DNA from: Chloroflexota bacterium | GTDB taxonomy: Bacteria; Chloroflexota; Dehalococcoidia; Lucifugimonadales; UBA3495 | Reading direction: 5' to 3' | Length of the DNA stretch: 64,000 bases | NCBI GenBank assembly: GCA_028873965.1 | Contig: JAPPMU010000056.1 | Span: 1-64,000, forward strand | Shown: in pieces, positions 1 through 64,000 of the stretch | How the letters are laid out: every line of letters begins with the position of its first letter | Numbering within the stretch: position 1 is the first letter of the stretch | Made by a program: the position numbers and the translations under genes | Notes under the pieces: generated by a model | The model's database searches: none | Told to the model about the DNA's origin: nothing | Seen by the model: only the letters and a program-made list of their open reading frames with translations

Positions 1-134
1 ATGGCCGGTGATGCGATTTTGATGCTAACGGGATGACCGTAAACGACCTGGTGGCCCTGGCAAAAGTTTTTCACCTGACGCTGAATATTATGGAACATGA
101 GTTCGTATCATGTCAAGAGGAGGTTGTCGGCAAG

Positions 135-283
135 CAGGGCCTTTCCAAAGTCCCGGATGACTGCATTGAACCATGAGCCGTCATTCCCGCTTCCACGAGA
201 ATCCAGTAGGTCGCTTGGTTCGGTCGGTATGTTCTGGATTCCGGCTTTCGCCGGAATGACGGATTAACTTTGGAAAAGCCCTG
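135..283. repeat. MITE-like element R1, copy a
   Basis: This is a non-coding element with terminal inverted repeats, CAGGGCCTTTCCAAAG at the left and CTTTGGAAAAGCCCTG at the right. Inside are two facing hairpin units, the right one being GGATTCCGG...CCGGAATGACG. The 9 bases before it (126-134) and after it (284-292) are both GTCGGCAAG, a perfect target-site-like duplication. No gene is visible from position 1 to this element. What follows is a second R1 copy in tandem, so the flanking repeat could also come from tandem duplication. Confidence 0.75.
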
Positions 284-293
284 GTCGGCAAGC

Positions 294-438
294 CAAGGCT
301 TTTCCAAAGTCCCGGATGGCTGCCTTGAACCATGAGCCGTCATTCCGGCGAAAGCCGGGATCCACAACATTCCGAACGCGAACACCTCATGGATTCCCGC
401 TTGCGCGGGAATGACGGATTAACTTTGGAAAGGCCCTG
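294..438. repeat. MITE-like element R1, copy b
   Basis: This second R1 copy lies in direct orientation right after copy a. Its left end is diverged (CCAAGGCTTTTCCAAAG) and its right end is CTTTGGAAAGGCCCTG. It also holds an inverted pair of REP-like hairpins. A clean duplication is not visible on its right; the closest match (GCCGGCACC, about 444-452) is poor. Bases 439-528 hold no gene and only the leader of the following VOC gene. Confidence 0.7.
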
Positions 439-528
439 CCCCCGCCGGCACCGGTCCTTTATTTCGAGCGATGCGGTTGTTATCATTGCCCCACAGGAAC
501 GAATCCATCGATGGATAGGGAGGACGTT

Positions 529-1038
529 ATGGGTTATACGCCGAGAAATCTGGGACACGTCAACATTTTCGTACGGAATGCGGAAAAGGCGCGGGACTGG
601 TACGAGGACCTGCTGGGCCTGCACACCTACGGGTTCTTCCCGGGCCGGGCGGCATTCATGTCCGCCGACCTGGGGAACTCCCACGAGATCGCGCTGACCG
701 AGGTGGGTGAGACCGCCATGGGTCCGCAGGGCGGGCAGGTCGGCCTCAACCACATGGCCTGGTACATGGAAAGCCTGGACGACCTGAAGGAGCTTTATCA
801 CAGGGTCAAGGAGAAGAACATTCCCATCGATCGCGTGTCCGACCACGGCCATGCCATCGGCATCTACATCCGCGACCCCGACGGCAACGGCATCGAGCTG
901 TCCTACGAGATGCCGCGCGAGCAGTGGGGCCACGACGAGAGCGGCTACATGATCGGCGGCACGGAGAAGGGTCGGATGCCCGGCCCGTGGGACGAGGAGC
1001 TGGCTGCGCAGGCCGCGCTCATGGGAGCGGCGCACTAA
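529..1038 (+). CDS. VOC family protein, extradiol-dioxygenase-like
   Basis: This 169-residue protein belongs to the vicinal oxygen chelate superfamily (glyoxalase/bleomycin resistance/dioxygenase fold). The metal triad expected for extradiol dioxygenases can be seen as His10 (LGHVNIFV), His75 (GLNHMAW) and Glu123 (GNGIELSYE), so it probably binds Fe(II) or Mn(II). The length fits a one-domain VOC enzyme. An in-frame ATG lies at 511, but the sequence between them contains AGGGAGG ending about 6 bases before the ATG at 529, so 529 is preferred. It lies next to an LLM oxidoreductase and a GMC oxidoreductase, which suits a role in oxidation of small organic compounds. The substrate cannot be read from the sequence. 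Confidence 0.85.
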   Translation: MGYTPRNLGHVNIFVRNAEKARDWYEDLLGLHTYGFFPGRAAFMSADLGNSHEIALTEVGETAMGPQGGQVGLNHMAWYMESLDDLKELYHRVKEKNIPIDRVSDHGHAIGIYIRDPDGNGIELSYEMPREQWGHDESGYMIGGTEKGRMPGPWDEELAAQAALMGAAH

Positions 1039-1090
1039 ACGGCTTACCGCACCGGCGGGTTAGCGCCGTTGGGATCGCCGTAAGGCAAAC

Positions 1091-1118
1091 GCAGGGGCGA
1101 CTGATCAGTCGCCCCTGC
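1091..1118. terminator. perfect 28-base palindrome between convergent genes
   Basis: GCAGGGGCGACTGA is followed directly by its exact reverse complement. It lies between the VOC gene and the convergent LLM gene and could serve as a bidirectional terminator. Close relatives of this palindrome occur at 11035-11060 and 60131-60159, so it is also a small repeat family. Confidence 0.5.
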
Positions 1119-1143
1119 ACTTATGCTTGCCCAGGTTTCGAGC

Positions 1144-2172
1144 CTACTTGAAGTGGGGCATGACCTCGTCGCTGATGAGGCGCAGCGAGTTCTTCACTTG
1201 GTCGTAAGGGATGCGGCCGCCGTAGTTGACCTCCATGACGACGCCGGTTGCGCCGAAGTCCTCCTGGTATCCCTGGAACCGCTCGACGATTTCCGCCGGA
1301 GTGCCGAACACCACGCGCTGGCGCAGCACGTCGGCGTAGGGGGTGTTAGCGGTGCGGCGGATGCGCTCGGCGGTCTCCGCGCTGGCGGCGGTTTTCACCA
1401 ACTCGCTGGCCGCGTACTGGATGGCGGACATGGCGCTGGCTTCCGGTTCAGAGTGGGCCCTTTCGGTGGTCTCCGCGGCGTACACGGGGATGCGCACCGC
1501 GATGTCGGCGGGTCCGGTGTGGCCGGCGGAGGCCCGTGCCTCTTCATATGATGCGATGCGTTGCTGCAACTGCTCACGGCCGGTGTTCGCGCTGACAAAG
1601 ATCGGATGCCCCATCTTGCCGATGAGTGGGAAGGTGTCTTCGCCGGCCACTGCAACCCGCACCGGCGGGTAGGGCTGCTGGTAGGGCTTGGGAACCACCG
1701 CAACGTCCTGGTACGAGTGGAACTGCCCATCGTAGGAAAACTCGTCGCTTTTCCAAGCCTGCATGATGATGTCCAAGGCTTCCAGGAACCGCGGGCGGCT
1801 CTCGGAATAGGGGATGTTGTAACCCTGGTAGTACTTGGTCAGACCGCTGCGCCCGATACCGAACTCGAAGCGGCCCTTGCTGATGTGGTCGACGGTGGCG
1901 GCTTCCTCAGCGACGCGCAGAGGGTTGGTTAGCGGGAGAACCTGGACCGCCAGGCCGGTGCGGATCCGATTGGTGCGCGCGGCGATGGCGCTGGCGATAA
2001 CCATGGGTGAGGCCAGCACGGCCCGTTCGGGGCTGAAGTGATGCTCGGCCAGCCATACCGTGTCGAAACCCATGGCCTCGGCGTCGGCGATTTGGGCGAA
2101 AGACTCGTCGAAAGCCTCGGCCTGGGTGCGGTTTTCGCCGATGTGGAAATCGGTGAACATGCCAAAATTCAT
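1144..2172 (-). CDS. LLM class flavin-dependent oxidoreductase
   Basis: This 342-residue protein has the bacterial luciferase-like TIM barrel. It starts MNFGMFTDFHIG and carries the typical WLAEHHF segment near residue 45 and the block GRFEFGIGRSG near residue 105, which in this family contacts flavin or F420. The start is supported by AGGGAGGA about 4 bases upstream. The group resembles alkanal monooxygenase alpha-chain-like proteins; it probably reduces or monooxygenates a small substrate with reduced flavin. It is transcribed toward the VOC gene and away from the GMC gene. LLM enzymes are known to be expanded in SAR202 Chloroflexota; the substrate is unknown. Confidence 0.88.
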   Translation of the reverse strand: MNFGMFTDFHIGENRTQAEAFDESFAQIADAEAMGFDTVWLAEHHFSPERAVLASPMVIASAIAARTNRIRTGLAVQVLPLTNPLRVAEEAATVDHISKGRFEFGIGRSGLTKYYQGYNIPYSESRPRFLEALDIIMQAWKSDEFSYDGQFHSYQDVAVVPKPYQQPYPPVRVAVAGEDTFPLIGKMGHPIFVSANTGREQLQQRIASYEEARASAGHTGPADIAVRIPVYAAETTERAHSEPEASAMSAIQYAASELVKTAASAETAERIRRTANTPYADVLRQRVVFGTPAEIVERFQGYQEDFGATGVVMEVNYGGRIPYDQVKNSLRLISDEVMPHFK

Positions 2173-2400
2173 GGGTTCCTCCCTGGTGCAGCGTCTCGGC
2201 GCACGTCCGAATTATAGGGCTTGACCTCGTGAACGTCATCTGAACCGAAGAACGGCGTCTCCGTGGTCACCGTCCATTGGGCAGCGCAGGGCTGCCTATG
2301 CGAACCACAGCCGGTTGCCGACCTTTTCAACCGCCCACACCTTCCATTATGCTGGCGTGAGTGTACGGACCGAAAAGACCAGTCAAACGCAGGTGAGACC

Positions 2401-3960
2401 ATGAAATACGATGTGATCGTAATAGGGGCCGGTTCCGGCGGCTGCACCGTAGCCTCCCGGCTGGCGGAGGATGCCGACCGCTCCGTCTTGTTGTTGGAGG
2501 CGGGGCCCGACTATCCCGAGTATGAGCTTTATCCCGACGACCTGAAGTATGGCTACAAGCCCGACGCTTCGGCCCAGGGCGCGCCGCACAACTGGACCTG
2601 GTGGGCGCAGGGCTCTCCAGAGCAGACCGAGATGCTGCCGGCGCCGCGGGGCAAGGTAGTGGGCGGAACCAGCGCCATCAACGGGCAGGTGCTGCTGCGG
2701 GGCGTTCCCGAGGACTACGACGGGTGGGCCGCCGAGGGCAACGACGAGTGGTCGTTCATCAACGTCCTGCCGTATTTCCGCAAGATGGAAACGGACATGG
2801 ACATCAGCGACGACTTCCACGGTTCGGAGGGGCCGATACCGGTGCGGCGCTTCCCGCGCCAGGAATGGCTGCCGTTCCAGAATGCCTTCGTCCAGTCCTG
2901 CATCGAGGCCGGCTATCCCGAAGACGCGGACATGAACAGTCCCGACTCCGGCGGCGTGGGTCCAATTCCCATGAACAACCCCGAGGGCGTTCGCATGAGC
3001 ACCGCGCTCACGTTCCTGCGGGAAGTGCGGCACCGTCTGAACTTGACGGTGCGGCCCAACGTGGTGGTGCGGCGCATCGTTTTCGAGGCTGGTTCGACAG
3101 GCTCACCACGAGCGGTTGGGGTGGAGGTGGAGAGCGGCGGCGAGGTATTCCTCATGGAAGCCGACCAGATCGTGCTCTCCGCCGGATCGATGGCCTCGCC
3201 CCAGATACTGATGCTGTCGGGCGTGGGTCCGGCCGATCACCTGCGCGAGATGGGCATTCCGGTGGTCCACGAACTGCCCGGCGTGGGCCAGAATCTGCGC
3301 GACCACCCCATCGTCGCCGTTATCTGCAAGGTACGCGACGACCACGAGCAGGACCCGCTGGCGCCGCGCACCCAGACGGCATTGCGATACACCGCCAGCG
3401 GCTCGCCCGACCGCAACGACATGCAGATCACGGCGTCATCGTTCTCAACCCCGATCGGCGGCGCGGATCCCTTCGAGCCGGGCGGGGTACGCATCCAGTG
3501 CATCCTGGAACTGGCAGACGGGGCTGGAGAGGTGCGCCTGTCAGCGAACGACCCCCACGTGCAGCCGTCGCTCAACTACCACTACCTGGAAGAGGAGCGG
3601 GACGTGGAGCGTCTGCGGGAGGCGGTACGCATCAGCGTCAACCTGCTGGAGCACAACGCCTTCGGCCCCATCGTGGAAGAGATACAGCAGCCCTCCGCCG
3701 AGGACCTGGCGTCGGACGAAGCATTGGACAACTGGATGCGCCGGACCGTGTTTAACACGACCCATGCCTCAGGCACCTGTAAGATTGGGCCGTCCAGCGA
3801 CCCCATGGCGGTGGTTGACCAGCACCTGAACATTCACGGGCTGGAGGGCATCAAGGTGGCCGATGCTTCGGTGATGCCCAACGTGATACGGGCCAACACC
3901 AACTGCACCACCATCATGATCGGCGAGCGCTGCGCCGACTGGGTCAAAGCAGGGCAGTAA
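2401..3960 (+). CDS. GMC family FAD-dependent oxidoreductase (copy 1)
   Basis: This 519-residue GMC oxidoreductase is related to choline dehydrogenase and glucose-methanol-choline enzymes. It opens with the FAD-binding fold MKYDVIVIGAGSGG, has the GMC signature region GKVVGGTSAINGQV near residue 85, and ends with the active-site His in HASGTCKIG and the Asn-rich NTNCTTIMIGER. A longer in-frame extension to 2263 exists, but the start at 2401 matches the paralogue at 12405 and follows AGGTGAG. The protein is collinear with that paralogue except near residues 230-238, where a REP-like DNA fragment appears to be inserted in frame. It likely oxidises an alcohol or polyol; the substrate is not readable. 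Confidence 0.92.
   Translation: MKYDVIVIGAGSGGCTVASRLAEDADRSVLLLEAGPDYPEYELYPDDLKYGYKPDASAQGAPHNWTWWAQGSPEQTEMLPAPRGKVVGGTSAINGQVLLRGVPEDYDGWAAEGNDEWSFINVLPYFRKMETDMDISDDFHGSEGPIPVRRFPRQEWLPFQNAFVQSCIEAGYPEDADMNSPDSGGVGPIPMNNPEGVRMSTALTFLREVRHRLNLTVRPNVVVRRIVFEAGSTGSPRAVGVEVESGGEVFLMEADQIVLSAGSMASPQILMLSGVGPADHLREMGIPVVHELPGVGQNLRDHPIVAVICKVRDDHEQDPLAPRTQTALRYTASGSPDRNDMQITASSFSTPIGGADPFEPGGVRIQCILELADGAGEVRLSANDPHVQPSLNYHYLEEERDVERLREAVRISVNLLEHNAFGPIVEEIQQPSAEDLASDEALDNWMRRTVFNTTHASGTCKIGPSSDPMAVVDQHLNIHGLEGIKVADASVMPNVIRANTNCTTIMIGERCADWVKAGQ
3090..3115 (+). repeat. R2-type repeat fragment inside the GMC gene
   Basis: TGGTTCGACAGGCTCACCA followed by CGAGCGG matches the reverse complement of the interior of element R2 (24890-25023 and 50825-50957) in 25 of 26 positions. 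It is read in frame as GSTGSPRA, where the paralogous GMC protein has only GQRA. The fragment therefore adds about five residues between two strands of the FAD domain. Confidence 0.7.
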
Positions 3961-3984
3961 GCGCGGGTCCCGACGCATTTGCCT

Positions 3985-4015
3985 GACGCCCGCCCGAATC
4001 TGAACGGCGGGCGTC
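3985..4015 (+). terminator. intrinsic terminator after GMC copy 1
   Basis: GACGCCCGCC and GGCGGGCGTC form a 10-bp stem with an 11-base loop, followed by a short T-containing stretch (TCGTTTG). It lies 25 bases after the GMC stop codon. Confidence 0.65.
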
Positions 4016-4051
4016 TCGTTTGACAGCAGCAGACAAGGAGACACGAGCGCC

Positions 4052-4264
4052 ATGAAGTGGGAATACTGGGTCGACAAGATGCCCATCAGGTCCGGAGGGT
4101 TCTTCGGGAACGGCCCGATGAACGTCGACGCAGTGGACGAGGCGTTCCTCAACGAACGCGGCGCGGCAGGATGGGAGCTGGTGTCCGCGATGCCCCTGTT
4201 CATACCCCAAAATCCCACCGACTGCTTCGTGTATTACTACTGGAAGCGGCCGGTTGCGGGGTAA
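4052..4264 (+). CDS. DUF4177-like small protein
   Basis: This 70-residue protein starts MKWEYWVDKMP and contains NERGAAGWELVSAMP, the pattern of DUF4177 proteins, in which the motif GWELVS is typical. AAGGAG lies 11 bases upstream. No signal peptide or membrane segment is visible. DUF4177 proteins have no established function. It sits alone between a terminator and the NACHT gene. Confidence 0.75.
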   Translation: MKWEYWVDKMPIRSGGFFGNGPMNVDAVDEAFLNERGAAGWELVSAMPLFIPQNPTDCFVYYYWKRPVAG

Positions 4265-4415
4265 CGCGCCCGACTGCTTTCCCGCACAGAATGCGGGCTG
4301 TCTCATCGAATAGCTCCGCGTGATTGACAGTCCGGTTAGGGCGGGGTAGACACGTACCATACCAACAGGATTGGAAAGCATCCTGTAATCTCGGGTTCCA
4401 TTTGAGGGGGCGGCT

Positions 4416-7220
4416 ATGCCTTTCGTGAAGACGCTCGCCAAGTTTGCTGGCTCGGTCAATGTTGGAAAATTGGCCAGCTCTTCAGGTACGGTTATTGATA
4501 TCCTGGGGCTCATGTCCGGCGGAGGCGGGATTGCGGTTTCAGTTGGCGCCGGCGCGCTGGTTGGAGGCGTTGTAGGATTCGCAGGAGGGGTAGCTGCATC
4601 CCAAATGATGCGACGGTGGTCCAAAGATGGCGGTGGGGAGATGCCGGCGCACTTATCTGCGGAATTGCAATCTACCCCACCGGAAAAGGTCACAAAAATC
4701 TTTGAAGTTTTTGCTGACGAGGTCAACCAAAGGGCGACCGCCGCTTTGGATGATGCGTTGGCAGATCTGATGGATAGTCCCGATTGGGATCAAGACAAAG
4801 CCCGGCTTGATGCTGCGGTGACAGAATGGAGCCGAAATCGCAAGGAGGGGGCTGGCAGCCCGCTGGACCATGCGGAAACGGTCCAAGTTCTGATGTCCCT
4901 CATTCGCAATTTGCGCGAAGCCAAATATCGTGAGCTCTTTGCCGAACATCACCGCGAAGTACTCTCCCTTGACCGCCCGGACTGGTGGCGGGTGGAAGAT
5001 GTTTTCATTCGCTTGCAAGCTGAGCGGAGGGAGCCCGGCGAATTGACCGACCTGGAATCCGACGAGTCCGGCGAGACGGTCCACAAGCCGGAAGTACTGG
5101 ATTTTCGAGGCAACACACCAGTCGAAGTTGAAGACACGCTGCGCAAGTCCGGCAACCTGGTCATCCTCGGCGAACCGGGATCCGGGAAGAGCATCTTGCT
5201 CCGCTTCTTGGCGGCATCCTGTGGCGAATCTGAGTCCAATGAGGCGCTATTGCCGGTTCGCCTCCGCTTGAGAGACTATGCCGACAGCCGGAAAACGCTT
5301 ATCGCAGAAAGCGCGGCGAAATTCGCGGAATCCGATCTACAGCTGAAGATGCCCAAGAATTTCTTTGAACATGCCCTTAAGACTGGTCGCTGCCTGGTCT
5401 GCCTGGACGCTCTGGACGAAGTTCCATTGGGAGAGCGGCGGAGAATAGTCAAAAACGTGAGTCAGTTGGCGGGCAACAATAGCGGCAACCGTTTCATTGT
5501 TACTTCCCGGATTGCCGGGTACGACGAACTGCCCCTCAACCCGAAAACATTCACGCGCTACGTCGTCCAGCCCATGGACGATGACGGCATCCGCGCTTTC
5601 ATCGACCACCTGAGCCCTGACGATTCGGAACGCGCCCAAAGCCTGTGGGACGTTGTGGATACGAACGCACACATCAAGTCCTTGGTGTCCAACCCGCTGC
5701 TGATGGCGATGCTCAACGAGGTTTATCAGGATGATCAAGAAGGATTGCCATTGAACCGAGCCAAACTTTATGAGCGGGTCGTGGACTTCCTGGTGGAGGA
5801 CAAGGATGACGCGGGTAGGAAGATTGATGATGACGGGCACCCAAGGCACAAAATGCTTCTCACCGCGATAGCGTGCAGCTTGCATAACGAAAACCGTGAA
5901 ACCCTCGGCAGGGAGGAACTGGAGGAGCTAGTCTTCAATGTACTGCTGGAATCCCAGGGCACAACAGAATCCCCAACCCGGGACCAGCGGCTTCAAATAT
6001 TCCAGGAAGCGGACGCTTTCATCGAACGTGCTGAGCGACGCACCGGCTTGCTGGTGGAAGCGCACCCCGGCAGTGACGTCTTCGGGTTTGTACACTCCAC
6101 CTTTCGGGAATATCTTACGGCGGCGGACATCCGTGACCGACATCTCCCCTACGGACTTTACCGTGAGGAGTGTTGGGAAGAGATCAAAAACCACTTGACG
6201 GACGCCCGCTGGCGGGAGGTCATCCTGCTGCTCCTCACCAGCTTCGAAGAACGCTACTGCACTTACCTTACCAAAAAAATCTTGGTCGCCGGCGACGAAA
6301 ACTTCCACCAGCCGAATGTATCGAGACTGCCTACGCATCTGCAGTTGGCCGCTGATGCCCTGGCCAACCAGGCGCCGATGTCGCCTGAGTTGCAACAAGA
6401 TGTTGTAGGCCGACAACGTTCTCACGGTAGTATGCATGTATTTGTCGCCACTTTGGGAGGTTTAAAGCATTTGCCTGAGATTGTTGTTCCGGAGCTAACC
6501 GCCATCGCCACGGATCCGACGGTTGACGCTAGAACTCGCGAGTTTGCGGCGCTGAGGCTGGCGGAGATGGGCGAAAGGGATACGGCGATACCAGTTCAAA
6601 CCGCCATAGCCGCCGACCCGGCGGTTGACACTTTGGTTCGCCTGCATGCGGCTCGAGAGTTGGCGAATGAGGGCGAAAGGGATACGGCGATACTATCTCT
6701 AACCGCCATCGCCGCCGACCCGACGGTTGACTACACTCCTGATCGCCTGGATGCGGCTCAGGCACTGGCGGACATGGGTGAAAGGGATGCAGCGAAAACT
6801 GCGTTGGCTCAGTTAGCACAGGACACCGCGATGCCCGCGGATCTCCGCGGGCGAGCCGGATGGCTTTTAGGGCAGCTGGGCGAAGCTCAGGCCGCCCTAA
6901 AAGCTTTGATTGACGTTGTGGAAGACCCGGCTGCGGGTGCAATGGATAAAGTCAGGGCCACTGGCGCAATTAGAAAGCTCATAGGAAAAATGCTTGCTTT
7001 ATTGGGCGACACGGAGATGGCCGCAGCCCAGTTGACCTCCGTAGCCTATAATGCGAATGCCTACATGGAGGACCGGATCGAGGCGGTGAAAATTCTAAAC
7101 GATTTGGGCGACGAAGCAGCGGCGAAAACCGCCCTGCAAACCATCGCAGATGACGAGACGGTATCCAACGCCAACCGAGGGAACGCACGCGACGCCCTCC
7201 GAAAATTGAACGAGCAATAG
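4416..7220 (+). CDS. NACHT-domain STAND NTPase with HEAT-like repeats
   Basis: This 934-residue protein has three parts. Residues about 25-62 form a glycine-rich hydrophobic stretch (GGGGIAVSVGAGALVGGVVG) that could be a membrane or pore-forming segment. The NACHT ATPase follows, with Walker A GEPGSGKS (252-259), Walker B LVCLDALDE (327-335) and the sensor-like VTSR (362-365). After a helical region with the NACHT-associated VHSTFREYLTAADI motif, residues about 690-930 are 34-35-residue HEAT/armadillo-like repeats, some almost identical in DNA. Such STAND proteins act as signal-sensing switches; bacterial NACHT proteins (bNACHT) include antiphage NLR-like immune proteins. A TTGACA at 4324 may be part of its promoter. 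GC content is visibly lower than in the neighbours, suggesting transfer. The trigger and the effector action are not known. Confidence 0.9.
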   Translation: MPFVKTLAKFAGSVNVGKLASSSGTVIDILGLMSGGGGIAVSVGAGALVGGVVGFAGGVAASQMMRRWSKDGGGEMPAHLSAELQSTPPEKVTKIFEVFADEVNQRATAALDDALADLMDSPDWDQDKARLDAAVTEWSRNRKEGAGSPLDHAETVQVLMSLIRNLREAKYRELFAEHHREVLSLDRPDWWRVEDVFIRLQAERREPGELTDLESDESGETVHKPEVLDFRGNTPVEVEDTLRKSGNLVILGEPGSGKSILLRFLAASCGESESNEALLPVRLRLRDYADSRKTLIAESAAKFAESDLQLKMPKNFFEHALKTGRCLVCLDALDEVPLGERRRIVKNVSQLAGNNSGNRFIVTSRIAGYDELPLNPKTFTRYVVQPMDDDGIRAFIDHLSPDDSERAQSLWDVVDTNAHIKSLVSNPLLMAMLNEVYQDDQEGLPLNRAKLYERVVDFLVEDKDDAGRKIDDDGHPRHKMLLTAIACSLHNENRETLGREELEELVFNVLLESQGTTESPTRDQRLQIFQEADAFIERAERRTGLLVEAHPGSDVFGFVHSTFREYLTAADIRDRHLPYGLYREECWEEIKNHLTDARWREVILLLLTSFEERYCTYLTKKILVAGDENFHQPNVSRLPTHLQLAADALANQAPMSPELQQDVVGRQRSHGSMHVFVATLGGLKHLPEIVVPELTAIATDPTVDARTREFAALRLAEMGERDTAIPVQTAIAADPAVDTLVRLHAARELANEGERDTAILSLTAIAADPTVDYTPDRLDAAQALADMGERDAAKTALAQLAQDTAMPADLRGRAGWLLGQLGEAQAALKALIDVVEDPAAGAMDKVRATGAIRKLIGKMLALLGDTEMAAAQLTSVAYNANAYMEDRIEAVKILNDLGDEAAAKTALQTIADDETVSNANRGNARDALRKLNEQ

Positions 7221-7246
7221 CAGGACGGCACAACCCGCCGTTTTCC

Positions 7247-7275
7247 TTGACACCGTACAGCCCGTTTCGTAGCAT
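7247..7275 (+). promoter_or_regulatory. sigma70-type promoter for the DUF1800 operon
   Basis: A consensus -35 TTGACA (7247-7252) is followed after exactly 17 bases by TAGCAT (7270-7275), 4 of 6 matches to the -10 consensus. Downstream in the leader lies a small inverted repeat TCGCGT-TACG-ACGCGA (about 7301-7316) that could be an operator, then AGGAGGGA before the ATG at 7349. Confidence 0.55.
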
Positions 7276-7348
7276 ACGCTCACATAATTGCCGGTATTGG
7301 TGTCGCGTTACGACGCGATTGAACAGTCCCTGTACAGGAGGGAAGACC

Positions 7349-8752
7349 ATGGCCAATCGAGAAGAAATTGCATTGATGGGCCACCTGATGCGGCGAGCCG
7401 GGTTCGGTGGTACTCACGATGAATTGGATGAAAAAGCTGGGCGAGGGTACGAAGCCGCGGTGGAGGACCTGCTGAACCCCGAGCAGTTTGAGCCGGTTGA
7501 CGAAGAGCTGCTTTACCGGTTCATGCCCGGCTACGAAGGGGCGTTGGGACCGCCGCTGAACCAGGCGGACTGGGTCTACCGGATGATCAACACGGAGCGG
7601 CCGTTGGAAGAGAAGATGGCCTTGTTCTGGCATCAGCTCTTCGCCACAGGCAACTCCAAGGTGGACAACCCGCCTGAGCTGACCCAGCAGATCGCGATGT
7701 TCCGGCGCTGCGGCCTGGGGAAATTCCGCGACATCCTGCTGGAACTGGCCCAGAATCCGGCCATGATTTTCTGGCTGGACAACAACGGCAACCATCGCGG
7801 CGCCATCAACGAGAATTGGGGCCGTGAGCTGCTGGAGCTCTTCTCCATGGGAGTGGGGAACTACTCCGAGGACGATATCAAGGAAGCCAGCCGCGCCTTC
7901 ACCGGCTGGACCATCGGGCCGAAGATCCCGCGCAACCCCCTGGGCCGGTTCTACTGGAGCTTCGAGTACCGTGCCGAGGACCACGACGACGGGGAGAAGA
8001 CCTTCCTGGGGAACACCGGGAACTTCAACGGACAGGACATCATCAACCTCGTGGTTGATCAGCCGGCCACCGCCCGCTTCCTGTCCCGGCACCTCTACAA
8101 CTTCTTCGTCGCCGACGAGCCCCAGGTTCCCAGCTGGAACATCACGCCGCCCAACGACCCCGACGCCATCGACCAGTTGGTAGCGGCCTACAACGAGTCG
8201 GACGGCGACATCCGCTTCATGCTGCGGGTACTGTTCAACTCCGATTTCTTCAAGCAGGCGCGTTTCAGCCGGGTGAAGAGCCCGGCGGAGCTGGTGATCA
8301 GCACGGCGCGCATGGCGGGCAACTTCAGCCAGCCGCGCCCCGGTTTCAACTCGCTGGCTTTCGAGTGCGCCTACCAGGGCCAGGAACTGCTGAACCCGCC
8401 CAGCGTCGAGAGCTGGCACACCGGCAGCGAGTGGATCGACGGCGGGGCGCTGGTGCGCCGCGTGAACTTCGCGGCCGGCCTGCTGGGCGACGTGTCCCTG
8501 CCGGGCGTGCGATCCATGGTGGATACGCTGCGCCAACGCGGAAACCTGGGTCCGGAGGACGTGGTGGACGCCTGCCTGGAGCTGGTTGGGCCACTGGAGG
8601 TGAGCGACGGGACGCGAGCGGAGCTGCTCGACCAGGCACGCAGCGACGGCGATCTCCGCTGGGATTCCGACGACGACGCGGCTCAGTCGGAAAAGCGCGT
8701 CGGGGTCATGCTCGCCCTCATCGCGGCGTCGCGGGATTTCCAGTTCGCATAA
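7349..8752 (+). CDS. DUF1800 domain-containing protein (operon copy 1)
   Basis: This 467-residue protein matches the DUF1800 family, with the N-terminal signature HLMRRAGFGGTHDELD and the conserved segment MALFWHQLFATGNSKV followed by NENWGRELLELFSMGVG. The start at 7349 is chosen over an upstream ATG at 7247 because AGGAGGG lies 7 bases before it and because it matches the paralogue at 61409-62818. DUF1800 proteins almost always pair with DUF1501 proteins; their biochemistry is not established. Many family members are exported, but no Tat or Sec signal is visible here. It is the first gene of a three-gene operon. Confidence 0.9.
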   Translation: MANREEIALMGHLMRRAGFGGTHDELDEKAGRGYEAAVEDLLNPEQFEPVDEELLYRFMPGYEGALGPPLNQADWVYRMINTERPLEEKMALFWHQLFATGNSKVDNPPELTQQIAMFRRCGLGKFRDILLELAQNPAMIFWLDNNGNHRGAINENWGRELLELFSMGVGNYSEDDIKEASRAFTGWTIGPKIPRNPLGRFYWSFEYRAEDHDDGEKTFLGNTGNFNGQDIINLVVDQPATARFLSRHLYNFFVADEPQVPSWNITPPNDPDAIDQLVAAYNESDGDIRFMLRVLFNSDFFKQARFSRVKSPAELVISTARMAGNFSQPRPGFNSLAFECAYQGQELLNPPSVESWHTGSEWIDGGALVRRVNFAAGLLGDVSLPGVRSMVDTLRQRGNLGPEDVVDACLELVGPLEVSDGTRAELLDQARSDGDLRWDSDDDAAQSEKRVGVMLALIAASRDFQFA

Positions 8753-8765
8753 CAGAGACACTCCT

Positions 8766-8791
8766 GGATTCCGGCTTGCGCCGGAATGACG
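8766..8791 (+). repeat. REP-like hairpin
   Basis: GGATTCCGGCTTGCGCCGG followed by AATGACG forms a short stem-loop (ATTCCGGC/GCCGGAAT). It fills most of the gap between the DUF1800 and DUF1501 genes and could modulate mRNA stability. Other single copies are at 9951, 12237, 16669 and 31722. Confidence 0.65.
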
Positions 8792-8813
8792 AGTCCCCGC
8801 AGGGAGGAACGAC

Positions 8814-9941
8814 ATGACGACGACTACGAAAGATCCGGTGGTGGTGGTTCTCCAGATGACCGGCGCCAACGACTACCTGAACACGATCATCCCGTACACC
8901 AACGGCCACTACCACGACGCTCGCCCCAGGGTTGGCATCCCCGCGGACAAGGTCATTCCCATCAATGACGAGATCGGGTTCAATCCGCAGATGGGTCGCA
9001 TCAAGCAGCTGTGGGATGAGGGCAAGGTTGCCATCGTCCACGGCATCGGCTACGAGAACTCGCCGCGGTCGCACTTCCGGTCCATGGACATCTGGCACAC
9101 CTGCGAGCCGGACATCGTGGGAACCGAGGGATGGGCCGGCCGCGTGATCCGCGACCTCGACCCGCGCGGCGAGAACGTGCTCAAGGGCGTCAACTTCGGC
9201 CAGGGCCTGCCCCGGGCATTGGCGCTGCGCGGCACGCCGGTCACGTCCGTGTCGAGCCTTGAGTCCTACGGCGTGCTGTCCAGCGTGCCGGCGGAAGTCG
9301 AGCGCGACCAGTTGCTCGACCGGTTCGCCCGCATGTATTCGCCCACGGTTGGCACCGGCCCGGTGATGGACTACCTGGGCCAGACCGGCCGGGATGCGCT
9401 CAAGGGCGCGGACATCATCCGTTCGGCTCCGGAGCAATATTCGTCCTCGGTCGAGTACGCCGACACTCCCATCGCGAAGTACCTGCGGGACATCGCCCAG
9501 GTGTACCTGGCCGACCTGGGCACCCAGTTGTTCTACACCCAGCACGGCAGCTTCGACTCGCACTTCAACCAGCCGCCGATGCACACCAAGCTGTGGACCG
9601 ACATGTCCAGCGCCATCGGCGACTTCTTCGACGACCTGTCCGAACACGACGCGGGCGACAACCTCATCATGGTCCTGTTCACCGAGTTCGGCCGTCGTGT
9701 CAAGGACAACGGCACGGGCACCGACCACGGCGCCGGCGGCGCGGCATTCGTCATCGGCAACCAGGTCAAGGGCGGCCACTACAGCGCCTACCCGTCCCTG
9801 CGGCCGGAGGATCTGACTCAAGGCGACCTTGAGCCCAACTACGACTTCCGCGGTCTCTACGCCACGGTCATCGAGAAGTGGCTGGGCCTGGACTCGGTGC
9901 CCATCGTAGGCGGCAACTTCGAGCAGCTGGACTTCGTGTAG
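8814..9941 (+). CDS. DUF1501 domain-containing protein (operon copy 1)
   Basis: This 375-residue protein belongs to the DUF1501 family, which is related to the sulfatase/alkaline phosphatase fold. Visible family features are VVLQMTGANDYLNTIIPY at the N terminus, ENSPRSHFRSMDIWHT near residue 80, and LFTEFGRRVKDNGTGTDHG near residues 286-304, where Asp and His are candidate metal ligands. GGGAGGA precedes the ATG. Family members often begin with a Tat signal; this one starts directly with the fold, so it is probably cytoplasmic. It lies 61 bases after DUF1800 and before an NHL propeller, an arrangement repeated in inverted orientation at 59-63 kb. Confidence 0.9.
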   Translation: MTTTTKDPVVVVLQMTGANDYLNTIIPYTNGHYHDARPRVGIPADKVIPINDEIGFNPQMGRIKQLWDEGKVAIVHGIGYENSPRSHFRSMDIWHTCEPDIVGTEGWAGRVIRDLDPRGENVLKGVNFGQGLPRALALRGTPVTSVSSLESYGVLSSVPAEVERDQLLDRFARMYSPTVGTGPVMDYLGQTGRDALKGADIIRSAPEQYSSSVEYADTPIAKYLRDIAQVYLADLGTQLFYTQHGSFDSHFNQPPMHTKLWTDMSSAIGDFFDDLSEHDAGDNLIMVLFTEFGRRVKDNGTGTDHGAGGAAFVIGNQVKGGHYSAYPSLRPEDLTQGDLEPNYDFRGLYATVIEKWLGLDSVPIVGGNFEQLDFV

Positions 9942-9950
9942 GGCGGCTCC

Positions 9951-9976
9951 GGATTCCGGCTTTCGCCGGAATGACG
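9951..9976 (+). repeat. REP-like hairpin
   Basis: GGATTCCGGCTTTCGCCGG followed by AATGACG lies ten bases after the DUF1501 stop and before the NHL gene. It is the same unit as that found inside the R1 elements. Confidence 0.7.
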
Positions 9977-10009
9977 GAATTGGGGGACGAAAGGCTAAGG
10001 AGGTCTATC

Positions 10010-11008
10010 ATGCTTACCACTGTGGCCGCCGGCCGGGTATTTGACTACAGCTACTGCATCGGCATGTACGGCATGTCGGGTCAGGGGTTCTGGACGCCCC
10101 AAGACTTTGCGCTGGCGGGAGACACGATGTACGTGTTGAGCCGCGGGGCCGAGGAGCTCGGCCAGCGGGTCAGCCGGGTCACGCTGGATCACCAGTTCCT
10201 GGGGCAGTTCGGCGCTTTCGGCCGCGGCGACGGTCAGTTCGTTTGGCCGCGCTCCATCGCGCTGGACGACGACGGCAACGTTTACGCCTCCGACGACTTC
10301 CTGAACCGGGTGTCGGTCTTTGACTCCGAGGGAGCGTTCCTTTCGTGCTGGGGCGAGGCCGGAGACGGCAAGGGCCAGCTGAACGGCCCCTGCGGCATGG
10401 CTTTTGACCCCAAAGGCAACATCATGGTGGTTGACAGCCAGAACCATCGGGTTCAAAAGTTCACCAAGGATGGCAAGCACCTGAGTTCGTTTGGCAAGCA
10501 GGGTGACGGCGACGGCAAGTTCAACCTGCCGTGGGGCCTGTGCCTGGACGACGCGGGCAACGTGTACGTCGCGGACTGGAAGAACAACCGGGTGCAGAAG
10601 TTCGACGCCGATGGAAACTTCGTGCAAAAGTTTGAGGCATCGCCCGTCTCCGGAGTTGGCGACCTGAATGGTCCCACGGGCGTCGCGGTGGACTCCGAAG
10701 GCGACGTGTACGTCACGGACTGGGGCAACCATCGCCTCCAGGTGTACGCGCCGGACGGCCGTTTCATCGCCACGCTGGTGGGCGACGCCCAACAGCCGTC
10801 GCCATGGACGCAGACATACATCGACGCCAACCCGGATATCGTGAAGGCGCGGCGACGAGTGGACCTGGAACCCGAGTGGAGGTTCCGCCGGCCAGTGGCC
10901 GTGCGCGTGGACGAGAACGACCGGATCTTCGTGCTGGAGGCCAACCGCCACCGCGTCCAAGTGTACGACAAGGTCAAGGACTACGAGGAGCACCCGCTGA
11001 ACCTGTAG
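10010..11008 (+). CDS. NHL-repeat beta-propeller protein (operon copy 1)
   Basis: This 332-residue protein consists of NHL repeats forming a beta-propeller. Repeats of the type GxFxxPxGIALDDDGNVYASD and VADWKNNRVQKFDADG can be followed from residue about 60 to 325. The upstream in-frame extension runs through the REP hairpin and is rejected; the ATG at 10010 has AAGGAGG about 7 bases before it. No signal peptide is present. NHL propellers bind proteins, sugars or peptides; no catalytic residues can be assigned. Its constant link with DUF1800 and DUF1501 in two operons here suggests that the three act together. Confidence 0.85.
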   Translation: MLTTVAAGRVFDYSYCIGMYGMSGQGFWTPQDFALAGDTMYVLSRGAEELGQRVSRVTLDHQFLGQFGAFGRGDGQFVWPRSIALDDDGNVYASDDFLNRVSVFDSEGAFLSCWGEAGDGKGQLNGPCGMAFDPKGNIMVVDSQNHRVQKFTKDGKHLSSFGKQGDGDGKFNLPWGLCLDDAGNVYVADWKNNRVQKFDADGNFVQKFEASPVSGVGDLNGPTGVAVDSEGDVYVTDWGNHRLQVYAPDGRFIATLVGDAQQPSPWTQTYIDANPDIVKARRRVDLEPEWRFRRPVAVRVDENDRIFVLEANRHRVQVYDKVKDYEEHPLNL

Positions 11009-11034
11009 TCGATCTCGACCAGCCGGTTTCTGCG

Positions 11035-11060
11035 CAGGGGCGAATGATCACTCGCCCCTG
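11035..11060. terminator. palindrome between convergent genes
   Basis: CAGGGGCGA and TCGCCCCTG flank a core with TGATCA. It ends the NHL operon and overlaps the last codons of the convergent membrane protein gene. It is a relative of the palindrome at 1091-1118. Confidence 0.5.
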
Positions 11061-11521
11061 TTGCTTTCAGTAGCGCTTTGGGAGTCGTGTCCATTGGCCC
11101 TTTGGATGACCAGGTCGGAAAGCGCCAGGACGCGGGCCGTAAGTTCCTGGTTTTGCTGATGCTCGGCCCAGACCATAGCCATGATTTCCTCCCTCTCAGC
11201 GCGCTGCGCTTTGCGTTCTTCTTCCCGGGCTTTACGTTCTTCTTCCCGGGCTTTGCGTTCTTCCTCCCGTTCCTGGTTGCGGGCCCGTTCGGCTTCCTGA
11301 TTGCGCAAGAACTGCCAGATAGTGAAAAGCATATCGAAGCCTCCGAAGAACCCCATAGCGGCCACGGCGGCGGCGGTGTTGATGATGGCGGCCGTCACCA
11401 TGTCTGAGAGCATTCTGTCATCGAGATTATACGCCCAGAGGGTGGTCCGCAGCGCAGCAGCGCCGACAGTTGCGGTGGCGGCCACGTAAATGACGGTCAG
11501 GGTAAAGAAAAACTTGCTCAT
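11048..11521 (-). CDS. small membrane protein with charged coiled coil
   Basis: This 157-residue protein has two hydrophobic helices (about residues 4-25 and 42-68) followed by a highly charged helix. That helix contains repeated heptads EEERKAR, encoded by near-identical tandem 21-base units at about 11211-11275. The C terminus is cytoplasmic by the positive-inside rule if both helices span the membrane. I do not recognise the family. It may be a scaffold or a membrane-anchored coiled coil; function is unknown. It is a single gene, convergent with the NHL operon. Confidence 0.7.
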   Translation of the reverse strand: MSKFFFTLTVIYVAATATVGAAALRTTLWAYNLDDRMLSDMVTAAIINTAAAVAAMGFFGGFDMLFTIWQFLRNQEAERARNQEREEERKAREEERKAREEERKAQRAEREEIMAMVWAEHQQNQELTARVLALSDLVIQRANGHDSQSATESNRGE

Positions 11522-11688
11522 TGCGTTCGGGTACTCTGCGGTGAGTTTTCGCTTCGTCCCATTGGCAAGTATACATCGCAGGTTTCAGGCGGGAGTGATC
11601 TCGTTGTCAGGTCATACTTCGCCAGCGCTGCGCTATAATGCCGCCATCCCAACCCGCAGTGACGCCTACCGTACCGGGAGGAACCCGC

Positions 11689-12213
11689 ATGACCCAGCAA
11701 GCGACCAGAATTGACGCTGACCGCACCGCCGTTTTGATCATGGATTTCCAGCAGCGCATCATCGCCAACGTTGCCACGGAGCCGGCCGCCGTGGTCGAAA
11801 ACGCGGCCAGGGCTCTGGCCGGCGCCCGTGCGGCGGGCATCCCCGTAATCTACGTCGTGCATCGCGGCGGGCCATTTGCCGAGTACGCGCCGGACGTGGA
11901 ACTGCACGAAGGTGTGGCGCCAGCCGAGGGCGAACTGGTGATCACCAAGGTACGCCCGAGTCCGTTCTCCACGACCGCGCTGGACGTTACCCTGCGCGAG
12001 ATGGGACGCGACAGCCTGGTGATAATGGGCGTGGCCACCAGCGGGTGCGTGCTGTCCTCGGTGCGCTGGGCGGTGGACATCAACTACGGCTTCACCGTGC
12101 TGTCCGACGCCTGTTCCGACGGTGATCCGGAGGTGCACCGGGTGCTGACCGAGAAGGTCTATCCTCGCCAGGGCGCCGTGATGACCACCGACGAGTTTCT
12201 AGCTGCCATCTAA
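11689..12213 (+). CDS. isochorismatase-like cysteine hydrolase
   Basis: This 174-residue protein has the isochorismatase hydrolase fold. The triad expected in this family is visible: Asp in VLIMDFQQ (residue about 17), Lys in LVITKVRPS (about 85) and Cys in VATSGCVLSS (about 121). Family members hydrolyse amides or vinyl ethers such as N-carbamoylsarcosine, nicotinamide or isochorismate; the exact substrate is not readable. The start at 11689 follows GGGAGGA and removes an implausible upstream extension. It is followed by the second GMC oxidoreductase and may belong to a catabolic set. Confidence 0.88.
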   Translation: MTQQATRIDADRTAVLIMDFQQRIIANVATEPAAVVENAARALAGARAAGIPVIYVVHRGGPFAEYAPDVELHEGVAPAEGELVITKVRPSPFSTTALDVTLREMGRDSLVIMGVATSGCVLSSVRWAVDINYGFTVLSDACSDGDPEVHRVLTEKVYPRQGAVMTTDEFLAAI

Positions 12214-12236
12214 CTTGCTTTGCCGCGTGCGCCTCT

Positions 12237-12394
12237 GGATTCCGGCTTTCGCCGGAATGACGAGAGTAGGGCCGAAATGGCGGCGATCAGGGCCGGAATG
12301 ATGGTAATGGGAATCTGAATGATGATAATCGGGGCCCGAATGATGATAATCGGGGCCGGAATCATGGTTACCAGAATGACGAGAATCGGGGAAG
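12237..12394 (+). repeat. REP hairpin plus degenerate 21-bp tandem array
   Basis: A REP-like hairpin (12237-12262) is followed by a run of degenerate units ending in AATGATG or AATGACG and GGGG. Two units GAATGATGATAATCGGGGCC are identical at 12317-12336 and 12338-12357 (period 21). The array appears to have grown from the GGAATGACG tail of the hairpin. It forms the leader directly before the GMC gene, ending at its ribosome-binding site. Confidence 0.65.
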
Positions 12395-12404
12395 GAGTGT
12401 CAGA

Positions 12405-13946
12405 ATGAAATATGACGTCATCGTTATCGGGGCCGGTTCCGCCGGTGGCACCATGGCAACCCGGTTGTCGGAGGATCTCTCCCGCTCCGTGCTGCTGCTG
12501 GAGGCGGGCCCTGACTATCCTGACCTGGAGCAGACCCCTGACGATCTGAAATACGGCTACGCACCCCGGGCTTCGGAAATGGGCGCGCCCCATAACTGGT
12601 CCTTTGTTGGCACCGGCACGCCTCTCCAGACCGAGCCGGTGAACGTTCCGCGCGGGCGCGTGGTCGGCGGCACCAGCGCCATCAACGGGCAGGTGTTCCT
12701 GCGCGGCGTTCCCGAGGACTACGACCGGTGGGCTTCCTGGGGCAACGACGAGTGGAGCTACATCAACGTGCTCCCCTACTTCCGCAGGCAGGAAACCGAT
12801 ACCGACATCACCGATGACTTCCACGGCTTCGACGGTCCGATACCAGTGCGACGCCACCGGAGGGAAAACTGGCTGCCCCTCCAGGAAGCCTTCGTCCAGG
12901 CTTGCACCGACGTCGGCTACGACGAGGTTTACGACCACAACCATCCCGATTCGACGGGCGTTGGTCCGTTCCCGATGAACAACCCCAACGGCGTGCGGAT
13001 GAGCACGGCGCTGACGTACGTGAACCCCAATCGGCATCGCCTCAACCTGACCATCCGCGCCAACGTCCGCGTTCGCCGGATCCTGTTTGAAGGACAACGG
13101 GCCGTGGGTGTCGAGGTGGAGAGCGGAGGCGAAACGTTCCAGATCGAGGCGGAGCAGATCGTTCTTTGCGCCGGCGCCATTGCCTCGCCGCAGCTGCTGA
13201 TGCTGTCCGGCGTCGGTCCGGCTGAGGAACTTCGCGGCCTGGGCATACCCGTGGTGAAGGACTTGCCAGGTGTCGGGAAAAACCTGCGCGACCATCCCCT
13301 GGTGCCCGTGCGGGTCAAGGTGAAGGACGACTTCCCGCTGGACCCCGACGCGCCTCGGATACAGACGGTGCTGCGTTACACCGCCAGTGGTTCCGATGCG
13401 CGCAACGACATGCAGATTTTCCCCTCGTCCTTCTCCACGCCGCTGGGCGGGGATCCCTACGACAATGAGGGCATCCGTGTCACCTGCATGATGGAACTGG
13501 CCGAAAGCGCCGGCGAGTTGACGCTGCAATCCACCGACCCCGACGTGCAGCCTCATATCGACTGCCGTTACCTGGAGGCCGACTGGGACCGGGAGCGAAT
13601 GCGCGAAGCCGTCCACATCGTGCTGCGGCTCATGGACCACGAGCAGTTCGCGGGCATCTACGACGGGCTGATCTCGCCCACGGAAGCCGACCTGGTTTCC
13701 GACGATGCGCTTGACAACTGGATGCTGCGCGAGGTGTGCATAGGCCAGCACCTTTCCGGCACCTGCAAGATGGGACCGGACAGCGACCCGATGGCCGTGG
13801 TGGACCAACACTGCCGCGTCCACGGGATCGAGTCTCTGCGAGTTGCTGATGCCTCAGTGATGCCGGACGTGATCCGGGCCAACACCAACTGCACTACGAT
13901 CATGATCGGCGAGCGCGTTGCCGAATGGATCAGGTCGGGTCGGTAG
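12405..13946 (+). CDS. GMC family FAD-dependent oxidoreductase (copy 2)
   Basis: This 513-residue paralogue of the protein at 2401-3960 is collinear with it along the whole length. It starts MKYDVIVIGAGSAGG (FAD-binding), has GRVVGGTSAINGQVF near residue 88 and ends with SGTCKMG and NTNCTTIMIGERVAEW. The active-site His is displaced relative to copy 1: the segment reads GQHLSGTCKMG where copy 1 reads THASGTCKIG, so the His lies one residue further from SGTC. AAGGAG precedes the ATG. It lies between an isochorismatase-like hydrolase and a SulP transporter. The substrate may differ from copy 1. Confidence 0.92.
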   Translation: MKYDVIVIGAGSAGGTMATRLSEDLSRSVLLLEAGPDYPDLEQTPDDLKYGYAPRASEMGAPHNWSFVGTGTPLQTEPVNVPRGRVVGGTSAINGQVFLRGVPEDYDRWASWGNDEWSYINVLPYFRRQETDTDITDDFHGFDGPIPVRRHRRENWLPLQEAFVQACTDVGYDEVYDHNHPDSTGVGPFPMNNPNGVRMSTALTYVNPNRHRLNLTIRANVRVRRILFEGQRAVGVEVESGGETFQIEAEQIVLCAGAIASPQLLMLSGVGPAEELRGLGIPVVKDLPGVGKNLRDHPLVPVRVKVKDDFPLDPDAPRIQTVLRYTASGSDARNDMQIFPSSFSTPLGGDPYDNEGIRVTCMMELAESAGELTLQSTDPDVQPHIDCRYLEADWDRERMREAVHIVLRLMDHEQFAGIYDGLISPTEADLVSDDALDNWMLREVCIGQHLSGTCKMGPDSDPMAVVDQHCRVHGIESLRVADASVMPDVIRANTNCTTIMIGERVAEWIRSGR

Positions 13947-13978
13947 CGGCTTCGATCTAAATTAGCCGGCGGCGTCCG

Positions 13979-15634
13979 TTGTCGCGCGCGAGACGAATTC
14001 CGGTTCAACTGGCCTACAGCCCACGGGCGCTATCGGGAGACCTGTTCGGTGGTGTGACCACCGCCGCGACGGTACTCCCGATGGCGCTGGCCTACGGCGT
14101 GGCCACGGGGCTGGGACCCGTGGCCGGCATGTACGGCGCCATCGTCGTCGGATTCTGCGCGTCGGTGTTTGGCGGGACACCGGCGCGCATCGCATACTCG
14201 ACAGCAGCCATGACGGTGGCGATGATGATCGTGCTCACGCAGCACGCGGAGAGCCCATCGGAGGCCTTCACCATCGTGATGCTGGCCGGGGTGATCCAGA
14301 TTGCGTTGGGGCTGCTGCGGGTGGGCCGCTTTATCAACTACACGCCGTATTCCATGATCGCCGGATTCACATCCGGCATCGGCCTCATCATCATAATCAT
14401 TCAGACGTTGCCCTTCCTGGGCGCCCCTCCCGCGCCTGGAGGGCTGCTGGGCATCATCCGCGCCTGGCCGGAGGCGGTGGTTGGTCTGAATTTGCACGCG
14501 GTCATTGTGGGGGCAGCGTGCCTGGCGATCTGCGTGTTCTGGCCGCGCCGGTTGGGACGGTTCGTGCCGGGGCCGCTGTTGGCCCTGATTGTTGGAACGG
14601 CCATGGCGGCGCTGTGGCTGCGAGACGCACCCACTATCGGGAGGCTGCCGCAGGGCCTGCCGGCGCTGCACCTGCCGGATCTGGCGCCGGATCTGCTGCT
14701 GTCCGCCTTGCAACCGGCACTAACGCTGGCCCTGATCAGTTCCGTGAACAGCCTCGTGGCTTCCCTGCTGGCCGACACGCTGACCCGGACGCGCCACAAA
14801 CCCAACCGGGAGCTTTTCGGGCAGGGCATCGCCAACGTGTCCGCAGGCGTGCTAGGCGCTCTGCCCGGGGCCGGCGCGCCGTCCGGCACTACCGTGAACG
14901 TTCGGGCCGGCGGAACCACTCCGGTCTCGGGTGTAACGTGCGCGGCGGTGCTGTTGGCTCTGGTGCTGGGTTTGGGATGGATCGCGGAACCGATTCCGGT
15001 GGCCGCACTGTCGGGCATACTGATCAAGGTCGGGTGGGACATCATCGACTGGAGACTCATCACGCGGGTTCGTCAGGTACAGCGGGAGTACCTGCTGGTC
15101 ATGCTGCTCACGCTGGTCCTGACGGTGTTCGTTGACTTGATCACCGCGATTGCCATCGGCCTGATCGTCGCGGGATTCGCCCGGGCGAGGGCAGTGGAAC
15201 AACGCGAGCTGGGACGTGTGATCTCGGTGCCCCTGCTGGAGCGTGGGTTTTTCGCCGATAATTCCAGAGATGACGAAGTGGACCAATTCCAGGCGCGGGT
15301 CGGGTTGGTGGATTTGCGCGGCGAGTTTTCCTTCGCGTCGGCCAACGAACTGGCCTGGATGGTGGGCGCGGACATTCGGCAGCACGAGGTCGTGATCTTC
15401 GATTTCTCCAACACCGTCCACATGGACGACAGCGCGGCCCTGATCATCGAACGGCTGGTCGACGCGGCCGCAGCGGCGAAGACTGAATGTATCGTGCTCA
15501 ACCTTTCCGGCTCTGTCGAACAGACCCTGCGGTCGCTGAACGTTTTCCGCCGGCTTCCGGAAGGGCGGTTTGTTGACGATTTGGACGCTGCCAGGGAACT
15601 GGCCGGCGAACTGCTTGGCGACAAGGCTCGGTAA
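13979..15634 (+). CDS. SulP family anion transporter with STAS domain
   Basis: This 551-residue protein is a SulP/SLC26-type inner-membrane transporter. About 10-12 hydrophobic segments occupy residues 20-400, beginning with the typical SGDLFGGVTTAATVLPMALAYG. A C-terminal STAS domain (about 440-545) holds IFDFSNTVHMDDSAA, equivalent to the regulatory Ser loop of anti-sigma antagonists. The family moves sulfate, bicarbonate or dicarboxylates. The start is a TTG with no clear ribosome-binding site, so the N terminus is uncertain by a few residues. It lies 32 bases after GMC copy 2 and may be co-transcribed. Confidence 0.9.
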   Translation: MSRARRIPVQLAYSPRALSGDLFGGVTTAATVLPMALAYGVATGLGPVAGMYGAIVVGFCASVFGGTPARIAYSTAAMTVAMMIVLTQHAESPSEAFTIVMLAGVIQIALGLLRVGRFINYTPYSMIAGFTSGIGLIIIIIQTLPFLGAPPAPGGLLGIIRAWPEAVVGLNLHAVIVGAACLAICVFWPRRLGRFVPGPLLALIVGTAMAALWLRDAPTIGRLPQGLPALHLPDLAPDLLLSALQPALTLALISSVNSLVASLLADTLTRTRHKPNRELFGQGIANVSAGVLGALPGAGAPSGTTVNVRAGGTTPVSGVTCAAVLLALVLGLGWIAEPIPVAALSGILIKVGWDIIDWRLITRVRQVQREYLLVMLLTLVLTVFVDLITAIAIGLIVAGFARARAVEQRELGRVISVPLLERGFFADNSRDDEVDQFQARVGLVDLRGEFSFASANELAWMVGADIRQHEVVIFDFSNTVHMDDSAALIIERLVDAAAAAKTECIVLNLSGSVEQTLRSLNVFRRLPEGRFVDDLDAARELAGELLGDKAR

Positions 15635-15749
15635 CGCCGGGATTGGCCCGGATTGCGCTGCCACTTCCAGCGGGGTCTGATAAACTCCGACACACTGGCG
15701 GCGATGATCTCGGAGATCGTTCTCAGCGCTGCCGCAAAGGAGCAAGGTA

Positions 15750-16601
15750 ATGTCCGTAGGAATAATCGTCCCCCTGCCAGCCTATACCCTGGACCCGGCG
15801 TTCATCGCCAAAAAGGCCGAGGAACTGGGCTTCGAGTCCATCTGGTATCACGAGCATCCCATTCTGCCGGTGCACAGCGAAAGCCCCTTCCCGGCCACGG
15901 GCGGCGAGATCCCATGGACCTACCGCCACTTTTCCGACCCTTACATGGCCCTGGCCATGGCGGCGGCGGTGACCGAAAGGATCAAGCTTTGCACCGGGAT
16001 CACCTTGGTGCCGGAGCGCAACCCGTTGATCCTCGCCAAGCAGATCTCCGTGCTGGACCGCCACAGCAACGGCCGGTTCGTCTTCGGCATCGGGGCCGGC
16101 TGGAACCGCGAGGAAACCGAAATGATGGGGGGCGACTTCGACCACCGCTGGACCCAGACCGAGGAAGCAGTGGGGGCCCTGAAGGCCCTCTGGACCGAGG
16201 ACCAGGCTGAGTTCCACGGGCGGTATTACAACTTCCCGCCGGTGTACATGTATCCCAAACCGGCGCAGGAACCCCACCCGCCGATCCTGCTGGGTGGGAA
16301 CGCCCGCAACGTCCTGCGGCGCGTGGTTCGCTACGGCGACGGCTGGCTGCCGAACCGGGCGAATCCCGCCCAGATCGAGGACAGCCGCAAGCAGCTGGAC
16401 AGCCTGGCGGCCGAGCGGGGACGCGATCCGGAGGCCATAACCATCTCCGTTTTCGGGCAGGCTCCCGATACCACCCGCCAGACCGTGGATGACTTCCTGA
16501 ACGCCGGCGCCATGCGGGTTTGCGTATGGCCCAACCACTCCGACTCCGAGGAGGAGATGGGCGAGCAACTGGAGCGCATGGCCGAGACTCTGCTTCGGTA
16601 A
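15750..16601 (+). CDS. LLM class F420-dependent oxidoreductase
   Basis: This 283-residue luciferase-like protein resembles the F420-dependent TIGR03619 group. Visible features are ESIWYHEHPI near residue 32, the block GRFVFGIGAGWNREE near residue 107 and PPILLGGNARNVLRRV near residue 178. AAAGGAG precedes the ATG. It probably uses reduced F420 or FMN on an unknown substrate in the cytoplasm. It is a different subfamily from the LLM protein at 1144-2172. Confidence 0.88.
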   Translation: MSVGIIVPLPAYTLDPAFIAKKAEELGFESIWYHEHPILPVHSESPFPATGGEIPWTYRHFSDPYMALAMAAAVTERIKLCTGITLVPERNPLILAKQISVLDRHSNGRFVFGIGAGWNREETEMMGGDFDHRWTQTEEAVGALKALWTEDQAEFHGRYYNFPPVYMYPKPAQEPHPPILLGGNARNVLRRVVRYGDGWLPNRANPAQIEDSRKQLDSLAAERGRDPEAITISVFGQAPDTTRQTVDDFLNAGAMRVCVWPNHSDSEEEMGEQLERMAETLLR

Positions 16602-16668
16602 CGGGCTTGGCGCTGCGGCGCCATGCGCGCATGGCGGGAACCAGGGTGCCAATGGCGTAACGGATTCT

Positions 16669-16731
16669 GGATTCCGGCTTTCGCCGGAATGACGGTTGGT
16701 TGGAATGACGGCTGGTTCGTCGGAATGACGG
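16669..16731 (+). repeat. REP hairpin with expanded GGAATGACGG tail
   Basis: A hairpin GGATTCCGGCTTTCGCCGG with tail AATGACGG is followed by two more GGAATGACGG units. This is the same type of tail expansion as seen at 12237-12394. It is the only content of the gap before the lactonase gene. Confidence 0.6.
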
Positions 16732-16753
16732 TTAGAGGGAAGGAGGCAATGAA

Positions 16754-17806
16754 ATGGCGACTTACGTGTATGTTGCAGCCCAGGACGACAACAAGGTGTC
16801 CATCTTTACCATGGACGAAGCAAGCGGAGCATTGACCATCGCCGGGGAGGAAGCGGTGTCCGGAGGGCCGTCCCTACTGGCGATCAGCCCCGACCGGCAG
16901 ACCCTGTACGCCGGCCACCGCGAGGTTCCGGAGATCACCAGCCACAGCATCAACCAGCAGACGGGTGAGTTGACCCAAACCGGGTCGGTTACCCCGCCGG
17001 GCCAACCTTCCTACCTGGCCACTGACCGCACCGGCCGGTTCCTGCTGTCGTCGTATTACGCCGACGGCAAGGCTGCGGTGCATCCGCTGGGCGCGGATGG
17101 CAGCGTGGGCGGAGCGGCAACCTCGGTGGTGGATACCGACACCGGCGCCCATGCCATGCTTACCGACCGCTCCAACCGGTTCGCGTATGTCCCGCACATC
17201 GCCCGGGTGCAGGACAACGTCCTCGAACCGCCCAAGAACATCCCCGGGCCCAATATCATCTACCAGTTCCGCTTCGACCCAGGCACGGGCGCTTTGACGG
17301 CCAACGAACCGGCTACCCTGGACCAGGATGACATGATCGGTCCTCGGCATTTCACTTTTCATCCGAGCCTGGACCTGGTGTACTTCTCCAACGAGCAGGG
17401 TTGCAGCGTCTCCTCCTACCAGATTGACGGCGAGGGCCGGCTGACTCCGTTCGAGACCGTATCAACTTTGCCGGCCGGCGTCTCCGAGCGGAACACCTGC
17501 TCCCAGATCCAGTTCTCGCCGGACGGCAACCTGCTGTGCGTGCCCAACCGCGGCCACAACAGCATCGCCAGTTTCACCGTGGATGCGGAGGGTCGCCTGA
17601 CGCCGGCGGATCACGCCGCCACCGAGCCGGTGCCCAGCGCCTTCAGTCTGGATCCTTCGGGCCGGTTCGTGTTCGCGGCCGGTTCCGCCACGGGACAACT
17701 GGCCGCATACGGTATCGACGGAGCTACCGGGCAGATGACCCCGTTGGGAACCTACGCGGTGGGCGAGCGACCGATGTGGGTGCTCACCACGACGCTGGGG
17801 GAATAG
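16754..17806 (+). CDS. lactonase family beta-propeller protein
   Basis: This 350-residue protein matches the lactonase/6-phosphogluconolactonase propeller family (PF10282, Pgl-like). It starts with TYVYVAAQDDNKVSIF and has repeated blades such as GRFLLSSYYADGKAAVHPL, RHFTFHPSLDLVYFSNEQG and GNLLCVPNRGHNSIA. No signal peptide is seen. AGGAGG lies upstream. Pgl enzymes hydrolyse 6-phosphogluconolactone, but many relatives have other lactone substrates; the role here is open. Confidence 0.85.
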   Translation: MATYVYVAAQDDNKVSIFTMDEASGALTIAGEEAVSGGPSLLAISPDRQTLYAGHREVPEITSHSINQQTGELTQTGSVTPPGQPSYLATDRTGRFLLSSYYADGKAAVHPLGADGSVGGAATSVVDTDTGAHAMLTDRSNRFAYVPHIARVQDNVLEPPKNIPGPNIIYQFRFDPGTGALTANEPATLDQDDMIGPRHFTFHPSLDLVYFSNEQGCSVSSYQIDGEGRLTPFETVSTLPAGVSERNTCSQIQFSPDGNLLCVPNRGHNSIASFTVDAEGRLTPADHAATEPVPSAFSLDPSGRFVFAAGSATGQLAAYGIDGATGQMTPLGTYAVGERPMWVLTTTLGE

Positions 17807-17849
17807 CCCCTGACTGAATCACCGCGACGGAACCACCGCACCGCCGCCG

Positions 17850-18539
17850 TCAGCTTCCGCGCAGGCGGCGGATTTCTTCCTCAAGGCGCGCAGCCCGTTG
17901 CTCCGGGTGCTCGTACTCGCGTCCGGTTTCCGGGTCGTGGATGGTGAAGAGTTGGTTGCCCTGGTAGCGGAAGTTCAGGTTGAGCCGGGGGCTGGTGGAA
18001 CCCACCACGCTGCCCGGGTAGTGCAGCAGGGGAAGACGCTGATACCGTCCCTCGATAAGCTGCTCGCCGATTACGGCTTGGCCGAACATACGGCCGCCGG
18101 TGGGGTCAAAGCGCCAATACTCCGGTACTTCCAGCATCTGATAGATGTCGCGCTTGCGACTGGCGTCGTTGCGATAAGTGGAAGGGGAAGCGATTTCCAC
18201 CACTGCATCCGGCGGCTTGCCGTTCTGTATCGGGTCGTACCCGACGCGGCGCCAGATGGCTTCGGCATCCACATCGAGGGCGATGAGGATGTCGGGGCGG
18301 ATATGGGGGAACCGGCGGGTGGCCGGGTCGCGTTCGCCGTAGTAAATCGGGATCTCAGTGCCAATCAGGACGTGAGGGTGATGAGGGTAATGGCGGCCCG
18401 GGGTGAGAGCGGAACGCAATTTGACGATCAGGTCTTCCTCGGGGGGGCCTTGCTGCATATCCTTCTCTTCTTTTTCCAGATGGGGGTATGGTTCCCACTG
18501 CTCAACGACGGGCGGGGATTTGGCTTGTGGGGTGGTCAT
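17850..18539 (-). CDS. Uma2 family protein (DUF820, PD-(D/E)XK fold)
   Basis: This 229-residue protein belongs to the Uma2/DUF820 family of predicted restriction-like nucleases. The catalytic pattern is visible as RPDILIALD (Asp) followed by PDAVVEIASPST (Glu), then YWRFDPTGG. A short C-terminal helix with EEEIRRLRGS forms a coiled coil. The family is greatly expanded in Cyanobacteria and Chloroflexota, and its function is not proven. Three further copies lie in this window; this one is closest in layout to that at 58081-58770. Confidence 0.85.
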   Translation of the reverse strand: MTTPQAKSPPVVEQWEPYPHLEKEEKDMQQGPPEEDLIVKLRSALTPGRHYPHHPHVLIGTEIPIYYGERDPATRRFPHIRPDILIALDVDAEAIWRRVGYDPIQNGKPPDAVVEIASPSTYRNDASRKRDIYQMLEVPEYWRFDPTGGRMFGQAVIGEQLIEGRYQRLPLLHYPGSVVGSTSPRLNLNFRYQGNQLFTIHDPETGREYEHPEQRAARLEEEIRRLRGS

Positions 18540-18677
18540 ACGCGCTCCTGTCGACGGCCTGGGCCGTGATTGGGCTGATTATATCCGATGCCAGGCAAAG
18601 TAATCCGGCGTCGCAATCCCGCCGCTGATACGCTACTATGGCCCCATAATTCCGTACCGAACTCTGGAGGTTGCGAC

Positions 18678-19460
18678 ATGCGACTGGAAGGAAAAGTTGC
18701 CCTGATCAGCGGTGGAGCTCGAGGGCAGGGCGCTGCTGAGGCCAGGCTATTCGCCCAGGAAGGGGCGGCCGTGGTCATTGGAGATATTCTCGATGACGAC
18801 GGGATGAAACTGGAGGCAGAGATCCGCGAGCTGGGCGGACAGGCTACCTACGTGCACCTGGACGTGACGGATGCGGACCAGTGGGCCGACGCCGTGACCG
18901 AAGCGGTCAATCGTTACGGCAAGCTGGACGTCCTGGTGAACAACGCGGGGATTGGCGGCACCAGCATCGGCGGGGTGAATGCGCCGCGCATCCACGAAGC
19001 GCCGACCGAAGTCTGGGATCAGATCATGGACGTCAACGGCAAGGGCGTTTTCCTAGGCACCCGCGCCGCGATCCCGGCTATGCGAACTGCGGGCGGCGGT
19101 TCCATTATCAACATCTCGTCCATTGCGGGAATGATCGCCACCAGGCCCGGCTCCGGGGCCGGATCAGCCTACGCCAGCTCCAAGGGGGCGGTGCGCCTGC
19201 TGACCAAGTCCACCGCCGTCCAGTATGCCAACGAGAACATCCGGTGCAACTCGGTCCACCCGGGGTTTATCGACACCGCCATGACGGCGCGGACGATGGC
19301 CGACCCGGAGCAGCGTCAGCTTCGCGTCGATTCAACTCCCATCGGGCGCATCGGGACCGTTGACGACATAGCCTACGGAGTGCTGTTCCTGGCCTCGGAG
19401 GAATCGTCCTTCATGACCGGCAGCGAGCTGGTGATTGACGGGGGCTATACGGCGCAGTAG
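18678..19460 (+). CDS. SDR family oxidoreductase
   Basis: This 260-residue classical short-chain dehydrogenase has the cofactor motif SGGARGQGAAEA near residue 15, the NNAGIGG structural motif near 90, and the catalytic Ser (INISSIAGM) and Tyr-x3-Lys (AYASSKGA). Asp in VIGDILDD suggests NAD(H) preference. The C terminus ends SELVIDGGYTAQ as is usual. The start at 18678 follows GGAGG; an upstream extension is rejected. It probably oxidises a secondary alcohol; the substrate is unknown. Confidence 0.9.
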   Translation: MRLEGKVALISGGARGQGAAEARLFAQEGAAVVIGDILDDDGMKLEAEIRELGGQATYVHLDVTDADQWADAVTEAVNRYGKLDVLVNNAGIGGTSIGGVNAPRIHEAPTEVWDQIMDVNGKGVFLGTRAAIPAMRTAGGGSIINISSIAGMIATRPGSGAGSAYASSKGAVRLLTKSTAVQYANENIRCNSVHPGFIDTAMTARTMADPEQRQLRVDSTPIGRIGTVDDIAYGVLFLASEESSFMTGSELVIDGGYTAQ

Positions 19461-19466
19461 CGGGTC

Positions 19467-19601
19467 TCGCGCGTACCCCAGTTTGTCATCGCAAGGGGCG
19501 AAGCGACGTGGCGATCTCGTTCCCGCAGCAGCGTTCTCTGCCCCAACGAGATTGCCACGCGGCGCTCGTAATGACAGCTTAAGCGAATCGGGTACGGGTG
19601 A
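19467..19601. repeat. MITE-like element R3, copy a
   Basis: Ends are TCGCGCGTACCC and GGGTACGGGTGA, an imperfect terminal inverted repeat. Inside are facing units TTTGTCATCGCAAGG and TCGTAATGACAG. Flanks are CAGTAGCGGGTC (19455-19466) and GAGTAGCGAGTC (19602-19613), 10 of 12 identical, as expected for an aged 12-bp target duplication. It sits directly after the SDR stop codon. Confidence 0.75.
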
Positions 19602-19683
19602 GAGTAGCGAGTCGTTTGACATCCCTTCGGCATTCGAGTGAGCGCCCGGTTGCCGGCCCCAGGCGTACCCGCTTTCGTAAATC

Positions 19684-19793
19684 GTCAGAACCGGGACTTT
19701 CAAGATTTAGGGATTATCAGGATAGGAACCGTTTCGTGACGGAGATCTCCCAATCCTGCCCAATGGCAAAATCCCGCAAATTTTGATTCTGAC
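19684..19793. repeat. imperfect inverted repeat
   Basis: The left arm GTCAGAACCGGGACTTTC...ATTATCAGGATAGG and the right arm, whose reverse complement reads GTCAGAATC...GGGATTTTG...CAGGATTGG, are clearly related but gapped. It is a separate repeat type from R1-R3. Nothing else is visible between 19614 and 19817. Confidence 0.4.
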
Positions 19794-19817
19794 GTTGTCC
19801 CGCCGCAAACCGGGTAT

Positions 19818-19962
19818 CAGGGTCTTTTCAAAGTCCCGGATGGTGGCCTTTCACCTCGAACCGTCATTCCCGCGGAAGCGGGAATCCAGCAGGTCGCCGT
19901 GTTCCGAATGTTCTGGATTCCGGCGAAAGCCGGAATGACGTATTAACTTTGAAAAGGCCCTG
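19818..19962. repeat. MITE-like element R1, copy c
   Basis: The left end is CAGGGTCTTTTCAAAG and the right end CTTTGAAAAGGCCCTG. It contains two facing REP-like hairpins. Flanks ACCGGGTAT (19809-19817) and ACCGAGTAT (19963-19971) match in 8 of 9 positions. Confidence 0.78.
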
Positions 19963-20001
19963 ACCGAGTATGCATGAGGGTTGCCCGCAGGCGGCAATCC
20001 G

Positions 20002-20583
20002 TCAATTGACGGTGATGACGCCACACGCCACCCGGCTGCCGGTATTTTCCTCTACGGCGCCGTAAATCTGCGGCTTTTCGTAGATAACGATGGCTGCGCC
20101 GTCGGCGTCGAATAGTGAGTGGTCGTGGCCCGTAAGGAGGGTGAACCCGTCGGTTACGAAATCGGCGCGGGCGGACCCATCGCGATGGGCGTAGAAGTTG
20201 GGGAGGTCACCGCCGTGTTCTCCGTGAACCGGATCACGCTTCCAGTTGGGGTGGACGAACCCAGCCCGGGAAGGCTCGACCCCGAAATGATCACCAGAGG
20301 CGGTGAAGTCGGGAGAGCAACTTCCCACGGCGTGAACGGCAACGGCGTGACCGCCCGGCGCAAACCCGCTGACATCCAGGGCAACCACCACGACGTCGTC
20401 CTGTTGATGGAACGTGACCGTACCCATTGCATCGCCGGACTGAGACACCAAAGACGCTGTAGCGGTGGGGTAAGTGTGCGTCGACGCGTCTCGATTGGTC
20501 ATCAGGAATATTAGCACTAGGATGGCGACGATCGCGGCAGCAATGAACGCCACAAGTATCCCGGTGGTGACGTTGCGAGTCAT
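20002..20583 (-). CDS. Cu/Zn superoxide dismutase-like protein, membrane anchored
   Basis: This 193-residue protein has one N-terminal membrane anchor (residues 7-28) and an extracytoplasmic SOD domain. Family features are HAVAVHAVGSCS (79-90), SGDHFGV, HGGDLPNF (123-130) and SRVACGVI, with the disulfide pair Cys89/Cys187. The zinc-side ligands (His99, His111, His123, Asp126) appear kept. Two copper ligands are lost: the first His of the HxH pair is Ala82, and the late His (VIH in active enzymes) is Tyr168. This resembles the copper-deficient YojM type known from Bacillus. It is therefore probably not a normal dismutase; a zinc or copper binding role is possible. It lies next to the zinc uptake genes. 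Confidence 0.82.
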   Translation of the reverse strand: MTRNVTTGILVAFIAAAIVAILVLIFLMTNRDASTHTYPTATASLVSQSGDAMGTVTFHQQDDVVVVALDVSGFAPGGHAVAVHAVGSCSPDFTASGDHFGVEPSRAGFVHPNWKRDPVHGEHGGDLPNFYAHRDGSARADFVTDGFTLLTGHDHSLFDADGAAIVIYEKPQIYGAVEENTGSRVACGVITVN

Positions 20584-20716
20584 AGATCGCCTCCGTTGAC
20601 GTCAATGCGTGCCGGGACGGTGTGAACCCTTATTGAGACCGCCGTGCGCCGGATGACAACGACTTGGGCGTAAACATATGAGAAAGGTGCGCCGGTTGTC
20701 AAACGGTGGATATCGC

Positions 20717-20850
20717 TCACGCGTACCCATTTTGTCATCGCGAGGAGCGCAGCAACGCGGCGATCTCGTCACATGGAGAACGGCTCCTCCAGCAACGAGA
20801 TTGCCGCGCTGCGCTCGCAATGACGGGTTTGTGAAACTGGGTACGCGCGA
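20717..20850. repeat. MITE-like element R3, copy b
   Basis: Ends are TCACGCGTACCC and GGGTACGCGCGA. Flanks GGTGGATATCGC (20705-20716) and GGTGGATCTCAG (20851-20862) match in 9 of 12 positions. It fills the gap between the SOD-like gene and the end of the zinc-binding protein gene. Confidence 0.75.
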
Positions 20851-20879
20851 GGTGGATCTCAGCGTTTTCCTGGATAGCT

Positions 20880-23222
20880 TTACCGCAGCATTTGGGCCAA
20901 CTGATCCGCGTTGGACCGCATCATGCTGATGTAATCCGGGAATTCGTCATCGGGCAGCGAGCGGATGATGCCGACCTGGATGCCGGTATCCCGGGCAACC
21001 TGAGCGAGAGCATCGGCAGAGAATTGAGGTTCCGCGAACACGGCGGGCAGGCCCTTGTGCTCCACCAGTTCCAGGACGTTGGCGATGTCGTCAGGGGAAA
21101 CGTCCTCCGCGTGGGCGCTGACGAATGCCTGCACTTCCACGTCGTAGCGTTCGCCGAAGTATCCGAAGGCGTCGTGGAACGTGACCATCACCCGGTGGTC
21201 CGCGGGTATCTGTGCCAGGGTCTCGGCGATGTAGGCGTCCAAGGCCTCCAGTTCCTCGATGTATGCCGCCGCATTGTCCAGATAGGTTGCTGCGTTGGAT
21301 GGGTCCGCCTCGACCAACCCATTGGTGATCTGGTTGACGTAGTGGACCACCAGGCGCGGGTTCTGCCAGAAGTGGGGGTCGCCCTCCCCGTGGTCGTGGC
21401 CCGCGTGGTCATCGTGGCCGTGGTCATCGTGTCCTTCTTCCTCGTGGTCACCCTCGCCCAGGATGCCGACGAAAGCGATCTTGGTGGGGGTACCGGAGAT
21501 TTCCCAGTGGTTCACCTCTTCCAGGTCGTGGGCGTCGAGGGCGATGACTTCGCCGGCTCCGGAGTTGGTGATGAAGATGTGCCCGGGAGCGGTGGCGACG
21601 TGGGGCCGTGCCCAGAAGCCGGGATCGATCTCATCGCCCAGGACGTCGGATGACGACGCCAGCAGGTCCAGGTCGTGGGCCTCGTACAGGCGGATCTCGC
21701 CGTCGCTCATGATCACCACCAGCAGCTCGCCGTCGTGGCTGAGGGCCACCTGGATGGGGCGAAGAGCCTCGGTGGCCGGTATCAACTGATCCATCTCGCC
21801 CTCTTCCGGCTCGACGACGTACAGTCCCACAGCGGAGCCCAGGGCGAAAAAGTGGTCGAGCCCGTCATACCCCCAGATGGAGGTGAGGCGGAAGTCATCG
21901 GGCGAGCCCGCCGGCGCGGAAATGAAAGCATCCTCGTACTCGCCGTCGTGGGCTTCGAGCATCAGCGCCCCGCCGGTGCAGCCGAAGACGGCCATGTGGC
22001 CGTTGCCGGCGTCGCCGTGGAGATCGGGGCAGCCTTCGGCGCTATGGAGGACGTTGCCGTCCAGGTCCCAGATTTCGGCGCCGATGGGCAGGCGGTATTC
22101 CTCGGGGTTCTGGGCATAGTTCGGGTGCTGGAGGGACACGGCGAACAGGTCGTCTTCCAGCGGTATCACGGCGCCGTGGTGGGGGCCGGCGTTCATCCTG
22201 ATCGGCGCGTAGGATGCTCCTTCTTCTTCCAGTTCGTGCTCGTTGATCAGCACGAAGTCACCGGAGCCGTCGTAATACACGGTGGCCCACTCACCGCCGA
22301 CATACATGTGAACGGGGCGGTCGCCGGACAGGTCGATATCCAGAGTGGACACGTCGCGTTCGACCAGGTCGAAGTGGTCTCCGTGGGCCTCCAGGTAGAT
22401 GCCGCCGTCGATGATGTTGACGGCGTTGGCGTCGGATGAGACGGCGACGGCGAAGCGCCCGCTCTGGGTGGGATAGATGCGACCGGCACGGGAACCCAAG
22501 TCGAACTCATTCTGGTGGACATGGCCGGTTTCCAGATCGATGACCGAAAGGTCACCGGTCTCCCCGTCGCCGATCAGCAGACGGCCGGCGAGTTCGGCGC
22601 CGTGTTCGTCTTCGTGTTCCATCTCGTGGTCGTGTCCTTCGGGGAAGGGCAGTTCGACCAGCTCCTGGGGTTCCAGGCCTTCCGACGCGATCACACGAAC
22701 GGTGTCGCCGGAGGCAGCATTTTCGATCAGGTCTTCCACCTGGGAGGAAAGCCCTGCGCCGTTGCTGACGACGAGGTCGGCTTCCGCGATGCGCACGCTG
22801 TCCCGGGGCGTGCTCTGCCAGGTATGGGCGTCGGCGCCCGCTGCGACCAGCGTGTCCACCTGCACCAAGTCACCGCCGACCTGTCGCACGAGGTCAGCGA
22901 GCACGACGTTGCCGGCGACCACATTGACCGGCTCACTTTGAGTAGAACCGCCGGTCGAGGCGGCCGGCGTTGCCGGTGACGTTGACGATACTGGCGCGGC
23001 GGCTGGCACTGACGCAGGCGCGGCGGTCGGGTCGGGAGATGCGGCTGCGGGTGGTGCGGAACCTGCGGCGGAAGAAGCGCCGGACGGAGGGAGGTCCGGT
23101 TCTTCGCCTCCGCAGGCCGTCAGCAGCAGCGCGAAAGCCGCCAGCGCGATGAGGAGCGCCAGGGCCGGCCGCAAATGGAAAATCCCGGTTACGAGTACAG
23201 GTCGTCGACAAGGTAAGTTCAT
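20880..23222 (-). CDS. ZnuA-type zinc-binding lipoprotein with inserted AztD-like beta-propeller
   Basis: This 780-residue protein is a cluster A-I metal-binding ABC lipoprotein split by a large insertion. The signal peptide ends in a lipobox LLTAC (Cys37). After a Pro/Ala/Ser linker the ZnuA N-lobe runs at about 98-192, with the ligand-type His133 in GADAHTW. At the position of the usual His-rich loop (197-207, GHDHEMEHEDEHG) a propeller of about 380 residues begins (212-589), with AztD-like blocks HGDHFDL, GPHHGAVIPL and AEGCPDLHGDAG. A second His-rich loop (592-612) follows, then the ZnuA C-lobe (615-780) with His617 (DPHFWQNP) and His683 (VTFHDAFGY). In aztABCD systems AztC (binding protein) and AztD (periplasmic zinc chaperone) are separate; here they seem fused. 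The start at 23222 has GGAGGGA upstream. No znuB/znuC genes are adjacent. Confidence 0.85.
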   Translation of the reverse strand: MNLPCRRPVLVTGIFHLRPALALLIALAAFALLLTACGGEEPDLPPSGASSAAGSAPPAAASPDPTAAPASVPAAAPVSSTSPATPAASTGGSTQSEPVNVVAGNVVLADLVRQVGGDLVQVDTLVAAGADAHTWQSTPRDSVRIAEADLVVSNGAGLSSQVEDLIENAASGDTVRVIASEGLEPQELVELPFPEGHDHEMEHEDEHGAELAGRLLIGDGETGDLSVIDLETGHVHQNEFDLGSRAGRIYPTQSGRFAVAVSSDANAVNIIDGGIYLEAHGDHFDLVERDVSTLDIDLSGDRPVHMYVGGEWATVYYDGSGDFVLINEHELEEEGASYAPIRMNAGPHHGAVIPLEDDLFAVSLQHPNYAQNPEEYRLPIGAEIWDLDGNVLHSAEGCPDLHGDAGNGHMAVFGCTGGALMLEAHDGEYEDAFISAPAGSPDDFRLTSIWGYDGLDHFFALGSAVGLYVVEPEEGEMDQLIPATEALRPIQVALSHDGELLVVIMSDGEIRLYEAHDLDLLASSSDVLGDEIDPGFWARPHVATAPGHIFITNSGAGEVIALDAHDLEEVNHWEISGTPTKIAFVGILGEGDHEEEGHDDHGHDDHAGHDHGEGDPHFWQNPRLVVHYVNQITNGLVEADPSNAATYLDNAAAYIEELEALDAYIAETLAQIPADHRVMVTFHDAFGYFGERYDVEVQAFVSAHAEDVSPDDIANVLELVEHKGLPAVFAEPQFSADALAQVARDTGIQVGIIRSLPDDEFPDYISMMRSNADQLAQMLR

Positions 23223-23261
23223 TGGTGTGCTCCCTCCAGTTGGCATCGACAACCAGTCTAA

Positions 23262-23345
23262 CAGATACGATGTATCAATTAATATTGATTGATGATAAGC
23301 AGTATCAACAACATCTCCTAAACGGTATCGAGTATCATTTGCTAC
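23262..23345 (-). promoter_or_regulatory. AT-rich operator region upstream of the zinc-binding lipoprotein gene
   Basis: This AT-rich gap holds repeated GATAC/GTATC words: GATACGATGTATC (about 23264), AGTATCAAC (about 23301) and ACGGTATCGAGTATCAT (about 23323). The same words occur upstream of the Fur-family gene. They are candidate binding sites for that regulator. This is inference from repetition, not from a known Zur consensus. Confidence 0.4.
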
Positions 23346-23397
23346 CGAAAGCGATAGCAAATATCAACTGTGCCTACGAAAAAACCGGCAGGTAGGT

Positions 23398-23865
23398 TCA
23401 GCAGTCGGCGCACTGGCCGCAGCGGCCGTACACTTCCAGCCAATGCCCGCTCATTCGGAACCCGGCGGCTATGGCGGCTTCGCGGAGCATGTCCTCTACG
23501 TCGCAGCCCTCGAGATCCGCCGAAGCTCCGCATACGGCGCACAGCAGATGATGGTGGTGTCCCTGGTGGCTGAGCTGGTAACGCAATTCGCGGTCTTCCA
23601 AAAGGACCCGGCAAACCTGATCGGTTTCCACCAGCAGGCGCAAGCCACGGTAGACGGTGGCCCGTCCCACGCAGGGCAAAGAGGCGCAGAGTTCTTCCGC
23701 GGTGAAAGGCCGGCCCTGGGCGGCGACGGCGCTGATGACCAGCCGCCGGGGTTCGGTGTCCCGGTAACCCAGATCGCTCAACTGAGCGATTATGTCGTCC
23801 ACCACTGCGGCGGAGCGAGGTCGGGGGTGCTCGTGTCCGGAATGCCTGAGCGTCGCAGTAGTCAT
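23398..23865 (-). CDS. Fur family metalloregulator, probably Zur
   Basis: This 155-residue protein is a Fur-family repressor. The winged helix holds GRATVYRGLRLLVE (67-80) for DNA binding. Metal-site features are HQGHHHHLLCAVCG (100-113), with the first CxxC of the structural zinc site, and the C-terminal CGQCADC. It lies directly upstream of the zinc-binding lipoprotein gene on the same strand, which supports a Zur role rather than iron or peroxide sensing. Its own leader holds TGATAC-N13-GTATCA, consistent with autoregulation. Confidence 0.88.
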   Translation of the reverse strand: MTTATLRHSGHEHPRPRSAAVVDDIIAQLSDLGYRDTEPRRLVISAVAAQGRPFTAEELCASLPCVGRATVYRGLRLLVETDQVCRVLLEDRELRYQLSHQGHHHHLLCAVCGASADLEGCDVEDMLREAAIAAGFRMSGHWLEVYGRCGQCADC

Positions 23866-23867
23866 AA

Positions 23868-23892
23868 TGATACTCCGTCTCGAACGGTATCA
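23868..23892 (-). promoter_or_regulatory. inverted repeat in the Fur-family gene leader
   Basis: TGATAC and GTATCA are separated by 13 bases and lie 2 bases upstream of the start codon. The half-site GATACCGTT is shared with the region before the zinc-binding lipoprotein gene. It could be an autoregulatory operator. Confidence 0.4.
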
Positions 23893-24735
23893 CCACGCTA
23901 CAGGCGTGTCAACACTGGGTCGCGTTCTTCCGACAAGGGAATTTGGTGGCGGCAGCGTACAGGCGATTAACCGCTGCCGCCGGAGAGGGCTATGTTCCTG
24001 TTGCTGTGGACTTCCTCCAAAAGTTCAGGGTGTACAGGCGAGTGTGCCAAGCGTGTCGACCAGGTTCCCAACGATTATCAGTCCTACGGTCGGAGGGATT
24101 GCGCTTTGGTTTTTTGCTCTTATTTTCCATGGATCGGGCATGGTCCCGAAGCATGGCACGCTGTGGCGGGCGCGGTGGCCGGGGCGGCTGCACCAGTTAG
24201 AACGATCGGTGGCAGCATCCCACACAGGCCGTTAGCGACTTGGTTGCTGACAGGGGTGGCCGTGAACGTTGGGAACCTGGTCGATGGAACGGATTTATCG
24301 CCTGTGAAACCATGATAGAGCATACGTTCAGCATTCGGCGCGCCGATGGTGTCATCAATGGACGGGAACTTTCCGGGACGCGAACTTGCACGGATGGACA
24401 GCATGGATGGGGTTACTGATGGGGGATGCCTGGGGAGCAGAGGGGTTATAGAGGGTGCGACGCCGAGCTTCGGGACGAGGGGATGCCGGCTGGCGCAGGC
24501 ATGACGGGTACGGGTCGGGGTCCGCGCCGGGCAGGGGCGGCGACCGTGGCCGCAACGAGATTGCCACGCTGCGCCGGCAATGACATAGGAGTTACGCACC
24601 TGAGCGTAAATGGCACCTCTGAGCCAGCTGACCCAAGCACGAAGTTGCTCACAACCGCGTAAGTCCTATGACAATGCGGGAACGAGACCACCACGCTGCG
24701 CTCGCGATGGCAATGCGGGTAGGCGTGTGGGGCCG
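23893..24735. other. gene-free region with degenerate repeats
   Basis: No convincing gene is visible. Open frames on both strands lack ribosome-binding sites and family features. The stretch holds an 18-bp inverted repeat (24056-24284) and fragments related to R3, with facing pieces AACGAGATTGCCACGCTGCG near 24556 and CACGCTGCGCTCGCGATG near 24692. A hydrophobic piece readable near 24100-24145 could be a relic of a membrane protein gene, but it is too short to name. Confidence 0.5.
24056..24284. repeat. 18-bp perfect inverted repeat enclosing 193 bp
   Basis: TCGACCAGGTTCCCAACG at 24056-24073 is exactly complementary to 24267-24284. The pairing stops abruptly at both ends of the 18 bases. It could mark the ends of a degenerate mobile element or a large stem. 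No flanking duplication is seen. Confidence 0.55.
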
Positions 24736-24880
24736 CAAGATCTTTTCAAAGTCCCGGATGGTAGCCTCTCAGAGCGAATCGTCATTCCCGCGGAAGCAGG
24801 AATCCAGCAGGTCGCTGTGTTCGGAATGTTCTGGATTCCGGCTTTCGCCGGAATGACGGATTAACTTTGAAAAGGCCACA
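24736..24880. repeat. MITE-like element R1, copy d
   Basis: The right end TTAACTTTGAAAAGGCC fits R1; the left end is diverged (CAAGATCTTTTCAAAG). Flanks GTGGGGCCG (24727-24735) and GTGGGGCAG (24881-24889) match in 8 of 9 positions. The R2 element begins right after the second flank. Confidence 0.75.
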
Positions 24881-24889
24881 GTGGGGCAG

Positions 24890-25023
24890 AAGGGCCTGTG
24901 CAAAGTCCTTTCTTATCCGCTCATGGTGAGCCTGTCGAACCATCCGCCGATTGCAAAGGGCATCCTTCGACAAGCTCAGGATGAGCGGAAAAGGGTTGAG
25001 GGGTGACTTTGCACAGGCCCGGG
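24890..25023. repeat. MITE-like element R2, copy a
   Basis: The core 24892-25020 runs from GGGCCTGTGCAAAGTC to GACTTTGCACAGGCCC. Inside are the widespread facing units TCATGGTGAGCCTGTCGAAC and TTCGACAAGCTCAGGATGAG. It is flanked by GTGGGGCAG and GTGGGGCCG (25024-25032). The core differs at only 2 of 129 positions from the copy at 50827-50955. A short open frame inside it is not a gene. Confidence 0.78.
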
Positions 25024-25100
25024 GTGGGGCCGGCGGCAACCTTGACGCTCGCGTGTTGCCGGGCGTATATTCTGGCCATCATCTCTGCCGGGAGCCTGTT

Positions 25101-25343
25101 ATGCCTATCTACGAGTACGCCTGCACGACCTGCGGCCACAAGTTCGAAAAGTTGCAGCCCATGTCCGCCACGGGCGCCGACTGCCCCCACTGCGAGCAGC
25201 CGGCCAAGCGCGCCATTTCCGTTTTCGCGGCGGTCAGCAAGGGCGACAGCTTCGCCAGCGACATGGCCGACCTCGGCGGTTCGCCGATGCCGGCCCCAGT
25301 GGGCGGAGGCGGCTGCGGTGGTTTCTGCGGCTGCGGCCACTGA
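25101..25343 (+). CDS. FmdB family zinc ribbon protein
   Basis: This 80-residue protein starts MPIYEYACTTCGHKFEKLQ and carries CxxC (9-12) and a second CPHC pair near 28-31, the zinc ribbon of the FmdB regulatory protein family. The C terminus is rich in Gly and Cys (GGCGGFCGCGH). An in-frame upstream extension through the R2 element is rejected because the family begins at this ATG. FmdB-type proteins are thought to be regulators; the target is unknown. Confidence 0.88.
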   Translation: MPIYEYACTTCGHKFEKLQPMSATGADCPHCEQPAKRAISVFAAVSKGDSFASDMADLGGSPMPAPVGGGGCGGFCGCGH

Positions 25344-25365
25344 TCGCCACGCGAGCCAATGAACT

Positions 25366-25390
25366 GAGGGCGGGTTTGGAACCCGCCCTC
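25366..25390 (+). terminator. intrinsic terminator after the FmdB gene
   Basis: An 11-bp stem GAGGGCGGGTT/AACCCGCCCTC with a 3-base loop is followed by TTCCGTTT. It lies 23 bases after the stop codon and before the convergent TPR gene. Confidence 0.7.
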
Positions 25391-25416
25391 TTCCGTTTAC
25401 GCCAGTGCGCTGAGGT

Positions 25417-26856
25417 CTAGTCGGCCGCCGTGGCCAGGCGCTGGATTTCGGCGGCGGCTTCGTCGGCAGTGTCGGCCCATGCCGCCCGGGCCTGGGCCAA
25501 AAGCTGGCGCGACGCGTCGGGGTTGCCCTGGACCGCTTCCGCTTCCAAACGGCCCATCCAGTAGGTGTCCCGCACCGACGAGCGCCGGGACAGCCGCTCG
25601 TCGAGCATGGCCTTGGCTTCGTCGTAGCGGCCGGCGCGGATGTAGGTCTCGAGCAGGGTGTCCTCGAAAACCTCGCGTTGGGCGTGGCTGCCGCCGATGC
25701 GGGCCAGCATGGGATAGGTTGGACCCATGAGGTCGGCGGCTTCGTCGTAGTCGCCGGCGGCAAAGGCGGCGGCGCCCAACGCGATGGGCAAGACCATCTC
25801 ACGGGACAGATCGTCGCCCTTCTCGCCCTGGACCTTTACCCGGTCCACGAACTTTTGGGTCGACTCCGCGTCGCCGGCGCCGGCGAAGGCCAGCGCGGCG
25901 TGGCAGTCGCGGAAAGCCGGTCCCGGAGTCTCGGCAGCCGGCAGAGCCATGTCCCGCACTTCGTCCCAAGGCTTGCCCGGCTCCTCGCCGGAGTAGATCT
26001 GCAACCGCCACATCAACGAGGCCGCGTCCTGCAGGTTGGCGAGGTTGCGCGCCTGCACGCCGGGCCGGATGTGGGTTTCGTAGAGGTCAAGGGCCTGGCG
26101 GTACTTGCCCTGGGCCAGTTCAAAGAGGGCCAGGTGCCACGACAGGTGGGTATTGTACGACGCTCGCCGGTCCCAGCCATCCAGCCAGTCGCCGAGCCAG
26201 CGACCGCCGTTGGCCGCGTCGCCCTGCTCGAAGTAGGAGTGGGTCACGGAGTGGCTGGCCACGGCGTTCTGCGGGTTTCCCTCCAGGGAGCGGGTGGCCA
26301 GGTCCATGGCCTTCTCGGGCTGGTTGGTTTCGTGGTGAGCGAAGGCGTACTGGCCGAGGAAAGCCCAGTCGTCGCCGTTGGCCGGCGCGACCTTGCGCAT
26401 CATAGCCATCAGGTGATTGGGGAAGTCCGGGACGCCGGCTCCGAAGCAGCCCAGCATGTAGAGACGCTGGGCGACGCGCATGGCCAGGGTGTCCGTGGGG
26501 AACTCGTCCAGGTGCTCGTGGACCAGGCCGATGGCCTCGGTACCCTTGCCGTGGGTGAACGAGTGGACGATCCGGGCGATCTGCTGCTCTTCGCGGGAGG
26601 CGCCGGCGGAAAGTTCCACGCCCTTTTCGGCGGCGGCTCGGGCGGCCGGCACGTTGGTCTGCAGGTGCAGGACGTACGCCTGGACGACGTGGGCCATGGC
26701 GAAGCCCTCGTCGGCCTCCAGCGCCGCCTCCAGCTTAGCATCGGGGCCGTAGTTCTGAGACAGGACAAGGTCGAGGCCTTCCTGGTAGAGGTCGGCCGCG
26801 GCCGGGGAGTTGGTGGTGACTGTCAACCCGTTGCGGCTCTTCAGCATCGCGCACAT
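25417..26856 (-). CDS. tetratricopeptide-repeat protein
   Basis: This 479-residue protein is built of TPR-like helical pairs throughout, for example NQPEKAMDLATRSLEGNPQN and GRYDEAKAMLDERLSRRSS. No signal peptide or enzymatic domain is seen. It resembles the large cytoplasmic TPR38-type proteins found next to amine or amino-acid metabolism genes. AGGAGGG lies 6 bases before the ATG. It is a single gene on the minus strand, convergent with FmdB. Function is unknown. Confidence 0.8.
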   Translation of the reverse strand: MCAMLKSRNGLTVTTNSPAAADLYQEGLDLVLSQNYGPDAKLEAALEADEGFAMAHVVQAYVLHLQTNVPAARAAAEKGVELSAGASREEQQIARIVHSFTHGKGTEAIGLVHEHLDEFPTDTLAMRVAQRLYMLGCFGAGVPDFPNHLMAMMRKVAPANGDDWAFLGQYAFAHHETNQPEKAMDLATRSLEGNPQNAVASHSVTHSYFEQGDAANGGRWLGDWLDGWDRRASYNTHLSWHLALFELAQGKYRQALDLYETHIRPGVQARNLANLQDAASLMWRLQIYSGEEPGKPWDEVRDMALPAAETPGPAFRDCHAALAFAGAGDAESTQKFVDRVKVQGEKGDDLSREMVLPIALGAAAFAAGDYDEAADLMGPTYPMLARIGGSHAQREVFEDTLLETYIRAGRYDEAKAMLDERLSRRSSVRDTYWMGRLEAEAVQGNPDASRQLLAQARAAWADTADEAAAEIQRLATAAD

Positions 26857-26937
26857 CGTTCGCCCTCCTGATAACGGTTATCGAGCTATATTGGGGTCAA
26901 GATTACCACAGATTGTTGCCACGAAAGCAGGTGGCCT

Positions 26938-27324
26938 TCAGATTGTGGTCAACTCAATTCGGGTGATGGTCACCGCGCCGCCAGGAGTAGCTTCGACGTT
27001 GAGGATGCCGCCGGCGAGCATTTTCATTCCCAGCAGAGGTGTCGTATCCGCGCTGATAGCATCAACTTCCCTGATTTGGCCGTGCCACTCTACCCAGCCG
27101 GTGTGCACGGTGAGAGCGCGATTCGTTCCGTCTGCCAACGTCAGAACGGCGTCATCTTGTTCCTGGGGCAGGCCCAACTGTTCAATAATGTCCGGCGGAA
27201 GCGCTATTTCCTCGGTGAACCCGGTGTCGATGGTGAAGTCTATGCGCTCTTCCTCGCTGTTGACATACAAGGCAGTGAGGGAGACGATTGGTTCCAAGTA
27301 TCTGTTGACGGTTCCGTAATGCAT
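26938..27324 (-). CDS. clan AA aspartic protease-like protein
   Basis: This 128-residue protein has the single-domain retropepsin-like fold. The catalytic motif is FTIDTGFTEEIALP (Asp33 in D-T-G), followed by the second hydrophobic motif PLLGMKMLAGG near residue 95. Such proteins must dimerise to form one active site. It begins one base after the stop of the preceding small gene (27326-27619), so the two are translationally coupled. The target is unknown; similar pairs of a small charged protein and a clan AA protease occur in Cyanobacteria and Chloroflexota. Confidence 0.8.
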   Translation of the reverse strand: MHYGTVNRYLEPIVSLTALYVNSEEERIDFTIDTGFTEEIALPPDIIEQLGLPQEQDDAVLTLADGTNRALTVHTGWVEWHGQIREVDAISADTTPLLGMKMLAGGILNVEATPGGAVTITRIELTTI

Positions 27325-27325
27325 G

Positions 27326-27619
27326 TCAGGTCGTTGACGTTTCCTTGCGAACGACGCGGCCCGGCGTGCGCAGGTGGCCCACGTAACTCTGGTGGCGCTG
27401 CATGGTGTGGATTACCGCATTGGGGCGTCGTTCCTTGAGTTTTCGCCTGGTTGCGGCCGAATTGTCGCCCACCTCGTAATCTCCGCTCAACACGTCAATC
27501 TTGACGTAGCGGTCTTCGTCGCCGGGCGAGAGCCGGGGGCGGATTTGAGCTTCGTAGATTTCGTGCGCGCGTTTTTTCACTTCTTCATAGCGTTTTTCCA
27601 AGCTGTCCATGCAATTCAC
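27326..27619 (-). CDS. small hypothetical protein paired with the protease
   Basis: This 97-residue charged protein starts MNCMDSLEKRYEEVKKRAHEIYEAQI and reads as a helix followed by DVLSGDYEVGDNSAATRRKLKERRP. I do not recognise a named domain. The sequence from about residue 40 resembles small cyanobacterial and chloroflexal proteins encoded next to clan AA proteases. It lies 10 bases after the CaiB gene and ends one base before the protease start, so all three are probably co-transcribed. Confidence 0.7.
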   Translation of the reverse strand: MNCMDSLEKRYEEVKKRAHEIYEAQIRPRLSPGDEDRYVKIDVLSGDYEVGDNSAATRRKLKERRPNAVIHTMQRHQSYVGHLRTPGRVVRKETSTT

Positions 27620-27629
27620 CTCAATGGCA

Positions 27630-28877
27630 TTATACCGCTCCCTCCGCTTCCAACTGCGCCAGTTCCTCGGCCGTGAGGCCGCCCAGGGTGCACAGGATTT
27701 CGGCGTTGTGCTGGCCCAGTTTGGGAGGAACGCCGGTGTCAGATGGACGGCACGAAGTCAGTTGTATGGGGGTTGCCAGGGAGCGGAACGTTCCGCCGAG
27801 CGTGTCGCCGGTGTCTACGTACATTCCACGGGCCTGCAACTGCGGGCAGTCGGCGAGGTCGGCGACGCTCTGGGCGACGCCCATGGAGAAGCCGAGCTCG
27901 GTCAGGCGTCCGGCAACCTCCCACTTGGGGCGTTGGGATGACCATTCCTCGATGGCGGGGATCATCTCGTCGAAGACGAAATCGGCGTCCGGGAACTGCT
28001 GCAGGTAACGCTCGTCCGCCTCGGGCAAATCGGTGCGGCCGATGAGTTCCCAGAGGCCGGCCAGCCGCTGCGGGGTGCGCACGCCGGCCATGACCACGTG
28101 TCCGTCCGCCGCGCGCAGGGCGAGTCCCGGCGACAGCGACGCCTGCCGGGTCCGTCCCGGCGTGGTTCCGGTGGCCTGGTAGGCGTTCATGTTGCTGATC
28201 ACGTGGGAGGCCATGCACTCGTACATTGCCACGTCCACGTGCTGGCCGACGCCGGTCTGCCGTCGCGTTTCCAATGCCAGGACTATCCCCAACGCGGCCC
28301 ACACACCGGGGACCGAATCGCCGATGTTGTCGCCCACCGCCTGTGGGGTTCCGCCCGGCTCGCCGGTCAAATCCATCCAGCCGGACATGGCCTGGATGGC
28401 GAGGTTGTTGGCGGGCCAGTCGGAGTATGGTCCGCGGGCGCCCTCGGCGTCGCCATAGCCGGTGATCTCCGCGTAGATGAGGCGGGGGTTGATCTCCCGC
28501 AACCGCTCGTAGCCGAGCCCCAGGCGTCGGAAGGCGCCGGGGCCCCAGTTGTCCAGCAACACGTCGGAGTTGGCGACGAGGTTCTCGAAGGCGGCCTTGC
28601 AGGTGGCGTTGCGCAGGTCTAGGGTGACAGATTTCTTGTTGCGGTTGACGCCCAGGAAGCGGCTGCTCACCTGGCCGGACTCGGCGTCGCCGATGTAGGG
28701 TCCGCGACCTCGGGCGAGGTCTCCCGTGCGCGGCCGCTCGATTTTGATGACCTCGGCGCCCATGTCAGCGAGGATCAGCGAGCAGAAGGGGCCGGCGACG
28801 ATGTGAGTGGCGTCGAGGACGCGGATGCCTTCCAGGGGGAGGGGGAGGTTCGCGGGGATACTGGAGTCGGCGGACAT
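27630..28877 (-). CDS. CaiB/BaiF family III CoA transferase
   Basis: This 415-residue protein is a type III acyl-CoA transferase. The N terminus LEGIRVLDATHIVAGPFCS and the following ADMGAEVIKIERPRTGD are diagnostic. The conserved region with the catalytic Asp lies in SGWMDLTGEPGGTPQAVGDNIGD. It transfers CoA between carboxylic acids in the cytoplasm; the substrate pair is unknown. A 30-bp perfect tandem duplication sits right before the start codon. It may lead an operon with the small gene and the protease downstream. Confidence 0.92.
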   Translation of the reverse strand: MSADSSIPANLPLPLEGIRVLDATHIVAGPFCSLILADMGAEVIKIERPRTGDLARGRGPYIGDAESGQVSSRFLGVNRNKKSVTLDLRNATCKAAFENLVANSDVLLDNWGPGAFRRLGLGYERLREINPRLIYAEITGYGDAEGARGPYSDWPANNLAIQAMSGWMDLTGEPGGTPQAVGDNIGDSVPGVWAALGIVLALETRRQTGVGQHVDVAMYECMASHVISNMNAYQATGTTPGRTRQASLSPGLALRAADGHVVMAGVRTPQRLAGLWELIGRTDLPEADERYLQQFPDADFVFDEMIPAIEEWSSQRPKWEVAGRLTELGFSMGVAQSVADLADCPQLQARGMYVDTGDTLGGTFRSLATPIQLTSCRPSDTGVPPKLGQHNAEILCTLGGLTAEELAQLEAEGAV

Positions 28878-28878
28878 T

Positions 28879-28938
28879 GTCGGATACTCACTTGCATAGC
28901 ATGACGTGGTCGGATACTCACTTGCATAGCATGACGTG
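28879..28938 (-). repeat. 30-bp perfect tandem duplication before the CoA transferase
   Basis: The unit beginning GTCGGATACTCACTTGCATA and ending ATGACGTG is present twice without change (28879-28908, 28909-28938). It starts 2 bases from the CoA transferase start codon, so it duplicates the ribosome-binding and leader region. Perfect identity implies a recent event. Confidence 0.8.
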
Positions 28939-28992
28939 AAGGTGGAGCAGGGCGATGAAAGCCCTTAAGCACAGCGTAGGCCGTCGATGGGG

Positions 28993-29409
28993 CTACGTCG
29001 TGGCTTGACCGAGCGCGCGGGCGGCGGCGCGCATGAGCAGCTGTGCGTAGGTAGCCCCGAGGCGAACACGGAACCGAAGCTCCTGCGGGGTCAAGTTCAG
29101 GTGATAGAAGTGATTATGCAACATCTGCTACCCGTTGTTCAGGCGAGTGGTGATTTGCGTTTCGGATAAGGGATGTTCTCCGATGCGCCGGACGGCGTTG
29201 GAGAAAGTGGCCATGGTATTGGGCGCCTGGTGGGGGTTACTGAAGCGGTCGGGGGGCTGAATTTCATGGGCCGGGTCGGCGGCGCTGACGGCATGGACGA
29301 TGGCGCCCCAGACCAATTCGCCGGCGGCAATCTCCTGACCGCGGCTGACAAGTTCCGTAGCCAGTGTCGCCAGATTGCGGGACGCTTCGAAGTGCGTTAT
29401 CGCATCCAA
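28993..29409 (-). pseudogene. PaREP1/HEPN-like protein interrupted by an in-frame stop
   Basis: The frame starts at a TTG (29409) overlapping the upstream gene and reads DAITHFEASRNLATLATELV and WGAIVHAVSAADPAH. It meets TAG at 29128-29130 after about 93 residues. The same frame then continues for 44 residues with LHNHFYHLNLTPQELRFRV, which resembles the C-terminal end of PaREP1-like HEPN proteins. A change of CAG to TAG would explain the break, since the next codon is CAG. An ATG two codons after the stop could allow a separate short product. The family call is tentative. Confidence 0.55.
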
Positions 29410-29840
29410 ACGGATGGGTCTCTTGGCTGCGCGGTTTCCAACTCTTCGACGAGCCACCGGATCGCTGGTAGGTAGAAAGCATATTCGTCGGGTTGCCAAC
29501 TTGTGAGTTCTGTTGGAGCTTCGGCGTGGCGCTTGAATTCTTCCGCTACGTCGAAAGCCCCGATGAACTCAGGTATCGGCAATAGGATCGGCTGGCCATC
29601 CTCATCCCAATCGAAAAGTGGTGCGCTATCGACTGGGTCGTCTGGTTCAGTAGGAAGGCCGTCTAACCAGCAGACGAATTTCCGAGCGTCTTCCAGCGTT
29701 TTGCAACGACGCTTGTGCCGCCGCGCCGCGTTGGCGACTGCCTGGAATGCAGCAACATAGGCTAAACGTGCACCGTCCTGGATTCGTCCGGCTTGGATAT
29801 GGGTAGTAGCTGCATCCAGCGCTTCCATCGGGGTAAGCAT
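29397..29840 (-). CDS. hypothetical helical protein, HEPN-like
   Basis: This 147-residue protein begins MLTPMEALDAATTHIQAGRIQDGARLAYVAAF and is mostly helical, with an acidic middle part (PDDPVDSAPLFDWDEDGQP). I do not recognise a named family. The N-terminal helical layout resembles that of HEPN-type proteins. It overlaps the start of the downstream PaREP1-like frame by 13 bases, so the two were probably translated together. Confidence 0.55.
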   Translation of the reverse strand: MLTPMEALDAATTHIQAGRIQDGARLAYVAAFQAVANAARRHKRRCKTLEDARKFVCWLDGLPTEPDDPVDSAPLFDWDEDGQPILLPIPEFIGAFDVAEEFKRHAEAPTELTSWQPDEYAFYLPAIRWLVEELETAQPRDPSVWMR

Positions 29841-29959
29841 GACTACTGCTCCACGGCACCTTTTGTGCTAATTGTAGGGGGCAGCAGGTGGAGGGTAAAG
29901 AGCAGGTTTCATGGGGGTGAAATCATTAACCTGCCCCAGCAGTCTGTCCTGTGGATGGT

Positions 29960-30832
29960 TCAGTTATCCGCCGTGGCATTCGCTGTGAGGACACGCCGAT
30001 ACTCCATCAACCGATCGTGCAGCCAATCCACCATCTCCGGCCAGTTTCCCCGTTCGCGCGTGTTCGTGTATAGACAGTCTTCACCTCTTCCGCTGTTGAG
30101 CATCTGCCAATAACTCTCAACCCGTAAAGCGCTGCTTTCACTGTCATCTCCAGTCCGCGGTCGTATATATATGCCGACCCTGTTTCGCGAAAGGTGCTGC
30201 GAAACCACTATCCCGGAGACGTCGTGATACACGTTGCTGTCTATGTGGTCTGGACGCAGTTCAATGTCGTTGGGATGACGTTGAGCATAAAACTGCCAGA
30301 AATCATGTCGGAACTGGCGTGTTTCATTAAGGCGGCCATTTTCTTCTTGTGCGGAGGCGCGAACTTGACGGTCCCAATCGCTGGGACGCTCCAACACTTC
30401 AAATACCGGTACCATCGGCGAATCAGAGATTTGCAGAACTCGCAATCTGACGGCGAAAAAAGCAAACTGGTCAGCCGTATGCTCATTCAACCAACGGACT
30501 GCTGAAAGGTGCGCGTCATTGAAGCGCTCGGAAATCCATATGATCGTCCGGGCTTCCAAGCCGGCCAAGTATGTAAGGATCTTGCCCAGATGATCATGGT
30601 CGGTTGAGCCGTACTGATTCTCAATCAGCACCGGGCTGCCGTCTGTGGGGTTTCTGGCGAGAATATCAGCGGAGAACTGTCCTACCGCAACCTCGGTGCT
30701 GGCCGACTCCAACTGGATCCCTACCACTTCCGAAAGTCGCTCCAAGTTATCGGCCAGCCATGGCGTGAAATTGTGGGCTTCATGGGGCCAGACATCACGC
30801 AAGTCCACATCCTTCAATTCGCCGAATTCCAT
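29960..30832 (-). CDS. DUF4268-type protein with PD-(D/E)XK-like N-terminal half
   Basis: This roughly 290-residue protein matches proteins annotated as DUF4268. The N-terminal half has WPHEAHNFTPWLADNLERLSE, then FSADILARN and VLIENQYGSTDHDHLGKIL, a Asp...Glu-x-Gln pattern like PD-(D/E)XK nucleases. The C-terminal half (from RQFRHDFWQFYAQ) is the DUF4268 part. The start at 30832 (MEFGELKDVDL) has GGGGGCG upstream; an ATG at 30883 is possible but overlaps the MBL gene end. GC content is lower than in nearby metabolic genes, which fits a transferred defence-like gene. Activity is not established. Confidence 0.75.
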   Translation of the reverse strand: MEFGELKDVDLRDVWPHEAHNFTPWLADNLERLSEVVGIQLESASTEVAVGQFSADILARNPTDGSPVLIENQYGSTDHDHLGKILTYLAGLEARTIIWISERFNDAHLSAVRWLNEHTADQFAFFAVRLRVLQISDSPMVPVFEVLERPSDWDRQVRASAQEENGRLNETRQFRHDFWQFYAQRHPNDIELRPDHIDSNVYHDVSGIVVSQHLSRNRVGIYIRPRTGDDSESSALRVESYWQMLNSGRGEDCLYTNTRERGNWPEMVDWLHDRLMEYRRVLTANATADN

Positions 30833-30872
30833 CTTGCGCCCCCGTATAGTCGTCCATATAACCATACTTCGA

Positions 30873-31658
30873 TTATGACACATACTCCGCCAGGGACCGC
30901 AGAGCCGCCCGCGCGCCCTCCCTCATGGGTTCGAAGTGGCTGAAGCAGATCACATCGAAGTCCAACTCGGCTAACTTGCGCACCGACGCTTTGGCCGCTT
31001 CCATGTCGCTGGAGAACCAGCGGGACGGCAGGGTGAGACGGCCCTGGTAACGTTGCAGCGCGTCGGCGACCAGCAGCACTCCTTCGTTGGGGAAGTGCAG
31101 GCTGATGCTTCCCGGCGTGTGGCCCGGCGTGTGGATCACCGTGGCGCCGCCCAGCAGGGGCAATACGTCCCCTTCGCTGAGGCGGTGGGCCACCGGCACG
31201 GATGAGGGAGTCATCCAAGTCAACAGCGGCCACATGAACGGACGGAGCCACCGGGGCTTGACCGGATTAGGCACCTTGCGGCCGGACTCACCGGAGAGGT
31301 AGGGCGCTTCCACGTCGTGGGCGGCCAGCGGCGCTCCGGTGGCCTCAATCAGGCCGGCCATGCCGCCCACGTGGTCCGGGTGGTAGTGCGAGGAAATGAG
31401 CTGACGAACGGATCCTGGTCCGTATCCGAGACCGCCCAGGTATTCGATGATGCGGCGGTGGTGGTAGAGCCGCCAGCCGGCGTCAATGATCGTGACCCCG
31501 TCTTCACCGGTTTCGGCATCAGGCGTGATCACCAGGAACGCGCTGGTGGTCATCAATCCACGCTGATGCAGGCCGGGCATGATCTCGCCGACGCGCGCCC
31601 GGGGGCCGGGAATGCCGGGCGGCCGGTAAATTGATGGGTCAGGAAGGGGCCATTCCAT
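30873..31658 (-). CDS. MBL fold metallo-hydrolase
   Basis: This 261-residue protein has a complete metallo-beta-lactamase site: HYHPDHVGG, then HTPGHTPGS, VADAL and the late His in CFSHFEPM. It most likely hydrolyses a thioester, lactone or similar ester using two zinc ions. No signal peptide is seen. It is separated from the PaaK-like ligase by a REP hairpin. The substrate is unknown. Confidence 0.88.
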   Translation of the reverse strand: MEWPLPDPSIYRPPGIPGPRARVGEIMPGLHQRGLMTTSAFLVITPDAETGEDGVTIIDAGWRLYHHRRIIEYLGGLGYGPGSVRQLISSHYHPDHVGGMAGLIEATGAPLAAHDVEAPYLSGESGRKVPNPVKPRWLRPFMWPLLTWMTPSSVPVAHRLSEGDVLPLLGGATVIHTPGHTPGSISLHFPNEGVLLVADALQRYQGRLTLPSRWFSSDMEAAKASVRKLAELDFDVICFSHFEPMREGARAALRSLAEYVS

Positions 31659-31721
31659 GGGTGCAGTCTATCAATGCAGAGTCGACGCACAACAATTGAG
31701 TCGCCCACACGACGCGGAGAT

Positions 31722-31748
31722 GGATTCCCGCTTTCGCGGGAATGACGG
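31722..31748. repeat. REP-like hairpin
   Basis: GGATTCCCGCTTTCGCGGG followed by AATGACGG forms a stem-loop in the 135-base gap between the ligase and the MBL gene. It is the C-rich variant of the unit in R1. Confidence 0.65.
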
Positions 31749-31793
31749 GTGGGCTTGACTGATGCTTGCGCTCGCCCTGACCGCTGTGGCAAC

Positions 31794-33194
31794 TTACTGT
31801 CGAAGGTCGATCACCCGACGGGCCTTGAACTGGGTACGCTCGAACTCGCCCTCGGGTTTCAACTCAACGGAGACCCCCACGCCCAGGGCGCGGCGGAGGG
31901 TGTCGCGGAACTGGTCGCGCAGGGCGTTCAATCCGCCAGGTCCGGCTTCACCGGCCGAAGCCCAGATGCTGTCGGACACCTCGGTCTGCACGGTCAGCCG
32001 GTCCAGGTAGCCGCGTTCGCGTTCCACAACGAGCCGGAACTCGCCGCCGAACTCATGCAGTCCGCGCAGCACATCTTCGATGCGGGAAGGGAAGACGTTC
32101 TGGCCGCGTATGATGAGCATGTCGTCGGCGCGGCCGTAGATGCCCTGGGTCAGTGTCGGGTAGGTTCGCCCGCAGGGGCAGTCCACCATTTCCCACCGAG
32201 CGATGTCGCCCGACCAGTAGCGGATCATCGGCTGGGACTCGCGTTCCAAGTGGGTGTACACGGGCACCCCCTCGCCACCCATCTCGACCGGCTCGCGGGT
32301 TTCGGGGTCCACCAATTGGGTGTACACGATGTCCTGCCAGAGGTGCATACCGCGTTGGAGATGCCGGCAGCCGCCGTTGGTCATCCACGGGGTCATCTCG
32401 GCCATGCTGCCCTGGTCCACCACGTAGCAGCCGAAGGCGTCCTCGATGGCCTGGCGGGTGGCCGGGACGCTGGCGCCAGGCTCGCCGCTGAAGAACATGA
32501 GGCGGAACCCGAAGTCGGTTCGCGGATCCACACCCATTTCGCGGGCCGTTTCGGCCAGGTACAGCGCGTAGGACGGGGTGGCGTACAGGGCAGCGGGTCG
32601 GACCATCTCAGCCCATTCCACGGCCCTCTCAGTCTGGCCGGGGGCGCCGGCGCCGAAGGGGAAGCAGGTTGCGCCCAGCCGCTCGGCTCCGACGAGGGCG
32701 CCCCAGCTGCCGACGTAGAGGCTGAACACCGCCGCGACCATTACCGTGCCGCCGGGGCGCACGCCGGCGGCCCAGAGGATGCGCGCGTGGGCTTCGCCGA
32801 TGCGATCCCAGTCGCCGCGACTGATGCCGAACACGGTGGGCCGGCCGGTGGTCCCGGACGTGCCGTGAATACGGTACACCCGGTCGGGGGGAATGCAGAG
32901 GAAGCGGCCATAGGGCGGGTTGGCTTCCTGCTCCACCCTGACCTCTTCCTTGGTCAGGATGGGCAGGCGGGCGAATTCTTCGAGGCTGCGGAGGTTCGCC
33001 GGGTCCACGGGGGCGTCCTGCCAGAACTCACGGTAGAACCCCGAGTTCTCCCACGCATACCGGACTTGGCCCTGGAGTTTGTCGAGAATAACCTCGTCGC
33101 GCTCGGCGGGATCCATCGTCTCCAGTCGGGCGTCCCAATGCTCCGCATCCGGATTGGGGACGTAGGCGGGATCGTACTTGGGGGGCCAATTCAT
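31794..33194 (-). CDS. phenylacetate-CoA ligase-like AMP-binding enzyme
   Basis: This 466-residue protein belongs to the PaaK branch of the adenylate-forming superfamily. The ATP loop is [13 protein letters not shown] (near residue 115), with [11 protein letters not shown] and [21 protein letters not shown] later, as in PaaK. It activates a carboxylic acid to its CoA thioester. Its start overlaps the end of the B12-binding gene by 4 bases, so it is in the mutase operon. A ligase plus split mutase resembles the 2-hydroxyisobutyrate pathway (2-hydroxyisobutyryl-CoA mutase), but the substrate is inference only. Confidence 0.88.
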
Positions 33195-33631
33195 GGTACT
33201 TCCCGTGATAAGCCGGCGCGGATGAAATCGACCATCTCGGCGGTGAAGGTACCGACTGGAAAAACGCCGTCCACTCCTATCCGGCGCAGGGGTTCCACGT
33301 CGCCGTCGGGGATGGTTCCGCCGACCAGCAGCATCACGTCGTCCTCAGCGTCGCCGCCGCGCAGTCCGTGGCGTTGCAGCGCGTCAACCATGCGCGGCAT
33401 CAGGCGCATGTGCGCGCCCGAGAGGATGCTGATGCCGACGACGTCAACGTCTTCCTGGGCTGCCGCCGCCGCCACCTGGTCGGCGGTGACGCGCATCCCA
33501 AGGTAAACCACCTCCATGCCGGCGTCGCGGAGGGCGCGGGCGATAACCTTGACGCCACGGTCATGGCCGTCCAGGCCGAGCTTGGCGAGGAGGACGCGGG
33601 GTGGGGGAGCAGTGGATCTGGTTGCGGCCAC
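33191..33631 (-). CDS. B12-binding subunit of an acyl-CoA mutase
   Basis: This 146-residue protein is a stand-alone cobalamin-binding domain. The signature [13 protein letters not shown] (DxHxxG, His base-on binding), then [11 protein letters not shown] and [11 protein letters not shown], is complete. It is the small subunit partner of the mutase large subunit at 34784-36418. Unusually, two regulatory-type genes lie between the subunits. It starts 5 bases after the STAS-like gene and overlaps the ligase gene by 4 bases. Confidence 0.92.
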
Positions 33632-33636
33632 TGTCG

Positions 33637-33960
33637 TTATTTTGAGATTATCCAGTCGCCCGATGCCAGCTCTACAAGGTTCAATCCGCGAAGCTTGGGG
33701 ATGCTTTTCAATGATTGAGCGGCCTTGGCATCCCGGTAAACGAGCCGCAGGCTTTCATCTCCGGTTTCCCTGACGATAGCATCAAAAATCAACAGCGCCT
33801 CGTCGAAAAAGGATACCGTGGTTCTCATCACCCCGGAAGCGTCGAGAATAATGTCGCCGCTAGAGACCGCTTCGCGCATAGCCGGCTCCAAAACACGAGC
33901 GGAAGGCCGCGTTGAAAGGACATCCAGGCCCAGCTGTTTTCTCAGTTCTATGACTGCCAT
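33637..33960 (-). CDS. STAS-like domain protein (DUF4325-like)
   Basis: This 107-residue protein has the pattern of small STAS-like proteins: [27 protein letters not shown] near residues 30-57, a beta strand followed by an acidic-Ser/Thr turn. It probably binds the adjacent ATPase, as anti-sigma antagonists bind their kinases. It lies 9 bases after the ATPase gene and 5 bases before the B12-binding gene. Lower GC than the mutase genes suggests insertion. Confidence 0.7.
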
Positions 33961-33969
33961 CAGATCATC

Positions 33970-34695
33970 TCAACTATTGGTCGGAGGCACGTACAGTGCG
34001 AGCAGTACCACGGTACCCTCCAGCAGGAAATTTTCATCTAGCAATTCCACTGTGTTGTCGCTTATCGTCAGGCTGCCATTACCGGAGACGATTTGCAATT
34101 TCCCGCGGAATTGCTCAACAACCTCTCTGACGGTGAATAACCCCACTCCTCGATCCTCGTCAGTCCCAGTGACGCCGAACTGCGTTGCGTAATCAATCAC
34201 TTCAGCATCACTGGAGGAGTTGAGGTGTGTCAAGTTATTCTCGTTCATCATCAGTGCGTTTCTGATGCCGATCCCTTTGTCAGCAATGCCAATGGAAAAT
34301 ACAGCAGGACCTCCCTGTGCTAATCCTTCATTTCGGTAGTAAAGAGTTCCATAGCACTCTCCGTTGGCCTCGCTATGCTGGACTGCATTGTTGGCGATTT
34401 CTGAGAAGCACTCCACTATCTGGTTACGTACGTTGGCTGGCCCGGCACCCTTTACCATCAAGGTGAGTTCCATACTCGCAGCGAGGTTATCAGCGTCATG
34501 TTGACTGCGGAAACCTGATTGCCCTATCTCCAAATCGAATTTCCGGATACCGTTCTCGTTCCATTCGGACATCAGTGGCTCGTCCGTTGTGGGTATCTGT
34601 GCACCTTGATAGTATCCGTTGACGTCGTTCCAAACAACGTCAAGAGCGCGATCCAATAACGGGTTGGACGATTGACGTGGCTTTTGCATTTCCAT
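33970..34695 (-). CDS. GHKL-type ATP-binding protein
   Basis: This 241-residue protein carries a histidine-kinase-like ATPase domain in its second half. The N box is ECFSEIANNAVQHS, the G1 box GIADKGIGIRNAL and the G2 box EDRGVGLFTVREVVE. There is no dimerisation/phosphoacceptor His domain and no membrane segment. Paired with the STAS-like protein, it resembles an anti-sigma-type or partner-switching kinase. It sits inside the mutase operon and may have been inserted there. Confidence 0.8.
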   Translation of the reverse strand: MEMQKPRQSSNPLLDRALDVVWNDVNGYYQGAQIPTTDEPLMSEWNENGIRKFDLEIGQSGFRSQHDADNLAASMELTLMVKGAGPANVRNQIVECFSEIANNAVQHSEANGECYGTLYYRNEGLAQGGPAVFSIGIADKGIGIRNALMMNENNLTHLNSSSDAEVIDYATQFGVTGTDEDRGVGLFTVREVVEQFRGKLQIVSGNGSLTISDNTVELLDENFLLEGTVVLLALYVPPTNS

Positions 34696-34783
34696 CGATC
34701 GTGTCCTGTATCGTTATCTCCCGGAACGGATTCAGCCGGGACTCCACGATGATCTATTATATCTCAGTCTCGGTCGTCGTCGT

Positions 34784-36418
34784 TCAAAACACCCCCGGGT
34801 CGACGTACTCGCCCCATTGGTCGCGGAGGGCGCCCATGATTTCGCCTTCGGTGACGCCGGCGGCGACTGCCGTTAGGATTGGGGGCATCAGGTTGCCGTC
34901 GGCGCGGGCGGTTTTGACGATGTCGCGGAGGCTCGCCGCGGCGTCGGCCTCGCTGCGGCCCTGGCGAACCGTGGTCAGGCGCTCGATCTGGCGCTCCTCC
35001 TCGGCGTAGTCAAACTCGAAAAGCTCCAGGGAACCGGCGTTGGTGGCGTCGTCGCTGTACTCGTCGTTGACGCCGACGATGGTGTAGTCGCCCGATTCGA
35101 CCCGCTGCTGGTACCGGTAGGACGCCTGGGCGATCTCGCTTTCGATATATCCGCTGCCGATGGCCTCCAGCATTCCGTCCAGCATGCTGCCGTTGCCCAT
35201 GCCGTCGATGCGCTGGATATAGGCCATGGCCGCCTCCTCCAGTTGGTTGGTCAGCGTCTCGAGGTAGGCCGAGCCGCCCAGGGGATCGGGAGTCACGGCG
35301 ACGCCCGACTCGTGGGCAAGGATCATCTGGGTGGCCAGCGAGATGCGCATGGCCTCCTCGGAGGGGATGTCGTAGGCCTCGTCGTAGCCGCTGACGTGGA
35401 GGGACTGGGTGCCGCCCAGAACGGCGGCCAGGGCCTGGAGGCCGCCGCGCAGGATGTTGTTCAGCGGATCCTGCCGCACCAGCGTGGAGCCCAGGGTCTG
35501 GGTGTGGAAGCGCATCCGCATGGACTCGGGTCGAGTTGCCCCGTAGCGGTCGCGCATGAGCCGCGCCCACATGCGGCGGGCGGCGCGGAACTTGGCGATC
35601 TCCTCGAAAAAGTCGTTGTGCACGCCGAAGAAGTGGGACAGACGCGAGGCGAATTCGTCCACGGCTAATCCGCGCCGCATCGCGGACTCCACGTAGGCCA
35701 TGCCCTGGGCAACGGTGAAAGCCAGTTCTTGAACGGCGTCGGAGCCGGCCTCGCGGGTGTGGTAGCCGCTGATGGAGATGGTGTACCAGTTGGGGACGTG
35801 CCGGGTGCAGAACTCGACGACGTCGGTGGTGAGGCGCAGGGCCGGCGCCGGCGGCAAGGCGAAGGTCTTCTGACCGTGGAACTCCTTGAGCGAGTCGTTC
35901 TGGACGGTGCCGCGCAGGGCGGACCAGGGTGTGCCGCGCCGCTCGGCGTTGTGGAGGAACATCGCCAGCAGGACGATGGCGGGGTGGTTGATGGTGAGGG
36001 ACACGCTGGCCTGTTCCAGGGGGATGCCGTCGAAAAGCTCGCCCATGTCGGCGGCGGTGTCGATGGCGACGCCCAGGCGACCCACCTCGCCCTCGGCCAG
36101 CTCGTGATCAGAGTCGTACCCGGTGAGGGTGGGGTGGTCGAAGTCGGTGCTCAGGCCAGTCTGGCCGTGGGCCAGGAGGAAGCGGTAGCGCTCGTTGGTG
36201 GCCCGGGCGGTGCCGAAGCCGGCGATCTGGCGGCGGGTCCACAGGCGTCCCCGGTACATCGTGGGATACGCGCCGCGGGTGAAGGGGAACTCGCCGGGGC
36301 TGCCGAGGTCATGGGCCGGGTCGTGGCCGCTGGCGGCCAATCCGTCCGGGGTGTAGAGCGGTTCGACGGGGAGGCCGGAGAGGGTGCGGGGGTTGGGGTC
36401 ATTGTTGTCAGAAATCAT
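34784..36418 (-). CDS. B12-dependent acyl-CoA mutase, large subunit
   Basis: This 544-residue protein is the methylmalonyl-CoA mutase-type alpha domain without its B12 domain. Diagnostic parts are AYPTMYRGRLWTRRQIAGFGTA near residues 50-71, WYTISISGYHTREAGSDAVQE near 213, RMRFHTQTLGSTL near 302 and PDPLGGSAYLETLTNQ. Together with the B12 subunit it performs a carbon-skeleton rearrangement of a branched acyl-CoA. One region usually highly conserved (QNDILKEY) reads QNDSLKEFHGQKTF, hinting at a non-standard substrate. It is the first gene of the operon that ends with the CoA ligase. Confidence 0.9.
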   Translation of the reverse strand: MISDNNDPNPRTLSGLPVEPLYTPDGLAASGHDPAHDLGSPGEFPFTRGAYPTMYRGRLWTRRQIAGFGTARATNERYRFLLAHGQTGLSTDFDHPTLTGYDSDHELAEGEVGRLGVAIDTAADMGELFDGIPLEQASVSLTINHPAIVLLAMFLHNAERRGTPWSALRGTVQNDSLKEFHGQKTFALPPAPALRLTTDVVEFCTRHVPNWYTISISGYHTREAGSDAVQELAFTVAQGMAYVESAMRRGLAVDEFASRLSHFFGVHNDFFEEIAKFRAARRMWARLMRDRYGATRPESMRMRFHTQTLGSTLVRQDPLNNILRGGLQALAAVLGGTQSLHVSGYDEAYDIPSEEAMRISLATQMILAHESGVAVTPDPLGGSAYLETLTNQLEEAAMAYIQRIDGMGNGSMLDGMLEAIGSGYIESEIAQASYRYQQRVESGDYTIVGVNDEYSDDATNAGSLELFEFDYAEEERQIERLTTVRQGRSEADAAASLRDIVKTARADGNLMPPILTAVAAGVTEGEIMGALRDQWGEYVDPGVF

Positions 36419-36509
36419 CGGTCACACGTTTTCCCATTGGAGTTCGCGGTTGTCGGCGTCTGAGAAGCTGAGCGAATCGCGGCAACTTGGTGCGTATTGC
36501 AGGGAACGG

Positions 36510-36818
36510 TCATCCGAACGGAGACGGTTCGCGTTCAATGATAGCGATGTTGTCCGGCATATCAGCCATCCACCTGCGAATGATGGCTTCATCCTCCGTC
36601 CTGATGCCCCTTCGCGTGACGTAGTCAACAAGCGCTCTCTCCAACTCTGCTTTCGTAACCGGAGTGACCGTATGCGGGGGCATCATGTCGGCACAAATCT
36701 CGTTGACCTCACGGCTATGGGTGAAACCAAATACCGCGTCTTCACTGTCGTGCGGAGGCCACAAGTAATCGTAACTGATGACATCGACTAGCGCCCAGGT
36801 CACATCTCGCTGCGTCAT
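36510..36818 (-). CDS. small hypothetical protein coupled to the PLD nuclease gene
   Basis: This 102-residue protein begins MTQRDVTWALVDVISYDYLWP and is acidic and helical (VTKAELERALVDYVTRRGI). Its ATG overlaps the PLD-gene stop in ATGA, and GGAGA lies upstream, so translation is coupled. I do not recognise the family. A partner or immunity role for the nuclease is possible but unproven. Confidence 0.65.
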   Translation of the reverse strand: MTQRDVTWALVDVISYDYLWPPHDSEDAVFGFTHSREVNEICADMMPPHTVTPVTKAELERALVDYVTRRGIRTEDEAIIRRWMADMPDNIAIIEREPSPFG

Positions 36819-37699
36819 GCTGGCTTCTCCTGTTCCACCATTCGCCACTTGCGGTTTTCTAGGGCAATGAGCCCCTGTCGCTTCAATTGCTGCTGGGCGT
36901 TCCGTATGTCGTGTTTCCACCGTTTCCCGTAAGAGCGACCGTGTATCTCCCGATCCTTCTCATCATCGCACAATTCTGGTTTCAGAGCCCGCACCAAGGG
37001 GCTGAGTTCCGTTGTCCGCAATGGTCCTTGCTGTTTCAGCACGAATCGTATCGCATCGGCGAATTGGGCAGTTATGGAGCCATTGGGATCTGTCGCGAAT
37101 TCTGGCCCCTCCACACGCAGGCCGATCAATGTCTCGCTGATTTCATTCAGGATATTGTCGTAGTTAGCATCCTCGCCAGTGCGATTGGCCTGACCTCCAC
37201 GTACCTTAATCTCCTGTGCCTCCTGCACCAGCCGATCCAGGTCGGACAAGTGGTCGGTTGAGATCGATACTCCCATGCCACCGTACTCTGTCAGATCTGA
37301 GACTATTTCGCTGACTGCCTGCACGCTCGTAATCTTCACGCCCAGCTCAAAGTTGTGCCTCAATCCGTTCTCGGTCAGGTTCGCGGAGGTCACTATCGCC
37401 GTATGACCATCGGCGACGTACGCCTTCGCGTGCAGATTAAGGAGGTGGCGGACCGACGTTCCTGGGATTTGTTCGCAAAACTGTAGCAACGCTCCGCAGT
37501 CGACCAATCCTTCCGCAAGACTGTCGCTTGCCAGGCTGGTCAGCAGGTCAATCCTCACGGATTTGCGCGATTGCAGTTTGCGAGCCAGCCGTTCCAATGG
37601 TCCCCTGCGGATGAACGGCGCGGCGATTATTGCTGACTCTCGGATTGAACCGGCAAACTGGTCAAACGTGTTAGCCCACGGTGATTTGATGCTTTGCAT
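36815..37699 (-). CDS. phospholipase D-like nuclease with C-terminal helical domain
   Basis: This 294-residue protein has one HKD motif, LHAKAYVADGHTAIVTSANLTENG, typical of PLD-like nucleases (NucC/Bfil type), which dimerise to form the active site. The C-terminal part (from about residue 215) looks like a winged helix (LRTTELSPLVRALKPEL). The start at 37699 is chosen for GAGGA upstream; a longer frame reaches 37774. GC content is lower than in the metabolic neighbours. It forms a coupled pair with the next small gene and lies near HigBA, so a defence role is plausible. Confidence 0.78.
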   Translation of the reverse strand: MQSIKSPWANTFDQFAGSIRESAIIAAPFIRRGPLERLARKLQSRKSVRIDLLTSLASDSLAEGLVDCGALLQFCEQIPGTSVRHLLNLHAKAYVADGHTAIVTSANLTENGLRHNFELGVKITSVQAVSEIVSDLTEYGGMGVSISTDHLSDLDRLVQEAQEIKVRGGQANRTGEDANYDNILNEISETLIGLRVEGPEFATDPNGSITAQFADAIRFVLKQQGPLRTTELSPLVRALKPELCDDEKDREIHGRSYGKRWKHDIRNAQQQLKRQGLIALENRKWRMVEQEKPA

Positions 37700-37881
37700 A
37701 AGCCATTCCTCGAACCATCCTGGCGCGGGCATTATTGAGCTAATAGGCTCCGCTGCGCAAGCTGCCGATGTCACTCATTGGGACTGTGCACTATCCTGAA
37801 AAGCGCATCCCCGCTGACAGACATGAAAGCGGCTGCCGCGCTTGAACTTGCGGGCAGCCGTTCGGTGGTTGGCGGGGTGTG

Positions 37882-38271
37882 TCAATCTGATGTGGCGGTG
37901 GATGCTGGTTCCGCCGGAGTTTTGAGGAAGAACGCGATGGGGATGTCGGAGCGTTCGTGCAGCAACTGCGCGACTTCAGGGGTGATCGCGGCGCGGCCTT
38001 CCAGCATCGCGTCCAGGCGGTCGCTCCCGCCGGCCAGCGGGATCAGCTGTTCCCGGGACACCATCAGTTGGTCGATCATGAACTCGAGCATCGAGTTGGG
38101 TTCCGGTTCTTCCATCGGGTAATGCTCGTCTTCGTACTGTATAACCAAGTCGGATATACGGTCGAGCTCGGCATCTTCCGGGCTCCCGGGGGCCGAATGT
38201 ATCAGTTCATTGATTCTAGACAATGCGGCTTCATAGTCTGATTCGGTTTTTATCTGTGTAATTTCCGACAT
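37882..38271 (-). CDS. higA: HigA-type antitoxin
   Basis: This 129-residue protein matches HigA antitoxins of the kind TESDYEAALSRINELIHSAPGSPEDAELD, with a helix-turn-helix in SREQLIPLAGGSDRLDAMLEGRAAIT. It binds and neutralises the upstream HigB toxin and represses the operon in this family. It begins 2 bases after the toxin gene, the toxin-first order typical of higBA. Confidence 0.85.
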   Translation of the reverse strand: MSEITQIKTESDYEAALSRINELIHSAPGSPEDAELDRISDLVIQYEDEHYPMEEPEPNSMLEFMIDQLMVSREQLIPLAGGSDRLDAMLEGRAAITPEVAQLLHERSDIPIAFFLKTPAEPASTATSD

Positions 38272-38273
38272 AC

Positions 38274-38567
38274 CTAAACCTCCTCAGCGTTGATGCTGTC
38301 GTATTCAACGTGGGTGCCGATAAACCGGATATAGACCTTATGATGCTGGTAGCGGATGTGGACTACCAGCCGGTACGTGTTGCCCTTGATGTTGAACACT
38401 ACCCGGTTGTTGCGAAGAACGCTCGCGTTGGCAAACCTCGCTGTTACTTGGTGGGGAGCGTTCCAATCCGCCCGTTCAACTGCCTGATACCAGTCAAGCA
38501 ACGGTCGCCGGGCGTCAGGGTACCGCTCCCAGAATTCGCGCAGCGTCTTTTTGGTAACCACCCACAT
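38274..38567 (-). CDS. higB: HigB-type mRNA interferase toxin
   Basis: This 97-residue protein matches the HigB_toxin family (RelE fold): MWVVTKKTLREFWERYPDARRPLLDWYQ, then NRVVFNIKGNTYRLVVHIRY and KVYIRFIGTHVEYDSI. The start at 38567 has GGGGAGG upstream; a longer frame to 38639 is rejected. RelE-fold HigB toxins cleave ribosome-bound mRNA. It is the first gene of the higBA operon and is divergent from htpX. Confidence 0.87.
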   Translation of the reverse strand: MWVVTKKTLREFWERYPDARRPLLDWYQAVERADWNAPHQVTARFANASVLRNNRVVFNIKGNTYRLVVHIRYQHHKVYIRFIGTHVEYDSINAEEV

Positions 38568-38662
38568 GCGGCCTCCCCATCCTGATGTCGATTGTAGCAT
38601 TTGCCCGATGATAAAATGATCTTGTAAATCACCGTTCACGTCCGTTTGCTGGAGAGAAGGCT

Positions 38663-39586
38663 ATGAACCACGTCAAGACGTTCTTCCTCCTGATGGTGCT
38701 CACCGGGCTGCTGCTGCTGATCGGCGGCGCCGTGGGTGGGCAGGTTGGGCTGATCATCGCGCTGGTGTTCGCGCTGGCGATGAACTTCGGGGCCTACTGG
38801 TTCAGCGACAGGATCGCGCTGAGCATGGCCCACGCCCGGCCGATCACGGCGGACGAGGACCCCCAACTGTACCAACTGGTGGCGGAGCAGGCGCGGTTGG
38901 CGAACATGCCGATGCCCAAGGTTTACGAGATCGACGACCCGTCTCCCAACGCCTTTGCCACCGGCCGCAATCCGCAGAACGCCACCGTCGCCGTGACCAC
39001 CGGCATCCGGCATATCCTCACGAAGGAGGAACTGGCTGGAGTCATGGCCCACGAGATGGCCCACGTGGGCAATCGCGACACGTTGATCATGACCATTGTT
39101 GCCACCATCGCCGGCGCGATCACGATGCTGGCGTTCATGGCGCAGTTTGCCGCGATCTTCGGCAGTTTCGGCGGCCACAGTGACGACGACGAAGGCGGCG
39201 GCGGTAACATGATTACCCTGCTGATCATCGCCATCATCATGCCCATCGCGGCCACCATAATCCGCATGGCCATCTCCCGGGCACGCGAGTTCCAGGCGGA
39301 CCAGACCGGCGCGCACAATTGCGGCAATCCGGAGGCCCTGGCGCGCGCCTTGGAAAAGCTGGAAATGGGCAGCGAAATCCGGCCCATGAAGGTGAACGAG
39401 GCCGCCTCCCACCTGTTCATCGTCAACCCGTTGAGCGGACGCTCCATGGCGCGACTGTTCTCCACGCATCCACCCATCGAGGAGCGGGTGCGGCGGCTGC
39501 GCGAGATGAACGTGCGCCCAAATTACGGTTCCGTGGACAGCCCCAACTACGACCTGCCGGACAGCAGCGACCGGCCCAACTTCTGA
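38663..39586 (+). CDS. htpX: HtpX-family zinc metalloprotease
   Basis: This 307-residue inner-membrane M48 protease has two N-terminal membrane helices (5-25, 28-50), the zinc motif HEMAH (130-134) and the third ligand region SRAREFQADQTGA. Two further hydrophobic segments (about 140-165 and 183-203) follow. The family removes damaged membrane proteins. GGAGAG precedes the ATG. It is slightly longer at the C terminus (PNYGSVDSPNYDLPDS) than most HtpX proteins. Confidence 0.93.
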   Translation: MNHVKTFFLLMVLTGLLLLIGGAVGGQVGLIIALVFALAMNFGAYWFSDRIALSMAHARPITADEDPQLYQLVAEQARLANMPMPKVYEIDDPSPNAFATGRNPQNATVAVTTGIRHILTKEELAGVMAHEMAHVGNRDTLIMTIVATIAGAITMLAFMAQFAAIFGSFGGHSDDDEGGGGNMITLLIIAIIMPIAATIIRMAISRAREFQADQTGAHNCGNPEALARALEKLEMGSEIRPMKVNEAASHLFIVNPLSGRSMARLFSTHPPIEERVRRLREMNVRPNYGSVDSPNYDLPDSSDRPNF

Positions 39587-39671
39587 GATCAGGGGCTCGG
39601 TGATAGGTTGCCTCTAATTGGGCTCCGTTCCGTAACGGTTCAGACTTGAGGAGACGATCTCAGTCCCAAGC

Positions 39672-39768
39672 CGTCATACCGGCGAAAGCCGGTATCCAGT
39701 AAACCCTTGCCATGCTCACGACGGCCGGTGCACGTGCATTCTGGGTTCCTGCTTTCGCAGGAACGACG
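39672..39768. repeat. facing pair of REP-like hairpins without R1 ends
   Basis: CGTCATACCGGCGAAAGCC with GGTATCCAG at the left faces CTGGGTTCCTGCTTTCGCAG with GAACGACG at the right. This is the same inner arrangement as in R1 but without the CAGGGCC terminal repeats. It is the main content of the 347-base gap between htpX and the BNR propeller gene; the rest of the gap shows nothing. Confidence 0.6.
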
Positions 39769-39933
39769 TGTTTCCTATAAAGCATCCCACGGTCTCTGAA
39801 CAGTCGCGCATACCGATGAAATGGTACTGCCGGCGCGGTAACACGCGCCGGTTGTGCTATCATTCGGCCGGCGGCGATTTGCCGCTTGTCTGGCGTCCCG
39901 AGTTACGCTTTTTGCGCAGTTGAGGAGGTAATC

Positions 39934-40920
39934 ATGGCCGGAAACTACACCATCAGCGTCGGCACCGTGGGCGGCGGCCTCTCCGTGAGCCCCGACGGCG
40001 GCGAATCCTGGAACCGCATCCGCGACCCCATGCCCAGCGAGTGCAACGTCCGCGCGCTGGCCACCGACCCCAGCAACCGGAGCCGCATCTACGCCGGCAC
40101 CGACGGCGGCCTGTTCCGCTCCGACGACAACGGCTTCACCTGGAGCTATCTCGAATCCCCCATGGACGACCTGCAGATCTGGTCTGTGGGCGTCGACCCG
40201 GACGACTCGGACACGGTGTTCGTGGGCACCCGTCCCAACGCCTTCCGCTCCCGTGACGGCGGCAAGACCTGGGAGTCGCTGGACCTGGGCGTGCGCATGC
40301 CCTGCCCCATCGGGATCCCCCGCACCACCAACATCATCGTGGACCCGAGGGACACCCGCACCGTGTGGGCCGGCATCGAGGTGGACGGCGTGTACCGCAG
40401 CCTGGACGGCGGCGACAACTGGACACGCCTGCCCGACTTGGGTCCCGACCCGTTCCACGGCGACATTCACGGCATGGCCCTGAAGCCTGGCCCGGATTCC
40501 GCCATCTATTGCACCACGCCGTTCGGCATCTCCACCAGCAACGACGAGGGCGAGAGCTGGGAACTGCACGAGTTCCCGCGGTTCCATGCCGAGGACGTCC
40601 GTTCGTACTGCCGGGGCATGGTCATCAAGCCGGACAACCCCAGCACCATGTTCGTCGGCAACGGCGACTCCATTCCGGGCATCACCGGAACCATCCGCCG
40701 CACCCGCGACGCCGGCGCCTCCTGGGACGCCCCGCAGTTGTCGGCCACCCCCAACTCGGTGGTGTACTGGTTCGCCGCCAGCCCGCACGTCGACGACGTG
40801 ATGGTGGCAGCCAGCATCTACGGCTACGTGTACGTCAGCACCGACGGCGGCGACACCTGGGACAAGCTGCAGAAGGAGTTCGGTGAGATCCGCTCGCTGG
40901 CGCTGACGCCGAACGAGTAA
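39934..40920 (+). CDS. BNR/Asp-box beta-propeller protein
   Basis: This 328-residue protein contains repeated Asp-box motifs: SPDGGESWNRI, SDDNGFTWSYL, SRDGGKTWESL, SLDGGDNWTRL, SNDEGESWELH, TRDAGASWDAP and STDGGDTWDKL. It is a sialidase/YCF48-like propeller without visible sialidase catalytic residues. No signal peptide is seen. GGAGG precedes the ATG at 39934. The function is unknown; similar cytoplasmic propellers are common in Chloroflexota. Confidence 0.85.
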   Translation: MAGNYTISVGTVGGGLSVSPDGGESWNRIRDPMPSECNVRALATDPSNRSRIYAGTDGGLFRSDDNGFTWSYLESPMDDLQIWSVGVDPDDSDTVFVGTRPNAFRSRDGGKTWESLDLGVRMPCPIGIPRTTNIIVDPRDTRTVWAGIEVDGVYRSLDGGDNWTRLPDLGPDPFHGDIHGMALKPGPDSAIYCTTPFGISTSNDEGESWELHEFPRFHAEDVRSYCRGMVIKPDNPSTMFVGNGDSIPGITGTIRRTRDAGASWDAPQLSATPNSVVYWFAASPHVDDVMVAASIYGYVYVSTDGGDTWDKLQKEFGEIRSLALTPNE

Positions 40921-40944
40921 ACGGCAAAGTATCTCGATTTAAAG

Positions 40945-40976
40945 CGGCCCCTCTGCCTCACCGGGTGGAGGGGCCG
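40945..40976 (+). terminator. intrinsic terminator after the BNR gene
   Basis: A 9-bp stem CGGCCCCTC/GAGGGGCCG with a 14-base loop lies 24 bases after the stop codon, followed by TTGATG. Confidence 0.6.
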
Positions 40977-41024
40977 TTGATGCTAAAATGCTGAAAATGG
41001 GCGCATCCGGCAGGCTGGTGCAAC

Positions 41025-41576
41025 ATGACAACCGCACGGAAACTGATGACAGTCGACGAGCTGATGCTGCTGCCCGACAACGGGTATCGGCAGGAGTTGG
41101 TGCGAGGAGAGTTGATTGAAATGCCTCCTCCGGGGAAAAAGCACGGTGAGGTGACGATGAGGTTCGGCGCCGCGATTTACAATTATGCCGACGCCAACGA
41201 CTACGGCACGGTTGGCGACAATTACGGCTATCATCTGGAATCTGATCCCGATACCGTGCGTGCGCCTGATTTAGCTTGGTACGGTCCAGGCCACTCCGCG
41301 GAACTTACGGATGGCTATCCGGAGCGTGCGGCAGATCTGGCCGTGGAAATCAAATCGCCCACCGATACCCCACGTATGGTGGCGGAACGGGCCCAGATGT
41401 GGCTGGACTTCGGCAGCAAGGAAGTGTGGTACGGAGACCCCGAAACCACCACGGTTACTCGATACCGGCCGGGCCAGGATCCTGAAATCCTGGGATCGGA
41501 TGACGTGCTGGACGGCGGCGACCTGCTGCCCGGGTTCAGCGTGCCGGTGTGGCGGTTGTTCCGGCGGCATCGGTAG
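41025..41576 (+). CDS. Uma2 family protein, tandem copy 1
   Basis: This 183-residue Uma2/DUF820 protein has LMTVDELMLLPDNGYRQELVRGEL at the N terminus and the nuclease-like core RAPDLAWYG and DLAVEIKSPTDTPRMV, with Glu-x-Lys complete. It is followed after 11 bases by a paralogue. The C-terminal halves of the two are almost the same in protein and DNA, while the N-terminal halves differ. Confidence 0.86.
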   Translation: MTTARKLMTVDELMLLPDNGYRQELVRGELIEMPPPGKKHGEVTMRFGAAIYNYADANDYGTVGDNYGYHLESDPDTVRAPDLAWYGPGHSAELTDGYPERAADLAVEIKSPTDTPRMVAERAQMWLDFGSKEVWYGDPETTTVTRYRPGQDPEILGSDDVLDGGDLLPGFSVPVWRLFRRHR

Positions 41577-41587
41577 GAAGGTGCGAC

Positions 41588-42139
41588 ATGGCCACGACGA
41601 AACTGATCACCGCCGATGAGTTGCTGATGATGCCCCGGGACGATTATCAGTATGAGTTGGTGAGGGGGGAGCTGACCGAAAAGATGCCGCCACCGGGGGA
41701 TGGGCACGGCGACGTGACCGGAAGATTTTCCTTCGAATTGAGAGCGTATTCCAGAGCCAATGGCTTTGGTGTGGTGAGAGACAATGCCGGTTTCCGGGTT
41801 GAGTCGGATCCGGATACAGTGCGCGCGCCCGACATTGCCTGGATTGCGCCAGGCCGCATCCTGGAACCTATACCCGGCTACCAGCAGCTTACGCCCGACC
41901 TGGTGGTGGAGATCAAATCGCCCACGGATACGCCGCGCATGGTGGCGGAGCGGGCCCAGATGTGGCTGGACTTCGGCAGCCGCGAGGTGTGGTACGGCGA
42001 TCCTGAAACCACCACCGTGTCCCGTTACCGGCCAGGCCAGCCGCCTGAAATTCTCGCCGAAAATGATGTGTTGTATGGTGGCGACCTACTGCCTGGTTTC
42101 TCTATACCGGTTTGGCAGTTGTTCCGGGACCAACCGTAA
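41588..42139 (+). CDS. Uma2 family protein, tandem copy 2
   Basis: This 183-residue protein parallels copy 1: KLITADELLMMPRDDYQYELVRGELTE, then RAPDIAWIAPG and DLVVEIKSPTDTPRMVAERA. The start at 41588 is preferred over an in-frame ATG within copy 1. GGAAGG precedes it. The two genes probably share one transcript. Confidence 0.86.
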   Translation: MATTKLITADELLMMPRDDYQYELVRGELTEKMPPPGDGHGDVTGRFSFELRAYSRANGFGVVRDNAGFRVESDPDTVRAPDIAWIAPGRILEPIPGYQQLTPDLVVEIKSPTDTPRMVAERAQMWLDFGSREVWYGDPETTTVSRYRPGQPPEILAENDVLYGGDLLPGFSIPVWQLFRDQP

Positions 42140-42190
42140 TCCCTTCCATCCCCTGTAGGTCCAATTTTCGTTATCGCCTGGAGAGCATTG

Positions 42191-43060
42191 ATGCCTACTT
42201 TCGATTCCGACGGCGTTCGCATTTTCTACCAGTCCACCGGCGAGGGCTTTCCGCTCATCTGGAGCCACGAGTTTGCCGGCTCCTACGAGAGCTGGGAGCA
42301 GCAGGTGCGCTACTTCAGCCACCGCTACCGCGTGATCACTTACAACGATCGTGGGTATCCGCCGTCGGACGTGCCAACCGACCCGGAAGCCTACTCCCAG
42401 GACATCACCATCGAAGACCTGCGGCGGCTGATGGACCACCTGGGGCTTGACCAGGCATACATCGGCGGGCTGTCCATGGGCGGGAACGTGGCGCTGAATT
42501 TCGCCCTGCGCTATCCGGAGCGGTGCAAGGCCATCATCGTTGCGTCTGCAGGCTCGGGGACCACGCACAACGAGGCTTTCCGCACCGGCGGTGAGGCGAT
42601 GGCCGCCCGCCTGCTCGCCGAAGGCACGCCCCCGGTGATGAAGGACTATGGCAGCGGGCCGACCCGGGTGCAGCTCCAGCGGAAGGACCCGCGCGGATAC
42701 GAGGAATTCATGCGGCTGCTCTTCGGGCACAACGCCCGCGGCTCGGCCTACACCTTCCGCGGCGTGCAGCTGCGCCGGCCCACCGTCGACCAATTGGTTC
42801 CGCAGATGAACCAGCTCCAGGTTCCCACGCTGATAATGATCGGCGATGAGGACGACCCGTGCGTCGAGCCTTCGATCATGATGAAACGGGCGATTCCCCG
42901 AAGTGGTTTGGCGGTGCTGCCCCAATGCGGCCACGCCATCAACTTGGAGGAGCCGGAGCTGTTCAACCGGTTGGTGTCCGACTTCCTGGCTTCGGTGGAG
43001 GCCGGCAAGTGGGCGGATCATCCCCTGGGGGATACGCCCTACACGACCGGGTCCCGGTAA
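42191..43060 (+). CDS. alpha/beta hydrolase
   Basis: This 289-residue protein has the alpha/beta hydrolase fold with the nucleophile elbow GGLSMGGNVAL (Ser near residue 97), an acid in IGDEDDPCVE and the His in QCGHAINLEEPELF. The oxyanion region reads WSHEFAGSYESWEQQ. It is similar to 3-oxoadipate enol-lactonase-type enzymes, but the substrate is unknown. GGAG lies upstream of the ATG. Confidence 0.88.
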   Translation: MPTFDSDGVRIFYQSTGEGFPLIWSHEFAGSYESWEQQVRYFSHRYRVITYNDRGYPPSDVPTDPEAYSQDITIEDLRRLMDHLGLDQAYIGGLSMGGNVALNFALRYPERCKAIIVASAGSGTTHNEAFRTGGEAMAARLLAEGTPPVMKDYGSGPTRVQLQRKDPRGYEEFMRLLFGHNARGSAYTFRGVQLRRPTVDQLVPQMNQLQVPTLIMIGDEDDPCVEPSIMMKRAIPRSGLAVLPQCGHAINLEEPELFNRLVSDFLASVEAGKWADHPLGDTPYTTGSR

Positions 43061-43147
43061 ACGGATCCACTTCGCGCCGGAAACGCCGGCGGCGCGCCTT
43101 GTCCGGGCGGCTACAGTCCGTCGTGTGGCGGTTGCCGGAGAGCGGGA

Positions 43148-43978
43148 CTAGAACTCCACGGGACGCAGGTAGCTCATGTCCTGCCGGCGCTCCAGGTAGC
43201 CGGCGCGGGTCTCGTGGCCGTGGGAGAACACCAGGAGGTGTCCCTGACGCTCGGCCTCGGCCAGGATGGTGCGCTTCTGATCCAAGGTGGTCTCGGGCTC
43301 GTAGTCAAAGGACGAGATTATGGTGAGGCCCAGGTGATAGGGGGTCGGGACCAGGTCTCCGAGGTACACCACCCGCTCTCCGCCGTAGGTGAACACAGGG
43401 ATCTGGTGTCCCAGGCAGTGGCCGTCCGTGACGATCAGGCTAAGGCCGGGGAACAGCTCGGTATCGCCGTCCAGCAGTTCCAATTGCCCGCGGTCGGCGA
43501 TCGGGGCGAAATCTTCCACCCGGAAGGCGTCGGTGTTGCGCAGCGAGGGATTGTGAGCGTCCTCCCAACTGGCGCGCTGGACGTAGTAGGTGGCGTTGGG
43601 GAAGGAGGGAACCATATCGCCCAGGCGGTCCATGCGAGTTGAGCCGCCGGCGTGGCTGAAATGGAGGTGGGAGAGCACAATGGCGTCGATGTCCCGGGGG
43701 CCCAAACCGAGCCCTTTCAGGCTCCGCATCAGCCGGCTGGGGACAAGGCCGTACATTTCCTTGTCGCGATAGTTATCCTTTGGGCCCACGCCAGTGTCCA
43801 TGATGATTTTCTTGCTGGCGCACTCGATCAACAGGCAATTCAGGCCCATCGTCACCCGATTTTTGCGGTCGGTCGATACCAGGTTCTCCCACATCATTTT
43901 GGGTATTGATCCGAAACTCGATCCGCCGTCGACCTTGAACACTCCGTCGCTGATAATTTTTGCAGCGCTTACCGTCAT
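43148..43978 (-). CDS. MBL fold protein with altered zinc motif
   Basis: This 276-residue metallo-beta-lactamase fold protein reads HLHFSHAGG at residues 104-112 where the family has HxHxDHAGG, so the zinc-2 ligand Asp is Ser108 (codon AGC). Other ligands look intact: DGHCLGHQ, YLGDLVPT and VFSHGHETRAG. The start at 43978 follows GGGGCG; a longer frame reaches 44032. It resembles lactonase-like or quorum-quenching MBL proteins. With one ligand lost it may bind a single zinc or have changed activity. Confidence 0.82.
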   Translation of the reverse strand: MTVSAAKIISDGVFKVDGGSSFGSIPKMMWENLVSTDRKNRVTMGLNCLLIECASKKIIMDTGVGPKDNYRDKEMYGLVPSRLMRSLKGLGLGPRDIDAIVLSHLHFSHAGGSTRMDRLGDMVPSFPNATYYVQRASWEDAHNPSLRNTDAFRVEDFAPIADRGQLELLDGDTELFPGLSLIVTDGHCLGHQIPVFTYGGERVVYLGDLVPTPYHLGLTIISSFDYEPETTLDQKRTILAEAERQGHLLVFSHGHETRAGYLERRQDMSYLRPVEF

Positions 43979-44347
43979 CACTATCGCCCCTAACCTACCG
44001 TTTTCTGCCCGCTCCCAAGTCACCGCGTCCACCCGTTTTTATGTCGCCGCACCGAAACTAGGACAGGCAATTCGCTGGCCTGATGAAGCCGCTCCACAAG
44101 TCAATTCAATCCGACTGTGCCTGGGTGGTAACATGGCGTTACTTTACAACCTCCGGCGGATTTGGTGTCAAGACAAAAAAGCGAATAATTTTGATCGATT
44201 TTCCAAATTCCACCAAGGAACGATGCGGGCCGACGGCGGTGGCGCCAACCCGGTGGGCGACGTTATGTTTGCCCGGAGCACCGGGAATCAGTTTTCCATT
44301 TTTGCCGTACGCAGGTACGAGACGGTGGACCAATCCGGCGTCTGTCA
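43979..44347. other. intergenic region without a supported gene
   Basis: This 369-base gap separates the divergent MBL and potassium channel genes. Open frames cross it but have no ribosome-binding site or family features. It includes an AT-richer stretch near 44170-44215 that could hold promoters, but no clear -35/-10 pair stands out. Confidence 0.5.
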
Positions 44348-45277
44348 ATGGATAGGGGTCAGCCAAATACCGTGAACGAATCGACCCGGGACACTCCGCC
44401 GCTGACCTTGCGTCGTCGGGCGTTTAATCTGCTTGATCCCCAGTCCGGTCAACCAGCCGGGGGAATTGGGTTGAGCCGGCAAAAGGGATCGTTGCTGGTG
44501 GAAGCCGCCCTGGTGGCGGTGATCGTGATCAACTCCACCTCGCTGATCCTGTGGACAGTTCCGCGTTTCAGGGCCGAGTACGGCGTCTGGTTCCAATTGG
44601 TTGAGGACATCACCGTGGCCGTGTTCCTGGCGGAGTACGTGATGAGGTTGTGGTCCGCGCCGGAAGCCGACCCGGACGAGTCCGCGTGGCGCCAGAGGTG
44701 GCGATACGTCCGTTCGCCGGTGGCCCTCATCGACGCCGCGGCCCTGGCTCCATCGCTGGCGGCGGTGGCGACCCTACTGATCGCCGGCAACGGTCCCAGC
44801 CTGTCCTTCCTGCTGGCGGCTCGGCTGCTGACCCGCACCGTGAAACTGGCGAGATACTTCCCCGGCGGGCGCCGGCTGGCCACCGTACTGCGTCAGAAGG
44901 GAAGCCAACTCCTGGCCACGGTGGCCGGATTGTTGGTGGTCCTGGTGATAGCGGCCTCGCTGATGTACTTCGTGGAAAAGGACGCCGAGCCGCAGGTGTT
45001 CACCAGCATACCGGCGGCGATGTGGTGGGGCGTGGTGACACTGACCACAGTGGGATACGGTGATTTGGTGCCGGTAACCCTTGCGGGACGTCTGCTGGCC
45101 GCGGTCATCTCGCTGCTGGGCATTGGGCTGTTCGCGTTGCCGGCCGGGATCATCAGCGCCGGAATGCTGGAGGCCGGTACCGGAGACGCAGAGGATGACA
45201 ACAAGCCAGGGCAGCCGGCGAGCGGCGAGATTTGCCCTCATTGTGGCCAGCCCATGCCGGATACCACCCCGAGCTAG
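44348..45277 (+). CDS. voltage-gated-type potassium channel
   Basis: This 309-residue protein is a six-helix ion channel. The selectivity filter TTVGYGD lies at 233-239, between the pore helix (AMWWGVVTL) and S6. A voltage-sensor-like S4 with spaced basic residues, RLLTRTVKLARYFPGGRR, lies at 159-176. A short C-terminal tail has one CPHC knuckle (296-299). A GTG at 44372 with AGGGG upstream is an alternative start. Its stop TAG overlaps the gltX stop on the other strand in the same CTAG. Confidence 0.88.
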   Translation: MDRGQPNTVNESTRDTPPLTLRRRAFNLLDPQSGQPAGGIGLSRQKGSLLVEAALVAVIVINSTSLILWTVPRFRAEYGVWFQLVEDITVAVFLAEYVMRLWSAPEADPDESAWRQRWRYVRSPVALIDAAALAPSLAAVATLLIAGNGPSLSFLLAARLLTRTVKLARYFPGGRRLATVLRQKGSQLLATVAGLLVVLVIAASLMYFVEKDAEPQVFTSIPAAMWWGVVTLTTVGYGDLVPVTLAGRLLAAVISLLGIGLFALPAGIISAGMLEAGTGDAEDDNKPGQPASGEICPHCGQPMPDTTPS

Positions 45278-46746
45278 AGTGCGGACAATTTTTCCGAGGC
45301 CGCTTCCAGCCGTTGCAACACTCGCTCCCGGCCCATCACTTCCATCATCTCGAACAGTGGCGGCGTGGCCGTGCGGCCGGTAATCGCCGACCGGAGCGCG
45401 CCGAAGAACTGGCGCCCCGACAATTCGAGATCCTTGCCGCTGGCCCTGAGAATATTTTCAAGGTTTTCATGTTGAAATTCGGCGTCCGACACCGATGCCA
45501 GGTCGGACTGGGCCCGTAGGATCGCGGCGTGGGTTCCCGGGGCATCCATGCCGCGCTGGACCACGCTGGCGGGGTCATACTCCAGCGTCTCCTCGAAGAA
45601 ATAGGAGAGCATGTCCGGCGCGTCCGCCAGGGTCTTCAGCCGTTCCCGCACCAGCGGGATGATGTGGAGCAGGTAATCGCGGTCGATGGGCAATAGCGTC
45701 GCGGGATACTCGCGCTCAAGGAAGGGCAGGATGCGGTCGGCCAGGTCGGCGTCGTCGGTTTGACGGATGTACACGCCGTTCATCCACTGGAGCTTGTCCA
45801 GGTCGAAGATCGCGGCCGGCTTGCCCACTCGTTCCAGGGTGAAGTTGTCCCGTATGGTGTCCGTGGTCATGACCTCGGTTTCACCGTCCAGCGACCACCC
45901 CAGCAGGGCCATGAAGTTGATCAGCGCCTCGGGGAGGAACCCGTCGTCGCGGTATTCCATGAGGGACGTGGCGCCGTGCCGTTTGGAAAGCTTGGCCCGG
46001 TCTGAGCCCAGGATCATGGGCAGGTGTCCGAACGTCGGCATTTCCAGTTCCAACGCCCGGAACAGTTGCACGTGGCGCGGGGTGCTGGGCAGCCACTCTT
46101 CGGCTCGGAGCACATGGGAGATTTCCATCGCGTGGTCATCCACCACCACGGCCATGTGGTAGGTGGGGAAGCCGTCCGTCTTCACCAGGACGAAATCGTC
46201 GGTCAGGTCGTTCTGCCATTCGACGTGCCCGCGGATGGTGTCCTCCACGGTGGTGACGCCGGTCTGGGGCATGGCGAAGCGCAGGACCGAGGGGATGCCC
46301 TCCGCCTCCTTAGCGCGTCGCTCTGCGTCAGACAGGTATCGGCAATGGCTGTCGTAGCCCTGCCGTTGCTTGTTGCGGACTTGCTCCTTGCGCAGCTCCG
46401 CCACCCGCTCCGGCGGGCAGAAACAGCGATAGGCGTTGCCCGAAGCGATCAGTCGCTCGGCCGCCTCGTGGTAGCGTTCGAGCCTTTCGGACTGAAAGTA
46501 CGGTCCGTAAGGGCCGCCCACCCGGGGGCCTTCGTCCCAGTCGATACCAAGCCATTCCAGCCCGTCCAGAATGTGGTCCACCGCGCCCTCGGTGATCCTG
46601 CCCTGGTCGGTGTCCTCCACGCGCACGACGAACTGCCCGCCGTTGCGACGGGCGAACAGCCAGTTGAACATGGCGGTGCGAATGTTGCCGATGTGGGGGT
46701 TGCCGGTGGGACTGGGCGCGTAACGAACGCGAACGGGCGCGGACAC
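45274..46746 (-). CDS. gltX: glutamyl-tRNA synthetase
   Basis: This 490-residue class I aminoacyl-tRNA synthetase has RYAPSPTGNPHIGNIRTAMFNW (the HIGH motif here reads HIGN) and the KMSKS loop as RAKLSKRHGATSL. A four-Cys zinc site is not seen. It charges tRNA-Glu in the cytoplasm. It lies 103 bases downstream of glnS on the same strand. Having a separate GlnRS next to it means that tRNA-Gln need not be charged through GltX. Confidence 0.95.
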   Translation of the reverse strand: MSAPVRVRYAPSPTGNPHIGNIRTAMFNWLFARRNGGQFVVRVEDTDQGRITEGAVDHILDGLEWLGIDWDEGPRVGGPYGPYFQSERLERYHEAAERLIASGNAYRCFCPPERVAELRKEQVRNKQRQGYDSHCRYLSDAERRAKEAEGIPSVLRFAMPQTGVTTVEDTIRGHVEWQNDLTDDFVLVKTDGFPTYHMAVVVDDHAMEISHVLRAEEWLPSTPRHVQLFRALELEMPTFGHLPMILGSDRAKLSKRHGATSLMEYRDDGFLPEALINFMALLGWSLDGETEVMTTDTIRDNFTLERVGKPAAIFDLDKLQWMNGVYIRQTDDADLADRILPFLEREYPATLLPIDRDYLLHIIPLVRERLKTLADAPDMLSYFFEETLEYDPASVVQRGMDAPGTHAAILRAQSDLASVSDAEFQHENLENILRASGKDLELSGRQFFGALRSAITGRTATPPLFEMMEVMGRERVLQRLEAASEKLSAL

Positions 46747-46849
46747 GGCGATTGGCCTCCTCGTTTTGCCGTCCCGATGGTTCAGCGGCGGGTGGGACGG
46801 TTCGGTACTCTCAAATGACGGCGGTGCGGACTAAAGGGTAGGCGGCGGG

Positions 46850-48544
46850 CTACCCGTCGCGCCGGCTGATTCGGGCCCAGGTGTCGCGGAGCGTGGTGGT
46901 GCGGTTGAACACCGGCGCGCCGGGCTTGGAGTCGGTGTCGGCGCAGAAGTAGCCGAGGCGCTCGAACTGGTAGCGGTCGCCCGCCTGTGCGGCTGCCAGT
47001 GCCGGCTCCCCCATGGCGGTCACCATTTCCAGCGAGTCGTGGTTGATCAGGTCCAGGAAATCGGTTTCGCTTCCGGCCGGGTCGGATTCCGTGAACAGGT
47101 TGTCGTAGAGGCGAATTTCCAGCGGCACGGCGTGAGCGGCGGAAACCCAGTGGATAGTGCCCTGGACTCGCCGTCCGTCGGGCGCGTTGCCGCCGCGGCT
47201 GTCGGGATCGTAGGTGCAGTGGACTTCCACGATCTCGCCCTGCTCATCCTTCACGACGTCGGTGCAGGTGATCAGGCAGGCGTAGCGCAGGCGCACCTCG
47301 CGTCCCGGGGCCAGGCGGTAGAACCGGCGGGGAGGGTCTTCCATGAAGTCGTCCCGCTCGATGTACACCTCGGGGCCAAAGGGCACGCTGCGCGTCCCCA
47401 TGGACTCGTCTTCGGGGTTGTTGATGGCTTCGAACTCTTCGCTGCCGCCTTCGGGGTAGTTGGTGATCACCAGCTTCAGGGGGCGCAGCACGGCCATCCG
47501 CCGGGGAGCCCGGCGGTTGAGGTCCTCACGCAGGCAGTGCTCCAGCAAGGCGAGCTCGGTCACGCTGTTGCGACGGGCCACGCCGACGCGCTCGCACATG
47601 TCCCGGATTGACTCGGGGGTGTATCCCCGGCGGCGCAAGGCGCTGAGGGTGGGCATGCGGGGGTCGTCCCAACCGACCACGTGTCCCTCTTCGACCAGTT
47701 GGCGCAGGCGGCGTTTGCTCATCACGGTATGGGTCAGGTTGAGCCGGGCGAACTCGATCTGGCGGCTGCGGTAGATGCCGAGAACCTCCTGGCACCAATC
47801 GTACAGTGGCCGGTGATCTTCGAACTCCAGGGTGCACAGGGAGTGGGTGATCTCCTCGATAGAATCGGACAGGGAGTGGGCGTAGTCGTACATGGGGTAG
47901 ATGCACCAGTCGTCTCCGGTGCGGTGGTGCTCGGCGTGGCGGATGCGGTAGAGCACCGGGTCCCGCATGTTGAGGTTGGGCGACGCCATGTCGATTTTGG
48001 CGCGCAGGACGTACTTCCCGTCGTCGAACTCGCCGGCGCGCATCCGCCGGAAGAGGTCCAGGCTCTCCTCGGGTGGGCGGTTGCGGTGGGGGCTTTCTCG
48101 TCCGGGTTCGGTAAGGGTGCCACGATAGTCCCTGATTTCGTCGGCGGTGAGGTTGTCCACGTAGGCGTTGCCGTCGCGAATCAGCTGCTCGGCGTAGTCG
48201 TAGAGCTGCTCGAAATAGTCGGAGGCGTAGAACAGGTTGTCGCCCCAGTCGAACCCCAGCCACTTGACGTCGGCCAGGATCGATTCGACGTACTCGATGT
48301 CCTCCCGCGTCGGGTTGGTGTCGTCGAACCGCATGTGGCAGCGGGCGCCCTGGTACTGCTCGCCGACGCCGAAGTTGAGGCAGATGGACTTGGCGTGGCC
48401 GATGTGGAGGTAGCCGTTGGGCTCGGGCGGGAAACGGGTCACCACGCGGCCGTCGTAGGCGCCGGCGGCCTGGTCATCGTTGATGATGGCGCGGATGAAA
48501 TCGGAGGGAAGTTCGCCGGCTGAGGGGTTATGATTTGTGCTCAT
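46850..48544 (-). CDS. glnS: glutaminyl-tRNA synthetase
   Basis: This 564-residue class I synthetase has [21 protein letters not shown] (38-58) and the KMSKS-like [12 protein letters not shown], and the anticodon-binding beta-barrels at the C terminus. The length matches bacterial GlnRS of E. coli type. GlnRS is spread among bacteria by transfer, originally from eukaryotes. It is the first gene of a glnS-gltX pair. Confidence 0.95.
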
Positions 48545-48579
48545 TTTGGTTCCCTGGTCTCGCTAATCCGCCGCGGCGG

Positions 48580-48610
48580 AGCGGTTAGATTATAATTATA
48601 TCCCTTTCCG
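48580..48610. promoter_or_regulatory. AT-rich divergent promoter region
   Basis: ATTATAATTATAT (48590-48602) is nearly palindromic and offers a TATAAT -10 for either strand between glnS and the MFS gene. No strong -35 was found for either direction. Confidence 0.35.
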
Positions 48611-48662
48611 TTTATGCGGCTACATTGCGGCGCGGCGGAAAATCCGGCGCCGAAACTCTGCG

Positions 48663-50714
48663 ATGTTCAATTTTCTGAAACCGCGGCCTGTCCTCACCGA
48701 GCAGGAAACCCGGCGCAGCCTCCGCTACATGGGTTGGGGCAATCTATCCTTCGGCTCGATGTGGGGGCTGGGTAGTGGCGGGATGATGGCCGCCTACGCA
48801 TTGGCGCTGGGCGCCAACAACTTGCAGGTGGGGATACTGGCGGCTTTGCCCTTTATAGCGCAGGTGACGCGGTTGCCCACAATTCTGCTGGTGGAGCGGT
48901 TCCGGGCCCGGAAAGCCGTAGGATGGCCGGCGTTTGCGGCGATGCAGCTGGCCTGGCTCCTTTTAGGATTGGTTCCCCTGATCTGGGACACCCCGGGCAA
49001 CATGGCCGTGCTGATGGCGATTATTTTCCTCGGAGTGTGGAGCATCCTCTCTTCCACGTGGGCCATAACGTCCAACACCTGGCTGCGCGACCTCGTGCCA
49101 CCCGACAACATGGCCAGTTTCTTCGGCCGCCGTCTGGCCCGGATCACCATCGCCGCCTCGGTGGTGGGGCTGGCGGGCAGCTTTTTCGTCCGGTGGTGGG
49201 AAGGCGCAGCCCGGCCCGGCGACGAGGTTTTGGCCTTTTCCTTTCTGCTAATTGGCGGCGTTTGCACTTTCGGCATCTTCGGCCCCTTCGTGGTGTCCCG
49301 GGTTATGGAGCCGATGATGCCTCCGGCGGCCCAATCCCAGCATTCACCGGTCAAGATGCTGCTGGAGCCGGTTCGGGACCCCAACTATTCGCGATTGCTC
49401 AAGTTCCTTTTCGTTTGGAGTGTCACTTCCAACCTGGCGATACCCTTCTTCGCGGTCTATATGCTGAAGGTCATCGGGTTGTCGGTGCCGACGGTCATGG
49501 CCTTGACCGTGCTGGGGCAATTTTCCAACGTGCTTTTCGTGCGGGTGTGGGGCGGTTTTGCCGACCGGGTGGGAAGCAAAACGGTGCTGTCCCTGTCGGC
49601 ATCACTTTACCTGCTGGTCATCATCGGCTGGGTGTTCACGACCTATCCCGAGCGTTATTTTTTGACCATGCCCCTGCTGGTGGCGCTGCACCTGCTGGGC
49701 GGGGCGGCAGCGTCCGGGGTAACGCTCACTTTGAATACGCTATCGCTCAAGGTGGCTCCGGAGGGCCAGAGCGTACCTTTTTCCGGGGTGGCCGGGATGA
49801 TTACCGGCCTGGGAGCAGGGATCGGGCCGGTTCTGGGTGGACTGATTGCCGATTACCTGTCGGTGCGCTCCCTGGACTTGAGCGTTATCTGGTCGGCGCC
49901 GGGCGGGATGACGGCGCTGCCGGCGGTGTCGCTGTCGGGTTTTGAGTTTTTGTTCGGCGTGGCCTTTGTGCTGGGTTTGCTGTCGCTGAACCTGCTGGTG
50001 CCCCTGCGGGAGGAAGGCGAAATTTCCCGGGACGACGCCCTGGCCGAGTTGATGGCTGGAATGTCTCCCGTGGCTCGGGCGGTCTCTTCGGTTCCAGGGC
50101 TGAACATGGTATCGTCCTTGTCCTACGGATACTTGCGGCACATTCCCGGCGCCGACGTGGCCATCGGGGTGACGGCGTACCAGTTGGCCGCTTCCACTCA
50201 GGCGGCGGTGGTTTCCGCCGATCGCGGTCGGGCCGGGGCCGCAGAGGTGGCCCACCGGGTAGGAGCCGTTCTGGGTTATACCGCGGCACGCATGACTGAC
50301 ACTACCGAGTATGGCCTCGATCTGGCCCGCCACGCCACCCGGGGCGCGGTTCACGCCGCCGGTGACATCACTGAAGAGTTGGGCAGCGTTACCCAGGGGG
50401 CCATGCTGGGAACGCTGCGAACTTTGAGCCAACTGCAGGTGGCTCCGGCCGAAGCGCTGCGCGGAGCGGCCCACGGGGTAGTCCAGGGCGCCGTTGAGGC
50501 CCAACGAGACCTGGCCGGGGCAGTCGAGGCGGCATTGGCGGCGGCGCGGACATCGGCCTCCGAACTGGGCATTACCGACGAAGAAGCGGCAGCGGCGGCG
50601 GCAGCCGGCATACGGGAGGCCGCTCAGACTTTGGAGCCCGAGGATTTTGAGGCAGTAATCTCAGTCCTGCCCGAAAGCGTCAGCCGGGAAACGGACGCGG
50701 ACAGCACAGCGTAA
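48663..50714 (+). CDS. MFS transporter with long Ala-rich C-terminal extension
   Basis: This 683-residue protein has a 12-helix major facilitator core (about residues 25-445) with the loop motif GGFADRVGSKTVL between helices of the second half. Normal MFS proteins end near 400-450. Here about 220 further residues follow that are not hydrophobic enough to span the membrane: an Ala/Thr-rich amphipathic helical region (e.g. ATRGAVHAAGDITEELG, AHGVVQGAVEAQRDLAGAV). Whether it is a coiled coil or a lipid-binding tail is open. The substrate is unknown. Confidence 0.85.
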   Translation: MFNFLKPRPVLTEQETRRSLRYMGWGNLSFGSMWGLGSGGMMAAYALALGANNLQVGILAALPFIAQVTRLPTILLVERFRARKAVGWPAFAAMQLAWLLLGLVPLIWDTPGNMAVLMAIIFLGVWSILSSTWAITSNTWLRDLVPPDNMASFFGRRLARITIAASVVGLAGSFFVRWWEGAARPGDEVLAFSFLLIGGVCTFGIFGPFVVSRVMEPMMPPAAQSQHSPVKMLLEPVRDPNYSRLLKFLFVWSVTSNLAIPFFAVYMLKVIGLSVPTVMALTVLGQFSNVLFVRVWGGFADRVGSKTVLSLSASLYLLVIIGWVFTTYPERYFLTMPLLVALHLLGGAAASGVTLTLNTLSLKVAPEGQSVPFSGVAGMITGLGAGIGPVLGGLIADYLSVRSLDLSVIWSAPGGMTALPAVSLSGFEFLFGVAFVLGLLSLNLLVPLREEGEISRDDALAELMAGMSPVARAVSSVPGLNMVSSLSYGYLRHIPGADVAIGVTAYQLAASTQAAVVSADRGRAGAAEVAHRVGAVLGYTAARMTDTTEYGLDLARHATRGAVHAAGDITEELGSVTQGAMLGTLRTLSQLQVAPAEALRGAAHGVVQGAVEAQRDLAGAVEAALAAARTSASELGITDEEAAAAAAAGIREAAQTLEPEDFEAVISVLPESVSRETDADSTA

Positions 50715-50824
50715 GCAGAACGCCCGCCTGGTCGTCGAGCAGCGCTGATTGGCGCTCCGACGACTCGCCGGTATGACAGTCTCCGTGTGAGCCGGTCACG
50801 TCAAATCTGAACAGTTGCACAACC

Positions 50825-50957
50825 CAGGGCCTGTGCAAAGTCCTTTCTCATCCGCTCATGGTGAGCCTGTCGAACCATCCGCCGATTGCAAAGGGCATCC
50901 TTCGACAAGCTCAGGATGAGCGGAAAAGGGTTGAGGGGTGACTTTGCACGGGCCCGG
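50825..50957. repeat. MITE-like element R2, copy b
   Basis: The core 50827-50955 is 129 bases and differs from R2 copy a at two positions only. Ends are GGGCCTGTGCAAAGTC and GACTTTGCACGGGCCC. Flanks TTGCACAAC (50815-50823) and TTGCAGGAC (50958-50966) match in 7 of 9 positions. R1 copy e follows directly. Confidence 0.78.
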
Positions 50958-50967
50958 TTGCAGGACT

Positions 50968-51113
50968 CAGGGCCTTTTCAAAGTCCACCCGTCGTTCCCG
51001 CGAAAGCGGGAACCCAGAACCTCCCTATTGACGGCGGACCCTGGATTCCTGCTTTCGCAGGAATGACGATTGGGTGGCGCGAAGGTTGCCGCAGTGACTT
51101 TGAAAAGGCCCTG
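50968..51113. repeat. MITE-like element R1, copy e
   Basis: Ends are CAGGGCCTTTTCAAAGTC and GACTTTGAAAAGGCCCTG, the best preserved R1 ends in the window. Two facing REP hairpins are inside. Flanks TGCAGGACT (50959-50967) and TGCAGGACC (51114-51122) match in 8 of 9 positions. Confidence 0.8.
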
Positions 51114-51195
51114 TGCAGGACCGCGCCCGGCTTGCCGCGTGTGAGCATGGATGCTAAAATTATCTGGCGTCGGTTGACCTGTCCCGGCGCTTTGC

Positions 51196-51270
51196 TCCCC
51201 TGTAGCTCAGCGGTAGAGCGGGCGGCTGTTAACCGCTAGGTCGCAGGTTCGAATCCTGCCGGGGGAGCCA
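51196..51270 (+). tRNA. tRNA-Asn (GTT)
   Basis: The 75-base sequence folds as a cloverleaf. The acceptor TCCCCTG pairs with CGGGGGA, the D arm has GCTCAGCGGTAGAGC, the anticodon loop is CTGTTAA (anticodon GTT) on the stem GGCGG/CCGCT, and the T arm is GCAGGTTCGAATCCTGC. The discriminator is G and CCA is encoded. It lies between the R2/R1 element pair and the binding-protein gene. Confidence 0.95.
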
Positions 51271-51423
51271 TTTTGATGCGCACAGCCGGCGCCGCTTGAA
51301 CGGAAGTTAAGTGACGGCGCGAGAGCCGCCCTGCAAAGTCCCAGACTTTTGCCTGCTGTTGGGATGTTTATAAAAAGCAACGTCCGAATCATCAAACCAA
51401 GCCGAGATTTCGGGAGGGAGTAC

Positions 51424-53841
51424 ATGCGCAGCATACTCAAGAATTGTACCGTTGTCGTCGCCTTAGCAGCGCTGTTTGCGATTGTCGCCGCGTGCGGCGG
51501 AGGCGGAGACACACCGGCCCCGCCCACCGCTCCGGAACAGCCCACCACAGCGGCCCAGCAGCCGACCGGCGGAACTGCCAGCGGCGCCGCCGAGCAGCCC
51601 ACCCAGGCTCCCGCCATGTCCGACGAACCTTTCCGCGTCGGCGTGATGGAATCGCTCACCGGCCCCGGCGAAACTTACGGCAACGTGGCCCTGCAGGCCA
51701 AGCAACTGGCCGTGGACGAAATCAACTCCGCCGGCGGCATCAACGGCCGGATGCTGGAACTCATCGCGGAAGACTCCAAGTGCTCGGCTCAAGACGCCAT
51801 CACGGCCTATAACAAGCTCACCGACGTTGACGGCGTCAAGATTATCCTCGGAACCTCGTGCAGCGGCGCCATGCTGGGCGCGGCTCCCCTGGCCGAGGCG
51901 GACGGGGTGATCCTGTTCTCCGGATTGGCAACGAACCCTGACATTGCCCACGCTGGCGACTACATTTTCCGCACCTCGATGAACGACCTCCAGCTGGGTA
52001 TCGACACCGGCAACGTGATTTGGGCCGACGGCCACCGGCGTCTGGCGACTATCACCGAGACCACCGACTACGCCGAAGGCGTTCGCCGCACCACAGCAGA
52101 GCACTTCGTCTCGCTGGGTGGAGAGATAGTGGCCGAAGAACGTTACGCTTCCGACGTCACCGATTTCCGCAGCCAGCTGACCAAAATCATCAACGCCAAT
52201 CCCGACGCCATCCACATCGCCGCCCAGGCCGAGTTTTCCGGCGGCACTGTCGTCAAACAGGTCCGGGAGCTGGGCTACGAGGGGCCGCTCTACTCCGAAA
52301 TCGTCCCGGTAGGCGCTACCGCTCTGGAAGTTGCCGGCGACGCCGCCACGGGCCTGAAGGCCGTTACCGCGGAACTGGATCCGGCCAACCCCAAGGCCCA
52401 GGAAGTCCTGGAAAACTTCCGAGCCCGCTATGACTACATCACGCTGCCCTGGTATCTCGGTTCCGCCTACGACGACGTGTACATCGCCGCCGAGTGCCTG
52501 AAGCAGACCAATGACGACCAGGACGCCGACGGGTTCCGGGACTGCATGTATGGGATTACCTGGAGCGGCACTATCGGCGACGGCTACAGTTTCGACGCCG
52601 ACGGCGAGGTGGTGGGCCTGTCCAACGCGGTAGTGGAAGTTCTGCCGCTGGACGAGCGCACCGAGAATAACCAGGGCTACCGCATCCTGGGACAGGCCGG
52701 CAGCCCGGCCGCCGTCAGCGCTGCACAGCCGGCCCCCGCTGCTATGTCGCAGGAACCCTTCCGCATCGGCGCGATGGACGCGCTGACCGGGCCGGCCGAA
52801 ACTTACGGCAATCCGATAATCCAGGCCAAGCAACTGGCAGTGGAGGAGATCAACGCCGCCGGCGGCATCAATGGACGAATGCTGGAGCTGGTCCCCGAGG
52901 ACTCCAAGTGCGCCGCACAGGACGCCATCACCGCCTACAACAAGCTGACTGACGTCGACGGCGTCAAGATCATCCTGGGGACCACGTGCAGCGGCGCGAT
53001 GCTGGGCGCGGCCCCGTTGGCAGAAGCCGAGGGCGTGATCATGCTTTCGGCGTCAGCCACCAGCCCCGACATCGCCACGGCCGGAGACTACATCTTCCGA
53101 ACGGCGATCAACGACAACCAGCTGGGCATCGACACCGGCAACACCCTTATTGCTGACGATATACATCACTTGGCTACGATCACCGAGTCCACCGACTACG
53201 CCGAGGGCGCTCGCCGCACCACCGTGGCTCGCCTGGAGGAGTTGGACGGCCACGTGGTCGCCAGCGAGAGCTACACCTCGGACATCACCGATTTCCGCAG
53301 CCAATTGACCAAGCTTATCAACGCTGACCCGGACGGCATCTACATCGCCGCCCAGACCGAATTCTCGGCCGGCACGATTATGAAGCAGCTCCGTGAACTG
53401 GGATATGAGGGGCCGCTGTACGGCGAGACCGTAATGACCGGTCCGGAATCCTTGCAGATTGCCGGCGAGGCTGCCACTGGCATGAAGGCCATCATCCCCA
53501 ATCCTGAGCTTTCCACTCCCGCCGGCGTCAACTTCCTCAACAATTTCGAGGCGCGCTACGGCAACGTCGCCACCATTCCCTGGTTCCAGGCGTCGGCTTA
53601 TGACGACGTGTACATCGCTGCGGAGTGCCTGGCGCAGACCGGCGACGACCAGGACGCCGACGGGTTCCGTGACTGCCTGAATGGCCTCACCCGCAGCGGA
53701 GCCATCGGCGACAACTACAGCTTCGACGAGTACGGCGATCTCGCCGGCCTCAGCAACGTGGTCGTGCAGATACTCCCGCTGTCGGAACGCAACGATGACA
53801 ACCTGGGTTACGTGGTGCTGGGGCAGGCTCCCACGCCTTAG
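51424..53841 (+). CDS. tandem-duplicated branched-chain amino-acid-type binding lipoprotein
   Basis: This 805-residue lipoprotein (lipobox IVAAC, Cys24) contains two complete type I periplasmic binding domains of the Leu/Ile/Val family, at about residues 68-430 and 444-800, joined by an Ala/Pro linker. Aligned by eye, the first ~134 residues of the two domains are about 80 percent identical (EPFRVGVMESLTGPGETYGN and EPFRIGAMDALTGPAETYGN). Normal LivJ/LivK proteins have one domain of about 380 residues. GGGAGG lies 5-6 bases before the ATG at 51424. It feeds the LivHMGF permease genes downstream. The ligand may be an amino acid, amide or other small organic acid. Confidence 0.92.
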   Translation: MRSILKNCTVVVALAALFAIVAACGGGGDTPAPPTAPEQPTTAAQQPTGGTASGAAEQPTQAPAMSDEPFRVGVMESLTGPGETYGNVALQAKQLAVDEINSAGGINGRMLELIAEDSKCSAQDAITAYNKLTDVDGVKIILGTSCSGAMLGAAPLAEADGVILFSGLATNPDIAHAGDYIFRTSMNDLQLGIDTGNVIWADGHRRLATITETTDYAEGVRRTTAEHFVSLGGEIVAEERYASDVTDFRSQLTKIINANPDAIHIAAQAEFSGGTVVKQVRELGYEGPLYSEIVPVGATALEVAGDAATGLKAVTAELDPANPKAQEVLENFRARYDYITLPWYLGSAYDDVYIAAECLKQTNDDQDADGFRDCMYGITWSGTIGDGYSFDADGEVVGLSNAVVEVLPLDERTENNQGYRILGQAGSPAAVSAAQPAPAAMSQEPFRIGAMDALTGPAETYGNPIIQAKQLAVEEINAAGGINGRMLELVPEDSKCAAQDAITAYNKLTDVDGVKIILGTTCSGAMLGAAPLAEAEGVIMLSASATSPDIATAGDYIFRTAINDNQLGIDTGNTLIADDIHHLATITESTDYAEGARRTTVARLEELDGHVVASESYTSDITDFRSQLTKLINADPDGIYIAAQTEFSAGTIMKQLRELGYEGPLYGETVMTGPESLQIAGEAATGMKAIIPNPELSTPAGVNFLNNFEARYGNVATIPWFQASAYDDVYIAAECLAQTGDDQDADGFRDCLNGLTRSGAIGDNYSFDEYGDLAGLSNVVVQILPLSERNDDNLGYVVLGQAPTP

Positions 53842-53867
53842 CCACTTCATCTTCCCGGATCATCGAT

Positions 53868-53909
53868 AGCAAAGGGCTGGCCGTGGCTATTCGGCCGGCC
53901 CTTTGTGCT
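53868..53909 (+). terminator. terminator-like hairpin after the binding protein gene
   Basis: AGCAAAGGGC-T-GGCC and GGCC-G-GCCCTTTGTGCT form an interrupted stem of about 14 bp. It lies 26 bases after the stop, separating the highly expressed binding protein from the permease genes. Confidence 0.55.
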
Positions 53910-53933
53910 ATGATTGCGCCGGCTATAACTAAC

Positions 53934-54067
53934 TCATGCGTACCCGGTTTGTCATCGCGAGGAGTGAAGCGACGTGGCGGTCGCGTTCTTGCAGCAGCGT
54001 TTCTTGCCCCAACGGGATTGCCGCGCTTCGCTCGCAATGACAGTTCAGGCGAAGTGGGTAAGCGTGA
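53934..54067. repeat. MITE-like element R3, copy c
   Basis: Ends are TCATGCGTACCC and GGGTAAGCGTGA. It is flanked by a perfect 12-base direct repeat, GCTATAACTAAC, at 53922-53933 and 54068-54079 (the outermost base is shared with the element end). This is the best example of a target-site duplication for the family. It splits the binding-protein gene from livH. Confidence 0.85.
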
Positions 54068-54111
54068 GCTATAACTAACGTTTGTGACTCTTGAGACTGG
54101 CGAGGATTTCG

Positions 54112-55494
54112 TTGGCTGGCAATCGTGAAAGCGCCCGCGGGCTCCCCAGATTAATCAATATTCCAGGCACGCGGCTCTTTGCCGCGCTCCTGACGGCCCT
54201 CGCGCTAGGCTACATCGCCTGGAAAATCGGGCAAGCGCCACCCCAAGCCTTGCAGTTCGCTTTCAACGGGCTGGCCGTGGGTGCGGTGTACGCCCTGTTG
54301 GCCATGGGCTTCACGCTGGTGTACAGCACGGTCTGGTTCTTCGATTTGTACTACGGAGCGGCGGCTGCGCTGGGCGCGTATGGAGTTTTCTACCTGCGCA
54401 CCGATCCGGCGCTGGGCAGCCGGCTGGACATCAACAGCCTCCCGGTAAACCTGATTTTCGGCGCGGTGGTCGCCGGCGTGATCCTCTGGTCTCTCCACAC
54501 CATCCTGGAGCCGCGATTACGGGGGCGCGCCAGCCCAGGCGTGCTGCGTGGCGGCCTCATCGTGGTCGGCGTGGCCGTGGGGGTTTACACCGCGGTGGTG
54601 CTTTCGTATCCGGAGCACCTGCACCTTACGCTGAGTCCGGCGGTGGGGCTGGCAACGGCAGCCGTCGCCATCATGATCGCCCAAAGAATTACTCACGCGG
54701 TGGCCTCACGGGTCAACCCAACCATGGTCGCACTGATTGCCGCCGTTCCGGCCGTCGTGTTGGGCGCGTGGTGCGGACATCTCCTGTCCGGCTCCCCGGG
54801 CTCAGGGCTGTACCTGAGCTGGGCGGTGTCGTGCCTGCTGGCCGGCTGCGTGGGACTTGCGCTGTACCGCGGGCTCTACGTTTACATGCGCGAACGGGCG
54901 CGCTCTCCGCTGATCATGCTGGTGGCATCCCTGGGCATACTGCTGGCCATCGCCGCGCTCATCGTCATCGTGTTTCAGAGCGCGCCCCGGCCGCTTCCCG
55001 ACGCTTTCGGCAGCGCGCCGTGGAACATCGCCGGCGCGCGCATCAAGGGATTCAACGTGTTTGCCGTCGGCGTGGCCCTAGCCGGTTTCGCCGGCATGTG
55101 GTTCCTGCTGAAGATGACCTCCTTTGGGCGCGCGGTGCGAGCCATCGGCGACGACGAAGAGGTATCCAAGGTGGTCGGCATCAACACCACCGTGATCATC
55201 GCCGTCGTGTTTTTCATCGGCGCCATGTACGCCGCGATGGCCGGCATCATCACCGGCCACGACACCGCCCTCCAACCGCGCATGGGCTTGCTGCTGATGC
55301 TCAAGGGCTGGATCGCCTCGGTGGTGGGCGGCATCGGGAATCTGTACGGAGCCATCGTCGGCGGGTTCGTGCTGGGGTTGGTGGAGCAGTTCGGCATCTG
55401 GGACCTGGCCGGCGAATGGAAGGACGCCATCTCGTTCGTGTTGCTGATCCTTTTCCTGTCCTTCTGGCCGCAGGGCCTGCTGCCGAGAAGGTGA
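54112..55494 (+). CDS. livH: LivH-type ABC permease with enlarged middle region
   Basis: This 460-residue inner-membrane permease has the LivH pattern: FAFNGLAVGAVYALLAMGFTLVYST near the N terminus and MTSFGRAVRAIGDDEEVSKVVGINT, the EAA-like loop, near residue 345, ending LFWPQGLLPRR-like. LivH is usually about 290-310 residues. Here roughly 150 extra residues with several hydrophobic segments lie between the first helices and the LYRGLYVYMRERARSPL segment. The start at 54112 (TTG) has GAGGA upstream; a TTG at 54091 is an alternative. Confidence 0.88.
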   Translation: MAGNRESARGLPRLINIPGTRLFAALLTALALGYIAWKIGQAPPQALQFAFNGLAVGAVYALLAMGFTLVYSTVWFFDLYYGAAAALGAYGVFYLRTDPALGSRLDINSLPVNLIFGAVVAGVILWSLHTILEPRLRGRASPGVLRGGLIVVGVAVGVYTAVVLSYPEHLHLTLSPAVGLATAAVAIMIAQRITHAVASRVNPTMVALIAAVPAVVLGAWCGHLLSGSPGSGLYLSWAVSCLLAGCVGLALYRGLYVYMRERARSPLIMLVASLGILLAIAALIVIVFQSAPRPLPDAFGSAPWNIAGARIKGFNVFAVGVALAGFAGMWFLLKMTSFGRAVRAIGDDEEVSKVVGINTTVIIAVVFFIGAMYAAMAGIITGHDTALQPRMGLLLMLKGWIASVVGGIGNLYGAIVGGFVLGLVEQFGIWDLAGEWKDAISFVLLILFLSFWPQGLLPRR

Positions 55495-55498
55495 CGCC

Positions 55499-56554
55499 GT
55501 GCCGGTAAACCTGGAGGGCGTCCGCGAGTTCGCCCGTCTCGCACGAAACCCGGCCGATCTGGTCCGCAGCGCCCGCGGCAACATCGAGCTGTGGGCAAAC
55601 CTGTTCGTCATCGGGTGGGCGGTGGCGTTCATGCTGTGGCAGGGCGCCGGGTTCGCTGTAATCGTGCTGACGGTCTTCGCCATCTGGGCGATCCTGGCGG
55701 TGAGCCTGAACCTGGTTGTAGGTTTCACGGGGTTGCTATCTGTCGGACACATTGGCTTCTTTGGGTTGGGCGCGTACACCATGGCGATCCTCACGTCGGA
55801 TCCGGCCTACGAGCAACTGCGGACTGAGGCGATACCCACCTTCGGTTGGCCGTTCTTCGCGGCGCTGCCCGTGTGCATCGGGCTGGCCGGGTTGGCTGCG
55901 CTGTTGGTCGGGGTGGTGTTCAACCGGTTCCGCGACGACATATTCGTGCTGGTCTCGTTCGGCTTCGCCATCATCGCGTTCAACGTGTTCCTCAACCTGC
56001 GCAGCGTCACGCGAGGGGCCTTCGGGATCCACGAGATCGCGCGGCCACAGATTGGCAATTGGGTCTTCGACGGCGAGGTGGAATACCTGCTGCTGGCGCT
56101 GGCGTTTTTGGGTTTGGTGATGCTGGTTTCGTGGTTCATCACCACGTCATCATTTGGGAGGGTCCTCACCGCAATCCGCGAAGACGAGCAGGCCATTGAG
56201 GTATTTGGCTACCGGGCCACGCACTTCAAGCTGGCGGTCTGGGTCATATCTGCCATGATGACCGGGTTGGCCGGCGGATTGTTCGCCAGTTGGACCACGT
56301 TCATTGACCCCAACTCGTTCATCCTCCTGGAGTCGGTGTTGCTGGTATCCATCGTCATCCTGGGCGGGTTGGCAACCATCTGGGGATCGCTGCTGGGCGC
56401 GATGGCTTTCGTGCTGCTGGAGGAGGGGATGCGGTTCATTCCGTACCTGCCCACCGAGTACATCGGCCAGGCGCGGCAGGTGGTCCTGGGGATCCTGCTG
56501 GTGCTGTTGATGCTGTTCCGTCCGCAGGGACTGGTGGGGAGGTACCGGCTATGA
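55499..56554 (+). CDS. livM: LivM-type ABC permease
   Basis: This 351-residue permease has the LivM features: LNLVVGFTGLLSVGHIGFFGLGAYT near residue 64 and SSFGRVLTAIREDEQAIEVFGYRAT, the loop that contacts the ATPase, near 218. It starts with GTG 4 bases after the livH stop. Its stop overlaps the livG start in ATGA. Confidence 0.93.
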   Translation: MPVNLEGVREFARLARNPADLVRSARGNIELWANLFVIGWAVAFMLWQGAGFAVIVLTVFAIWAILAVSLNLVVGFTGLLSVGHIGFFGLGAYTMAILTSDPAYEQLRTEAIPTFGWPFFAALPVCIGLAGLAALLVGVVFNRFRDDIFVLVSFGFAIIAFNVFLNLRSVTRGAFGIHEIARPQIGNWVFDGEVEYLLLALAFLGLVMLVSWFITTSSFGRVLTAIREDEQAIEVFGYRATHFKLAVWVISAMMTGLAGGLFASWTTFIDPNSFILLESVLLVSIVILGGLATIWGSLLGAMAFVLLEEGMRFIPYLPTEYIGQARQVVLGILLVLLMLFRPQGLVGRYRL

Positions 56555-57300
56555 CCGCGGATAACGAAGCTCTGGCTCTGCAAACCGAAGGCATCTCCAA
56601 GCACTTCGGCGCGGTGCGGGCCGTGGACGACTTGAGCCTTTCCATCCCACGGCAGGGCACCACCAGCATCGTTGGACCCAACGGTTCCGGCAAGTCGACG
56701 CTGGTGAACCTGCTGAGCGGCGTGCTGCCCCTGGACGGCGGGATGGTGATCATCGACGGCGTGGGCCTGCGCGTCGTGCACGCCTACGAAACGCCGGATC
56801 ACGGGCTGACCCGGACCTTCCAGGAAGTGCGGCTCTTCGACCAGATCACCGTCTGGGACAACATCATGGTGGTGCTGACCGAACGCCGGCTGTTCTCATC
56901 GCTGCTGGAGCGCGTGCGCCCGGCCAACCGCCGCAAAGCCCGGGAGATCCTGGAATCGGTCGGCATGTGGGAGAAGCGGGACTCGCTGGCCATGGAACTG
57001 TCCTACGGCCAGCGCAAGTTACTAGAGATCGGCCGCGCCATGGCGATGGACGTCCAGACCTACCTCTTTGACGAGCCCTTCGCCGGCCTGTTCCCGCAGA
57101 TGCTGGAACGGGTCAAGGACATCATGAAGCAGATGCGCAGCGACGGCTACACCATCGTTTTCGTGTCCCACAACATGGACATCGTCCGGGAACTGTCGGA
57201 CCGGATCATCGTGCTGGACAGCGGCACGATGCTGGCGGCCGGCGACGTCGAGCTGGTGCTGGGCAGCCCCGAGGTGATCGAGGCATATTTGGGGGCGTGA
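56551..57300 (+). CDS. livG: LivG-type ABC ATP-binding protein
   Basis: This 249-residue ATPase has Walker A GPNGSGKST (42-50), the Q-loop in TRTFQEVRLF, the signature LSYGQRKLLEIGRAMA, Walker B YLFDEPFAG and the switch His in VFVSHNMD. The signature starts LSYGQ rather than LSGGQ, as often in LivG. It pairs with LivF to energise import. Confidence 0.95.
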   Translation: MTADNEALALQTEGISKHFGAVRAVDDLSLSIPRQGTTSIVGPNGSGKSTLVNLLSGVLPLDGGMVIIDGVGLRVVHAYETPDHGLTRTFQEVRLFDQITVWDNIMVVLTERRLFSSLLERVRPANRRKAREILESVGMWEKRDSLAMELSYGQRKLLEIGRAMAMDVQTYLFDEPFAGLFPQMLERVKDIMKQMRSDGYTIVFVSHNMDIVRELSDRIIVLDSGTMLAAGDVELVLGSPEVIEAYLGA

Positions 57301-58064
57301 TGGCGTCGGCATCGGTGCAAAGTATGGATCGACCCGCCGGAGGCAATGAGGCGCCGCTACTGGAGCTGGTTGGCATATCGGTGGAGTACGGCGCGGTCCG
57401 GGCGCTGGACGACATCTCCATGGGCGTCCAGAAGGGCGAGGTGGTGGCGGTGATGGGACCCAACGGGGCCGGCAAGTCCACCGTGCTCAAAGCCGTGATG
57501 GGCCTGGCGCCGGTGGTTGCCGGCCGGGTGTACTGGCGTCAGCAGCCCTTAGCCGCCGCCACCCACGAGATCGTCAAAGAAGGCATCGCTTTCGTGCCGC
57601 AGGGCCGGCGGGTATTCACCCACCTGACCATCACCGAAAACATCGAGATGGGCTGCATCTACCTGGGCGACCGGGCGGAGAAGGCGAACCGGCTCGATTC
57701 GGTGATGGAACTGTTCCCGGTGCTTTATGAAAAGCGCAAGGACATGGCGAGCGCGATGTCCGGCGGCCAGCAACAGATGCTGGCGCTGGGTCGCGGATTG
57801 ATGGCGTCGCCGGAGTTGCTGCTGCTGGACGAGCCGACCCTTGGCTTGGCACCGATCATCGTCAAAGAGGTATTCGAAAAGGTCGCGGAGATCAGCGAGC
57901 GCCTGGACACCACCATCATGGTGGTGGAGCACAACATCAAGGGCGTACTGGACATCGTGGACCGCGCCTACGTGCTGGACAAGGGAACCGTCGTCCACAA
58001 CGGCACGCCGGAGTCCATCCGGGAAACCGACATACTCACCCAGGTGTTCCTGGGGAGCGCATAG
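57300..58064 (+). CDS. livF: LivF-type ABC ATP-binding protein
   Basis: This 254-residue ATPase has Walker A GPNGAGKST, EGIAFVPQGRRVFTHLTI typical of LivF, the signature MSGGQQQMLALGRGL, Walker B LLLLDEPTLGL and the switch His in VVEHNIKG. Its ATG at 57300 shares one base with the livG stop; a GTG at 57297 is an alternative. It ends the liv operon and is convergent with the next Uma2 gene. Confidence 0.95.
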   Translation: MASASVQSMDRPAGGNEAPLLELVGISVEYGAVRALDDISMGVQKGEVVAVMGPNGAGKSTVLKAVMGLAPVVAGRVYWRQQPLAAATHEIVKEGIAFVPQGRRVFTHLTITENIEMGCIYLGDRAEKANRLDSVMELFPVLYEKRKDMASAMSGGQQQMLALGRGLMASPELLLLDEPTLGLAPIIVKEVFEKVAEISERLDTTIMVVEHNIKGVLDIVDRAYVLDKGTVVHNGTPESIRETDILTQVFLGSA

Positions 58065-58080
58065 CTGCTGCCAGTCCCGG

Positions 58081-58770
58081 TTACGAGTTTCTCAGGCGGG
58101 CGATTTCAGCTTCCAGTTCCTGAATCCGCGCTTCGGCGGCGATCCGTGCTTCCGCCTCGTCGTCAAATGTGGGCAGGTACCGGTAAGCCACCGGATCATA
58201 CCACCGAAGCTCTCCGCGCTCCCAACACACATCCAGGTTCAGCACGTCGCTGTGCCCCCAATACCGTTCCGCGTCCACTTGCACGATGTGTATTGGCTGG
58301 TAAACGCCATTGACCAGACGATCGCCGGCCAAAGCCTGCTGGTACCACCGGCCCCCTTGCGGGTCAAACCGCCAGTATTCCGTCACCCCGAATCGAGCGT
58401 AGTCGATCCGCTTGCGGGTTTCATCGTTGCGCGCGGTGTTTGGCGAGGCGATCTCCAAAGCGAAATCCGGCGCCTTGCCGTGTTCATCTATGGAATAACC
58501 CATCTCAGCAACGACCAAATCCCGGTCGACACCGAACGCGATCAACAGATCCGGAACCCGGATCACTTCGCGCCGGGTATGGATGTTCCAGCCGATGGGA
58601 ACTTCCCCGATGACTACGGTGCTTTGGGGCGCGCCGAGGTGGCGCCGCAAGGCGGGCTGATGGCCCTGGTCGTTAAGATGAAGGGCGTTCTGCATGTCAT
58701 CCCTGGGTGGAAACTCGGGAAATTGACCGGCGGGCTTAGCAGCAGGCGGCGCAGTTCGTTTGCTAGTCAT
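58081..58770 (-). CDS. Uma2 family protein
   Basis: This 229-residue Uma2/DUF820 protein has VPDLLIAFGVDRD and APDFALEIASPNTARND, the nuclease-like core, and YWRFDPQGG. It ends with a short coiled coil (EARIQELEAEIARLRNS). It is the paralogue closest in length to that at 17850-18539. The start at 58770 has GAGG upstream. An R3 element begins 18 bases before it. Confidence 0.85.
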   Translation of the reverse strand: MTSKRTAPPAAKPAGQFPEFPPRDDMQNALHLNDQGHQPALRRHLGAPQSTVVIGEVPIGWNIHTRREVIRVPDLLIAFGVDRDLVVAEMGYSIDEHGKAPDFALEIASPNTARNDETRKRIDYARFGVTEYWRFDPQGGRWYQQALAGDRLVNGVYQPIHIVQVDAERYWGHSDVLNLDVCWERGELRWYDPVAYRYLPTFDDEAEARIAAEARIQELEAEIARLRNS

Positions 58771-58787
58771 AAAAGACCTCGTGGGGC

Positions 58788-58911
58788 TCACGCGTACCCA
58801 GTTTCAATCGAACGGTCATTGTGGCAATCTCGTTGCTGGTGTAGTCGCCACTGTGGTTACGAGATCGCCACGTCGCTGCGCTCCTCGCGATGACAGACCG
58901 GGTACGCGCGA
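58788..58911. repeat. MITE-like element R3, copy d
   Basis: Ends are TCACGCGTACCC and GGGTACGCGCGA. Flanks ACCTCGTGGGGC (58776-58787) and GCCTCGTGGGGG (58912-58923) match in 10 of 12 positions. The left flank lies within the leader of the Uma2 gene, so the insertion may supply or disturb its promoter. Confidence 0.78.
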
Positions 58912-59032
58912 GCCTCGTGGGGGAGGCTCCGCATCTGTATCCTGGCCATTATAGTCAACGTTTTGGGATGATCAAAAAGGACCACGGCGGCGTTGCCGTG
59001 GCCCTCGAAATCAACTGCTGAAACTGGGGTGA

Positions 59033-60076
59033 TCAGAGCTCGCCGGCGAACATGGCGGTCTGCTTGGTGAAGACCTGCACCCGGTGGCGCGGAGCCTCCA
59101 GTACGAAGACGCGGCCGTCGTCACTCACCTCGACGCCAATGGGACCCTGGAATGCGCCTTCCCGCTCCGACAGGTCCAGAGCGCGTTCGCGAGCCCGCAC
59201 GATGGTGGGATCCAGGTACACGCGCTCAGCGCCCCACTTGGAGAGGGTGGCCTGCCCGCGCATGGTGGTGATGTAGCTGCCGTTGGAGCGGAACACCTGT
59301 ACGCGGTCGTTCCGGTAGTCGGTGACGAAGATGTGGCCATCGCTGTCGACAGCCACGCCGGTGGGCCGGCTGAACTCGCCTTCACCGTCTCCGGAAGACC
59401 CAAACTTCATCAGGAAAGTGCCGTCGGAAGCGAACTTCTGGATGCGGTCGTTCCGCCAATCGGCAACATAGACGTCGCCGTTGTGGTCGATCTCTATGCC
59501 CCAGGGATGGTCGAATTCGCCGTCTCCGGCGCCCTTGCGGCCCCAGCCGAACTTGAACCGGCCGTCCTTGGTGAACACGGAAACCCGGTGGTTCCGGCTC
59601 TCCACGACGTAAAGGTTGTCGTCCTTGTCGAAGGCCAAGCCGGCCGGCCGGTTGATCTCACCTTCGGCGGAGCCGGGGATGCCCCACATGCCTATCCAGT
59701 TGCCGCGTTCCTGATCGTAAATGGAGATCCGGTTCAGCCATTCGTCGGCCACATAGGCGATACCCTGGCTGTCCAGCGCCACTGAGGTCGGCCACATGAA
59801 CGAACCGTTGGGCGTGGTTTCGTCCGCGTCTTCCGGCGGGATTTTCTGACCGAACTCGGCGACCACTTCCTGCTCGTCAGGATTGAATACGGTGACGCGC
59901 TTGCACGGGAAGAAGGCCGGGGTCTCGGTGCCGCGGCTCAACACGTAGAGCATCCCGTTTTCGTCGCGGGTGATGGCCACGGGGTTGAAGAACCCGTTGC
60001 CGCTGCGGACTTCCTGTCGGCCTATGGTGTGGCTGTATTGAAACGTTACCGGCGCGATCTCAGTCGCAGTAACCAT
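59033..60076 (-). CDS. NHL-repeat beta-propeller protein (operon copy 2)
   Basis: This 347-residue propeller protein is a paralogue of that at 10010-11008. NHL repeats such as INRPAGLAFDKDDNLYVVESRNHRVS and FDHPWGIEIDHNGDVYVADWRNDRIQKF run through the protein, and the end VFVLEAPRHRVQVFTK matches copy 1. No signal peptide is present. It is the last gene of the inverted DUF1800-DUF1501-NHL operon. Confidence 0.86.
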   Translation of the reverse strand: MVTATEIAPVTFQYSHTIGRQEVRSGNGFFNPVAITRDENGMLYVLSRGTETPAFFPCKRVTVFNPDEQEVVAEFGQKIPPEDADETTPNGSFMWPTSVALDSQGIAYVADEWLNRISIYDQERGNWIGMWGIPGSAEGEINRPAGLAFDKDDNLYVVESRNHRVSVFTKDGRFKFGWGRKGAGDGEFDHPWGIEIDHNGDVYVADWRNDRIQKFASDGTFLMKFGSSGDGEGEFSRPTGVAVDSDGHIFVTDYRNDRVQVFRSNGSYITTMRGQATLSKWGAERVYLDPTIVRARERALDLSEREGAFQGPIGVEVSDDGRVFVLEAPRHRVQVFTKQTAMFAGEL

Positions 60077-60130
60077 ATTTCACCTTCCAAATTTCACGCC
60101 GTCGATTTCCGCACGCCCGGCAATCGCAGC

Positions 60131-60159
60131 GTAGGGGCAGGTTAGGAACCTGCCCCTAC
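60131..60159. repeat. 29-base palindrome between NHL and DUF1501 genes
   Basis: GTAGGGGCAGGTT and AACCTGCCCCTAC form a perfect 13-bp stem with the loop AGG. It may attenuate transcription inside the operon. It is similar in type to the palindromes at 1091 and 11035. Confidence 0.6.
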
Positions 60160-60204
60160 TTCGCGTCCGTTCCTGCCGGCGTAACGGACAGGGGTTGCCG
60201 TCGA

Positions 60205-61341
60205 CTACTTGATGAAGTCGAACTGCTCGTAGGAGCCCTTCAGGATCTCCTGATCGTCCAGGTCCAGCCACTTGTCCAGGATGGTGGCGTAGGTGTTCCT
60301 GAAGTCGTTGTTCCACTTGAGGTCGCCCTCGTCCAGCTTGTCCGGCTCCAGGGACGGATACTCGCCGTAGAGGCCGCCCTTGACGCCGTCGCCGATCACG
60401 AAGGCCACGCTGCCCGAGCCGTGGTCGGTGCCGGAACCGTTTTCCTGCACGCGGCGGCCGAACTCGGTGAAGAGGAGCATGACCACTTCTTCGTTGGCGT
60501 TGTGCTCTTTCAGGTCCTGGTACAGGTCGTTGACCGCACGGGACACCTCGCCCCACAGCTTAGCGAAGGAGGTGGGCTGGTTGGCATGAGTGTCGAAGGC
60601 GCCGGGGTTCAGGCCGGTGTAGAGCACGCGGGTGCCAAACCCGGCGGTGTGCACCTGGGCGACGTTCTTCACCCACTGGGAGAACATATCTCCGCCGTAC
60701 TCAACGCTGGAGGAATAGATCTCCGGCGCGGTGCGCAGGATGTCGGCGCCCTTCAGGGCGTCCAGGCCGGTCTGGGACAGGTATTCGTTGATGGGGCCGG
60801 AGCCGACCATGGGCGAATACATGCGGGAGAAGATGTCCAGCGCCTCGGCCCGCTGGCTTTCGCCATCGATGCCGGTCAGCACGCCGTAGGTCTCCAGGCT
60901 GCCGACGGAGGCGACGGACACGCCCGGCGCGGCCAGCGCGCGGGGAAGGCCGCGGCCGAAGTTCACGGCGGTCAGGACGTTTTCCTTGTTGGGGTCAAGG
61001 TCCTGGATGGCGCGGCCCAGCCAGCCCTCGGTGGACATCTTGGCCGGCTCGGCCGTGTGCCAGATGTCCATGGACCGGAAGTGCGAGCGGATGGGGTTGG
61101 GGTAGCCGATGCCCTGGATAACGGCGACCTTTCCGTCGTCGTACAGGTCCTTGATCGGGGCCATGGCCGGATGGAATCCAACGTTGTCGTCAATGGCCAG
61201 GACTTCCTCGACCTCAACCTTCAGGTGCGGACGGTAATCCTTGTACAACGGATCGTTGTAGGGAATGATGGTGTTCAGGGCGTCAAAAGCGCCTGACATC
61301 TGCAGAACTACCAGGACCGGGTCTTTCTTCGTAGCGGTCAC
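60205..61341 (-). CDS. DUF1501 domain-containing protein (operon copy 2)
   Basis: This 378-residue protein is a paralogue of that at 8814-9941 and is collinear with it: VVLQMSGAFDALNTIIPY, NPIRSHFRSMDIWHTAEP, LLFTEFGRRVQENGSGTDHG and GNSVAFVIGD-like stretches. It begins without a Tat or Sec signal. It lies 67 bases after the DUF1800 gene, with GGGAGGA before its ATG. Confidence 0.9.
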   Translation of the reverse strand: MTATKKDPVLVVLQMSGAFDALNTIIPYNDPLYKDYRPHLKVEVEEVLAIDDNVGFHPAMAPIKDLYDDGKVAVIQGIGYPNPIRSHFRSMDIWHTAEPAKMSTEGWLGRAIQDLDPNKENVLTAVNFGRGLPRALAAPGVSVASVGSLETYGVLTGIDGESQRAEALDIFSRMYSPMVGSGPINEYLSQTGLDALKGADILRTAPEIYSSSVEYGGDMFSQWVKNVAQVHTAGFGTRVLYTGLNPGAFDTHANQPTSFAKLWGEVSRAVNDLYQDLKEHNANEEVVMLLFTEFGRRVQENGSGTDHGSGSVAFVIGDGVKGGLYGEYPSLEPDKLDEGDLKWNNDFRNTYATILDKWLDLDDQEILKGSYEQFDFIK

Positions 61342-61408
61342 GATTTTTCCTCCCGTGGGATGGGTTGCGCGGTTTTTTGCGGAGTTAGCGCCAGCCGTGA
61401 GCGTCGGG

Positions 61409-62818
61409 CTAGGCGTAGATGTATTCCTTGGTGGCGACGATCATCTGCAAAAGCTCGCTGACCCGGGAGGCGAACTCTGCGGTGTCGGTGTTGATCGTCC
61501 CGCCCTTCACGAGGCTGGCGGACAGCATCTCGCGGGTCTCGGGCGAGAGTTCGTAATGACCCATCAGCCGGGCGGTGGTATCCACCATGTTCTCGGGTGA
61601 GATAACCGGACCCTGATCGGCCAGTCGGTCGATGATTTCTTTCACGCCGGGCTGCTGGACATCGCCCACGAAGTCAGCGGTGAAGTTGATGCGGTGCACC
61701 AGCGTGCCGCCGTCAATCCACTCACGACCCGTGTGCCAGCCTTCCACCGACGGCGGGTTGAAGATTTCCTGACCCATGTGCTTCATCTCGTCGAAGATGA
61801 ACTCGAAGCCGGGCTTGGGCTCCGTCCAGTCGCCCACCAGCCGCAGGGTGCCGATGACGGTCTCGATGGGGCTCTTCACGCGCTGGAAGCGGGCGTTCTT
61901 GAAAGCATCGGAGTGGAACAGCACCCGCAGCATGGACCGGATGTCGTAGCCGGAGCGGAAGTACTCGTCCTCCAGCATCTTGATGGTGTCCATGTCCCGG
62001 GGCGGGGTGTCCATCCACGCCGGTACCTGCGCCTCGTCGGCTATGAAGTAGCTGTACAGGTGGCGGGAGATGAAACGGGCGGTGGCGGGCTGCCTGGCGA
62101 TGATGTCGATCACATCCTCGCCGTTGAAGTTGCCGGTTTCGCCCAGGAAGGTCTTGGCGCCCTCGTCATGGTCGTCCGGGTTGTACACGAACTTGCCGGA
62201 GTAGCGTCCGTAGGGCTGGCCGGGGATGTTGTTGGCAATCGTCCACCCGGTGAACGCGCGGGCGCATTCCTTCACGTCGTCTTCGGTGTAGTTGAACTCG
62301 CCGTCCATGCCGACGCCCATGGAGAACAGCTCCAGCAACTCGCGGCCATAATTCTCGTTGATGGCGCCCTTGTGGCTGAGGCAGTTGTCCAGGAAGAAGA
62401 TCATCGCCGGATCTTTGGAGATCTCCAGCAGCAAGTCGCGGAAGCTGCCCATGCCGTACTGGCGGAACATCTCGATTTCATCCCACGACGTGGGGTAACT
62501 CTGGGTCTTGCTGTCGGCAGTGCAAAGAATGCCGTGCCAGAACAGGCACATCTTCTCTTCCAGCTGGTTCCTGGAATTGATGAACCGGAAGGCCACGTAC
62601 TCGGGCAGGCCCCGCGTTTGGTGGCTCCACTCGATGAAACACCGCTCGGCAATGTCCAGGTCCATCCCGTGGTCGTGCAGTTCGGGGTGCAGCAGCTCAT
62701 CAACCGTGGCGTTGTACCCCTTGGCCGCGCGGGCCTCAAGCTCATCGTATTTTGCGCCAAAGCCGGCCCGGCGCATCAGATGGGCCATCAATCCAATGTC
62801 ATGGTCATCGTATGCCAT
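61409..62818 (-). CDS. DUF1800 domain-containing protein (operon copy 2)
   Basis: This 469-residue protein is a paralogue of that at 7349-8752. Shared blocks include LMAHLMRRAGFGAKYDELEAR, KMCLFWHGILCTADSK and NENYGRELLELFSMGVGMDG. The start at 62818 (MAYDDHDIG) has GAGGAGG upstream; the frame extends to 62848. It is the first gene of the inverted operon. Confidence 0.9.
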   Translation of the reverse strand: MAYDDHDIGLMAHLMRRAGFGAKYDELEARAAKGYNATVDELLHPELHDHGMDLDIAERCFIEWSHQTRGLPEYVAFRFINSRNQLEEKMCLFWHGILCTADSKTQSYPTSWDEIEMFRQYGMGSFRDLLLEISKDPAMIFFLDNCLSHKGAINENYGRELLELFSMGVGMDGEFNYTEDDVKECARAFTGWTIANNIPGQPYGRYSGKFVYNPDDHDEGAKTFLGETGNFNGEDVIDIIARQPATARFISRHLYSYFIADEAQVPAWMDTPPRDMDTIKMLEDEYFRSGYDIRSMLRVLFHSDAFKNARFQRVKSPIETVIGTLRLVGDWTEPKPGFEFIFDEMKHMGQEIFNPPSVEGWHTGREWIDGGTLVHRINFTADFVGDVQQPGVKEIIDRLADQGPVISPENMVDTTARLMGHYELSPETREMLSASLVKGGTINTDTAEFASRVSELLQMIVATKEYIYA

Positions 62819-62995
62819 CGATAAAGCCTCCTCGATCTGAATCAACAAATCGCCATCGGTATCCTACCATTAAGTGCCAGACCGCTCAACCGTATCGGCA
62901 TTGGGCGCGGCGATGCGGCCAGTTTTATTGCGGTTATCGTCGCCTATGGCCGGCCGCGATTGCGGACGGACGGCGCCCCGGCCCGGAGTTTCCGA

Positions 62996-63238
62996 TCACT
63001 CTGTAGGCACCCGCGCGTTGAAGAGCCGACCGTACTGGACAAACGCCACCACGGCGACCACGGCCAACCCAAGAGCCAGCGCATCCAGGGCTGCCGTCAA
63101 GGCCGGCATCACGGGTGGGCCGCTGCCTCCCGCGATGCCAAGCGCTTCGATCCCGATGGCGATCAGGATCCTGAACGCCACCAGACCGGCGGTGACGCCG
63201 GCAATCCACCAACGGCGAAGGGCCAGCCATCGCTTCAT
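62996..63238 (-). CDS. small membrane protein
   Basis: This 80-residue protein starts MKRWLALRRWWIAGVTAGL and has two hydrophobic helices (about 10-35 and 46-68). No family is recognised. The longer frame through the R3 element to 63385 is rejected. There is no strong ribosome-binding site, so confidence is moderate. Confidence 0.5.
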   Translation of the reverse strand: MKRWLALRRWWIAGVTAGLVAFRILIAIGIEALGIAGGSGPPVMPALTAALDALALGLAVVAVVAFVQYGRLFNARVPTE

Positions 63239-63265
63239 CGCCAACCCGCATCCCGGCGTAGCGCC

Positions 63266-63400
63266 TGACGCGCACACAGTTTCGCCCGAGCTGTCATTGC
63301 GAGCAGAGCGCGGCAATCTCGTCGCTGGATGGGCCGTTCTTCCCGTAACGGGATCGCCACGTCGCTGCGCTCCTCGCGATGACAAGATGGGTAGGCGTGC
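63266..63400. repeat. MITE-like element R3, copy e (diverged)
   Basis: The left end is TGACGCGCACACAGTTT and the right end GGGTAGGCGTGC, both diverged from the R3 consensus. Inner parts CTGTCATTGCGAGCAGAG and CTGCGCTCCTCGCGATGAC are typical. Flanks GGCGTAGCGCC and GGCGCGGAGCGCC are related with a 2-base gap. It lies between the amidase and the small membrane protein. Confidence 0.65.
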
Positions 63401-63413
63401 GGGCGCGGAGCGC

Positions 63414-64000
63414 CTAGATCGGCGGCCGCTGCTCGTACCAGCGGGCGTGCTGCTGGTAGGTGTAGGCGGCCTGGATCACCCCCGGCTCGTCGAAGGGCTT
63501 GCCGGCGAACTGCATGCCGACGGGCAGGCCCCGCTCGGTGAAGCCACACGGAACCGAGATGGCTGGCAGACCGGTGGCGTTGAACGGCGCGGTGAAGCTG
63601 CGGCCTCGCGCCGTGCTGCTCGGATCGTAGCCCTCGAACGCAGCGGCGGGTTGAGTCATGGTGGGCGTTACCAGCAGGTCAACGTTCTGCATGACCTCGG
63701 CGAACTCCCGGCGGGCCCAGGTGCGCACGCGCTGGGCCTGCAGGTAGTCGGCCGCGGACAGCATACCGCCGACGCGGAAACGGCCGCGAACGATCTCTCC
63801 GAACTCCTCGGGCCGGGACTTCAGGTTGGGCTCGTGGTAGGCGTAGGCCTCGCTGACCATGATGACAGAGTTGGCGGCGCGGATGTAGTCCAGGCTGGGC
63901 AGGGACACTTCCTGCACGCTGGCGCCGAGGCTCTCCAGCTCGCCGATCGCTTTCTCCACGGTGGCGACCACCTCCGGATTGACGCTGGGGTCCGGATCGA
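63414..64000 (-). CDS. amidase signature family protein, C-terminal part
   Basis: The frame runs off the right edge of the window; only the C-terminal ~195 residues are present. Recognisable parts are LESLGASVQEVSLPSLDYI, VDLLVTPTMTQPAAAFE, TAPFNATGLPAISVPCGFTERGLPVGMQ and FDEPGVIQAAYTYQQ, as in GatA-like amidases. The Ser-Ser-Lys catalytic triad would lie outside the window. Whether it is GatA or a catabolic amidase cannot be decided; the ending HARWYEQRPPI favours a general amidase. Confidence 0.88.
   Translation of the reverse strand, partial: DPDPSVNPEVVATVEKAIGELESLGASVQEVSLPSLDYIRAANSVIMVSEAYAYHEPNLKSRPEEFGEIVRGRFRVGGMLSAADYLQAQRVRTWARREFAEVMQNVDLLVTPTMTQPAAAFEGYDPSSTARGRSFTAPFNATGLPAISVPCGFTERGLPVGMQFAGKPFDEPGVIQAAYTYQQHARWYEQRPPI

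Follow-up and report, generated by a model that had tools for sequence, protein, structure and literature searches.

A surface protein probably involved in zinc capture in some uncultured bacteria carries an AztD-homologous insert within its metal-collecting loop

In the AztABCD system of Paracoccus denitrificans, the zinc-binding protein AztC and the metallochaperone AztD are encoded by separate genes (PMC5387054). AztD has two zinc sites, of which site 2, built by the N- and C-terminal strands of the protein, is the one reported to hand zinc to AztC; association of the two separate proteins is the slow step (PMC6689063), and the D-loop is essential for transfer (PMC7463823). How metal passes between a chaperone and an import binding protein has been hard to study because the complex is transient. 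A fusion of chaperone and binding protein has a precedent in the AdcA protein of Streptococcus (PMC7858048). In this work, we analyzed a gene located at positions 20880-23222 (-) of a 64,000-nucleotide stretch of DNA from a Chloroflexota bacterium (hereafter, the window), for which an earlier note had proposed, from the sequence alone, a zinc-binding lipoprotein with an AztD-like propeller inserted in its His-rich loop.

A single open frame with AztC-like lobes and an AztD-homologous insert

Positions 20883-23222 (-) translate to 780 amino acids with no internal stop, followed by the stop codon at 20880-20882. As read from the sequence, the protein starts with a signal peptide ending in a lipobox-like LLLTAC with Cys37 (23112-23222, -), and an Ala/Pro/Ser/Thr-rich linker comprising residues 38-96 (22935-23111, -). 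The N-lobe of the binding protein (residues 97-188; 22659-22934, -), with the metal ligand His133, is followed by a first His/Asp/Glu-rich loop (residues 189-211; 22590-22658, -), the 376-residue AztD-homologous propeller (residues 212-587; 21462-22589, -), a second His/Asp/Glu-rich loop (residues 588-614; 21381-21461, -), in which His593 lies about where AztD has its C-terminal ligand, and the C-lobe (residues 615-780; 20883-21380, -), with the ligands His617 and His683. The Pfam family ZnuA (PF01297) matched in two stretches flanking the insert with 258.3 bits against a cut-off of 29, and the best NCBIfam match of the lobes was AztC (NF040870), also in two stretches (E 2.7e-59), although its 200.9 bits did not reach the curated cut-off of 350. 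In addition, the fourth AztC ligand, Asp279, is in our reading not clearly conserved. Notwithstanding, the three binding-protein His were found in every row with data.

Within the insert, Pfam gave only sub-threshold WD40 matches (best E 0.0022), whereas the NCBIfam family AztD (NF038015) matched residues 219-585 over profile positions 3-354 of 356 (E 2.5e-34). The score of 118.6 bits is below the curated cut-off of 400, and we refer to the insert as AztD-homologous. Searching the PDB with the insert alone retrieved the AztD entries 6cmk (E 7.1e-30) and 6ck1 (E 3.4e-29), the next match being YncE at E 0.57; the insert is therefore AztD rather than a plain YVTN or WD40 propeller. In agreement with this, a propeller-only model had AztD at Foldseek ranks 1-9 (best E 3e-18, TM about 0.54), although this model, built with 8 rows, reached a pLDDT of only 58 and was used for Foldseek ranking alone; the eight-bladed propeller fold is not established by it. 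The motif HGDHFD (residues 280-285; 22368-22385, -) contains the counterparts of the AztD site-2 ligands H99, H102 and D104 (PMC6689063), which were kept in 36 of 36 fusion rows and in 7 of 7 more. The site-1 ligands H124, H167 and H218 are all present in the window protein but the site was incomplete in 3 of 43 fusion rows (genomes G112, G302 and G400 of our sample), and the disulphide cysteines C214 and C231 correspond to Cys398 and Cys415, conserved in 36 of 36 and 7 of 7 rows.

We considered whether this architecture could result from an assembly chimaera or a frameshifted fusion of two genes, since the source genome is a 70-contig assembly with 7.3% contamination, one relative (G134) is split over two frames and one (G003) is flagged with a stop. 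This explanation was rejected: an 85% identical second copy lies elsewhere in the same genome, the architecture is a single frame in many other genomes, including single-contig assemblies, and the lobes on both sides of the insert agree far better with each other than with the insert. By our tally the fusion occurs in 29 of 147 genomes of the order (three of them imperfect), in seven other genomes of the class and in one of another class. Five insert-less relatives show the empty site; three of them have a His-rich loop there, but two (G093 and G051) have short loops with few or no His, indicating that a His-rich loop is not a universal landing site. Genome G070, moreover, carries a nearby insert-less copy with lobes 77% and 80% identical.

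Genomic context and the possible zinc relay

A Fur-family regulator gene (23398-23865, -; PF01475, E 2.2e-18) lies directly upstream on the same strand, although by profile it is not specifically Zur. GATA-N5-TATC palindromes, candidate Fur/Zur operators, occur 4 times in the window against 0.21 expected, and three of them (23264-23276, 23294-23306 and 23353-23365) lie within 102 bp upstream of the gene. The second one, with its flanks TGATAAGCAGTATCA, is one of four such 15-mers found in the 3.88-Mb genome; none was found in the control, and one precedes each fusion copy. Thus, the AztD identity, the position in the His-rich loop, the Fur-family neighbour and the upstream repeats described in the earlier note all hold up. 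An ABC-3 permease lies next to 12 of 31 fusion loci, AztB-like by NCBIfam in the one tested (locus L010), while Pfam gave nothing for several neighbour frames (two at locus L055, one at L024 and one at L087).

The window copy has no adjacent transporter genes, and the next gene downstream on the same strand encodes a Cu/Zn superoxide dismutase (20002-20583, -; PF00080, E 2.7e-27). This could suggest that the orphan copy serves another job, for example supplying zinc to this neighbouring surface enzyme, but we regard it as very unlikely: relatives with the same kind of lobes sit beside an ABC-3 permease (G094 and G146), the genome keeps an unlinked AztB-like permease 73-76% identical to those of G146, G094 and G130, and the window SodC was in none of the neighbour clusters of three or more loci examined.

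Taken together, these results point towards a cell-surface zinc-binding lipoprotein of a Fur-family-regulated AztAB-type importer, with the AztD metallochaperone built into the flexible D-loop of the AztC-like binding protein, an explanation to which, including the evolutionary exchange described below, we assign a probability of about 0.7. We infer that the propeller catches zinc, at site 1 in the channel and site 2 at the base formed by its N- and C-terminal strands. Because both termini are tied into the D-loop, site 2 would be held next to the binding-protein cleft, and zinc would pass intramolecularly from site 2 to the His133/His617/His683 site and on to the permease; the tether would remove the slow association step of the separate AztC/AztD pair. 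This relay remains an inference in the absence of measured zinc binding or transfer, zinc rather than another metal is inferred from ligands and family, and the geometry is argued from published AztD only, as an AlphaFold2 model of residues 95-780 built with 11 rows (pLDDT 48) was too poor to show the two sites facing each other and was not used. Alternatively, the propeller might be a zinc buffer or store that raises local zinc without handing it directly to the lobes, which would take it from solution. A storage or tuning role has been suggested for AztD site 1, both sites being described as labile (PMC6689063), only the ZnuA-like domain of AdcA is necessary for import (PMC7858048), and the many loop His would favour buffering. 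However, the His, His and Asp ligands of site 2, the transfer site, are unaltered in 43 of 43 fusion rows while site 1 is broken in 3, and the insertion point is the loop needed for AztD-AztC transfer, which makes this possibility unlikely. If the relay operates, a single polypeptide could give a stable transfer complex for structure and kinetics, and the occurrence of like propellers in lobes only about 35% alike limits what the interface can require.

Discordant histories of lobes and propeller

Remarkably, and not noticed in the earlier note, the lobes and the propeller have different evolutionary histories. Lobe and propeller trees reject each other in AU tests, with breakpoints in the two loops, and the permease beside 11 of the lobes follows the lobes (rho 0.96) rather than the propeller (rho 0.45). 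Some controls advise caution: (i) the two halves of the propeller reject each other's own trees (dlnL 109 and 127), (ii) the second half mildly rejects the joint propeller tree (dlnL 57, AU 0.0035), (iii) the N- and C-lobes reject each other's own trees (dlnL 50 and 39), and (iv) for C-lobe data on the joint lobe tree AU is 0.055, with two other measures just excluding it. AU p-values therefore overstate small differences, and our case rests on the much larger differences between lobes and propeller. Unequal rates, with a slow propeller and fast lobes, could be invoked because propeller identity exceeds that of the lobes by more than 25 points in 108 of 741 pairs. However, the reverse occurs in 28 of 741 pairs, as between G019 and G078 (lobes 73/67, propeller 37), and single-contig genomes show it both ways; together with the conflicting topologies and the behaviour of the permease, this led us to reject rate differences alone.

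Altogether, these results suggest that the propeller, with parts of its loops, has been exchanged, or inserted more than once, as an in-frame cassette in divergent binding-protein scaffolds, which would be a clear case of domain replacement inside the loop of a transport protein. Repeated independent insertion of similar stand-alone AztD genes into the same loop, rather than exchange between existing fusions, is a tentative alternative: a stand-alone AztD lipoprotein exists in the class, and the binding-protein tree forces at least three changes between insert and no insert, but only one stand-alone form was found in the class sample and its place in the tree is marked unsure. The present data do not decide between both routes, which give the same protein. 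It is tempting to speculate, with about even odds, that the propeller behaves as a plug-in chaperone cassette that has moved in frame between at least three divergent scaffolds and a stand-alone lipoprotein, the His/Asp/Glu-rich loops at its borders serving both as metal-collecting linkers and as the repeated DNA through which it is exchanged or lost, so that an intramolecular zinc relay would be repeatedly built and unbuilt. In this regard, 20 of 35 fusions have a run shared between the first and second loops in the top 5% of same-gene controls, which is suggestive only.

Comparison with described systems

The window protein shares with the P. denitrificans AztABCD system the AztC-like binding protein, the AztD-like propeller with its site-1 ligands and three of its site-2 ligands, an AztB-like permease and a Fur-family gene nearby, but here AztD sits inside the D-loop of AztC in one lipoprotein. 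The stand-alone AztD lipoprotein of the same class (genome G398, locus L096, 1135-2679) has a propeller 66% identical to the embedded one of G078, with the same ligands, in its own lipoprotein-like frame with a His/Asp-rich linker and without binding-protein lobes. The anchored-repeat ABC transporter substrate-binding protein TIGR03772, zinc- and Zur-regulated in Corynebacterium (PMC6711530), is also a cluster A-I binding protein carrying extra sequence before the C-lobe, which starts at profile position about 311 of 486, although this extra part is probably an actinobacterial surface repeat rather than an AztD propeller. Finally, AdcA likewise joins a zinc chaperone and a cluster A-I binding protein in one lipoprotein, with a His-rich loop at the interface (PMC7858048). 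There, however, the chaperone is ZinT, a different protein appended at the C-terminus by an 11-residue linker and not nested in the loop, whereas the window protein ends with the C-lobe, no ZinT family appeared in the Pfam or NCBIfam tables up to E 1, and the AdcA model matched only in the lobes.

Architecture and occurrence of the gene

The minus-strand frame 20880-23222 encodes 780 residues without an internal stop, arranged as a lipoprotein signal with Cys37, an Ala/Pro/Ser/Thr-rich linker, an N-lobe (residues 97-188), a His/Asp/Glu-rich loop, a propeller (212-587), a second such loop and a C-lobe (615-780). Pfam ZnuA matched the two lobes with 258.3 bits against a cut-off of 29. Among the NCBIfam models, AztC was the best (E 2.7e-59, in two stretches), and AztD covered residues 219-585 over 3-354 of 356 profile positions (E 2.5e-34). 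Neither NCBIfam curated cut-off was reached, so we describe an AztC-like binding protein with an AztD-homologous domain rather than assigning it to either model.

We further investigated the identity of the middle region. Searched alone, it found only the AztD structures 6cmk (7.1e-30) and 6ck1 (3.4e-29) with significance, the next match being YncE with an E value of 0.57, and Pfam showed only sub-threshold WD40 matches there. A propeller-only AlphaFold2 model was partial (pLDDT 58); notwithstanding, Foldseek ranked AztD chains 1 to 9 (E 3e-18 to 1e-15), with the first other chain at 1e-8. The published AztD ligands (PMC6689063) map to His280, His283 and Asp285 (site 2, the transfer site) and to His305, His349 and His402 (site 1), with the disulphide cysteines at 398 and 415. 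Across 36 aligned fusion proteins, site 2 was complete in 36 and the cysteines in 36, whereas site 1 had lost residues in those of genomes G112 and G302. Seven further fusions keep site 2, and one of them (genome G400) has lost two site-1 residues.

The fusion is not an artefact. A second copy, 85% identical, lies on another contig of the same genome (the two copies being on contigs C19 and C48). The estimated contamination of this genome is 7.3%, but a relative assembled as a single contig (G142) also has two copies, so both may be real. Of 147 genomes of the order searched with the whole protein, 29 hold the fusion by our tally, in 12 families. Three of these are imperfect: G134 is split over two frames, G003 is flagged with a stop and G063 is cut by a contig end. 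G126 shows only fragments and was not counted. A scan of genome contigs gave ten loci, named as Dehalococcoidia, SAR202, Chloroflexota or Chloroflexi assemblies, seven of which cover the fusion; one of them (locus L008 of G134, 4001-6332) is split over two frames between N-lobe and propeller, which may reflect decay or a sequencing error. A profile search of 201 genomes of the phylum gave eight with an AztD match: the window's own, G302, which is of another class and holds a full fusion, G240, which does not, and five weaker matches (E 1e-4 or worse). In 119 genomes of the class, 11 matched: the window's own, seven outside the own order with both lobes around the propeller, G398 with a stand-alone AztD lipoprotein, and two weak ones (G365 and G381). 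The stand-alone lipoprotein of G398 (locus L096, 1135-2679, +) has a His/Asp-rich linker and lies downstream of a frame that, by our reading, resembles a cation efflux protein.

Insertion site and discordant histories of lobes and propeller

Five insert-less relatives show the empty site. G130, of the same genus, has lobes 62% and 75% identical to those of the fusion of genome G094 and a His/Asp-rich loop where the propeller would be. G014 and the second copy in G070 have long His-rich loops, but G051 has a short loop with a few His and G093 a short one with none. Genome G070 carries a fusion and, about 300 bp downstream, an insert-less copy with lobes 77% and 80% identical, whose loop DNA matches both border loops of the fusion. 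At locus L064 (4655-8403, -), a neighbouring pair of closely related binding proteins, one with and one without the propeller, provides a natural with/without comparison. The loop in question is the one that in AztC (the D-loop) is essential for receiving zinc from AztD (PMC7463823), and genetics in Paracoccus also points to AztD and the D-loop acting together (PMC7731109).

Lobes and propeller do not share the same pattern of similarity. N-lobe, propeller and C-lobe identities were 35%, 77% and 34% for the window against G019; 73%, 37% and 67% for G019 against G078; 37%, 60% and 35% for G096 against G078; and 35%, 78% and 36% for G416, from another order, against G078. Of 741 pairs among 39 sequences, the propeller exceeded the lobes by more than 25 points in 108 and the reverse held in 28, so unequal rates cannot explain the mosaic. 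On 32 sequences, lobe data rejected the propeller tree (dlnL 458) and propeller data rejected the lobe tree (dlnL 1406), while N-lobe and C-lobe data were each compatible with the joint lobe tree by the AU test (0.111 and 0.055), although for the C-lobe two other measures just excluded it. Some of the controls were unfavorable: N- and C-lobe rejected each other's own trees (dlnL 50 and 39), and the propeller halves lost 11 and 57 units on the joint propeller tree (the 57 being significant, AU 0.0035) and 109 and 127 on each other's own trees, against 716 and 749 on the lobe tree. The AU test is thus sharp, and there may be some recombination or noise inside the propeller too; what carries the case is that the lobe/propeller differences are several times larger. 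Identity switches at residues about 195-212 and 590-620, that is, in the two loops. Furthermore, among 11 fusions with an adjacent permease, permease identity followed the lobes (rho 0.96) and not the propeller (0.45). The pattern also holds between single-contig genomes (30/68/33 for one copy of G142, G142a, against G003, and 61/39/55 for G003 against G103). The binding-protein tree needs at least three changes between insert and no insert on well-supported branches, with the caveat of long branches, and the stand-alone propeller of G398 grouped among embedded ones in a quick tree, its place being unsure. Exchange between existing fusions and repeated insertion of stand-alone AztD genes are not told apart by these data.

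Genomic surroundings and candidate regulatory sites

A frame clustering with the window's Fur-family gene lies upstream on the same strand in 17 of 31 fusion loci examined, several of them with short flanks, and an ABC-3-type permease frame lies downstream in 12 of 31. The Fur family was assigned by Pfam in the window only. The permease was assigned by Pfam in loci L010 and L062 and by NCBIfam (AztB-like) in L010, the rest by BLAST. An ABC ATPase precedes the permease in at least L062, an insert-less locus, and L050. The window copy has neither, and is followed by SodC. However, its genome keeps an unlinked AztB-like permease on contig C54, 73-76% identical to those of G146, G094 and G130 and only 30% identical to the genome's other permease, the one beside an ordinary ZnuA; no matching palindrome was found near the unlinked permease. 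Just downstream of it lies a CDF-family cation efflux protein (locus L024, 5474-6796, -; ZitB-like by NCBIfam, below its cut-off) with a long His/Asp-rich N-terminal repeat.

GATA-N5-TATC occurs 4 times in the window against 0.21 expected. The longer TGATA-N5-TATCA occurs at four places in 3.88 Mb against none in the reversed control, one before each fusion copy. Of the two others, the one at C23:4205-4219 (locus L087) lies at the start region of a family-5 ABC solute-binding protein gene (PF00496, L087 2277-4211, -), followed by a binding-protein-dependent permease frame. As a Ni/dipeptide-type ABC operon is also up under zinc limitation in Paracoccus, this may be a zinc-complex importer. The other, at C43:92820-92834 (locus L088), had no clear zinc-related neighbour by eye and may be due to chance. 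The shorter motif lies within 150 bp before, or in the first 120 bases of, the open frame in 14 of 31 fusion loci and 3 of 4 insert-less ones. Besides, GATAACGGTTATC (window 26870-26882) sits about 14 bp before the start of a TPR-repeat gene (25417-26856, -), without evidence of regulation. That the metal is zinc is inferred from family and ligands, and the regulator is not specifically Zur by profile.

Inferred relay and comparison with known systems

In AztD, site 2 sits on an extension made by the N- and C-terminal strands and a blade-2 hairpin, and only site 2 hands zinc to AztC (PMC6689063). Tying both termini into the D-loop should put site 2 next to the cleft. Published kinetics make association of the two proteins the slow step (PMC6689063), which the tether would remove. 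Thus, although none of these steps was measured, we infer a built-in relay in which the propeller catches zinc, site 2 passes it to the cleft and the cleft delivers it to an AztB-type permease. The retention of site 2 against the occasional loss of site 1 is the main sequence evidence for transfer rather than storage.

In a search of plasmids, Paracoccus, Klebsiella and Thermus records have AztD-like and binding-protein genes annotated as separate genes under one match (the AztD-like gene of Thermus annotated only as hypothetical), and in Phyllobacterium and Deinococcus the binding protein is annotated next to an unannotated matching stretch. No fusion was seen among the three records inspected, and no report of AztD inside AztC was seen in our literature searches. 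Chaperone and binding protein in one lipoprotein is known from AdcA with ZinT (PMC7858048); new here, as far as those searches reach, are the nesting in the D-loop and the conflicting histories of cassette and scaffold.
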